Origin: Alphaproteobacteria bacterium
Lineage (GTDB): Bacteria > Pseudomonadota > Alphaproteobacteria > UBA8366 > GCA-2717185
Assembly (NCBI GenBank): GCA_028822585.1
Contig: JAPKDL010000021.1
Location: forward strand, 1 to 37,049
Reading direction: 5' to 3'
DNA: 37,049 nt
The notes below the pieces were generated by a model, which did no database searches, was not told the DNA's origin, and saw only the letters and a program-made list of their open reading frames with translations. Made by a program: the position numbers and the translations under genes. The stretch's first letter is position 1. Every line of letters begins with the position of its first letter. Below, one piece after another: positions 1 through 37,049 of this stretch.

Positions 1-103
1 TCATTTTTTCAAGCCGCAATGTCCATGAAATCAGAAACTGCCTTCAAAAAACACGGGCCAATTTTTATTCGATGCAGGGTCGCGTGGGATGCGCACAATT
101 TAG

Positions 104-352
104 TGTAAAGCGGTATTTACTGACGTGCTGTACCCGGCGTTTTGGACCGCATTTGAAGTGAATCGTGATTCGATGATGGAGCGTATGGGTTTAGGGCCTG
201 ATGCCATTGCCAAATGAACTCTGGAACGCGTCCTCACGAATTCCGAAGGCTTCGTCGATGATGATAATATTGGTGTTGATGATTATCTGCTTAGGACGTT
301 AAATCAACTTGCTGATTCAACAGAACACAGCGCTTTTCACGCTAATCTGTGA
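104..352 (+). pseudogene. decayed C-terminal gene remnant with internal UGA
   Basis: The plus frame from 104 to a TGA at 350-352 reads as protein-like sequence (for example VLYPAFWTAFEVNRDSMMER, then TLERVLTNSEGFVDDDN) and is broken once by TGA at 215-217. The open stretch begins straight after a TAG at 101-103 and has no start with a ribosome binding site, so it looks like the 3' end of a lost gene. A Trp (TGG to TGA) or Gln/Arg codon is the likely ancestor of the internal stop. I do not recognise the family. The composition and the acidic run FVDDDNIGVDDY argue for real coding ancestry, but this is inference. Confidence 0.4.
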
Positions 353-650
353 AGACTTGTAGCCCTATAGAAAATCGTGATTAATTGGAATCAGCAAAGT
401 CAATTTGCTCTAGTATCCACGACGATTATAGGCCTTGAAAAATTCACCAAGCGTTTTTACTGATGCACATGTAGCGTCTAAGGTCCGCGATCATAAGCGG
501 CGCTTGATTTGTTATGCTCGTGTTTAGCCCTTTTTACATTGAAGCCAAATCACGAGCCAGCCCAGCTTACTTGTGAATTAAAGTTAACCGAAACGTAGTT
601 TTATGGGGTGGTATCGAAATAACTGTCAGTCGGTTATTGCAATCGGTTGG
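353..650. other. non-coding stretch, nothing recognised
   Basis: This stretch between the remnant at 104-352 and the tRNA promoter has frequent stops in all frames. I see no hairpin, repeat or RNA gene that I can support. Confidence 0.5.
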
Positions 651-679
651 TTGCCAATGGGCCCGTCGCGGTCTATAAG
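651..679 (+). promoter_or_regulatory. sigma70-type promoter of tRNA-Pro
   Basis: A -35 box TTGCCA (651-656) and a -10 box TATAAG (674-679) are separated by exactly 17 bases. Each differs from consensus at one position. The predicted transcription start, near 686, falls a few bases before the mature tRNA 5' end at 692. Confidence 0.7.
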
Positions 680-691
680 GCACGCCGCATC

Positions 692-768
692 CGGGGAGTA
701 GCTCAGCCTGGTAGAGCACTACGTTCGGGACGTAGGGGCCGGAGGTTCGAATCCTCTCTCCCCGACCA
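692..768 (+). tRNA. tRNA-Pro (anticodon CGG)
   Basis: A full 77-nt cloverleaf is visible. The acceptor stem is CGGGGAG/CTCCCCG. The D arm is GCTC...GAGC. The anticodon stem CTACG/CGTAG carries loop TTCGGGA, giving anticodon CGG with G37. A 5-nt variable loop is followed by a T arm with TTCGAAT in the loop. The discriminator A and the CCA end (766-768) are genomically encoded. It reads codon CCG. It has its own promoter upstream and a hairpin terminator just downstream, so it is probably a monocistronic tRNA gene. Confidence 0.97.
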
Positions 769-777
769 GGTTCAATT

Positions 778-838
778 GAAACCGGTATTCGTTTGCCATA
801 CTGTTTGGCTTGGCGAATGACCGGTTTCTTTGTTTTTT
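778..838 (+). terminator. Rho-independent terminator of tRNA-Pro
   Basis: GAAACCGGT (778-786) pairs perfectly with ACCGGTTTC (820-828). The stem continues with ATTCG (787-791)/CGAAT (814-818) past a one-base bulge, and an inner GCCA/TGGC can also pair. A T-rich tract follows at 829-838. The terminator covers the ATG at 830, which argues against that codon starting the aminotransferase. Confidence 0.85.
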
Positions 839-862
839 CGTTTGATGATTGGAGATGCCGAC

Positions 863-2065
863 GTGCCGTTTATCGCCCCTCGTATGGATAAAATAGAAAC
901 GACTGCCAGTTCGGCTATGACCCAACGTGCACGGGAATTGGTGGCGTCTGGCGTGGATGTCGTTGCGCTGACGCAGGGCCAACCGGATTTCGAAACGCCA
1001 GAACACGTAAAACAAGCTGCGATTGAGGCCATGCATTCGGGTGACACCAAGTACACGCTGGTCAGTGGCACGCCCGCCATGAAAGAAGCCATTGTTGAAA
1101 AATTCCGGCGTGAGAATGGTTTGATGTATGGATTGGATCAGGTTATCGCGGGGACCGGTGGCAAGCAGATTATCTATGATGCGATGATGGCGACGATCCA
1201 ACCGGGCGATGAAGTGATTATACCCGCGCCTTATTGGATGACCTATGCTGATATTATTGGCCTGTTTGGCGGCGTTCCTGTCATCGTGCAATGTTCACCC
1301 GCCAATAATTACAAGCTTAGTCCGGGCCAGTTGGAAGAGGCGATCACGCCGCGCACAAAATGGCTGTTTCTAAATTCCCCGAACAACCCTAGCGGCGCGA
1401 CCATTAACCGAAGTGAAATGAAAGCTTTGACCGATGTATTGATGCGCCATCCTGATGTCTATGTCCTGTCAGACGATATGTATGAACACATAGTGTTTGA
1501 TGACCTGGAGTTTGTGACGCCGGTCCAGGTGGAGCCGGGTTTGTATGCTAGGACACTTACGTTGAACGGTGTCTCGAAGGCGTATTCCATGACCGGATGG
1601 CGACTGGGCTATGCCGGCGGCCCGGCAAGCTTGATATCGGTTATGGCCAAGGCGCAATTGCAAAGCACCGGCAACCCGTCATCGATCAGTCAAGCGGCGG
1701 CGGTTGCGGCGCTGAACGGTCCACAGGACCTTGTGGTTGAGCGGACACGTGAATTTCAGGAACGCAGGGACCTTATCGTCGGCTTGTTGAACCAGGCGAC
1801 AGGCTTGAAATGCCACCGGCCCGACGGCGCGTTTTACGCTTACCCGGATTGCCGGGCGCTGATGGGCAAGAAAACGCCTGAGGGCAAGATTATTGAAACA
1901 GACGCAGATTTGGCGATGTATTTCCTGGAATCACATGGGGTGGCGCTGGTGCATGGTGCGGCCTACGACGTCTCACCCCATATTCGGGTTTCTTTCGCGA
2001 CTTCCACGGAAAATTTAATCGAAGCGGGCAATCGCATCCAACGCGCCTGCGCGGCGCTTACCTAA
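863..2065 (+). CDS. class I/II PLP aminotransferase (aspartate aminotransferase-like)
   Basis: Fold-type I aminotransferase of about 400 residues, the usual length. It would transfer an amino group between an amino acid (probably aspartate or an aromatic or branched one) and 2-oxoglutarate in the cytoplasm. The N-terminal pattern RARELVASGVDVVALTQGQP is typical of the AspB/AatA subgroup. NSPNNPSG carries the conserved Asn. The PLP Schiff-base lysine is K239 in VSKAYSMTGWRLGY, and the substrate-carboxylate Arg is in PHIRVSFA near the C terminus. I chose GTG 863 because GGAG (851-854) sits 8 bases upstream and the resulting N terminus fits the family. The upstream in-frame ATG at 830 lies inside the tRNA terminator. 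Exact substrate cannot be told from sequence. Confidence 0.9.
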   Translation: MPFIAPRMDKIETTASSAMTQRARELVASGVDVVALTQGQPDFETPEHVKQAAIEAMHSGDTKYTLVSGTPAMKEAIVEKFRRENGLMYGLDQVIAGTGGKQIIYDAMMATIQPGDEVIIPAPYWMTYADIIGLFGGVPVIVQCSPANNYKLSPGQLEEAITPRTKWLFLNSPNNPSGATINRSEMKALTDVLMRHPDVYVLSDDMYEHIVFDDLEFVTPVQVEPGLYARTLTLNGVSKAYSMTGWRLGYAGGPASLISVMAKAQLQSTGNPSSISQAAAVAALNGPQDLVVERTREFQERRDLIVGLLNQATGLKCHRPDGAFYAYPDCRALMGKKTPEGKIIETDADLAMYFLESHGVALVHGAAYDVSPHIRVSFATSTENLIEAGNRIQRACAALT

Positions 2066-2076
2066 CCGCTGCCAGT

Positions 2077-2919
2077 TTAGCCGATAAATGTCGCGATATG
2101 CCGATTGATGTCGTCTGGGCGCTCCAACATTGTGAAGTGCCCGATACCGGGGATAGTTTCAAATTGAACGGACGGTGCCTTGACTGCTGTGTCACGTACA
2201 TAGTGCATATAGTCGGTGACTTCGCCAACGTGTAACGGCGCGCGCAGCGTGTTCGGGTCGGGTTTGGTACTTTGAATGACGAGAATTGGTGCACTGACCC
2301 CCGATAAAACAGCGTCTATTCGTCCCGCATCCCAGCGGTGACTACTAACCGAAGACGCTACGCCTACGGCTTCCGGCGTAGCCGCGCATTCCGCGATTGT
2401 TGTATCGCGCAAGGCAGGGTCGCTATCGGCGGTGAACATGGGGCCGAATTGCGCCAGATGGTACGCCTTATACCCTTGTTTGCGGACGGCGTTGTGGATG
2501 CGGGCTTCCCGCTCGTCCGCGCTCCCGCCTGCGGTGCGGCGACTGCCATCGACTAGGACAATATTTTTAATTCGTGCAGATTCATGCCGGAACGTTTCGA
2601 TTGCGACCCGACACCCCATGGAATGCCCGACAATGGTGGCGTCGTTTAGGTCCAGGTGGCGCAATAATCCGGCAACATCAGCGCCAAAGTTTTCCATGCA
2701 GATAGGACCGTTGCCAACGCTGGACTGCCCGTGCCCGCGCAAATCACATGCGATTACACGATGGCGAGCGCTGAAATGTTTAACCTGAAAGCGCCAATGT
2801 TCCATGCTACACGTCAGGCCATGAATAAACACGATGGGGGCGCCTGTGGCACCAGAAGTCTTATAACGCAGCTGTGCGCCATTACGTTCGTACCAATCCA
2901 TTTGGGGTGCTGTAGCCAT
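2077..2919 (-). CDS. alpha/beta hydrolase
   Basis: An alpha/beta-hydrolase-fold protein of 280 residues, the normal length for this family. HG at 33-34 (FIHGLTCSMEHW) forms the oxyanion region. The nucleophile elbow is GHSMG with Ser100. The acid is expected near PILVIQSTKPDP (about 211-222). The catalytic His is H261 in GIGHFTMLERP. It has no signal peptide, so it is cytoplasmic. The start codon is 4 bases after the stop of the Fe-S protein gene, so the two are one operon and probably translationally linked. It could be an esterase, a lactonase, or a C-C hydrolase of the MhpC/BphD type. The sequence alone does not decide between these, and the operon partner does not name a substrate. Confidence 0.88.
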   Translation of the reverse strand: MATAPQMDWYERNGAQLRYKTSGATGAPIVFIHGLTCSMEHWRFQVKHFSARHRVIACDLRGHGQSSVGNGPICMENFGADVAGLLRHLDLNDATIVGHSMGCRVAIETFRHESARIKNIVLVDGSRRTAGGSADEREARIHNAVRKQGYKAYHLAQFGPMFTADSDPALRDTTIAECAATPEAVGVASSVSSHRWDAGRIDAVLSGVSAPILVIQSTKPDPNTLRAPLHVGEVTDYMHYVRDTAVKAPSVQFETIPGIGHFTMLERPDDINRHIATFIG

Positions 2920-2923
2920 GATA

Positions 2924-4255
2924 TTACTTTGAAGAAGGGTGAAGGGTTCGGTCGATGGGCAGCAGTTGTTCGCCTAGCATGCCGTTCAAAACGACGTCAC
3001 GTGCTGTTTCCAAATCGAGCCCGTTTTGTTCAATCATGTCCTTCGACGCAGCGAGAATGGCGTCCACGTCTTGCATCAATTTATAGCGTTTGAACAAATC
3101 TTCCCGGTGCAGCCCCATCGACTCGCCTATCAATTCCATGAAGTTTACGATTTCGAAGGGCCAGGCGTTTTCGTGTGCGACAAGTTCTCGGTGGTCTGCA
3201 TGATAGACGCCCGCCAAAGTGGTGACATTTGCGTCTTCCGCCGCTTGGAACGTTTCAGCCAGCAACTTCTTGCCGGCGTCGGGTGCAGCGCGTAGTGACG
3301 TCATCTGGTAACCAATCCGGAGCATTTTCAAATCGACGAACTCCAATCCGGGAATGGCCGATAGTAGCTCGATAACGGCTTCGGTAACGCCGATGGCACC
3401 TGGATATTCGTGCAGCGCGACCCGTTTGTTCACGGGCGTCGTCAGCATTGGGCGTAATTCGTCCAGCCGCTTCGCTAGATAAACTGCGAACATGGTCATG
3501 TCGAAAGGGCTATTTTCACCGTCCTTGCTGGGCACAATGGTTTCGCTGAATTGAATTTGACAGGTCGGACACCAGGAAACGACTTCAGGCGCCTTAGATC
3601 GGATGAACCGTTCGATGGTTTTGTATCCGAGTTTGCCTGCGTTTTCCGAATCGCCGGGGCGCATTTGCAGGATGCCGCAACAATTCGCGGGTCCGCCATG
3701 GACTTCGTAGCGTGTGTCTAGTCGGTCCAGCACATCCAAACATAACAGGCCGATATGCGGTGTCCGCAACATGTTGCAGCCGGTATAGAAGACCAAATCG
3801 GGTGGTTCGGTGCTTAACGGATGTGAAGACGGACTGAGGCGATCCAACAATTCCGGAGACAATTGCAATCGTGACAGGACGCGAACGCCTCGGCTCATGG
3901 ATTGAAAGGCTTTCTTGCCGGTGTCTCGGCGGTCTTGCTCAGGTTCTGTTTGTCTCAGCGCACGTTGCGCCATGGCCAGCATGAAACGCGGGTTGATGCC
4001 GTAATCGCAGGCGGACAGGCAAAATCCGGACCCACAACATGAATTCGCCCACTTCGCTGAAATTTCGGGGCCTTCCCCCGTTTTCAGGATATCGATGACG
4101 CCCGTCGCAACTGCGGCGGCGTCGCCAACATCGAACCCCGCGGCACTAGGTGTTGGACAGACAGCGACGCAGTCGCCACATTTCGTGCAGGCGTCGATAA
4201 TTTCCTCGACACGTTGGTCCAGGGAATCGAGAAATTTTGTTGCGGTCTCTACCAT
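2924..4255 (-). CDS. (Fe-S)-binding protein, HdrB/GlpC/LutA-like
   Basis: A 443-residue iron-sulfur electron-transfer protein of the heterodisulfide reductase/glycolate oxidase Fe-S subunit type. The N-terminal motif CTKCGDCVAVCP is a classical [4Fe-4S] site. A second cluster site, CCGSGFCLSACDYG, has unusual spacing. A first cysteine-rich CCG-type domain is visible (YTGC...CCGI, mid protein). In the second half, where the family normally repeats a CC-containing motif, the sequence reads RIGYQMTSLRAAP with no cysteine pair. It probably passes electrons from a partner dehydrogenase to a carrier. ATG at 4255 is preferred: GAAAGGA lies 8 bases upstream, and the extra N terminus from 4321 is not family-like. 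The alpha/beta hydrolase gene follows in the same operon. Confidence 0.85.
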   Translation of the reverse strand: MVETATKFLDSLDQRVEEIIDACTKCGDCVAVCPTPSAAGFDVGDAAAVATGVIDILKTGEGPEISAKWANSCCGSGFCLSACDYGINPRFMLAMAQRALRQTEPEQDRRDTGKKAFQSMSRGVRVLSRLQLSPELLDRLSPSSHPLSTEPPDLVFYTGCNMLRTPHIGLLCLDVLDRLDTRYEVHGGPANCCGILQMRPGDSENAGKLGYKTIERFIRSKAPEVVSWCPTCQIQFSETIVPSKDGENSPFDMTMFAVYLAKRLDELRPMLTTPVNKRVALHEYPGAIGVTEAVIELLSAIPGLEFVDLKMLRIGYQMTSLRAAPDAGKKLLAETFQAAEDANVTTLAGVYHADHRELVAHENAWPFEIVNFMELIGESMGLHREDLFKRYKLMQDVDAILAASKDMIEQNGLDLETARDVVLNGMLGEQLLPIDRTLHPSSK

Positions 4256-4361
4256 CGTCTGCATCCTTTCACTCGAAAACGCATTTGTGCAGAGTTTACC
4301 TTCTGGCTCCAACATCGGCAATGTGAATGCACGGCGCTGATTCTGTTATGATCATAACCTG

Positions 4362-4619
4362 ATGAGAGTATTATCGATGATATCCGCGAGACAATATTCA
4401 CTGTTGCCAGTAATTCTGTTGGCGGCGGTTGCTTCGCTGGTGGCGTGCGGCAAGGCAGATCAGACCGAAGCGCGCGAAGCGGTGAGTTGGATGCGGATGC
4501 ACAAATGCGATGGGCAGGCGAGCCCAGTTTGGAAAATTACTGTGTTTGTGATCAAGCATGCTGAACACATCATCGTCAATATTCTAGTGCCGGACGCGGC
4601 GCATGCGAAAGCTATTTAA
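4362..4619 (+). CDS. small putative lipoprotein
   Basis: An 85-codon ORF, divergent from the Fe-S gene. A hydrophobic segment (LLPVILLAAVASLVAC) ends in a lipobox-like LVAC followed by Gly-Lys, so it could be a lipidated secreted peptide with Cys near residue 29. The remaining 55 residues match nothing I know and contain only one further cysteine. The start could be ATG 4362 or ATG 4377; the second gives a more typical signal-peptide length. No strong ribosome binding site is seen. The 240 bases after it (4620-4860) hold nothing recognisable. Real expression is uncertain. Confidence 0.45.
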   Translation: MRVLSMISARQYSLLPVILLAAVASLVACGKADQTEAREAVSWMRMHKCDGQASPVWKITVFVIKHAEHIIVNILVPDAAHAKAI

Positions 4620-4860
4620 ACCAAAAGTCGGCTACCCAAGGCAGGAATTGTGAAATATGCGTGCCCGCCGTCAACAGTGGCGCTTTGGGATATAGTCAAG
4701 GACGAGATCAAAATTAGCATGCACTCTGCATGATCAGGGCGAGCCTCTGAGCAGCACGATCTGTCTGCCGCTCAAACGATAACGTTGCATTCACAACATA
4801 AACCTGTCGAATGGTTGTCGCATGCCTGTATTGTGAGCGTGAACTTTTTCATAGGTCAGC

Positions 4861-6435
4861 ATGGGGACGTCAGGGATGAGTTGGAAGCCGGAAGTCGATG
4901 AAATTGCGCGCAAGCGGGCGTTGGCCAGGGAATTGGGCGGTGCTGACGGCGTCGCCCGTCAGCACAATCAAGGGCGTCAAACGGTTCGGGAACGGATTGA
5001 GGGTCTGATAGACCCTAACAGTTTTCATGAATTGGGTGCCGGTGCCGGTGCTTCGGACTATGATGACGATGGCAATCTGGAGCATTTTTCGCCGGCCAAT
5101 TTTGTGGTTGGCTTTGGAGATATCGGCGGGCAGCGTTGCGTTGTTGGTGGTGAGGATTTCACTTTGCGCGGCGGGTCGCCGAACGAGGCCGGGTTGCGCA
5201 AAAGCGTCTATGCGGAAGAAATGGCCTGTCGCTACCGGGTTCCCCTTGTTCGACTGCATGAAGGCGGCGGCGGCAGTGTCGCGGGGGCGGGGGGTAAGAC
5301 CGTTGGAAGTCCCGTCCATTTACCTCATCGCTTCAAGTCCGTGGCGCGCGCTTTGGCGACAGTGCCGGTTGCGACCGCGGCGTTGGGGCCGGTTGCGGGG
5401 TTGCCCGCATCCCGTTTGGTAGCCTCTCATTTTTCGGTGATGACCAAGGATACCGCGCAAGTGCTGATTGCAGGACCCGCTGTGGTCAAGCGCGCCTTGG
5501 GGGAAGATTTGACCAAGGAGGAGCTTGGTTCGGCCAAGGTGCACACGCGTAATGGCGTTGTCGATAATGTGGCCAAGGATGAAGCGGATGCATTGGCACA
5601 GATACGACGGTTTTTAAGTTACATGCCGCAAAATGTCTGGGAATTGACCCCGCGGATTGATGCGGCGGATATCGGCGACGACCCGGAACGACGCGACGAA
5701 GAGCTTTTGTCATTGATCCCCCGCGATCGGCGCAAAATTTACGACCCGCGCGCATTGATCCGCCATGTTTTCGACAAGGACAGTTTTTTTGAAATGACGC
5801 GGCATTACGGCTCGGGCCAGATCACAGGATTTGCGCGCTTGAACGGTTGGGTCGTGGGTGTGTTGGCCAATGACAATCGCCATTATGCGGGCGCCATGAC
5901 TGCGGACGGCGCCTCGAAATACCGTCGTTTTGTTGAGAAATGTGAAATGTTTCATATTCCCATCGTAAGCCTCGTTGACGAGCCGGGCTTCATGATCGGG
6001 TCGGAATCGGAAAAGGCGGGCACAATTCGCGTTGGCACCGCCGCTGTGTTGGCCGCCGCCGATTGTGAAATTCCCTGGGCGTCGGTGACAGTTCGAAAGT
6101 CATTTGGTGTGGCGCAAGGCGCGCATTACGGCAATGACGCTCATGTGTTGACGTGGCCGTCGGCGGAAATGGGTCCGTTGCCGGTTGAAGGCGGCGTAGC
6201 AGTGGCGTATGGACGCGAAATCGCTGCCGCTGAAGACCCGGACGCGCGGCGGTTGGAATTGGAAGAAATGCTGGCGCGACGGCAATCGCCGTTCCCGCGT
6301 GCGGAATCCTTTTCGGTACACGAAATGATCGACCCACGTGACACCAGGCCGGAACTTTGCCAGTGGATCGAATGGGTGCAGCCTTTGCTTGCTGACCAAC
6401 TTGGGCCCCGACGTTTCCCGTACCGCGCCGGTTAG
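4861..6435 (+). CDS. acyl-CoA carboxylase carboxyltransferase (beta) subunit
   Basis: A 524-residue carboxyltransferase of the PccB/MccB type, which moves CO2 from carboxybiotin to an acyl-CoA such as propionyl- or methylcrotonyl-CoA. The N-terminal half has the acyl-CoA-binding crotonase-like fold with Gly-rich GGGGSVAGAGG. The C-terminal half carries the carboxybiotin-binding region (MTADGASKYRRFVEKC, SLVDEPGFMIGSESEKAG, RKSFGVAQGAHYG). Length is normal. ATG 4861 and ATG 4876 are both possible; the latter has GGGGA and AGGG just upstream. No biotin carboxylase/BCCP alpha subunit is adjacent, so its partner must be encoded elsewhere. The next gene converges on it after only 10 bases. Substrate is not decided here. 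Confidence 0.9.
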   Translation: MGTSGMSWKPEVDEIARKRALARELGGADGVARQHNQGRQTVRERIEGLIDPNSFHELGAGAGASDYDDDGNLEHFSPANFVVGFGDIGGQRCVVGGEDFTLRGGSPNEAGLRKSVYAEEMACRYRVPLVRLHEGGGGSVAGAGGKTVGSPVHLPHRFKSVARALATVPVATAALGPVAGLPASRLVASHFSVMTKDTAQVLIAGPAVVKRALGEDLTKEELGSAKVHTRNGVVDNVAKDEADALAQIRRFLSYMPQNVWELTPRIDAADIGDDPERRDEELLSLIPRDRRKIYDPRALIRHVFDKDSFFEMTRHYGSGQITGFARLNGWVVGVLANDNRHYAGAMTADGASKYRRFVEKCEMFHIPIVSLVDEPGFMIGSESEKAGTIRVGTAAVLAAADCEIPWASVTVRKSFGVAQGAHYGNDAHVLTWPSAEMGPLPVEGGVAVAYGREIAAAEDPDARRLELEEMLARRQSPFPRAESFSVHEMIDPRDTRPELCQWIEWVQPLLADQLGPRRFPYRAG

Positions 6436-6445
6436 GGCTGGTCTT

Positions 6446-7225
6446 TTATTTCGCCAAATGATCCTGAACTGCGAGCCCGAAGGTCACTACGCCGGTGACG
6501 GTTAGGGCGGCCAATGCAGCGTTGCGAAAATGTCTATGGCCCTGGCGGGCGAAATATTTTCCACCAACCCAGGTGGCGCCTAAATAAAATGGCATTACTG
6601 CGATGCTGATGAAAACAACCTCGCGTGTGAAAAGGCCATACCACCAAACTGGCAGAAGCGAACAAAGTGAAAGTGCAGTTACGGCGCCGATGACATTGGC
6701 GCGTTGTTGTTGCGGCGCACCAGGCCGAGACAACGCCACCGCGACGGCCGGGGGGCCACCGACAGCTGCGGCACCCTGAAGGAACCCCGAGATGGCGCCG
6801 GCGACCAAAAAAACAAACAGGCCTGGAGCTTTGGCAGGCCGCCAGTCCCAATATAGCAACGCGACCATAACTAAGACGAATCCAGAAATCGCCATTTTCA
6901 TGATAGCAGTGTCGAGTGACACCAGAATTATGGCACCGACCGGGGCGACGGCAAAAGCCGCGAGGCTAAAAGGAAAGACGAAGTGCCGTTCAGAATAACG
7001 TATGGCGTTCGGCAACAATTGCGCCATGGCGGGCAGGCCGCTAAGCATCGCGATTGGCACCGCGGCAAGCGGGTCAAGCGCTATGCTTAACACCATGACG
7101 ATAATGAGTGAGGCCCCAAAGCCAACAAACCCGCGCACAAACCCCGCCAGCACCAGAGTCCCGGTGATGAGGCCAATTTGGAGGAAAGACAATGATCCAA
7201 TTAAGGCGTTGAAATCGTCGAGCAT
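6446..7225 (-). CDS. TauE/SafE family membrane permease
   Basis: A 259-residue integral inner-membrane protein with about seven or eight hydrophobic segments, for example LITGTLVLAGFVRGFVGFG at the N terminus. The motif GFVRGFVGFGASLI and the internally repeated second half (AGAISGFLQGAAAVGGPPAVA) are typical of the TauE/SafE (former DUF81) family. These export or import small anions such as sulfite, sulfoacetate or other organosulfonates. The gene stands alone and converges with the carboxyltransferase gene. There is only a weak ribosome binding site before ATG 7225. The presence of TauD-like genes elsewhere in the window is suggestive of sulfonate metabolism but does not prove it. Confidence 0.88.
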   Translation of the reverse strand: MLDDFNALIGSLSFLQIGLITGTLVLAGFVRGFVGFGASLIIVMVLSIALDPLAAVPIAMLSGLPAMAQLLPNAIRYSERHFVFPFSLAAFAVAPVGAIILVSLDTAIMKMAISGFVLVMVALLYWDWRPAKAPGLFVFLVAGAISGFLQGAAAVGGPPAVAVALSRPGAPQQQRANVIGAVTALSLCSLLPVWWYGLFTREVVFISIAVMPFYLGATWVGGKYFARQGHRHFRNAALAALTVTGVVTFGLAVQDHLAK

Positions 7226-7497
7226 TTGCTTGGCTTTCTTGAGGGCTTACTCCCACGCTCCGCAGATTAATAAGTTGGTAAACTGATTAATGAAACGCTT
7301 GGAGACCAAGCGTTTGGACTAGATCACTAGAATGCAAAGGTTACGCACAGGATGACAAACGTATTATTCTCTAATTTGATGATCTAAACAAAAAAATATG
7401 GATAAAAGGAGATTTATTCATATTACCTTAATGGTTAATATATTACGGATTACGTTCTTGATAGTGAATCCGTCCGTATATTTTGGGACATGGTCAA
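7226..7497. other. AT-rich intergenic DNA
   Basis: Upstream region of the TauE-like gene, clearly AT-richer than its surroundings (notably 7360-7450), with stops in all frames. It probably holds the promoter of the minus-strand permease gene, but I cannot place boxes with confidence. A second unassigned stretch, 7726-7864, lies between the two pseudogenes described next. Confidence 0.4.
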
Positions 7498-7725
7498 ATG
7501 AAAATTGAGCGTCGCGCAAAAAATAATTTATGAGCCCACCGCGTTCACGAAGATGTCGGATACATTTTACGTGGTGGTGCCAGTGGAAAATCTGTGTGTG
7601 CCCCTGATTACCCTATCGAAATTAGGTCCCGTTGTTTCCGCGACTGCCCTAACATTCCGCGGGTGATATTCTACCATTCCGACAATGCAGACAGCACGTT
7701 CTTCTTGGAGCCAACCCTTGAATAA
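7498..7725 (+). pseudogene. possible decayed PilZ-domain gene
   Basis: Frame from ATG 7498 starts MKIERRAKNNL, then meets TGA at 7531-7533. It continues open as AHRVHEDVGYILRGGASGK and later NIPRVIFYHSDNADSTFF to TAA at 7723-7725. An N-terminal ERR..N cluster, a GGAS segment and a later IP..F...SDN segment resemble small alphaproteobacterial PilZ (c-di-GMP-binding) proteins, but the central conserved D.S..G part is not readable. I regard it as a decayed gene. The family name is tentative. Confidence 0.28.
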
Positions 7726-7864
7726 AGCCGGCCTTTACTGACCGAGCCTTGACGAGATGTTGATGTTATCGCCGAACACCTGCGCGATGTCGTGTTTGGT
7801 GAGGCGCTTAAACTTTCGCGTTTCGCCCACTAAATGTCGGTAGGTCTGGATCCAGTAATACTGG

Positions 7865-8558
7865 ATGGTTTATGGTAAAATCCACACACCATTAGAAGGA
7901 CGTTTACACGGCGCATATTATAGGACGCGAATCTCCATTCCTGATTACGTGGCGCGTTTGGAACTGCATTATGACCGGTGTCTGGATAAGTTGGACGTCA
8001 AATTACCGTTTCGTCATTTTGGATTGACCGTTGAATTCGAGACACCTGTCGAATTAGCCCTTCATGATGAGGTGCGGCGCTTCGATTCTGGCCTGCGAGC
8101 GGTGCTGCAACGATATGGTTTTCTGGCAGTCACGAACGCCACCTTGCTGGATCGTGTGCGTACGAGCGAGCAAGGTGGCGTATTCAAATATTTAGTTTCC
8201 ACACGGGCCGGGTCGACGCTCAGGGGGACACGATCACTATGTTCTGGCGTGATCCCATAGACCCGGTGCAACGCAAACCGCGCAGACCCTCAATTCTGAT
8301 CGTTGCGAACGCTGTGGCGTATTTGCAGGCGATCAAAGAAGGCTGCCGAAGAGAATGAATTCAAATTATTCTATCAGAATCTTGACAGGGTCAAAATTCG
8401 ACCACTCCTCGTTAGCGACGTTATGGTCGAACTAGGATGGCGCGCGCCAACCGGCGTCAGCAAACTATCATCGATCGATAACCTGACAACGCTGCACGCC
8501 AGCTATTATCCGCAATGTGCGGACAAAGGATGCCCGGTTTCCGTCAGGTATCTATCAT
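7865..8558 (+). pseudogene. frameshifted TauD-like 2-oxoglutarate/Fe(II) oxygenase gene
   Basis: Three collinear segments make one approximately 230-residue protein. Segment 1 (7865 to about 8196) reads LPFRHFGLTVEFETPVE...LRAVLQRYGFLAVTNATL...GGVFKYL. The reading then shifts by one base near 8197 to FHTGR...DTITMFWRDPIDPVQR...VANAVAYLQAIKEG. It shifts back near 8338 to NEFKLFYQNLDRV...SSIDNLTTLHASYYPQ, stopping at 8558. The LQRYGF..V.N opening, the position of FHTG where an HxD iron ligand would be expected, and the late DNLTTLHA segment resemble TauD-type oxygenases. The two frameshifts compensate each other. Either the gene is dead or the assembly has two indels here. The putative HxD reads HTG even after frame correction, which favours decay. 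Confidence 0.6.
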
Positions 8559-8583
8559 AGCTGGCGCGAGCGCAACAGTTGGA

Positions 8584-9108
8584 TTACGACGCCGTAATCA
8601 TCCGCAAAATGGGTTCCAGCGCCTCGTCCGCGATGGCGTAGATTTCTGCATCCGTCCTGTCCTGAATGGGATGGGGGACATAGACGATGGCCGGGTCGAA
8701 GCCGAGCGCAGCGCCTTGCGCTATGGCGGCTTCTTCGAACGCAGTGGTGGCGATCATGCCGCCAGGGATGCCGCGAGAGTCGAGATCGGCAATGTCATGC
8801 AAACTGCACGATGTGCACGAGCCTCAATCGCTGAGCGCTTCAACCACAATGTCGCATTCCATCGCTATAGTCTGAACGACGTTAAGCGGCGCGACCTTTG
8901 TGTTAGTCGGCTTGGCGTAGCGTTTGACTGTCAATCCGCGTTCGGCCATGCATTCTTCTAATCGATCGAGGAAAACGTTACCACGCCGCTTACCAATATC
9001 CAATAACGCGATGGTCTTGCCCTCGAGCGAATCTGGGGGCGTGACCCGTTGGCGTTTCGCCGGCGAGACTTCCGCCGTCGGGTCCAACAGGATCTGACTT
9101 TCAATCAT
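8584..9108 (-). CDS. UGSC-family selenoprotein (in-frame UGA read as Sec95)
   Basis: A 174-residue protein if TGA at 8826-8824 is read as selenocysteine. The frame runs from ATG 9108 through 94 residues ending CDIVVEALSD, then UGA, then GSCTSCSLHDIADLDSRGIP, to TAA at 8584-8586. The U-G-S-C motif is the hallmark that names this selenoprotein family, and Cys-containing homologues carry C-G-S-C there. A conserved start of the fold is visible in EGKTIALLDIGKRRGNVFLD. Both halves are in one frame with no other stop, and the similarity to the family runs across the UGA, which argues against a chance nonsense codon. A further Cys pair (C98, C101) follows U95. The start overlaps the stop of the upstream thioredoxin-like gene as ATGA, so the two are co-translated. 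The likely role is redox or nucleophilic catalysis at Sec; the substrate is unknown. A standard gene caller would report two fragments (8824-9108 and 8584-8802). Confidence 0.88.
8795..8811 (-). promoter_or_regulatory. candidate bacterial SECIS hairpin
   Basis: Read on the minus strand, TCGTGCA (8811-8805) pairs with TGCATGA (8801-8795) as a 7-bp stem (one G-U pair) closing a GTT loop (8804-8802). The loop starts 19 bases after the UGA, inside the 16-37 base window known for bacterial SECIS elements, and carries the expected G-U at the apex. It lies inside the coding region, as bacterial SECIS elements must. An overlapping alternative hairpin (TGCAC/GTGCA) also exists. Confidence 0.65.
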
Positions 9109-10544
9109 GTGCCGATCTCCTTGGTTACGAGTTTACTTCCGCGTTCGCCTGTCGCGGCCCAGCTTCCTATGATGGCGGACATCATACCAGCTATTCCACC
9201 CGCCCGCACGATGTTCAATCCGTCGGGTTTGAATTTGGAAACTTGTTCATCCGCCCTATCAGGCGAGATGCCTTCGGCGACGCCATGCGCGCCTTCGATG
9301 AAATCCGCGCCGGAGAAGGTCAACACCTTGTTAAATTCTTCCAACGCGCGAGCCTTCGACCAACCGGCTTCGCGGTACACTCGTAAATGTTCCGGCGACA
9401 GGACGATCATAGCGTCGTGCGCCTGAATTTTCTTGGGGTGACCGATGACACGCAACGACATGGCGAGCGAGCGGGTCAGCGATTCTGGCGTGCGGGACAT
9501 GTCGCCCATATTGCCTAACATGCCTTCTGCGGCATAGAGCGTTACGGCGGATTTGCCTGACGCAATTCCGCGATCCACCGAAAACGGGTCCCAGATTGGG
9601 TCTGATTCGTCTTCCGCCATGCAATAGGTCAATTTGCCGGGGTTGCCGAGCGTCGCTCGGTCGATCCCGCCGGGTACGCCACCGCCGACATTTCGAATGA
9701 CAAGTTGTAAGGCGCGGCCAATAGTGGAATTGGCGCGGTTTCCCTGGCCCAGAGCGTTGCCGCCGGAATTCATGCCAATGGCTTTGGTGATGGGACCGTT
9801 GACGATTACCATGGGAGCGGCGAAGTGAGTTGTGCACAGCAGGCCATGCATACAAAAGTCAGGCTCTAACGCCGCTTCGACAGCGGCCAGAACGACCGGC
9901 AGATATTCCGGTTTACACCCCGCCATGACGGCATTGATGGCAACTTTCTCCACCGTGCAGGACGCCAAATTAGGCGGGATATTGCCGAGCACTTCGGCGG
10001 GGTCTCGAGTTGTGCCGGTCAACATGCGCACGACGCGGACTTCGGTGGGTGGCACAACCGGAAGGCCGTCGCTCCAACCGCGTTCGAAGCCGACTTCGAT
10101 ATCGTCTTCCATAGCAGCGACTTCAATGCGACGGGCCTCCAAATTGGTGTCGCCAAATCGCACTGCCAGGGTTTCGGGCATTCCCGGCTCAACCGTGATG
10201 GAGCCGCAGCCGGGTTGGTTTTCGGGCAAATCGCCGCCCAATCCATTAATCCCGGTCAAGTCGCGCCATTCGGTTTTGTTCCAGCCAATGGCGCGTTCGA
10301 CCTCCTTGCCGCCTTTCCAGCGGATTAAGGTAGGGACGGTTTCGACGTCCAAACTGTACGAATTTTCCAACCCCGTATCATCGATCACATCGTTGAGCGA
10401 ATCTGGAAAGGACGGATCGTCCTGGCTGAATACCGATAGGACGACGTCGTGGGCGGCGAGTTCCGCATAGACCGACTCCAACAATTCACATGTCGGACAT
10501 TCGCGCTTGGCGACAATGATAAAACCGTCTTGAAATGTCGGCAT
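9105..10544 (-). CDS. thioredoxin-fold/large-domain protein, UGSC operon partner
   Basis: A 479-residue two-part protein. Residues 1 to about 95 form a thioredoxin-like domain with C16-P-T-C19 and a later VPT that fits the cis-proline loop. A large C-terminal domain (about 130-479) begins EVGFERGWSDGLPVVPPTE and contains several conserved Gly/Asn/Cys segments (AVMAGCKPEYLPVVLAA, GMNSGGNALGQGNRANSTIG). I recognise the WSDGLPVVPPT-type domain only as conserved and uncharacterised. No signal peptide is visible. The start ATG 10544 has GAAGGGG 5 bases upstream. Its TGA stop overlaps the ATG of the UGSC selenoprotein gene by four bases (ATGA), which implies the two act together. One plausible role is that the CPTC domain re-reduces the Sec/Cys site of the partner, but that is inference. 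Confidence 0.8.
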   Translation of the reverse strand: MPTFQDGFIIVAKRECPTCELLESVYAELAAHDVVLSVFSQDDPSFPDSLNDVIDDTGLENSYSLDVETVPTLIRWKGGKEVERAIGWNKTEWRDLTGINGLGGDLPENQPGCGSITVEPGMPETLAVRFGDTNLEARRIEVAAMEDDIEVGFERGWSDGLPVVPPTEVRVVRMLTGTTRDPAEVLGNIPPNLASCTVEKVAINAVMAGCKPEYLPVVLAAVEAALEPDFCMHGLLCTTHFAAPMVIVNGPITKAIGMNSGGNALGQGNRANSTIGRALQLVIRNVGGGVPGGIDRATLGNPGKLTYCMAEDESDPIWDPFSVDRGIASGKSAVTLYAAEGMLGNMGDMSRTPESLTRSLAMSLRVIGHPKKIQAHDAMIVLSPEHLRVYREAGWSKARALEEFNKVLTFSGADFIEGAHGVAEGISPDRADEQVSKFKPDGLNIVRAGGIAGMMSAIIGSWAATGERGSKLVTKEIGT

Positions 10545-10697
10545 GTTCGCCCCTTCACCCTGATTAGATTTTTGAGATTAATTTCTAACGCTGAGCCTAC
10601 CCCATTGCCGACCCTGCGCAAGGATTTCATTGTGCGCCGTGCATATCTCTGCATCATAAGATTTAGAGATATTGCAATTATACACGGGAGCAAACCG
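10545..10697. promoter_or_regulatory. divergent promoter region
   Basis: A 153-base gap separates the minus-strand selenoprotein operon from the plus-strand alicyclic-acid-type operon, so promoters for both must lie here. I cannot place -35/-10 boxes with confidence. The strong ribosome binding sites at each edge (GAAGGGG for the minus gene, CGGGAG at 10685-10690 for the plus gene) support the two start codons. Confidence 0.4.
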
Positions 10698-11477
10698 GTG
10701 AGCTTTGATACTATTTTATATGAAGAAGACGGACCCATTGGGACGATTACCTTAAACCGACCCGATGATGGCAACATGTTTACACCGGAAATGTGTCATG
10801 AAATTCGTGACTGTATCAACGATATCCGCCGCGAAACCAGAACCCGCGTCATTGTCATTACGGGTGCGGGCGACCGATTCTTCTGCATCGGTGGGCGTAA
10901 GGAAGGCATGGAGGATTCCACGCTATATGCAGGCATGCTGCCGACCTTGGATATGTATGAATCCATCGACAAGCTACAGAAGCCTGTCATCGCCAGCGTG
11001 AATGGTTACGCAGTTGGTGGCGGCAATGTGTTGCAAGTTGTATGCGACCTGACAATCGCCAAGGAAAGCGCGGTGTTTCGGCAAGTTGGTCCCATGATGG
11101 GATCGTTCGATGCCGGGTATGGCACGTGGTACCTGGAAGACCTTGTAGGTAAGAAAAAAGCCAAGGAAATGTGGTATTCCAACATCCGAATAAAGGCGGC
11201 GGAAGCCGAACGGATGGGTTTGATCAATCGGGTTGTTCCCGACGATCAACTGGCGGAAGAGACTCGAAAATGGGCGTTGGAGATAGCAGATCGCGGACCC
11301 TTTGTGTTGGGCGCGGTCAAGGGCGCTTTCAACGCGCGTCATGGTGGCGTTGGCGGGTTGGGCCGCATGGCGCACGATCAATTGTTACGGCTGTACCTTA
11401 ATACTGAGGAATCGAAGGAATTGAGCGCGTCGTTTCGCGAGAAGCGCGAGCCAGATTCTGATAAATTTGGGCAGTGA
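10698..11477 (+). CDS. MenB/BadI-like crotonase (ring-opening beta-ketoacyl-CoA hydrolase candidate)
   Basis: A 259-residue crotonase-superfamily protein. GGGNVLQVVCDLTIA and FRQVGPMMGSFDAGYGTWYL, followed by KKAKEMWY, are the signature of the MenB (naphthoate synthase)/BadI (2-ketocyclohexanecarboxyl-CoA hydrolase) subgroup, not of ordinary enoyl-CoA hydratases. The usual hydratase Glu pair is absent, as expected for that subgroup. No other menaquinone genes are nearby, whereas a CoA ligase, dehydrogenase, hydratase and SDR follow. BadI-type hydrolytic cleavage of a cyclic beta-ketoacyl-CoA therefore fits better than menaquinone synthesis. GTG 10698 is chosen over upstream starts because CGGGAG (10685-10690) lies 7 bases before it and the N terminus SFDTILYEEDGPIGTITLNRP matches the family. 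First gene of the plus-strand operon. Confidence 0.85.
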   Translation: MSFDTILYEEDGPIGTITLNRPDDGNMFTPEMCHEIRDCINDIRRETRTRVIVITGAGDRFFCIGGRKEGMEDSTLYAGMLPTLDMYESIDKLQKPVIASVNGYAVGGGNVLQVVCDLTIAKESAVFRQVGPMMGSFDAGYGTWYLEDLVGKKKAKEMWYSNIRIKAAEAERMGLINRVVPDDQLAEETRKWALEIADRGPFVLGAVKGAFNARHGGVGGLGRMAHDQLLRLYLNTEESKELSASFREKREPDSDKFGQ

Positions 11478-11569
11478 GAGAAGGTGATCCCGCTTCTTAC
11501 CCTGCACGATCCGAGGCGCGCTAAATCTTATTACGACAATAAGACGTGGCGCACTTAAACTTTCTACGC

Positions 11570-13139
11570 TTATCTTGCATAACCTGCGGGGGCGCGCCGG
11601 GACGCGCCGGCGCTGCGCGATAGCACACGTCGGTTAAGTTGGGGTGAGCTCAAAATTTGGGTGGATTCGGTTTCAGACGCCTTACATGAATCCGGCCTTG
11701 TGAAGGGACAGCGGGTCGCTCTGTGGATGTCGAACCGGGTTGAAGCTGTGGTGGCGTTTCTAGCGGCGACGCGGAATGGGTATATCTGCAATCCGTCGCT
11801 ACATCGCAATTATACGTCGGAAGAAATTTTGGCGTTATTGGGCAATATTGGCGCTGCTGCGATTTTCGCTGAAGTGGACTACGGTGTGGACGCGGCAGGT
11901 AGTAGCGTTTTCAATGATATTGAAAATCTCCCGGCGATGAAGCAGGTGTTTCGCTTGCCGTCAGGTCGCGAACCGGGTCCGGATTTCCCGAGGTCCAATC
12001 CGAATTCAGGCCATGCCGTTGCGTCGGAAGACAACCCGGACAAAGTGGCCTATCTGGCCTTTACGTCCGGCACGACGGGAACGCCCAAAGGGGTCATGCA
12101 TTCTGACAACACGCTATTGGCCAATCCGCGAGATATGGTGGCAGATTGGAACCACGATACGTCGACCGTTTTGTTGACGCTTAGCCCGCTTAGCCATCAC
12201 ATCGCCTGGGTGGCGATGGCGCAGGTACTGGTGTGTGGCGGGGAGCTGGTGGTGAATGACCCGAAGGATGGAATGACCGCGCTGGACTGGATATTGGAAA
12301 CAAACGCCACCTATGTCATGGGGGTGCCAACCCATGCGATGGATATTCTGGCGGAACAAAAGGTGTGTGGCCTGGCGCGGCTTGGCGATGTGACTCTGTT
12401 TTACATGGCGGGCGCGCCGATACCTCGGGCGACGGCGCAGGCGTTCCTGGATCAAGGCGTTAATCCGCAGAATATTTATGGCATGACGGAAAATTCATCG
12501 CATCAATACACCTATCCCGACGATGACTCGGAAACGATCACTGGCACCTGTGGACGTGGCGGCCCCAGCTACACAGTGCGTATTTTTGATCAGAAAAATT
12601 CTGATGTGGAAGTTCCCACCGGCGAGGTTGGACAGATTGGAGGCAAGGGCGCCTGTCTCATGTTGGGCTATTTTGACAATCAAACGGCGACCGAGGCGTC
12701 CTTCAACAAAGGCGGTTGGTTTTTGTCCGGTGATTTGGGGCGGCTTGATGATCGTGGCTGCCTTGAAATCGTCGGGCGGTTGAAGGACGTCATCATTCGC
12801 GGCGGGCATAATATACATCCTGCAAAAATCGAGGAGTTGGCGATTAAGCATCCAAGCGTTGGAAAGGCGGCGGCGTTTGCCGTGTCGGACGAACGGTTGG
12901 GGGAAAAGGTCGGGTTGGCCGTTATCCCGGCGTCCAGCGGACCGGCTCCCGATGGTGGCGCGGTATTGTCGCATTTGTTTGAAGCCGGGTTGTCTAAATT
13001 GGACATGCCGGAATATTTCATCGTCATGTCTGAATTGCCGTTGACACCCAGCGGTAAAATTCTCAAACGGGAACTGGCGGAGTGGGCGCGTACGGGTCGT
13101 ATCGAGCCAACGCCCATACGGTATACAGAAGACTCGTAA
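11570..13139 (+). CDS. AMP-forming acyl-CoA synthetase (5' end apparently frameshifted)
   Basis: An ANL-superfamily ligase that activates a carboxylate to acyl-CoA with ATP. The conserved motifs are all present: LAFTSGTTGTPKGVMHS (phosphate-binding loop), YGMTENSSHQYTYPDDD, SGDLGRLDDRGCLEIVGRLK (adenylation hinge), and PLTPSGKILKREL with the catalytic lysine. From the only GTG with an open frame (11661) the protein is 492 residues and lacks the first ~30 family residues. The missing part is visible upstream: LSWGELKIW and DAPALRDSTR in the same frame, and LILHNLRGRAG in the frame one base over, joined near a G/C-rich run at 11583-11605. So there is either a one-base indel (real or a sequencing error) or an N-terminally shortened protein. 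Coordinates 11570-11660 are the inferred 5' part. Confidence 0.8.
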
Positions 13140-13153
13140 AGGAGGCATTGTTT

Positions 13154-13924
13154 ATGGCTGATTTGGAATTCACCCGTCGCGAGGAATTCGCGATCATCAC
13201 CTTGAACCGACCCAAGGCGATGAACGCCCTGAGTTTTCAATTGGTGCGCGATATCGCCGCGGCGTTGGATGAGGTAGAAACATCGGACGCGCGCGCGGTC
13301 CTGTTTACCGGTGCCGGCGACCGGGCGTTTTGCGCCGGCGCCGATATCAAGGAATTGAAGGGGCTGACCCTGACGAACCAGAAGCGAACCACGACGTTCG
13401 GGCAACGCACTTTCGCCCGTCTCGATTCCTTTCCTATTCCCTCCATCGCGGTGATCAATGGCTATGCGTTTGGTGGCGGCATGGAATTGGCCAGCGCCTG
13501 CACCTTCCGGGTAGCGGCGCCGAACGCCAAGATGGGCCTGCCGGAAATCAAACTGGGTCTGATTCCCGGTTATGGCGGCACGCAGCGGCTGCCGCGTTTG
13601 ATCGGCCAGGCCCGCGCGTTGGAAATCATTATGTCGGGCCGTACAGTCGACGCGGAAGAAGCGGAACGGATTGGTCTGGTCAGCACGATTCTCGAAGGCG
13701 AGCTCATAGAGGCCGCCATGGCGTTCGCCCGGACGTTTACCTGTTATGGGCTGCCCGCGCTGTCGCTGGCGCGCGAAGCGGTATTGCGCGCGAGTGAAAC
13801 ATCGCTGGACGAAGGCTTGATGGCTGAAGCTGATCTCAACACATTGGCGTTCCAGACCGAAGACGCCAAGGAAGGCATGGAAGCCTTCATGGATAAACGC
13901 CCGGCGGTATTCAAGGATGTCTAA
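13154..13924 (+). CDS. enoyl-CoA hydratase (BadK-like position)
   Basis: A 256-residue classical enoyl-CoA hydratase adding water to a trans-2 (or cyclic 1-ene) acyl-CoA. Both catalytic glutamates are present: E111 in GGGMELASACTF and E131 in LPEIKLGLIPGYGG. The oxyanion hole segment FCAGADIKEL is also intact. ATG 13154 is fixed by AAAGGAGG at 13138-13144, which overlaps the stop of the CoA ligase gene, so translation is coupled. In the operon it would hydrate the product of the acyl-CoA dehydrogenase encoded two genes downstream. Its last bases overlap the next gene by 8. Confidence 0.92.
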   Translation: MADLEFTRREEFAIITLNRPKAMNALSFQLVRDIAAALDEVETSDARAVLFTGAGDRAFCAGADIKELKGLTLTNQKRTTTFGQRTFARLDSFPIPSIAVINGYAFGGGMELASACTFRVAAPNAKMGLPEIKLGLIPGYGGTQRLPRLIGQARALEIIMSGRTVDAEEAERIGLVSTILEGELIEAAMAFARTFTCYGLPALSLAREAVLRASETSLDEGLMAEADLNTLAFQTEDAKEGMEAFMDKRPAVFKDV

Positions 13925-14660
13925 CGACGTGCCGGGAAAGTGTCGGGCCATCGCGGTTACCGGCAGCAGTCGCGGCATCGGCGCGGGGATTGCGTTGGAG
14001 TTAGCGCGACGGGGGTTCACGGTGGGATGTCTGTCTCGCGGCGGCGGATTGCCGGACGGCGCCGAGGGGACTTTCATTCCATTTACTTGCGACGTGACCG
14101 ATGAATCCAGCATCAAGGCCGCTGTCGATGGGTTCGCAAAAGCGGCGGGTGGATTGCACGGCGTGGTGAATAATGCAGGGTTATTGGTTGAGCAAAAAAG
14201 CGCTGAGCTTTCACTCTCAACCTTCAATGAAGTGATGGCGACAAACGCCGCGTCGGTTATGATGGTCAGTCGCGATGCGTTTCCCCACCTTGTTGCCGCA
14301 GGTGGTGGCGGTATCGTCAATATCGGGTCGTTCTGGGACAAAGTCGGCGTGTCGCGCAACCTGTCCTATTGCGCCTCGAAAGCCGCTATCGCCGCGATCA
14401 CAAGGTGCCACGCGGTTGAATGGGCGCGCTATGGCATTCACGCGATCAACATCGCGCCGGGCTATATCGAAACCGACATGAACCAGGAATTCTTTGCATC
14501 GGACGCCACTAAGGAATGGCTCAAGCAACGTTCGCCCTTGGGCCGACCCGGCGTTGTGCCCGATGTGGCGAAGCTGGTTGCGGCGTTGTTCTGTGAAGAC
14601 ATTCCGTTTTTGACAGGCGAGACAATTTATATAGATGGCGGACAGGCCATCGCTCAGTAA
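13917..14660 (+). CDS. SDR-family oxidoreductase (hydroxyacyl-CoA dehydrogenase candidate)
   Basis: A 247-residue short-chain dehydrogenase/reductase. The cofactor motif TGSSRGIG (15-22), VNNAG, and catalytic S138, Y151 and K155 (YCASK) are all present, and the C terminus has ETIYIDGGQA. The start ATG lies inside the end of the hydratase gene (8-base overlap). In the operon it would oxidise the 3-hydroxyacyl-CoA formed by the hydratase, the place BadH takes in cyclohexanecarboxylate degradation. The sequence itself only shows an SDR of the FabG/BadH class. Confidence 0.88.
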   Translation: MSNDVPGKCRAIAVTGSSRGIGAGIALELARRGFTVGCLSRGGGLPDGAEGTFIPFTCDVTDESSIKAAVDGFAKAAGGLHGVVNNAGLLVEQKSAELSLSTFNEVMATNAASVMMVSRDAFPHLVAAGGGGIVNIGSFWDKVGVSRNLSYCASKAAIAAITRCHAVEWARYGIHAINIAPGYIETDMNQEFFASDATKEWLKQRSPLGRPGVVPDVAKLVAALFCEDIPFLTGETIYIDGGQAIAQ

Positions 14661-14672
14661 GGCCGGTAGCTT

Positions 14673-15839
14673 ATGAAAATTTTTGAACATCTCGACGATT
14701 CTATTGATTTGCCCGAGGATGAGGCGATGGTGTTCGACAGTGTCCGAGCGTTGGCGCGGGACAAGATTACGCCGCGCGCCGCCGCTTATGATCAATCGGG
14801 CGATTTCCCCTGGGATAATGTCTCTGACATCAACTCCTTGGGCCTGAACGCGATGTTCGTGCCAGAATCCTATGACGGCGCTGCATTGTCCTACACGGTC
14901 TATCTCCGATGCGTGCGGGAAATCAGCAAAGCGTGTGCGGCGACGGGCGTAATTTGGGCGACCAATTTTCACGCTATGAAACCGGTGATTGATTTCGGTG
15001 ATGAGGTCCAAAAACAAAGAATATTGCCCAAAGTGGCGGCGGGCGCGTTGGCGTCGCTGTGCATTACGGAACCCGATGCGGGGTCGGACGCGACCGCCAT
15101 GCGCACGAGCTTCACGCCGGATCGGGATTCCATTGTGGTCAATGGCGGTAAATTGTTTATTTCCAATGGCGGCGCGTCGGATTTCTACTTGGTGTTCGGG
15201 AAATGGTCGGAAATTGGCGACCCGCGCGCGGCGATGTCAGCGGTTATCATCGAAAAGGACACGCCAGGGTTTTCCGTTGGGCGCAAGGAAGACAAAATGG
15301 GAATCCGGGCGTCGGCAACCACGCCTCTGACCTTTGAAAATTGCCGAATTCCTCGTGAAAACCTTTTGGGGGCCCCGGGGGATGGGCTAAAAATTCTATT
15401 GTCGTCGTTGAATAAATCACGGCCTAGCGTCGCGGCGCATGCGTTGGGGATCGCTCGGGCGGCTTTTGAAGACGCGGTCGCCTACATCAACCAGCGCAAG
15501 CAATCCGGTAGCCCGATCATTGGATTTCAAGGCGTTCAATTCATGCTGGCGGACATGGCGACGGATTTGGCGATGTGTGAATCCTGGCTGTGGCATGTAG
15601 CGCGCATGGTGGACAGTAACGCACCAGATTTTTCTGCTGAAGCGTCCATGTTGAAAATGCGTGCCGCCGATGTCGCCATGCGCATTGCGACCGACGCGGT
15701 CCAACTGCATGGCGGTTACGGCTATATCAAGGAATATCGCGTCGAACGGCTGATGCGCGACGCTAAGATTTGCCAGATATGGGAAGGCGCAAACCAGATT
15801 CACCGGCAATATATTGGGCGCACTTTTATTGAAAAATAG
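14673..15839 (+). CDS. acyl-CoA dehydrogenase
   Basis: A 388-residue FAD acyl-CoA dehydrogenase of normal length. The signature CITEPDAGSDATAMRT, the FAD/substrate loop (MGIRASATTPLTFENCRIP) and the C-terminal arm AVQLHGGYGYIKEYRVERLM are present. The catalytic base is E371 in IWEGANQI. It would introduce the 1,2 double bond in the acyl-CoA made by the operon's CoA ligase, passing electrons to ETF. It begins 12 bases after the SDR stop with a short AAGG site. Within the operon it occupies the AliB/BadJ role; the substrate preference (cyclic versus branched) is inferred from neighbours only. Confidence 0.9.
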   Translation: MKIFEHLDDSIDLPEDEAMVFDSVRALARDKITPRAAAYDQSGDFPWDNVSDINSLGLNAMFVPESYDGAALSYTVYLRCVREISKACAATGVIWATNFHAMKPVIDFGDEVQKQRILPKVAAGALASLCITEPDAGSDATAMRTSFTPDRDSIVVNGGKLFISNGGASDFYLVFGKWSEIGDPRAAMSAVIIEKDTPGFSVGRKEDKMGIRASATTPLTFENCRIPRENLLGAPGDGLKILLSSLNKSRPSVAAHALGIARAAFEDAVAYINQRKQSGSPIIGFQGVQFMLADMATDLAMCESWLWHVARMVDSNAPDFSAEASMLKMRAADVAMRIATDAVQLHGGYGYIKEYRVERLMRDAKICQIWEGANQIHRQYIGRTFIEK

Positions 15840-15861
15840 CGGACTCTAAGGAGTAGAAATT

Positions 15862-16650
15862 TTGCTGACTTTGAACGACCGCCGGGCGATTGTCACGGGC
15901 TCGACCAGTGGCATTGGCGCGGCGATGGCTGCCGCGTTGGCCAAGGCGGGTTGCGCGGTGATGATGAATGGATTCGGCGGCGCGGACGACATTGAACAAG
16001 CGCGCGCTGCGTTGGCGGCGGAAACGGGTGGGGACATTCGCTATCACGCCGCCGATATGCGTGACCCGACGGCCATTGTGGGATTGATTGACGCGGCCAA
16101 TGAAGCGTTTGGCGGCGTGGATATTCTGCTCAACAACGCCGGGATCCAGCATGTGGCGCCGATTGAAGATTTCCCCGTTGACCAGTGGAACGATATTCTA
16201 GCGGTGAATTTATCCGCGTCCTTTCACACCATCCGACAGGTATTGCCAGCCATGCGAGAGCGGGGGTGGGGGCGCATCATCAACACAGCGTCGGTACAGG
16301 GATTGATCGGGTCGGTGGACAAGGCGGCCTATGTTGCGGCCAAGCACGGACTTGTTGGGTTGACCAAAGTGGTAGCGTTGGAAGCGGCGGGGTCCGGCGT
16401 GACGTGCAATGCGATCTGTCCCGGGTCGACCCAGACGCCGTTGGTGCAAGCCCAAATCGAACGCTATGCCCAACAACAAGGCGTTGATTTGGAAACAGCA
16501 GCGCAGGAACGGCTGGCGGCCAAACAACCCAGTCAGACGTCGGTGCGAACCGAAGACATCGGCGCCCTGGCGGTTTTCCTGTGCTGCGACGCCGCCGAAC
16601 AAATCACTGGCACCAGCCTGCCCATTGATGGCGGCTGGACGGCGCAGTGA
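15862..16650 (+). CDS. bdhA: D-3-hydroxybutyrate dehydrogenase
   Basis: A 262-residue SDR with the features of NAD-dependent D-beta-hydroxybutyrate dehydrogenase: VTGSTSGIG (11-19), NNAGIQHVAPIEDFP (a near-diagnostic BdhA segment), S144, and Y157/K161 in AAYVAAKHG. Further BdhA-like segments are CNAICPGSTQTPLV and the C-terminal LPIDGGWTAQ. It interconverts 3-hydroxybutyrate and acetoacetate, as in PHB and ketone-body use. Start is TTG 15862, set by AAGGAG (15848-15853) 8 bases upstream. It is last in the operon, 22 bases after the acyl-CoA dehydrogenase, and could instead oxidise a related hydroxy acid. Confidence 0.87.
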   Translation: MLTLNDRRAIVTGSTSGIGAAMAAALAKAGCAVMMNGFGGADDIEQARAALAAETGGDIRYHAADMRDPTAIVGLIDAANEAFGGVDILLNNAGIQHVAPIEDFPVDQWNDILAVNLSASFHTIRQVLPAMRERGWGRIINTASVQGLIGSVDKAAYVAAKHGLVGLTKVVALEAAGSGVTCNAICPGSTQTPLVQAQIERYAQQQGVDLETAAQERLAAKQPSQTSVRTEDIGALAVFLCCDAAEQITGTSLPIDGGWTAQ

Positions 16651-16663
16651 TAGTGTTTTCTGT

Positions 16664-17194
16664 TTATTCGAACATCTTGACGTTTTTTGCCAAATCATAG
16701 GTTTGTTCGGTGTGGGTCTCCGGATCCCATTCGCTGCGTTCGATGTCAAAGAAGTCGCCGCCATATACGTGGATCGCGCCCGTGAAGCGTTTCAGTGGGT
16801 TGGTGACCGAATGGACGATGTCCTTGCCCAACGGCGCGGTGTCGGACAGGCCCAGTGAGCGCGCGCCTGCGGCTTCGATGTAACCGTTTTCAGCGTCAGG
16901 GACGCGGCGCCAAAAGATATTGTCTTCACGCCCGGTATAGACTCCGATCACAGCCCACATTTCGTGATTGTGCGGCAGGACTGTCATGAACGGGGACCAC
17001 ACGACGTTGATGATGGTCAAATCATCTCCGTGATAAAGTTTGCTGATGCCGCCGCTCTGCGGTTCGCCCAACCCCTTTAACACGGCATCAGGTTCTGCAA
17101 CGGCGCGTTCCACAACTTCCGTAATGGCTGTATGGCTACTATTTTCCGCCACGGCGGCGCGGCAGTCGGCGATGAATTGATTAACTTCGAACAT
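16664..17194 (-). CDS. cupin-fold metal-dependent protein
   Basis: A 176-residue single-domain cupin related to cysteine-dioxygenase-like predicted metal enzymes. Likely metal ligands are H75 and H77 (LPHNHEMWAVIGVYTGRED) and H128 (GKDIVHSVTNP), with an acidic residue E90 nearby. The beta-strand-rich sequence and length fit the double-stranded beta-helix fold. It could be a thiol dioxygenase or another small-molecule dioxygenase, and the substrate is unknown. The ribosome binding site AAGGAG lies 9 bases before ATG 17194. It converges with bdhA (13-base gap) and lies downstream of the GMC oxidoreductase gene on the same strand, so co-expression is likely. Confidence 0.8.
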   Translation of the reverse strand: MFEVNQFIADCRAAVAENSSHTAITEVVERAVAEPDAVLKGLGEPQSGGISKLYHGDDLTIINVVWSPFMTVLPHNHEMWAVIGVYTGREDNIFWRRVPDAENGYIEAAGARSLGLSDTAPLGKDIVHSVTNPLKRFTGAIHVYGGDFFDIERSEWDPETHTEQTYDLAKNVKMFE

Positions 17195-17257
17195 GATATC
17201 GTCTCCTTACTCAGTTGGCCTCACTTTAGATGCTCCGCATGTAATGTCTCACTTGCA

Positions 17258-18868
17258 TTAGGCGGCGACAGTGGCTTTCAAATTGGCTTTTATCATGTCT
17301 GCGGCCCGTTCAGCTATCATGATAACTGGCGCGTTGGTGTTGCCAGAAGTTAGTGTTGGCATTATGGACGCATCCACGACGCGCAGGCCCGCTATGCCGT
17401 GAACACGCAACTGGTCATCAACGACGGACATCGGGTCGTTGCCCATTTTACAGGTGCCGATAGGATGATACACAGTCTGCCCATTATCGCGTGCAAACTG
17501 TAGCCATTCTTCGTCGGTCTGGATGGAAACGCCAGGTGTCATTTCATAGGCTCGATATGGGTCCATTGCAGGGTTCTCGATAATCTGGCGCGCTAGCTTC
17601 ATCCCGGAAACCAATGTGGTGCGGTCCAATTCATCGGAAATGAAGTTGGGCCGGATCGCCGGGGCCGCCGATGGATTCGCAGATTTCACGTGGATAGACC
17701 CCTGACTTTCCGGGCGCAGCTGGCAAACGGCTATAGTCATGCCAGGTTCTTTGTCGAGCACCCGATCAGCCGATGAGGCGTAACTGGCATGGGCAAAATG
17801 ATATTGTATATCTGGGCCTGCAACTTCCGGACGCGTTTTAACGAATCCGTATCCGATGCCCGCTGTTAAGGTAAGAACGCCGCGCCCACTGGTGTAATAT
17901 TTGAATATTTCTTTGAGAAGGGGTAATCCGCGCGTTTGTTCATTTAACGTATTTTTAGTTTTTACGCGCCAATTCATGCGTGGCGTGAAGTGGTCCCTTA
18001 GATTTTCACCGACGCCGTTCAGTTCATGTTGGACGTCTATCCCCATAGATTTCAAAAGGTCTGGCTGGCCTATGCCTGAAAGCTCCAGCACCTGTGGTGA
18101 CTGCACGGCTCCTGCAGATAACAATACCTCGACATTAGCGCTCGCTTCGCGGAGCTGCCCGTTTACCTTATAAGCGACGCCAACCGCGCGTTTATTTTTA
18201 ATTAAAATGCGCTCGGCTAAGGCGTTTGTTTCGATGTGTAGATTCGGCCGGGTTTGGGCCGGATCTAGGAAAGCGCGCGCTGTGCTCCAGCGTTTGCCAT
18301 CTCGCTGGGTGCATTGATAGTAGCCAAACCCTTCTTGATTGCCGTTATTATAATCGGTATTGCACGGAAAGCCTTCCCCCGCACCGGCTTCAATGAAGGC
18401 GTCGATAATTTCGTGGCGCTCGTACATATCAGTGACGTTCAATTCACCACCGCGCCCGCGTGAACTGTCGCCGCCGCGTTCAAAATTTTCTGACTTTTTG
18501 AAATAGGGTAGCACCGATTCATAAGACCAGCCGCGATTTCCCAGTTGTGACCAAGTGTCATAGTCGAGGGGTTGGCCCCGCACATACAGCATGCCATTGA
18601 TGGAACTTGACCCTCCCAGTGTTTTGCCACGTGGGATCGGAATGCGGCGTCCATTTACGTTGTCTTCGGGTTCGGTTTCAAAGCACCAATTGAAATTCTT
18701 GTTATTCAAAAGTTTACTGAAACCGGCCGGAATGGGGATCCACATGTTGCTGTCTTTGCCGCCTGCTTCGAGCAGCAGGACCTTATTGGCGGGATCTTCG
18801 CTTAATCGATTGGCGAGAACGCATCCTGCCGAACCTGCGCCAATAATTATATAGTCGTAATCTGCCAT
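17258..18868 (-). CDS. GMC-family FAD oxidoreductase (choline dehydrogenase-like)
   Basis: A 536-residue glucose-methanol-choline oxidoreductase, the standard length. The N-terminal FAD-binding motif is DYIIIGAGSAGCVLANRLSE. The GMC signatures GKTLGGSSSINGMLYVRGQP and SAGAVQSPQVLELSGIG are intact. The catalytic His is in VYHPIGTCKMG, and SGNTNAPVIMIAERAADMI closes the C terminus. It oxidises an alcohol to an aldehyde. Homologues include choline, polyethylene-glycol and other alcohol dehydrogenases, so choline is not assured. No betaine-aldehyde dehydrogenase or BetI regulator is nearby. The start has GGGGGAA 8 bases upstream. Confidence 0.92.
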   Translation of the reverse strand: MADYDYIIIGAGSAGCVLANRLSEDPANKVLLLEAGGKDSNMWIPIPAGFSKLLNNKNFNWCFETEPEDNVNGRRIPIPRGKTLGGSSSINGMLYVRGQPLDYDTWSQLGNRGWSYESVLPYFKKSENFERGGDSSRGRGGELNVTDMYERHEIIDAFIEAGAGEGFPCNTDYNNGNQEGFGYYQCTQRDGKRWSTARAFLDPAQTRPNLHIETNALAERILIKNKRAVGVAYKVNGQLREASANVEVLLSAGAVQSPQVLELSGIGQPDLLKSMGIDVQHELNGVGENLRDHFTPRMNWRVKTKNTLNEQTRGLPLLKEIFKYYTSGRGVLTLTAGIGYGFVKTRPEVAGPDIQYHFAHASYASSADRVLDKEPGMTIAVCQLRPESQGSIHVKSANPSAAPAIRPNFISDELDRTTLVSGMKLARQIIENPAMDPYRAYEMTPGVSIQTDEEWLQFARDNGQTVYHPIGTCKMGNDPMSVVDDQLRVHGIAGLRVVDASIMPTLTSGNTNAPVIMIAERAADMIKANLKATVAA

Positions 18869-19098
18869 TGCCTAAATTCCCCCCATCCAATAAATTTGTA
18901 TCTTCACGCATACAACTTGAAAGCGCAGTCATCAAGGTGTGGACTGTGGGACTGCGCCAAATTGAAGCGGCAATAAGTCCAGACCTTTTCATCCCCAATG
19001 GCATTCGCTAAAATGTGGATAATTCAATAAACATCAGTTGAACTTTGCGCAGAACGCACGGCGTTTCACGCCTGAAGTTTAAGTCGAAATGGGATAAT

Positions 19099-20175
19099 AT
19101 GAGCGATTCAGATAACATTATAGTGGATACCACGACGCGGATATTTCAGGATCTCTGCGATCCGCAAACCGTTAATAACGCCGCTGACGACAGCTGGAAA
19201 CAGCCCTTGTGGGACGCCTTGGAAGAATCCGGTTTAACCTTGGCTTGGGTGTCTGATGAATTGGGCGGCGCCGGTGTCGATATTACCGACGGGTTCGACA
19301 TCCTTCGGGTGTCCGGCAGCTTTGCGTCTCCTGTGCCATTGGGCGAAACATTGCTGGCGGGGTGGCTGTTGTCCCGCGTTGGTGTGCAACCTCCGACAGG
19401 GATGATGACGGTCGCGCCGCAACGTGCGGATGACCGTGTAACTCTTGGTGCCGACGGTGCCTTGTCGGGAACTGTGCGGCAAATACCGTTCGCCGCGAAC
19501 GCCGGGCACATTGCGATTCTCGCCCATGCCGGGGATGCGCCGGTCATTGCGCTTGTGGCGGCGTCGGATTGCGCGATTGCCGAAGGGCTCAACATCGCCG
19601 GGGATAATCAAAACACGGTGACCTTTGACGGCGTGACGCCGTCGGTGGTTAAGCCTGCGCCAGATGGTCTGGACGCTCGGTCGCTTTATATGATGGGGGC
19701 TGCCGCCCGATCCGCGCAAATGGCGGGTGCGCTTGAATCGGCGTTGCAGATTTCCGTCGCTTACGCCCAGGAACGCGTCGCATTTGGTCGGCCAATTGGA
19801 AAGTTTCAAGCGGTTCAGCATAATCTGGCGGAGTTGGGTTGTGAGGTGGCAGCATCCGCCGCAGCGTCAAGTTCGGCGGCGGATGCGCTTCAGACAGCGC
19901 TCAGGAAGGGTGACGTCTTTGATCAGCAAATTTTCCTGGAAGTGGCTGCGGCGAAAATTCGGGTGGGCGAAGCGGCTGGTAAGGGCGCTGCGATCGCGCA
20001 TCAGGCGCACGGTGCCATCGGCTTTACCAAAGAGCATATCTTGAACCGGTTCACGCGGCGTCTTTGGGCGTGGCGCGATGATTTCGGCGGTGAAAGCGCG
20101 TGGGCGGTGGAGCTTGGCGCGATGGTCGCCGCGAATGGTGCCGACGAACTATGGCCGCTTCTGGCGTCCCGGTAA
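19099..20175 (+). CDS. acyl-CoA dehydrogenase family protein (short, accessory-type subunit)
   Basis: A 358-residue acyl-CoA dehydrogenase homologue whose conserved core is thin: AWVSDELGGAGVDITDGFDI, VAYAQERVAFGRPIGKFQAV, and AHQAHGAIGFTKEHILNRF. The usual ...EGT.QI.R active-site end is replaced by RRLWAWRDDFGGESAWAVEL. This type pairs with a full-length partner in heteromeric acyl-CoA dehydrogenases (the FadE28/FadE29 arrangement of actinobacteria), and such a partner follows at 20223. ATG 19099 is preferred over the upstream start because the N terminus upstream is not family-like; the GGGA before it is close. First gene of the second plus-strand operon. Confidence 0.85.
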   Translation: MSDSDNIIVDTTTRIFQDLCDPQTVNNAADDSWKQPLWDALEESGLTLAWVSDELGGAGVDITDGFDILRVSGSFASPVPLGETLLAGWLLSRVGVQPPTGMMTVAPQRADDRVTLGADGALSGTVRQIPFAANAGHIAILAHAGDAPVIALVAASDCAIAEGLNIAGDNQNTVTFDGVTPSVVKPAPDGLDARSLYMMGAAARSAQMAGALESALQISVAYAQERVAFGRPIGKFQAVQHNLAELGCEVAASAAASSSAADALQTALRKGDVFDQQIFLEVAAAKIRVGEAAGKGAAIAHQAHGAIGFTKEHILNRFTRRLWAWRDDFGGESAWAVELGAMVAANGADELWPLLASR

Positions 20176-20222
20176 ATCGAGGATCACGGCAAACGAAGTA
20201 ATATTTTGTAGGATATAGGATT

Positions 20223-21380
20223 ATGAGCACTGCTATTCAATTTGACCCCATCCGATTGCCGTCGGAAGCTGAGGCACTTCGCAAGGAGGTTCGCGCTTTT
20301 TTGCAAGACGAGATCGCGGCGGGGACATTTGACCCGAACGCCGTCGCGGCTAGTGGCTTCAACCGCGAGTTCAGCCGGAAGGTTGGCGCAAAAGGGTGGA
20401 TTGGTTTAACGTGGCCAAAGAAATTCGGTGGTCAGGAAAGAAGTTTTCTGGAACGCTATGTTGTGACTGAGGAATTTCGCGTTGCAAATGCGCCTGTGCG
20501 TGGGCACTTTACAGCGGATCGGCAAAGTGGGCCGACGATCATGAAATACGCTCAGGACCATATTAAAGATGACGTCTTGCCACGTATCATCAGGGGTGAG
20601 TGCTCGTTTTGCATTGGCATGAGCGAACCAAATTCCGGTTCTGATTTGTTTGCCGCCAGCACACGGGCGACGAAGACCGACGGCGGCTGGTTGATTAACG
20701 GTACGAAAATCTGGACTAGTGGGGCGCATAATTCAGACTATATGATAGGTCTGTTCCGCACCTCACCGTCGACCAAAGAGAACCGCCGGCATGGATTGAC
20801 GCAATTTCTGGTAAAGATGGGGCAACCTGGCATTACCGTGAATCCTGTTGTGCAGATGACCGGTATTCATGAATTCAATGAAGTCGTGTTTGAAAACTTG
20901 TTCATCGCAGACGACCATGTTTTTGGCGAAATCGACATGGCCTGGAAACAAGCGACAAGCGAACTGGCGTATGAACGCAGTGGGCCGGAACGGTTCCTAG
21001 AAACCTTTTACGTTCTGCCAGAACTTGTTCGGGTTCTTGGGAATAAGCCGGATACACGCGGTGCAGAAGGCATTGGTCGTTTAGTGGCGCAATTGCACAC
21101 GATGCGCCGGATGTCGGTATCGGTGAATGGGATGCTGCAGGCGGGCAAGGAACCGACGCTGCAAGGGTCTTTGGTGAAAAACCTTGGTACGCTTTGGGAA
21201 CAATCATTGCCTTCCAAGGCGCGTGATTTGGCTGCTTTCAGCGAAGCTGACCCTGGCAATCGCGCCACGTTTGAAGAATTGTTGCAATTTGCGACAATGA
21301 TTGCGCCGAAGCTAACCATCCAAGGCGGCACGACTGAGGTTCTTCGTGGCATCATCGCCCGAGGTCTTGATCTTCGTTAA
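20223..21380 (+). CDS. acyl-CoA dehydrogenase (partner subunit)
   Basis: A 385-residue acyl-CoA dehydrogenase. The motifs are GWIGLTWPKKFGGQ, CIGMSEPNSGSDLFAASTRA, NGTKIWTSGAH, and the C-terminal LTIQGGTTEVLRGIIARGL. ELAYERSGPERF carries a conserved Glu/Arg pair typical of this class. AGGA upstream of the ATG, and the 47-base gap to the preceding acyl-CoA dehydrogenase-like gene, support co-transcription and a heteromeric enzyme. The pair would dehydrogenate the acyl-CoA produced by the synthetase encoded next. Confidence 0.9.
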   Translation: MSTAIQFDPIRLPSEAEALRKEVRAFLQDEIAAGTFDPNAVAASGFNREFSRKVGAKGWIGLTWPKKFGGQERSFLERYVVTEEFRVANAPVRGHFTADRQSGPTIMKYAQDHIKDDVLPRIIRGECSFCIGMSEPNSGSDLFAASTRATKTDGGWLINGTKIWTSGAHNSDYMIGLFRTSPSTKENRRHGLTQFLVKMGQPGITVNPVVQMTGIHEFNEVVFENLFIADDHVFGEIDMAWKQATSELAYERSGPERFLETFYVLPELVRVLGNKPDTRGAEGIGRLVAQLHTMRRMSVSVNGMLQAGKEPTLQGSLVKNLGTLWEQSLPSKARDLAAFSEADPGNRATFEELLQFATMIAPKLTIQGGTTEVLRGIIARGLDLR

Positions 21381-21453
21381 TTAGAAATTTCGATGCGTCG
21401 TTGCGTTGCACCAACGTCACTCTCAAGTTTTTTCCTGTTGAAAGGGCTCGACC

Positions 21454-23601
21454 ATGCCAGATATTGGCGCGCTTTTATCACCGAACGCGGTCGCTGTTAT
21501 TGGTGCTGCGCCGGATGACGAGATGTTACGCGGTCGCATTTTGTATGTGATGAAACAGCACCCTTTTGCGGGTGCGATCTACCCGGTGAGCCGCAGCCAT
21601 GGCGAAGTTCAGGGTCTAAAAGCCTATCCTTCCATCGAAGATTTGCCAGAACGGGTCGATTTGGCCATCATGATTATCCCAGCACAATTTGTGCCTGACG
21701 AATTGGAGCGCTGTGGCAAGGCGGGCGTCAAAGCGGTGCAAATCCTGACGTCGGGTTTTGCCGAAGAGATAGGTGATGATGGTGCCAAGGCGCAGCAACA
21801 ATTGCGGGAAATTGCGGAACGTTACGACATGGCAGTCGTTGGGCCGAATTCGGAAGGATTCGCGAGCACTAAAGTCGCGCTGTGTCCGACGTTTAGCCCG
21901 ACTTTCAACAATCAAACCCGTCCCCGGGTGCCGGAATGGCGCAAGAACGGTCACATCGCCGCTGTGGCGCAAAGCGGTGGCATTGGCTTTGCATTTTATG
22001 ATCGGGGACGCCCCAAGGAATTGCCGTTCAGCTATGTGGTGACGACGGGCAACGAAGCGGCGATCAATGGGTTCGACGTCATCGAACATATCATCGACAG
22101 GAATGACACCGATGTCTTTTTGATGTTCATGGAAGATGTCAAAGACCCTGATACATTCCGGCGTGTGGCTGAAAAAGCTATGCGGGCCGGGAAACCGTTG
22201 ATTGTTACGAAAGTGGGTAAATCTGCGGCGGGGGAACGCGCAGCCGCATCACATACAGCGGCATTGGCTGGGTCTTACAGCACTTACCAGGCGATGTTCC
22301 GGAAATATGGGATCATCGAAGGCGGAGACACCGACGAAATGGTCGAAATGGCGATGGGGTTTTCGTTGTTCGGGCATTGCCTGCCGAAAGGAAAACGCGT
22401 TGGCATCGTGACCGGGTCGGGCGGCGGCGGCGGTTGGATGGCGGACACTTGTTCCCTACAAGGCTTGGAAGTGCCGACATTAGACGCGGCTACCCGCGCC
22501 GTAATTGACGCGCGTATTCCAGCCTACGGGACATCGCAGAATCCAGTTGACGGCACAGCGGGTGCGGTTCGGGAAATTGGTTACGCAAACTTATTGGGTA
22601 TGGTTCGTGATTCTGAATCGGTCGACGCCGTCATTGGCATCACCAGCGCACGCCGCGCGTCCACCTATGAAAATGAGCGCGCAAACCTGACCAAGCTGGC
22701 GCGCGAAACGGAAAAACCGGTTCTGATCTGGAGTTATACTAACCCAGCTGATGAGGCGGTGACCTCACTGAGTCAGATAGGCCTGCCCCTGTTCACCAAC
22801 AATAATAACTGCGCGCGGACACTTTACGAGATGTCGGAATACCGGGCATTCCGGGAGCGCTTCCTGCGTGCGCCGGAAATTACAACGGGTTCCAGCGCTA
22901 CAAAGTCGTCGGTGAAGGCGGCCCTGGATTCGGCGAATTCCGTGCTGTGCGAATACCAAGCGCGCCCTGTTCTGGCGGAATATGGCATTGGTGATGGACA
23001 GGCGCGGATGGCGAAATCGGCTCAGGAAGCTGTTGATATTGCCGCAGGTATTGACGAGCCGGTCGCGTTGAAGGTTCAGTCTCCGGACATTCTGCATAAA
23101 TCCGAAGCAGGCGCGGTTGTGTTGAACCTGAAAACAGCGGATGACGTCCGCGCCGCCTACGACAAAATTATGGCAAGCGCGAAGGCGTATAATTCCAGCG
23201 CGGACATCCATGGTGTTTTAGTGCAGCCCATGGCGCCGGCAGGGCAGGAAATGATCCTGGGCGTCAATCAGGATGAAAAATTTGGCCCGATATTGATGGT
23301 TGGCCTCGGTGGTATCTATGTCGAGGTGTTGAAGGATGTTGCGTTTTCACCTGTGCCGTTCGGCACTGATGATGCGCGCCGTTTGCTTGATCAATTGAAA
23401 GGCGCTGCGTTGTTGCACGGCGTGCGCGGTGAAGCCCCTGCTGATATTGATGCGTTGGTAGACCTCATGGTTGGGTTGTCGAAATTCGCAGCGGATCATG
23501 GGGAGCAAATAGCAGAAATCGATTTGAACCCGGTCCTGGTCCATCCAAAAGGCCAAGGCGTTTCCATCGCCGATGCCCTGATCGTGAAATCACCAAGCTA
23601 A
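21454..23601 (+). CDS. acyl-CoA synthetase, ADP-forming type (fused CoA-binding/ATP-grasp)
   Basis: A 715-residue fused NDP-forming acyl-CoA synthetase. The N terminus (about 5-130) is a CoA-binding Rossmann domain, SPNAVAVIGAAPDD. The middle (about 150-460) is the succinyl-CoA-ligase-like part with VAQSGGIGFAF and the conserved His segment AAASHTAALAGS. The C terminus (about 490-715) is an ATP-grasp domain with VALKVQSPDILHKSEAGAV and FGPILMVGLGGIYVE. It forms acyl-CoA from a free acid and CoA with ATP giving ADP and Pi, or runs in reverse. It starts with AAAGGG 7 bases before ATG and lies between two dehydrogenase genes and three crotonase genes, so it probably activates the substrate of that pathway. 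Lysine-acetyltransferase fusions of this fold carry an extra GNAT domain, which is absent here. Confidence 0.88.
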   Translation: MPDIGALLSPNAVAVIGAAPDDEMLRGRILYVMKQHPFAGAIYPVSRSHGEVQGLKAYPSIEDLPERVDLAIMIIPAQFVPDELERCGKAGVKAVQILTSGFAEEIGDDGAKAQQQLREIAERYDMAVVGPNSEGFASTKVALCPTFSPTFNNQTRPRVPEWRKNGHIAAVAQSGGIGFAFYDRGRPKELPFSYVVTTGNEAAINGFDVIEHIIDRNDTDVFLMFMEDVKDPDTFRRVAEKAMRAGKPLIVTKVGKSAAGERAAASHTAALAGSYSTYQAMFRKYGIIEGGDTDEMVEMAMGFSLFGHCLPKGKRVGIVTGSGGGGGWMADTCSLQGLEVPTLDAATRAVIDARIPAYGTSQNPVDGTAGAVREIGYANLLGMVRDSESVDAVIGITSARRASTYENERANLTKLARETEKPVLIWSYTNPADEAVTSLSQIGLPLFTNNNNCARTLYEMSEYRAFRERFLRAPEITTGSSATKSSVKAALDSANSVLCEYQARPVLAEYGIGDGQARMAKSAQEAVDIAAGIDEPVALKVQSPDILHKSEAGAVVLNLKTADDVRAAYDKIMASAKAYNSSADIHGVLVQPMAPAGQEMILGVNQDEKFGPILMVGLGGIYVEVLKDVAFSPVPFGTDDARRLLDQLKGAALLHGVRGEAPADIDALVDLMVGLSKFAADHGEQIAEIDLNPVLVHPKGQGVSIADALIVKSPS

Positions 23602-23619
23602 CACCGGAGAAATCAGGCC

Positions 23620-24405
23620 ATGCCCGCGTTTGGTTCTTTTAAAGACGTAACTATTGATATTGAAGATCATGTAGCGGTGGTGGAGTTCAGTAAGCCGTCG
23701 CAAAACTTCTTTGATGTCGAGTTGATTTCGGAAATAGCCGACGCCTTCGAGGGCTTGGATGAAACCAGTGATTGCCGCGCCATAGTTCTGGCGTCGCCGG
23801 GCCGGATTTTCTGCGCCGGGGCGAATCTCAACGATGGTCGGGACCTTGGCGAAAAAAGCCCAGGACACTACCCGCTTTATGAACAGGGTGTGCGTTTATT
23901 CAGAACAACGAAACCAATTGTAGGCGCTATTCAAGGTGCGGCCATCGGTGGTGGATTTGGCTTGGCCATGACGCCGGATTTCCGCGTCGCGTGCCCGGAA
24001 TCGCGGTTCAGCGCCAATTTCACCCGGATGGGGTATCATCCGGGCTTCGGGTTGACCGTGACGTTGCCGGAGACCATTGGTCGCAAACACGCCGAACGTA
24101 TGTTGTACAACGGCTGTCGCGTGAAGGGCGAAGAAGCCTTCGCAATGGGCTTGGCAGATGTTTTGGTTGATGGTCCGAAAAATGTGCGGCCCGCCGCCAT
24201 TGAATTGGCGCGCGAAATAGCGCAATGCTCCCCGCTGGGCGTTGTTGCGTGCCGGACGATCATGCGGGATGGATATGCGGACCGCATCGCGGCGGCGACG
24301 GACAAGGAACTGGCGAACCAGAACAGCTTGCGGGGTACCGCAGATTTTACCGAAGGCGTCGAAGCTATGACGGATCGGCGGCTGCCCCATTTCATTGGCG
24401 CTTGA
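23620..24405 (+). CDS. crotonase-family protein, tandem paralogue 1
   Basis: A 261-residue enoyl-CoA hydratase/isomerase family protein. The oxyanion segment FCAGANLNDG and the IQGAAIGGGFGLAMTPDFRV loop are clear. Where a hydratase has its two Glu residues, this one has Gly (GGGFGL, residue 114) and Phe (SANFTRMGYHPGFG, residue 134). The machinery for water addition is therefore absent, and the enzyme is more likely an isomerase, hydrolase, lyase or other crotonase. It has GGAG 10 bases before ATG and starts 18 bases after the acyl-CoA synthetase. It is one of three tandem paralogues of the same subgroup. Confidence 0.86.
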   Translation: MPAFGSFKDVTIDIEDHVAVVEFSKPSQNFFDVELISEIADAFEGLDETSDCRAIVLASPGRIFCAGANLNDGRDLGEKSPGHYPLYEQGVRLFRTTKPIVGAIQGAAIGGGFGLAMTPDFRVACPESRFSANFTRMGYHPGFGLTVTLPETIGRKHAERMLYNGCRVKGEEAFAMGLADVLVDGPKNVRPAAIELAREIAQCSPLGVVACRTIMRDGYADRIAAATDKELANQNSLRGTADFTEGVEAMTDRRLPHFIGA

Positions 24406-24461
24406 TCGAAGAAAGACAACTTAGGCGAAACTTGTAACTGTAAAGAATAGAAGGTGAATTC

Positions 24462-25280
24462 ATGCCGAAAATCGGTGAGTACAACGACATTACCGTTAAT
24501 CTCGAAAATTTGGTTGGGACGGTAGAGATCAACCGCCCACCCCATAATTTCTTTGATTTGTCACTTATCCAACAAATCGCCCAAGCTTTTGAAAGCCTGG
24601 ATAAAACCAGCGATTGCCGTTCGATTGTGTTGTGTGCGGAAGGCAAATCATTTTGCGCTGGCGCCAACTTCACGGATGGCCGGGCCTTGAAAGGCGATGG
24701 TTCCGAAGTTGGCGAACGCGAAGGCGATGATGAAGAGCTTCCGATGGGCCATCTATATGTTGAGGCTGTGCGTTTGTTCCGCACTAAAAAACCGATTGTT
24801 GGTGCCATTCAAGGGGCAGCGATTGGCGGCGGGTTGGGGTTGGCGATGATGCCTGATTTTCGGGTGACCTGCCCTGAAGCGCGGTTTGCCGCCAACTTCA
24901 CACGATTGGGATTTCATCCAGGCTTTGGCCTGACTTGCACATTAACTGAAGCCATTGGCCGTAAAAAGGCCGAGTTGATGTTTTACACCAGCCGCCGTTT
25001 CAAAGGTGACGAAGCCGTCGCCATGGGGATGGCTGATGTGTTGGTGCCGCAGGATCAGGTGCGGAGCGCGGCTATCGAACTGGCGACTGAAATAGCGGAA
25101 TGTTCGCCGTTGGGTGTCGTCGCTTGCCGTCAAATCATGCGTGAAGGGCTGGCAGACCGCGTTAGCGCTGCAACAGCCAAGGAACTAGCGGTGCAAACTC
25201 GACTGCGGGACACGGATGATTTTGCTGAAGGCGTCAAAGCGATGACCGAGCGCCGGGTTCCCAACTTCAAAAGTGCATAA
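24462..25280 (+). CDS. crotonase-family protein, tandem paralogue 2
   Basis: A 272-residue paralogue of the preceding gene, with AIGGGLGLAMMPDFRVTCPE and FAANFTRLGFHPGFGLTCTL. Again Gly and Phe replace the two hydratase Glu residues. It carries a roughly 10-residue acidic insertion (GDGSEVGEREGDDEELPMGH) after the oxyanion loop that the other two copies lack. The site AGAAGG precedes the ATG. The three copies lie 40-60 bases apart and read as one transcript. Confidence 0.86.
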   Translation: MPKIGEYNDITVNLENLVGTVEINRPPHNFFDLSLIQQIAQAFESLDKTSDCRSIVLCAEGKSFCAGANFTDGRALKGDGSEVGEREGDDEELPMGHLYVEAVRLFRTKKPIVGAIQGAAIGGGLGLAMMPDFRVTCPEARFAANFTRLGFHPGFGLTCTLTEAIGRKKAELMFYTSRRFKGDEAVAMGMADVLVPQDQVRSAAIELATEIAECSPLGVVACRQIMREGLADRVSAATAKELAVQTRLRDTDDFAEGVKAMTERRVPNFKSA

Positions 25281-25318
25281 TCGCGCTCGAATTTACTCTT
25301 CAGAAAGGAAGATGAAAC

Positions 25319-26110
25319 ATGTCTAAATTTGGTTCGTTTAATGAAATCGGCGTCGAAGTTGCCAATCACGTGGCCATTGTCGAAATTCAACGGCCGCCGC
25401 ATAACTTCTTTAACATTCCTTTGATTAAGGAAATTGCGGAAGCCTTCGAGGCCTTGGATGAGTCCGATGAATGCCGGTCTATCGTTTTGGCGGCGCAAGG
25501 AACCGCGTTTTGCGCGGGGGCGGATTTCAGCGACCCCAACCGTAACAAAGTCCAGAGCGACCAAAAGCCCGGCGGCAATCCGCTTTATATCGAAGCGGTG
25601 CGCATGTTCCGGACCAGCAAACCCATCGTTGGCGCCATTCAAGGGGCCGCTATCGGCGGTGGATTGGGTTTGGCGATGATGCCTGATTTTCGAGTGACAT
25701 GTCCCGAAGCAAGATTTTCGGCGAACTTCACCCGACAAGGCTATCACCCCGGATTCGGTTTGACGGTGACATTGCCGGAAGCCATTGGCCGCAAGAATAC
25801 GGAATTGATGTTCTACACGGGGCGCCGATTTAAGGGTGAGGAAGCCTTTAAAATGGGGCTGGCCGAAGTGCTCGTCCCGCGTGAACAAGTCCGCGATGCG
25901 GCGGTGGCGCTGGCGACGGAGATTGCCGAATGTTCGCCGTTGGGCGTTGTCGCCTGCCGCAAAATCATGCGCGAAGGTTTCGCCGACCGGGTGCGCGAAG
26001 CGACCGACCAGGAATTGATTGAACAGGGCATCCTGCGTGAAACGGTCGATTTCAAGGAAGGCACCAAAGCCATGACGGAACGCCGGGTCGCGAGTTTTAT
26101 CGGTAGGTAA
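25319..26110 (+). CDS. crotonase-family protein, tandem paralogue 3
   Basis: A 263-residue third copy, most like paralogue 2: GGGLGLAMMPDFRVTCPEAR and FSANFTRQGYHPGFGLTVTL, with the same Glu replacements. It has FCAGADFSDPNRN at the oxyanion loop, where copies 1 and 2 have GAN. A good AAAGGAAG site lies 7 bases before the ATG. It ends the operon, and a hairpin follows at 26121-26148. Confidence 0.86.
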   Translation: MSKFGSFNEIGVEVANHVAIVEIQRPPHNFFNIPLIKEIAEAFEALDESDECRSIVLAAQGTAFCAGADFSDPNRNKVQSDQKPGGNPLYIEAVRMFRTSKPIVGAIQGAAIGGGLGLAMMPDFRVTCPEARFSANFTRQGYHPGFGLTVTLPEAIGRKNTELMFYTGRRFKGEEAFKMGLAEVLVPREQVRDAAVALATEIAECSPLGVVACRKIMREGFADRVREATDQELIEQGILRETVDFKEGTKAMTERRVASFIGR

Positions 26111-26120
26111 CGCCATTTAA

Positions 26121-26148
26121 CAGGCCCGTCCGATGTAGGGCGGGCCTG
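26121..26148. terminator. bidirectional hairpin between convergent genes
   Basis: CAGGCCCGTCC (26121-26131) pairs with GGGCGGGCCTG (26138-26148) in an 11-bp stem with one G-U pair and a 6-base loop. It lies in the 45-base gap between two convergent genes. There is no long T-run on either side, so it may be a weak or bidirectional terminator. Confidence 0.6.
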
Positions 26149-26155
26149 GTTCCGT

Positions 26156-27787
26156 CTAAAATTTTGAAATACTGGTTTCCTTGCTTGTTATAAATTCTAG
26201 CAGGGCTGGGATTCCGTTTTTGGTTTGCTCGATGCCCCGCTGGATGGCCGGGATAATATCGCCGGGCTCCGTGACTCGTTCACCATAGCCGCCGAACGCT
26301 TGGGCCATTGCTGCGTAATTTCCAGAAATATCAGTGCTGCGGAATTTTTCCGTCGAGACCTTCATGATGTCCAGTTCAATGGCCATGGAGAAATTGTTCA
26401 GCAGGATCGATAGGATTGGAATGCGTTCGCGCACTGCGGTTTCAAAATCCATGCCGGTAAATCCGATGGCGGCGTCGCCCCAGACGTTGATGCAGAGTTG
26501 ATCGGGTCGGGCCAGTTTCGCCCCCATCGCCAGCCCCAGGCCGTACCCTAACTGTGTCGTCTTGCCCCAACCGATATAGGACAGCGGCTGCCGTGACACC
26601 CAAAACGGAGATAGTTGATCGCGTGGGCTTCCGGCGTCATGGGTAATGATTGTGTTGTACGGGTCCACGGTTTTGGCTAAATCCCACAACACGCGATAGG
26701 GCGACAGTGGGGCGTCGTCCGAAGTCAATTTAGGCATCCACTCCGCAAGCCAGTCCGCCTTTATCTTTGCGATATCCGCTGCTACCGCTGCCGCATCCCG
26801 CGTCACGCCGCCCAGACTGTCCTCAACAATTTCCAGCATGGCGTCCAGCGTCAATCCGGAATCGCCGATCAACGCATGTTGGGCAATGACGTCCTTGTTG
26901 ACGTCGACCGGGTCCACTGTGTTGTGGATGATGGTTTTGCCTTTTGGGATAGTCAGACCAAAACCGGTCTCGGTGAAACTGCAGCCTATACCAAAGATGA
27001 CATCGGCGTTTTGCAAATATTCATGAACGGTTCGTGGGATAGCGCGACCGCCGGACCCCAGCGCCAGTGGATGATCTTCTGGGAACGCGCTCTTTCCTTC
27101 CAGACTGGTCGTCACCGGGCAGGCCAACAGTTCCGCCAACCGTTTTAATTGTGGCCAAGCTTCCGCATAATGTACGCCTTGCCCAGCATAAATCAGTGGA
27201 TTTTTTGCATTAAGTAGAACGTCGGTCGCTTGCTTGACTGCGTCAGGGTCAGGTCCAAATCGCGTGGCGAGGCCAGGCGTATAGGTCAATGGCTCCTCGA
27301 ATTCTTCGGCGTAAATGTCGGTGGGAATTTCGATGAGGACAGGGCGTCCGCGTCCGCTCCGCAATTGTGTGAAAGCGCGCCGAAAAATGTTTGGAATTTC
27401 TTTTATTGACGTAATGGGTTCCGCCATTTTTGTGATGTGTTTGAAATTAAGGACGGAATTGAAGTTCGGATCAACATGTGCGATCCGGCGGGCATAACCT
27501 TGTGGCAGCACCAGAATGGGGACGGACTCGCCATAGGCCTGCGCCACGCCGCCAAAGGCGTTTTCCGCGCCGGGGCCATGCTGCATAGCGAAGACGCCTA
27601 ATGTTTTGCCGCTGGACAGCCGGGAAATGGCGTCGGCCATATGTAATCCGGTGCGTTCCTGGCGGACGATAATGGTGCGAATACCGGCGCGTGCTGAATA
27701 TTCAATCACATGGTTGACTGGATAGGCGATCAGGATATCCACGCCTTCGCGTTTCAGGATATCAGCAATAATTTCCGCAGCTTTCAT
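26156..27787 (-). CDS. ThDP-dependent enzyme (acetolactate synthase/decarboxylase superfamily)
   Basis: A 543-residue thiamine-diphosphate enzyme with the three-domain architecture of the IlvB/decarboxylase superfamily. The cofactor-activating Glu is E44 in VRQERTGLHMADAI. The pyrophosphate/Mg motif is WGDAAIGFTG...SILLNN (GDx-N) near residue 430-460. The central domain has DVIFGIGCSFTETGFG. It could act on a 2-oxo acid or an oxalyl/2-hydroxyacyl-CoA substrate. True acetolactate synthase is unlikely because no small regulatory subunit is near. GGAGGAATA precedes the ATG. It is 22 bases after the CoA-transferase gene and shares its operon, suggesting a CoA-ester or 2-oxo acid context. Confidence 0.87.
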   Translation of the reverse strand: MKAAEIIADILKREGVDILIAYPVNHVIEYSARAGIRTIIVRQERTGLHMADAISRLSSGKTLGVFAMQHGPGAENAFGGVAQAYGESVPILVLPQGYARRIAHVDPNFNSVLNFKHITKMAEPITSIKEIPNIFRRAFTQLRSGRGRPVLIEIPTDIYAEEFEEPLTYTPGLATRFGPDPDAVKQATDVLLNAKNPLIYAGQGVHYAEAWPQLKRLAELLACPVTTSLEGKSAFPEDHPLALGSGGRAIPRTVHEYLQNADVIFGIGCSFTETGFGLTIPKGKTIIHNTVDPVDVNKDVIAQHALIGDSGLTLDAMLEIVEDSLGGVTRDAAAVAADIAKIKADWLAEWMPKLTSDDAPLSPYRVLWDLAKTVDPYNTIITHDAGSPRDQLSPFWVSRQPLSYIGWGKTTQLGYGLGLAMGAKLARPDQLCINVWGDAAIGFTGMDFETAVRERIPILSILLNNFSMAIELDIMKVSTEKFRSTDISGNYAAMAQAFGGYGERVTEPGDIIPAIQRGIEQTKNGIPALLEFITSKETSISKF

Positions 27788-27809
27788 AGTAATATTCCTC
27801 CAGAGTAGG

Positions 27810-28505
27810 TTACTTTAATTCGCCAGTTTCACGGTCAATCTGGGGCGCGGACAGTATGCCACAATCTGACGCTGCCTTGATGGCGGCGCCGGTACGCGCC
27901 TGTAGCGCCGCAATATCGATACCGTCAATAATTTCCCGGGCGACAAAGCCGTTTGGCGTAACATCGATCACCGCTAAATCTGTATAAATTTTTTCGACGA
28001 CGCCTAGCCCGGTAAGTGGGTATTCACATATATCCACCAGACGTGGCGCGCCATCGCGGGTTTGATGCGCCATGATTACGCGCACCGGCAAGGCGCCTGA
28101 CGCCAAATCCATTGCACCGCCAACCAAGGGACCGACGCCTTCCTGCATCATATCCCAATTCGCCAGGTCACCATTTACCGATACCTGGAATGACCCCAGC
28201 ATGGTGAAATCCAAGTGCCCCCCGGTCATCATCATGAACGCAGCGCTGGAATCAAACAGGGCACCGCCTGTCGAGACGGTGACCAATTGACCACCTGCGT
28301 CGGTCAGGTTTGGGTCTTCCCCACCTGCCGTTTGCGCTGGACCGACACCCAATAAGCCATTTTCGGAGTGAAACATCACTTCTCGCCCGGCGGGCAGATA
28401 GTTTGAAACCATCGTCGGCATACCAAGGCCCAGATTGACATAGGCACCATCTTCAACGTCCTGCGCGGCGCGCCATGCCATTTGAAAGCGATTCAAAGGG
28501 GTCAT
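27810..28505 (-). CDS. 3-oxoacid CoA-transferase, B subunit
   Basis: A 231-residue class I CoA-transferase subunit B (ScoB/AtoA/PcaJ type), which carries the catalytic glutamate: E48 in MFHSENGLLGVGP. Other family marks are YVNLGLGMPTMVSNY, GGHLDFTMLGSFQVSVNGDLANW, and GGAMDLASGA. The enzyme moves CoA between succinyl-CoA or acetyl-CoA and a 3-oxo acid. The partner subunit A gene, normally directly upstream, is missing: the next upstream DNA is non-coding and then an MFS remnant. AAGGAA precedes ATG 28505. Either the A subunit is elsewhere or the gene is a survivor of a broken operon. Confidence 0.88.
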   Translation of the reverse strand: MTPLNRFQMAWRAAQDVEDGAYVNLGLGMPTMVSNYLPAGREVMFHSENGLLGVGPAQTAGGEDPNLTDAGGQLVTVSTGGALFDSSAAFMMMTGGHLDFTMLGSFQVSVNGDLANWDMMQEGVGPLVGGAMDLASGALPVRVIMAHQTRDGAPRLVDICEYPLTGLGVVEKIYTDLAVIDVTPNGFVAREIIDGIDIAALQARTGAAIKAASDCGILSAPQIDRETGELK

Positions 28506-28709
28506 TAATGAATTCCTTGAAAGATAGAGGAGCAGTTTTGAATTTTAACAATCCAATGGTCAAGGTTGTCTGTAGGGGTGACGGTTTAATTAAAGGCAAG
28601 GTGCATCAAACGATCAAAATCACCGCTGGAGTAATTAGCCTATTGGGGCCGCAGTTCTGGTCATTAAAGTCTTTGTTAATATAACGGGTTAACACCGCCT
28701 CGTTTGTCA
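28506..28709. other. intergenic region upstream of CoA-transferase gene
   Basis: Stop-rich in all frames. It must carry the promoter of the minus-strand CoA-transferase/ThDP operon. No boxes or hairpins stand out. Confidence 0.35.
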
Positions 28710-29010
28710 TCATTGCTCCGGCCCTTCCGTTCGTGGATCCATTACAGATGCGATGGGGCTTACGATGGAGGTTTGTGGTCGCGCGGAAAAGGTGGTTTGT
28801 TCGTCTTAGGGTATGGGCGCGCGCCGTGTTATGCGATGTATGTGACCAGCATCGTGTAAATAACGGTGGTGTATATGAACAGGCCGTTTGGTCCCAACTT
28901 CTCCATCACCAGGGCGCTATGAACGGGCCGCCGCTCGCTCCGACGCCAAACGCCAGCAACAAGTTGCCTATACCAGTGAATAACCCGCTCAGGGAGATTA
29001 AGTGAGCTAT
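28710..29010 (-). pseudogene. C-terminal remnant of an MFS transporter
   Basis: Minus-strand reading shows a typical last portion of a YcaD-like major facilitator. LSGLFTGIGNLLLAFGVGAS is followed by GGPFIA in one frame (from about 28992). After a shift near 28915, ALVMEKLGPNGLFIYTTVIY and TMLVTYIA follow in a second frame. RITRRAPIP, a TAA stop, and then SPIASVMDPRTEGPEQ follow in a third frame and end at 28710. Two frame changes and one internal stop, plus complete absence of the N-terminal two-thirds, make it a dead fragment. The remnant probably marks a deletion that also removed its neighbours. Confidence 0.7.
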
Positions 29011-29034
29011 ACGTGGTCTTGGGTTTTGGCGGAA

Positions 29035-29286
29035 CTAAGAGCTCTCGGGCGGCAAAATATCTTGCCCGCAAATGTCGTCCACCAGCTGATCCCGGCCGAT
29101 ATCGGAAAGATGTGCGCGCTTTTGATCATTGGTCAAGGGTGCGCCGATACCTTGCGTCATCAGCAGAATGACGGAACGGTCGCCCATATCCAACCAGTAG
29201 CCTCGGCGGACGAGCTTGCCATCGTGGTCCCGGGCGAAAGGGTCGTTGGGGCTCGATCCCAAATCAGGGCGGTAGAAATCTGTCAT
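29035..29286 (-). CDS. small hypothetical protein or gene fragment
   Basis: An 83-codon ORF with ACGGAG 10 bases before ATG 29286. It reads MTDFYRPDLGSSPNDPFARD, is soluble and charged, and has no membrane segment or signal peptide. It ends just upstream of the MFS remnant. I do not recognise it. The good start site and protein-like composition suggest a genuine small gene or the 5' end of a truncated one. A 22-bp palindrome lies 57 bases upstream. Confidence 0.45.
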   Translation of the reverse strand: MTDFYRPDLGSSPNDPFARDHDGKLVRRGYWLDMGDRSVILLMTQGIGAPLTNDQKRAHLSDIGRDQLVDDICGQDILPPESS

Positions 29287-29342
29287 GAATGTGTCGCTCC
29301 GTGAATGAAGACATAGTTATTCGTTGGGTTAATAGCCTATCC

Positions 29343-29364
29343 AATTCGTATTTAAATACGAATT
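29343..29364. promoter_or_regulatory. 22-bp perfect palindrome, candidate operator
   Basis: The half-site AATTCGTATTT is followed immediately by its exact reverse complement. It lies between the divergent small ORF (start 29286) and the TauD gene (start 29574), about where an operator for a dimeric GntR-, TetR- or LysR-type regulator would be. It has no spacer and no T-run, so it is not a terminator. No regulator gene is adjacent. Confidence 0.55.
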
Positions 29365-29573
29365 TCAACTATCATCATTGTTAAGGAACGTGGAGGGTGC
29401 GGCAAGTGTGGTTTTAACAGCCAGCGTCGAATTAACTGTCGGATTTGCGACAGGACATTGTCATTCGGAGCGTTGCAGCTGCTTGCCACTCTTGTTTAGT
29501 GCAACTTGTCCCAGTGATCCGGTGTTTCTATATTATTGTACAGGCTTACTCTTTTATATTTGAAGGAAGTATC

Positions 29574-30425
29574 ATGGCTCCCACGGATACAGTCACTCTT
29601 ACCCCGCTATCGGCGCACACAGGCGTGGAGGTGACTGGCGTTGATTTGTCGAAGCCTGTTGATGGCGAGGTGCAGGCGCGCTTGAACAAGGCGTTTGTGG
29701 ATCATTCGGTGTTGGTGCTGCGGGACCAAAATTTGACACCGCATCAAATGCTTGATGCGGTAAAGTTGTTTGGCGAGGTGTTTCAACAGCACAATACGAA
29801 ATTTGCGCTGCCGGAATGTCCGCTCATTCACTACATTTCCAATCAGGATAAATATGAAGACGGCACGCGCTATATTCCCGGCGCCGGGTATCACACGGAC
29901 CATTCCAACGCGGTAGCGCCGCCGAAGGCGACGGTGTTGCTGGCTATTGAATTGCCGAGCAGCGGTGGCGACACACAGTATGTCAACTTGCAGGAAGCCT
30001 ATGACGGTTTGCCGGAAGAAACTAAACGCCGCATCGATGGCTTGAAAGCGGTGCAAGTATATCAAAACAGTCACAGCACGCGAAAGCTGACGGGGCTAAC
30101 AGTGGCAGCCAAGGCGAGTGTTTCTGATTCGGTCATTCATCCCATAGTCCGGACGCATCCCGAATCTGGACGCAAAGGGTTATATATTAACCCCATCCGG
30201 ATTGAGAATATTATCGGGATGGACAATTCGGAAGCTCTGCCCTTGCTCGATGAATTGCTGGCCCATGCGACTCAGGACAAATACCAATACTATCATAAAT
30301 GGCGCGTCGGCGATCTGGCCATGTGGGACAACCGTTGCCTGTTGCACAAGGCGAACGCGGACTACAGCATGGATGAAATGCGTTACCTCTATCGCGTCAT
30401 GTTACAAGGCGACGCGCCATATTAG
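29574..30425 (+). CDS. TauD/TfdA-family 2-oxoglutarate dioxygenase
   Basis: A 283-residue Fe(II)/2-oxoglutarate dioxygenase of the usual length. Iron ligands are H107 and D109 (GYHTDHSNA) and H258 (WDNRCLLHKAN). The 2-oxoglutarate-binding Arg is in RYLYRVMLQG near residue 270-274. It probably hydroxylates a sulfonate, 2,4-D-like or other small carboxylate or amine. The ATG at 29574 is set by AAGGAAG (29563-29569); the upstream in-frame extension to 29445 is non-family sequence and is rejected. It ends 29 bases from the convergent LLM gene. Unlike the pseudogene at 7865-8558, this copy is intact. Confidence 0.9.
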   Translation: MAPTDTVTLTPLSAHTGVEVTGVDLSKPVDGEVQARLNKAFVDHSVLVLRDQNLTPHQMLDAVKLFGEVFQQHNTKFALPECPLIHYISNQDKYEDGTRYIPGAGYHTDHSNAVAPPKATVLLAIELPSSGGDTQYVNLQEAYDGLPEETKRRIDGLKAVQVYQNSHSTRKLTGLTVAAKASVSDSVIHPIVRTHPESGRKGLYINPIRIENIIGMDNSEALPLLDELLAHATQDKYQYYHKWRVGDLAMWDNRCLLHKANADYSMDEMRYLYRVMLQGDAPY

Positions 30426-30454
30426 AGTAAATCAAACCAAATACGCTCTGACAA

Positions 30455-31396
30455 TTATCCCAATAACGGCATGACGCCGTCGGCGAATGCGTTCATCCGA
30501 TCAATGCTCTCGTCAAAGGTGGGTGACCGGAAATCAAACACGAGTTCCGACACCCCGACAGCTTCAAACGATCGAGCGTCGTCGGCGATTTGTTCGAAGG
30601 AGCCCGTGAAAGGTTTGCGGTCCGCGCCATTCACCGACATGCCCGCGTCATAGACGGGCGCCTTATAACAAACGGTGATGGCTTCTGGGTCACGGCCTTC
30701 AGCTTCGGCCATTTGTTTAATGTCGTCAAAATTATCCCGCAACCGTTCTGGCGGCAAAGGGGCTGCGGCGATGGAACCGACCGGGTGCCAGCCATCGCCA
30801 TATTTTGCGACGCGCTTACGCGCTGGTTTGCTGTGTCCGCCAATCCAGATAGGCGGGTGCGGGTTTTGCACCGGTTGTGGCATGCAGCGTAATTCGTTGA
30901 AGCTATAAAATTCGCCGTCAAAGCTGACCGGGTCTTCGGTCCACGCCTTCTTGAAAATCTTCAGGAATTCGTTGCTGGAAGCGCCGCGCTTGTCGAAATC
31001 AGGCGCATCCAAGGCTTCAAATTCTTCGCGCATCCAGCCGACGCCGACGCCTACGGTGACGCGTCCTTTCGATAACACATCAATTGTTGCCAACATTTTT
31101 GCAGTGATGATCGGGTTGCGATGTGGCAGAATCATGACGCTGCTGACCAGTCGCAGGGATTCTGTTTTAGCCGCTATGAACGACATCAGAGTTAATTGTT
31201 CAAAGGCGTCGCCTTGGCCAGGAAAGCCGCCATCCACCGTGTAGGGGTAGGGCGAGTCGATTTGCGTGGGAAACACGATGTGATCTGCGATCATGACTGA
31301 GTTGAAGTTGAGTCGCTCGGCATTTTGCACCATGGAGACCAAGCCGTCGGTCGTTGCCGTGTCGCCGCGGGTTGGGAGGTAAAATCCGAATTTCAT
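30455..31396 (-). CDS. LLM-class (luciferase-like) flavin-dependent oxidoreductase
   Basis: A 313-residue TIM-barrel flavoprotein of the luciferase-like monooxygenase superfamily. The N terminus is MKFGFYLPTRGDTATTDGLV. Internal marks are VSSVMILPHRNPIITAKMLA, GRVTVGVGVGWMREEFEAL, and PPIWIGGHSKPARKRVAKYG, typical of F420- or FMN-dependent members. It would oxidise a small organic substrate; whether FMN or F420 is used cannot be told. AAGGAACAGG precedes the ATG. Nudix and amidase genes follow upstream on the same strand, so these three may form a minus-strand operon. Confidence 0.88.
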   Translation of the reverse strand: MKFGFYLPTRGDTATTDGLVSMVQNAERLNFNSVMIADHIVFPTQIDSPYPYTVDGGFPGQGDAFEQLTLMSFIAAKTESLRLVSSVMILPHRNPIITAKMLATIDVLSKGRVTVGVGVGWMREEFEALDAPDFDKRGASSNEFLKIFKKAWTEDPVSFDGEFYSFNELRCMPQPVQNPHPPIWIGGHSKPARKRVAKYGDGWHPVGSIAAAPLPPERLRDNFDDIKQMAEAEGRDPEAITVCYKAPVYDAGMSVNGADRKPFTGSFEQIADDARSFEAVGVSELVFDFRSPTFDESIDRMNAFADGVMPLLG

Positions 31397-31420
31397 GACC
31401 TGTTCCTTCTTGTGTTGAAC

Positions 31421-32140
31421 TTAATAGACGCCCGTGATTCGTTTGCCATGGCGCATTTTCCGCCAGGGAACTGGAAAGTTGGGGTCGAAAAGTTGACCCT
31501 GTGACAATCGCGTTTCGATTTCGCCAAGGGCGTGGACAGTGATATTGGGGAGTTTCAACTTGGCGGCGTCGTTTAGGGTAAGCCAGCGAATTTTCAAAAG
31601 TTCGCCAGAGCCGTCAGTAGTGTCGCCGCTTACCCGATCTGCATCAATAGCGAAAAAGCGCGCGTCAAAGCGTCGGGGTCGTCCGGGTGGCGTCACGGCA
31701 TGCATAATATAGGTGAGGCCGTCCAGCGTCGGGGCCATACCGGTTTCAAAAAATTCCACCCATCCTTTTGGCGCTGAGGCCTTTGGGTTCGACGCGGGTT
31801 CACCGACAATCAGCCCTGTTTCTTCGAAGGTTTCCCGAATTGCGGCCATGGCAATGGCGCGCGCCCGGTGCGGCGTGGCACCTTGTTCCAAACAGGCTGC
31901 GACACGGTTGCGAAGTGGGGTCGCTGCGTACACAAACCCATCCGATCGATCCACCCCGCCGCCGGGAAAGACATAATGATTGGGGAAGAATGCGTGTTTG
32001 GAACTGCGTTCGCCCAACAATATTTCGGCACCGCGTTGGGATTGCCGAATGATTAAAAGGGTCGCAGCGTCGCGCGGACGTATGTTGGGGTGGCGCTTTT
32101 CGTTGTCGTAATCTGTTGAGCCGCGAGTGTCGTTAGGCAT
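31421..32140 (-). CDS. Nudix hydrolase with interrupted Nudix box (NUDT19-like)
   Basis: A 239-residue Nudix protein that hydrolyses a nucleoside diphosphate linked to another moiety. FPGGGVD (about 58-64) begins the box, but the REx2EExG core (R102 E103 ... E106 E107, G109) comes about 40 residues later instead of the canonical spacing. That insertion is a known feature of NUDT19-type CoA diphosphatases, so CoA or acyl-CoA may be the substrate; this is an inference. ATG 32140 is preferred because AAGGAA lies 9 bases upstream. Its stop is 24 bases from the LLM gene start, on the same strand. Confidence 0.85.
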   Translation of the reverse strand: MPNDTRGSTDYDNEKRHPNIRPRDAATLLIIRQSQRGAEILLGERSSKHAFFPNHYVFPGGGVDRSDGFVYAATPLRNRVAACLEQGATPHRARAIAMAAIRETFEETGLIVGEPASNPKASAPKGWVEFFETGMAPTLDGLTYIMHAVTPPGRPRRFDARFFAIDADRVSGDTTDGSGELLKIRWLTLNDAAKLKLPNITVHALGEIETRLSQGQLFDPNFPVPWRKMRHGKRITGVY

Positions 32141-32218
32141 GAACGCGCATTCCTTCGAATTTTTTATTCGACGGTTTGCCAAACAAAATGTCAATTCCCA
32201 GGGTTACCAAAATGATAG

Positions 32219-33553
32219 TTACGCAATGACCGTTTCGTGATCTTCGGCGGCTTTGGCGATACTACACGCAATTTTGGCGAAGGTGAAATCCGTTCCCGGC
32301 GCGCCTGCGATCAGGCAACCAATTGGTAGGTGTTCTGACGACTGGCCCACTGGCATAGTGACGACGGGGCCGCCCAACGCGGTCCAGGGTGAGATATATT
32401 TTGCGTCGCCGGTCCAGGACAATCCCTTGGGTGCCGTCTTGGGCGTTGCGGGCCATAGGAAGGCGTCTGCGGCGGTAAAAGCCGGGAAAAACGTATCGCG
32501 GAGGGAGTCAATTTCGTGCCGAGCGTCGAAGTAAGCGTTGTCGGAGATGGCGAGACCGGTTTCGATACATTCCAACAAATGCGCGCCGATGGCACCATGG
32601 GGTTCATCGAGAAAGCCGCTTCGGGTGTGGCCAATATCGTAGGTCATGGTCAAACGATGAAGATCGTGCAGACGTTCAAAAGAAATTGGCGACGGCGTTT
32701 GTGTAACAACATGCCCGGCCTCTCGTAAGCGCGTCGCCGTTTGTTCGGTGGCGCGCTGGATTTCGCCATCCGCATCATCGATGAACGGATCGTTCGGTAT
32801 AACAATTAACAATTGTTTTGAAATTTTGGCGTTCCCATGGCGCGCATGATGGGGGCAGATAGCTTCGAATAGGGTCGCGGCGTCGTCGACGCTGCCGCCA
32901 TAAAACCCGACCGTGTCATATAAAAATGATAGAGGCTCAACGCCGCCGCCGGGCATCAGGCGGGTGCTGGGTTTGAATGCGGCTATACCGCAATAGGCGG
33001 CGGGACGGTTGACCGACGCCATTGTCTGCGTACCCAAGGCGGCGGGGACCATGCCCGCGGCTACTGCGGCGCCCGACCCGCTGCTGGAGCCACCGGGCGT
33101 GTGTTCAAGGTTGTGCGGATTTTTGGCCGGCGAGGGATCGCGATAGGCGAATTCTGTCGTATGGGTTTTGCCGAGGATGATGGCACCGGCGGCGCGCAGG
33201 GCGGCGACGATTTCGGCGTCCGCGCTGGCGGGGTCAATGTTTGTGCGGGAATTGCTGTTGCAGCGGGTGGGAACGCCTGCAACGTCGATGATATCTTTGA
33301 CGCCTACTGGCACGCCATGAAGCGGCCCGCGAACAAGTCCGTCATCAATGTCCTTGGCGCGCGCGGCGGCGTCTTCCAAGGCTTGGTCGGCGCAAACAAC
33401 CCGCCATGCTTCGACATGGGGCTCAACAGCGGAGATGCGGTCCAGATAGCGCTGGACCAAATCGACTGGTGATAAAGTGCCGTTGCGAATATCCTGTGCC
33501 AGATCGCTAATTCGGCCTGGGTCCGAAGCGTAGGATTGAGGTTTATTGGTCAT
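32219..33553 (-). CDS. amidase-signature family amidase
   Basis: A 444-residue amidase-signature enzyme that hydrolyses a C-N amide bond. The catalytic triad region is visible: K86 in GVKDIID, the Ser cluster S156-158 in HTPGGSSSGSGAAVAAG, and the nucleophile S180 in GTQTMASVNRPAA. The usual GTDTGGSIRIPA reads TMASVN here, a modest divergence. Length is normal. ATG 33553 has AAGAGG 9 bases upstream and gives a family-like N terminus. The longer frame to 33811 runs into the divergent fumarylacetoacetase gene and is rejected. A Nudix gene follows on the same strand. Confidence 0.88.
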   Translation of the reverse strand: MTNKPQSYASDPGRISDLAQDIRNGTLSPVDLVQRYLDRISAVEPHVEAWRVVCADQALEDAAARAKDIDDGLVRGPLHGVPVGVKDIIDVAGVPTRCNSNSRTNIDPASADAEIVAALRAAGAIILGKTHTTEFAYRDPSPAKNPHNLEHTPGGSSSGSGAAVAAGMVPAALGTQTMASVNRPAAYCGIAAFKPSTRLMPGGGVEPLSFLYDTVGFYGGSVDDAATLFEAICPHHARHGNAKISKQLLIVIPNDPFIDDADGEIQRATEQTATRLREAGHVVTQTPSPISFERLHDLHRLTMTYDIGHTRSGFLDEPHGAIGAHLLECIETGLAISDNAYFDARHEIDSLRDTFFPAFTAADAFLWPATPKTAPKGLSWTGDAKYISPWTALGGPVVTMPVGQSSEHLPIGCLIAGAPGTDFTFAKIACSIAKAAEDHETVIA

Positions 33554-33694
33554 GTTGAATTGCCTCTTCCTGGTATTAGGGACGCTAAATTTTGAGGATC
33601 CACCAAGCCTCAACCGTCCTGTTTTGTCCAGGATTGCGATCATTCTGGTGGCCGGGCAAATTCCGGCTGCAAAAATAATGGGAGACGCTTCGAA

Positions 33695-35014
33695 ATGGCG
33701 ATGACGAATGAAACCCATGACGCTGGATTGTCGAGCTGGGTCAGCACGGCTAATACGGCGAAGACAGACTTTCCAATTCAGAATTTGCCGTTCGGCATTT
33801 TTCGACGTCATGGCGACGATGAACCCTTTCGGGGCGGAGTCGCAATTGGCGATCAGATTTTGGACATGGCGGCGTGTGCGGCGGCTGAATTGTTTGACGG
33901 TGTCGCGGCTGCCGCTGCTGCTACGGCGGCGGAGTCGTCGCTAAATTCGCTCATGGCGCTTGGCCCAGGTCACTGGTCGGCTCTGCGATTGGCGGTATCG
34001 CGTTTGTTGCGAAGAGGTTCGCCGGATCAGGCAGCGGGCGCGGCGGCACTTGTGCCCATGGATGAGGTTGAATACGCGGTGCCAAGCGTCATCGCAAATT
34101 ATACTGATTTTTACACGTCGCTGGATCACGCCACGAATGGCGGACGCCTAAACCGTCGGGAACCTCCGTTATTTCCGAATTTCAAGCACATGCCGGTCGC
34201 CTATCATGGGCGCGCGTCCTCGGTGACGATTAGCGGGGCGCCGTGCCGTCGACCCTGGGGACAGATTGTCCGGCCCGGTGCGGATGCGCCGACGTTTGAA
34301 CCGGTGCGGATGTTGGATTATGAAATGGAGATAGGCGCTTATGTCGGCGTTGGAAATCCCATGGGGTACCCCATACCACTGGTGGAAGCGGATCAGCGGG
34401 TGTTCGGCCTATGCCTATTGAATGATTGGTCGGCGCGGGACATTCAAGGGTGGGAAATGCAGCCCTTGGGACCGTTTCTCTCGAAAAGCTTTATGACATC
34501 GGTCTCGCCCTGGGTCGTCACTATGGAAGCGTTGGTGCCCTTTCGCGTGCCTGCCGCCGACCGGGGTGCGGAAGCGCCTGCGCTGGCACCATATTTAGAC
34601 GACCCGTCGGATCGGGCGGACGGCGGTGTTGATGTGACGGTAGAAGTGTCTTTTTTGTCTGAGAAAATGCGCGCGGCGGGGTTGGCGGCGGATTTTCGCA
34701 GTCGAGGCTATTTCCGCAAAAATTATTGGACGATATTTCAAATGCTGGCGCATCACGCCAGCAATGGCTGCAACCTGGAAACTGGAGATTTATACGGTAG
34801 CGGAACTGTTTCGGGCCCGGTGCGGGACGAAATGGGTTGCCTCCTGGAGCTTACAGACCGGGGTGCGTCTCCCTTCCAGCTTCCTAATGGCGAGGACCGC
34901 ACGTTTCTGGAAGACGGCGACGAGGTGATTTTTCGAGGACATTGTGCTCGAAACGGTTTTGCCTCCATAGGTTTTGGAAAGTGCCGGGGCCGCGTTGCGC
35001 CAGCTCATAGTTGA
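33695..35014 (+). CDS. fahA: fumarylacetoacetase
   Basis: A 439-residue fumarylacetoacetate hydrolase of the full-length type, which cleaves fumarylacetoacetate to fumarate and acetoacetate in the homogentisate pathway. Family blocks are FPIQNLPFGIF, NYTDFYTSLDHATNGG, FKHMPVAYHGRASSV, DYEMEIGAYVGVGNPMG, NDWSARDIQGWEMQPLGPFL and SKSFMTSVSPWVV. These carry the metal-binding and catalytic Asp/Glu/His residues. GGGAGA (33680-33685) precedes ATG 33695; ATG 33701 is an alternative. Homogentisate dioxygenase and maleylacetoacetate isomerase are not in the window, so either the pathway genes are elsewhere or the enzyme serves another acylpyruvate. Confidence 0.92.
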   Translation: MAMTNETHDAGLSSWVSTANTAKTDFPIQNLPFGIFRRHGDDEPFRGGVAIGDQILDMAACAAAELFDGVAAAAAATAAESSLNSLMALGPGHWSALRLAVSRLLRRGSPDQAAGAAALVPMDEVEYAVPSVIANYTDFYTSLDHATNGGRLNRREPPLFPNFKHMPVAYHGRASSVTISGAPCRRPWGQIVRPGADAPTFEPVRMLDYEMEIGAYVGVGNPMGYPIPLVEADQRVFGLCLLNDWSARDIQGWEMQPLGPFLSKSFMTSVSPWVVTMEALVPFRVPAADRGAEAPALAPYLDDPSDRADGGVDVTVEVSFLSEKMRAAGLAADFRSRGYFRKNYWTIFQMLAHHASNGCNLETGDLYGSGTVSGPVRDEMGCLLELTDRGASPFQLPNGEDRTFLEDGDEVIFRGHCARNGFASIGFGKCRGRVAPAHS

Positions 35015-35160
35015 TAGCCGTTGAGAGCGACGAACCCCGTTAATCTAATAATTAGTATGGACAAAGGGAATGGTGAATGCGAACTTAGTTATTAACGTGT
35101 CTGAATTTACACGGTAATAATAAGAAACTATTGAATTAAACCCACAAGAGGAGGCCCTTA

Positions 35161-36765
35161 ATGTACGGGAAGAAAATAGCGGTTATGGCGGCTGTGTCGC
35201 TGTTAGCCGGGGCGTATGTCGCCGATGTAGCGTATGCACAGAAATACGGGGGTATTTTAAAACCCTATCACAGAGGAACGCCACCGAGCGGGTCCATTCA
35301 TGAAGAGGCGACAAACTCGACAGTTACGCCTTACATGCCGGTTATGAACAATTTGGTCCTGTATGACCAAGGTAAAGCGATTAACAGTCTGGAAACGATT
35401 GTTCCTGATTTGGCTACAAGCTGGTCTTGGAGTGCTGATAATAAGGATTTAACGTTCAAACTGCGTAAGGGCGTGAAATGGCACGATGGCAAACCTTTCA
35501 CCTCTGCGGATGTCAAATGCACATGGTATGATTTGATTTTGGGCAATGGCGGTAGTAAATACAAATTGCGTAAAAACCCGCGCAAAGCCTGGTATAAAAA
35601 CCTAAAGGGCGTCAAGACGAATGGCGATCATGAAGTCACTTTCAATTTTGGTCGTCCGCAGCCTGCGATTTTAACGCTTCTGGCGTCGGGTTATTCGCCG
35701 GTTTATCCGTGTCACGTGTCGCCAAAGAAAATGCGCACGCACCCAATTGGAACCGGACCGTTTAAGTTCGTTTCACTGAAGCAGAACGAAAGCGTCAAAT
35801 TCACCAAGAATAAGGACTATTGGAAAAAAGACCGTCCGTATCTTGATGGCATTGAACACACGATCATAAAAAGCCGTTCGACGCGTGTCCTGGCCTTTAA
35901 CGCTGGCAAGTTCGACATGACCTTCAATGCGGACGTTACCGTTCCGTTGCATGCTGAAGTAATGACCCTAAACCCGACGGCGAATTGCCAACGTGTGATG
36001 GGCGCGAGCATCAATTTGATTGTCAACCAGGCGAAGCCTCCGTTTGACAATGCCAAGATCCGTAAAGCCATGGTGCTGACGCTTGATCGTAAATCGGTCA
36101 TCGACATTATCAGCAAGGGTGAAAATCTGATGGGCGGGGCCATGTCGCCTCCACCGCAGGGTGTCTGGGGCTTTACGCCTGAGTTCATCAAAACGGTTGC
36201 GGGCTTTGGTGGCGACGTGAAAGCGGCGCGGGCGGAAGCACGTAAATTGATGGAAAGCATCGGTTACGGGCCGAATAATCGTTTGAAAGTTGATGTGTCC
36301 ACGCGGAATATTGCAACCTATCGTGACCCTGCGGTATTGCTGATTGATCACCTGAAGGAGGTCTATATTGACGGCACCCTGAAGACGATTGAAACCAGTA
36401 ACTGGCATGCCACGGTAGCCCGTAAGGACTACATGGTCGGCTTGAACGCGACAGCCGTTGGCGTTGATGATCCGGATGCGAATTTCTACGAGAATTATTC
36501 GTGCGGTTCGCAACGGAACTATACGGGTTACTGCAAGCCAGAAATGGAAAAGCTGTTTGAAAAGCAATCCATGATGACTGATCAGAAAGCCCGTGCGAAA
36601 CTCGTCCTGGAAATTGACAAAAAGCTCCAGGAAGACGCTGCACGTCCGATTATAATGCACAACCAATCGTACACTTGTACGCAAGCTTATGTGAAAGGCT
36701 ACGTTGCGCACGTGAACAGCCTTTACAACGGCTGGCGTATGGAAGACGTTTGGATGGACAAATAA
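35161..36765 (+). CDS. ABC transporter substrate-binding protein, family 5 (DppA/OppA-like)
   Basis: A 534-residue periplasmic solute-binding protein for peptides, opines or similar compounds. A signal peptide is clear: KK near the N terminus, a hydrophobic core, and cleavage likely after AYA (residue 26). The family-5 block KLRKGVKWHDGKPFTSADVK is typical, and VRIRKAM-like NAKIRKAMVLTLDRKSVIDI follows later. An excellent AGAGGAGG site lies before ATG 35161. Next comes a strong terminator and then the permease gene, the usual order for such importers. The substrate cannot be told from sequence. Confidence 0.92.
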   Translation: MYGKKIAVMAAVSLLAGAYVADVAYAQKYGGILKPYHRGTPPSGSIHEEATNSTVTPYMPVMNNLVLYDQGKAINSLETIVPDLATSWSWSADNKDLTFKLRKGVKWHDGKPFTSADVKCTWYDLILGNGGSKYKLRKNPRKAWYKNLKGVKTNGDHEVTFNFGRPQPAILTLLASGYSPVYPCHVSPKKMRTHPIGTGPFKFVSLKQNESVKFTKNKDYWKKDRPYLDGIEHTIIKSRSTRVLAFNAGKFDMTFNADVTVPLHAEVMTLNPTANCQRVMGASINLIVNQAKPPFDNAKIRKAMVLTLDRKSVIDIISKGENLMGGAMSPPPQGVWGFTPEFIKTVAGFGGDVKAARAEARKLMESIGYGPNNRLKVDVSTRNIATYRDPAVLLIDHLKEVYIDGTLKTIETSNWHATVARKDYMVGLNATAVGVDDPDANFYENYSCGSQRNYTGYCKPEMEKLFEKQSMMTDQKARAKLVLEIDKKLQEDAARPIIMHNQSYTCTQAYVKGYVAHVNSLYNGWRMEDVWMDK

Positions 36766-36783
36766 TCTAAACAACTACATTCC

Positions 36784-36832
36784 GGGGCCGCGGTGGGTTA
36801 TTTCCGCGGCCCCGATTTTTTTGTTTTTTTTT
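36784..36832 (+). terminator. strong hairpin terminator after the solute-binding protein gene
   Basis: GGGGCCGCGG (36784-36793) pairs perfectly with CCGCGGCCCC (36804-36813) in a 10-bp stem, extendable by a C-G pair. A long T-rich tract (36816-36832) follows. It lies between the binding-protein gene and the permease gene and probably attenuates expression of the permease genes relative to the binding protein. Confidence 0.88.
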
Positions 36833-36910
36833 CTGATTTGTTTAAATATTTGGCAATTTTTATTTAACAGCGGCCAATTTAGAGCTGCAGGTTATGCAAG
36901 GGGACAGGTT

Positions 36911-37049
36911 GTGGGAACCTATCTAATAAAGCGTTTCTTTTTGATGTTGCTGACGCTTGTCGGTATGTCGATCATCATATTCGTGTTGTTGCGACTGATG
37001 CCCGGTAACATTGTTGACATCATGTTTGATTCGGCTGGGTTTGTTGACC
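36911..37049 (+). CDS. ABC transporter permease, DppB/OppB-like (partial, 5' end)
   Basis: The first 46 residues of an inner-membrane permease, cut by the window edge. It starts GTG 36911 with AAGGGG (36898-36903) 7 bases upstream and reads YLIKRFFLMLLTLVGMSIII, then FVLLRLMPGN. A first transmembrane helix followed by RLMPGN is the standard start of family-5 importer permeases. It fits the binding-protein gene upstream, with a terminator and about 145 bases between. Confidence 0.85.
   Translation, partial: MGTYLIKRFFLMLLTLVGMSIIIFVLLRLMPGNIVDIMFDSAGFVD

Follow-up and report, generated by a model that had tools for sequence, protein, structure and literature searches.

The window, i.e. the whole stretch of 37,049 nucleotides analysed here, carries on its minus strand a selenoprotein gene of the UGSC family (8584..9108), which codes for 174 amino acids with selenocysteine (Sec) at codon 95 and was delimited by translating UGA as Sec and by matches to the family models PF24696 and NF041046. 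Its frame opens with the ATG at 9108-9106, reads through a UGA at 8826-8824 as codon 95 and closes with the stop codon at 8586-8584, and this UGA is the single interruption of the 174 codons; the initial annotation, in which two minus-strand open reading frames had been joined as one frame split only by the UGA, was exact in its coordinates. The in-frame UGA (8824..8826, minus strand), read as U95 both from the sequence and from the occurrence of UGA or Cys in homologues, opens the motif U-G-S-C-T-S-C within the segment A-L-S-D-U-G-S-C-T-S-C-S-L-H-D, which includes C98 and C101. The joined frame matched Pfam PF24696 over residues 7-172 (E 8.4e-36; 124.1 bits, cut-off 25) and narrowly passed the NCBIfam model NF041046 (UGSC_fam; 127.1 bits, cut-off 125). 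The protein-like character claimed for both sides of the UGA was borne out as well: the two halves match PF24696 separately and in consecutive profile positions, the N-terminal half alone at positions 2-92 (E 1.1e-12) and the C-terminal half alone at positions 102-171 (E 5e-9). The window gene is a further member of an already named family. A ribosome-binding-site-like AAGGAG (9117..9122, minus strand) lies 8 nt before the start codon, and the latter overlaps the last bases of the upstream gene in an ATGA (9105..9108, minus strand), an arrangement of the two reading frames that suggests coupled translation. This overlapping upstream gene, hereafter the partner, was absent from the initial annotation and is the main clue to function.

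The UGA of the window gene almost certainly encodes Sec, a reading supported in comparative sequence data by the conservation of the codon, its exchange for Cys, the conservation of the downstream frame and the presence of a complete Sec machinery. UGSC genes were found in all 11 genomes of the family to which the host belongs, nearly every match with one TGA, and 289 sampled genomes of the class yielded 75 loci in 28 genomes, with TGA in 74 of them and CGSC in the remaining one. The Cys form was also recovered in five plasmid loci, from Natrinema, Halalkalicoccus, Arthrobacter, Roseovarius and Variovorax, so that homologues spanning the UGA exist with either residue at that position. Beyond the UGA, third codon positions account for most of the differences between relatives (8, 6 and 43 differences at positions 1, 2 and 3, respectively, in locus L050). 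A search of the host genome, of 3.80 Mb and 95.7% completeness, for selA, selB, selC and selD showed all to be present: selA and selB are neighbours on a contig that also holds selC, about 10.6 kb away, and selD carries an in-frame TGA of its own. Among the 289 genomes of the class, selA occurs in 41, including 27 of the 28 with UGSC where about 4 would be expected, and the sole UGSC genome in which it was not found is only 77% complete. A true stop codon, a sequencing error or a pseudogene has nothing in its favour beyond the default reading of UGA, and we attribute to it a negligible probability, given that the codon is kept in nearly all homologues and replaced by Cys at the same place in others, that the frame beyond it is conserved under purifying selection, and that the host has a complete Sec machinery.

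A hairpin just after the UGA bears on the same question. Its core, UCGUGCA-GUU-UGCAUGA (8795..8811, minus strand), is a putative bacterial SECIS, proposed on the basis of folding, a synonymous-shuffle control and pair counts; the stem begins 12 nt and the apical loop, GUU, 19 nt beyond the UGA, and an extended hairpin around the core (8782..8825, minus strand) folds at -16.3 kcal/mol. Across 85 homologues the hairpin region was more stable than after shuffling of synonymous codons (mean z -1.54, 73% below -1), as compared with a mean z of -0.23 and 27% below -1 for other stretches of the same genes (Mann-Whitney p 4e-14, an optimistic value since the sequences are related). Among 61 distinct unfused sequences, conservation is 82 to 100% for six of the seven stem pairs and 85% for the outermost, and the loop is always GU[UCA]; in one subfamily a double change from C-G to G-C in the stem accompanies the replacement of Cys101 by Trp, and the fused UGSC subfamily forms another stem, equally far from the UGA. 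Judged by these controls, the hairpin is more stable than coding for the protein would demand, and is selected; it lies just downstream of the UGA, as expected of a bacterial SECIS, and may be regarded as a putative target of SelB. A scan of the window with Rfam returned no match to a SECIS family, the only match being a tRNA gene at 692-765. The initial identification of a UGSC-family selenoprotein is upheld by both curated models, the host Sec machinery, the exchange between UGA and Cys and the selected hairpin. Sixteen further candidates in the window for frames joined by a UGA next to Cys were scanned and none looked real, most of them being the wrong strand of clear genes.

Across the family, U95 (replaced by Cys in the Cys form), G96 and C98 do not vary, nor do D105, F124 and P147, and H146 is nearly invariant; C101 is not conserved family-wide and is Trp or Ala in other subfamilies. 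The redox site that had been proposed around Sec and its two neighbouring cysteines is accordingly retained for the invariant pair U95-C98, while C101 is not necessarily involved. The description of the family as marine-rich could not be sustained: UGSC was among the commonest selenoprotein families of the 2008 ocean survey, with 255 sequences, and in that same survey it was more abundant in non-marine samples (PMC2398784).

The partner gene (9105..10544, minus strand) codes for 479 amino acids and represents an unnamed family, characterized here by its adjacency to and co-occurrence with UGSC; no Pfam or NCBIfam family model matched the protein. Residues 1 to approximately 125 (10173..10544, minus strand) constitute a thioredoxin-like domain, recognized by profile, Pfam matches and invariant columns, namely C16-P-T-C19 (C-x-T-C across the alignment), V70-P71-T72 and C113. 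The N-terminal profile reached thioredoxin structures with a best E of 1.5e-4, and the Pfam models Thioredoxin or Thioredoxin_2 were matched in 5 to 6 of 13 members; the match of the window partner itself lies below cut-off, and it is the profile alone that is convincing. The remainder, a core of about 340 residues (9135..10157, minus strand) with the signature DGLPxxPPT ... INAVMAGC ... GQGNRANxTIGRA, was defined from alignments and fused frames, and its invariant positions are D159-G160, P162, N204, A208-G209, P216, G250, G266, R277, N285 and E311. This core is fused to UGSC in proteins of 580-600 residues, one of them in the host. As far as the published description in the 2008 survey goes, UGSC was there reported in fusion with a domain termed 'Unknown_1' (PMC2398784), which is probably the partner core. 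Sequence searches against solved structures found no relative of the partner core and none of UGSC, and a predicted model of a fused partner-UGSC protein (pLDDT 88.4, pTM 0.90) gave lists of fold matches filled by the UGSC domain. A relationship of the partner to GrdE or GrdB was considered and rejected (hhalign 0.3 to 0.6%).

UGSC and its partner are closely bound to each other in distribution, in position and in sequence divergence. A profile search for the partner in the 289 genomes of the class recovered the identical 28 genomes that hold UGSC, and among 398 genomes of the phylum both occur in an identical set of 5. For 84 distinct UGSC sequences, the partner is found just upstream in 59, just downstream in 8 and fused in 14, that is, adjacent or fused in 81, and the other 3 show none within the short flanking stretch examined. 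Pairwise distance matrices of the two proteins are correlated with r=0.95, the best of 1000 permutations reaching 0.11. The Cys form is likewise paired with a partner, in haloarchaea and on plasmids of Arthrobacter, Roseovarius and Variovorax, and the host alone has five UGSC-partner units. These patterns of gene content and order make it very probable that the two proteins constitute an obligate two-component unit. Against it stands one haloarchaeal partner gene, on a plasmid of Haladaptatus halobius (L162), with no UGSC in the 4 kb examined on either side.

On the conjugative IncP plasmid p2-T1 of Acidovorax sp. T1, UGSC and the partner core form one frame of 854 codons with an in-frame TGA (L156:3365-5926), annotated only as a short 'hypothetical protein' (3431-3721). 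The megaplasmid pBEN of Paracoccus versutus (L160) carries a Sec-form UGSC with an adjacent partner in a cultivable organism, and would be useful experimentally. In the host, a tandem of two partner genes follows a UGSC paralogue and is itself followed by a thioredoxin-reductase-like gene (L071:5230-7292, contig C262), and this tandem is found again in relatives; another UGSC unit of the host has a PrdB-like gene at a distance of a few kb (L072:28-624, contig C2).

A supply of thioredoxin accompanies the pair in more than one form. The subfamily of the window has the thioredoxin domain fused to the partner; elsewhere the partner is without this domain, and the pair has an annotated trxB or trxB-trxA as its neighbour (Roseovarius, Arthrobacter and Variovorax). 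Thioredoxin-reductase-like frames were found in 8 of 116 UGSC loci and in none of 50 unrelated loci, although the two sets were unequal in total length (705 and 165 kb, respectively). The Cys-form genes have CoA transferases, TRAP and tripartite tricarboxylate transport proteins and PEP-mutase-family proteins as neighbours, a gene context that points to catabolism of small organic acids, and the surroundings in the window include genes of acyl-CoA metabolism. A conserved wider operon was rejected, since close relatives do not share the gene surroundings of the window pair. A role in handling sulfur, selenium or metals, in which Sec would serve as a ligand or carrier, was also considered, metal binding having been proposed for some small selenoproteins (PMC13188914). 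No genes for the transport of metals or selenium recur next to the pair, and this, together with the strict coupling to a large conserved protein, leaves such a role very improbable.

The AlphaFold2 model of the window UGSC protein (pLDDT 94.5) has five strands in strict alternation with helices, with Sec95 between the third strand and the next helix. Its best fold matches are flavodoxin-like and Rossmann-like, including receiver domains and lumazine synthase, and a flavodoxin/Rossmann-like domain is accordingly predicted. A thioredoxin-like fold, as suggested in the 2008 ocean survey (PMC2398784), is not supported by the model, as judged from the families in the fold list, and the UGSC profile aligned to thioredoxin with an hhalign probability of 0.6%. 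These results weigh on the possibility that UGSC is a generic thiol or selenol peroxidase, or a disulfide reductase, with a thioredoxin-like fold and a role in antioxidant defence. The fold suggested in the survey, the UxxC motif, the thioredoxin partners and a peroxidase activity of GrdB, reported in the title of a reference in PMC3091704, all speak for it; the confidently predicted fold and the thioredoxin comparison, however, argue otherwise, and an obligate partner with a core of 340 residues, as well as the CoA transferase and transporter neighbours, suggest metabolism rather than general defence. We consider this alternative unlikely. The fold matches also raise the possibility of a non-redox Rossmann-like enzyme (isomerase, racemase or lyase), in which Sec or Cys would act as acid-base or nucleophile and thioredoxin would only keep it reduced: PurE, lumazine synthase and hydantoin racemase are among the Rossmann-like folds matched by Foldseek/VIA, and D105, F124 and H146-P147 resemble active-site residues. 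These matches are, however, generic (Z near 9), Sec rarely serves non-redox work, and both the invariance of U95-C98 and the repeated links to thioredoxin favour redox chemistry, so that a non-redox enzyme is less probable still than a peroxidase.

A further indication of the chemistry came from glycine reductase. The UGSC profile aligned with GrdB/PrdB-like sequences of the same bacterial family at an hhalign probability of 92.5%, though over only about 60 columns around the active site; the highest value was 5.2% among 60 column-shuffled controls and 0.4% among eight unrelated proteins from the window, and reversed GrdB gave 2.0%. The NCBIfam GrdB model matched the UGSC protein weakly (E 0.011), and PF07355 (GrdB) gave no match to it at E 0.1. 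Where UGSC has the sequence U-G-S-C-T-S-C ... V-Y-V-P-H-P-I, that of GrdB in a relative is U-G-T-C-T-R-C ... V-A-I-P-H-P-L, the motifs U-G-[ST]-C-T-x-C and V-[PA]-x-P-H-P being common to both. On this profile evidence, UGSC is remotely homologous to the active-site region of GrdB. GrdE (PF09338) is absent from the host genome and the partner is unlike GrdE or GrdB, for which reason the pyruvoyl chemistry of glycine and proline reductases is not indicated. As a separate observation, the host has four further matches to the GrdB model (C69:13149-13493, C194:964-1179, C167:81256-81660 and C236:19735-19944), short genes similar to the C-terminal half of GrdB; GrdB-like frames in relatives (L089-L118) and in two places of the host stop at a TGA and, when read through, go on with U-P-N-C or U-P-V-C. 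By these frames, the host clade appears rich in PrdB-like selenoproteins.

Taken as a whole, the explanation that we regard as reasonably probable is that UGSC and its partner constitute one thioredoxin-fed selenoenzyme of two subunits with GrdB-like chemistry acting on a small organic substrate. The UGSC protein would form a complex with the partner encoded upstream; Sec95 would lie at the start of a helix after the central strand of the predicted flavodoxin/Rossmann-like domain, which is distantly related to the C-terminal domain of GrdB that bears Sec, and U95 and C98 would act as a redox pair. The partner core most likely binds and presents the substrate, upon which the Sec selenolate would attack it and leave a U95-C98 selenenylsulfide; the partner's own thioredoxin domain would reduce the latter, as would a separate thioredoxin and thioredoxin reductase in other species. 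The narrower proposition of a thioredoxin-fed GrdB-like reductase, in which the reductive direction of the reaction is our inference, is finely balanced and leans at most slightly in favour. The occurrence of several copies per genome with different partners suggests different substrates. More tentatively, and falling somewhat short of an even chance, these units may constitute an unrecognised class of two-component thioredoxin-driven reductases, in which the Sec site of glycine reductase was taken into aerobic bacteria and archaea; a genome would hold several such units, each presumably acting on a small metabolite of its own.

Such selenoproteins were described as still largely uncharacterised in a 2026 review (PMC13188914). 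The UGSC family is already known, and its setting with a constant partner appears to be new: neither this partner, nor the thioredoxin supply, nor the link to GrdB was found in descriptions of the UGSC family or in the open-licence literature searched. The unit is easily missed, as annotation gives the partner no name beyond 'hypothetical protein' and pipelines can cut the UGSC gene short. With a constant partner, a source of thioredoxin and a distant connection to glycine reductase, it becomes a defined complex to express and assay, which is practical because Cys forms occur in cultivable organisms and need no Sec insertion.

Compared with known systems, the window gene agrees with the UGSC family of PF24696/NF041046 in full-length match, UGSC motif, Sec/Cys site and size, and shows no difference from it. 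The N-terminus of the partner resembles thioredoxin (PF00085) in its CxxC, its cis-proline-type VPT motif and its profile match, while differing from it in being divergent and fused to an unnamed domain. GrdB has about 430 residues as opposed to the 174 of UGSC, which is without the N-terminal half of GrdB, and the UGSC system has no counterpart of GrdE or GrdA, its partner being unrelated to the pyruvoyl subunit. UGSC nevertheless has in common with GrdB (PF07355) and PrdB a similar-looking active-site segment U-G-[ST]-C-T-x-C and the later PHP motif, and in glycine reductase, where electrons pass from NADPH to thioredoxin reductase and on to thioredoxin (PMC3091704; PMC10298544), thioredoxin is likewise the electron donor proposed here for the UGSC pair.
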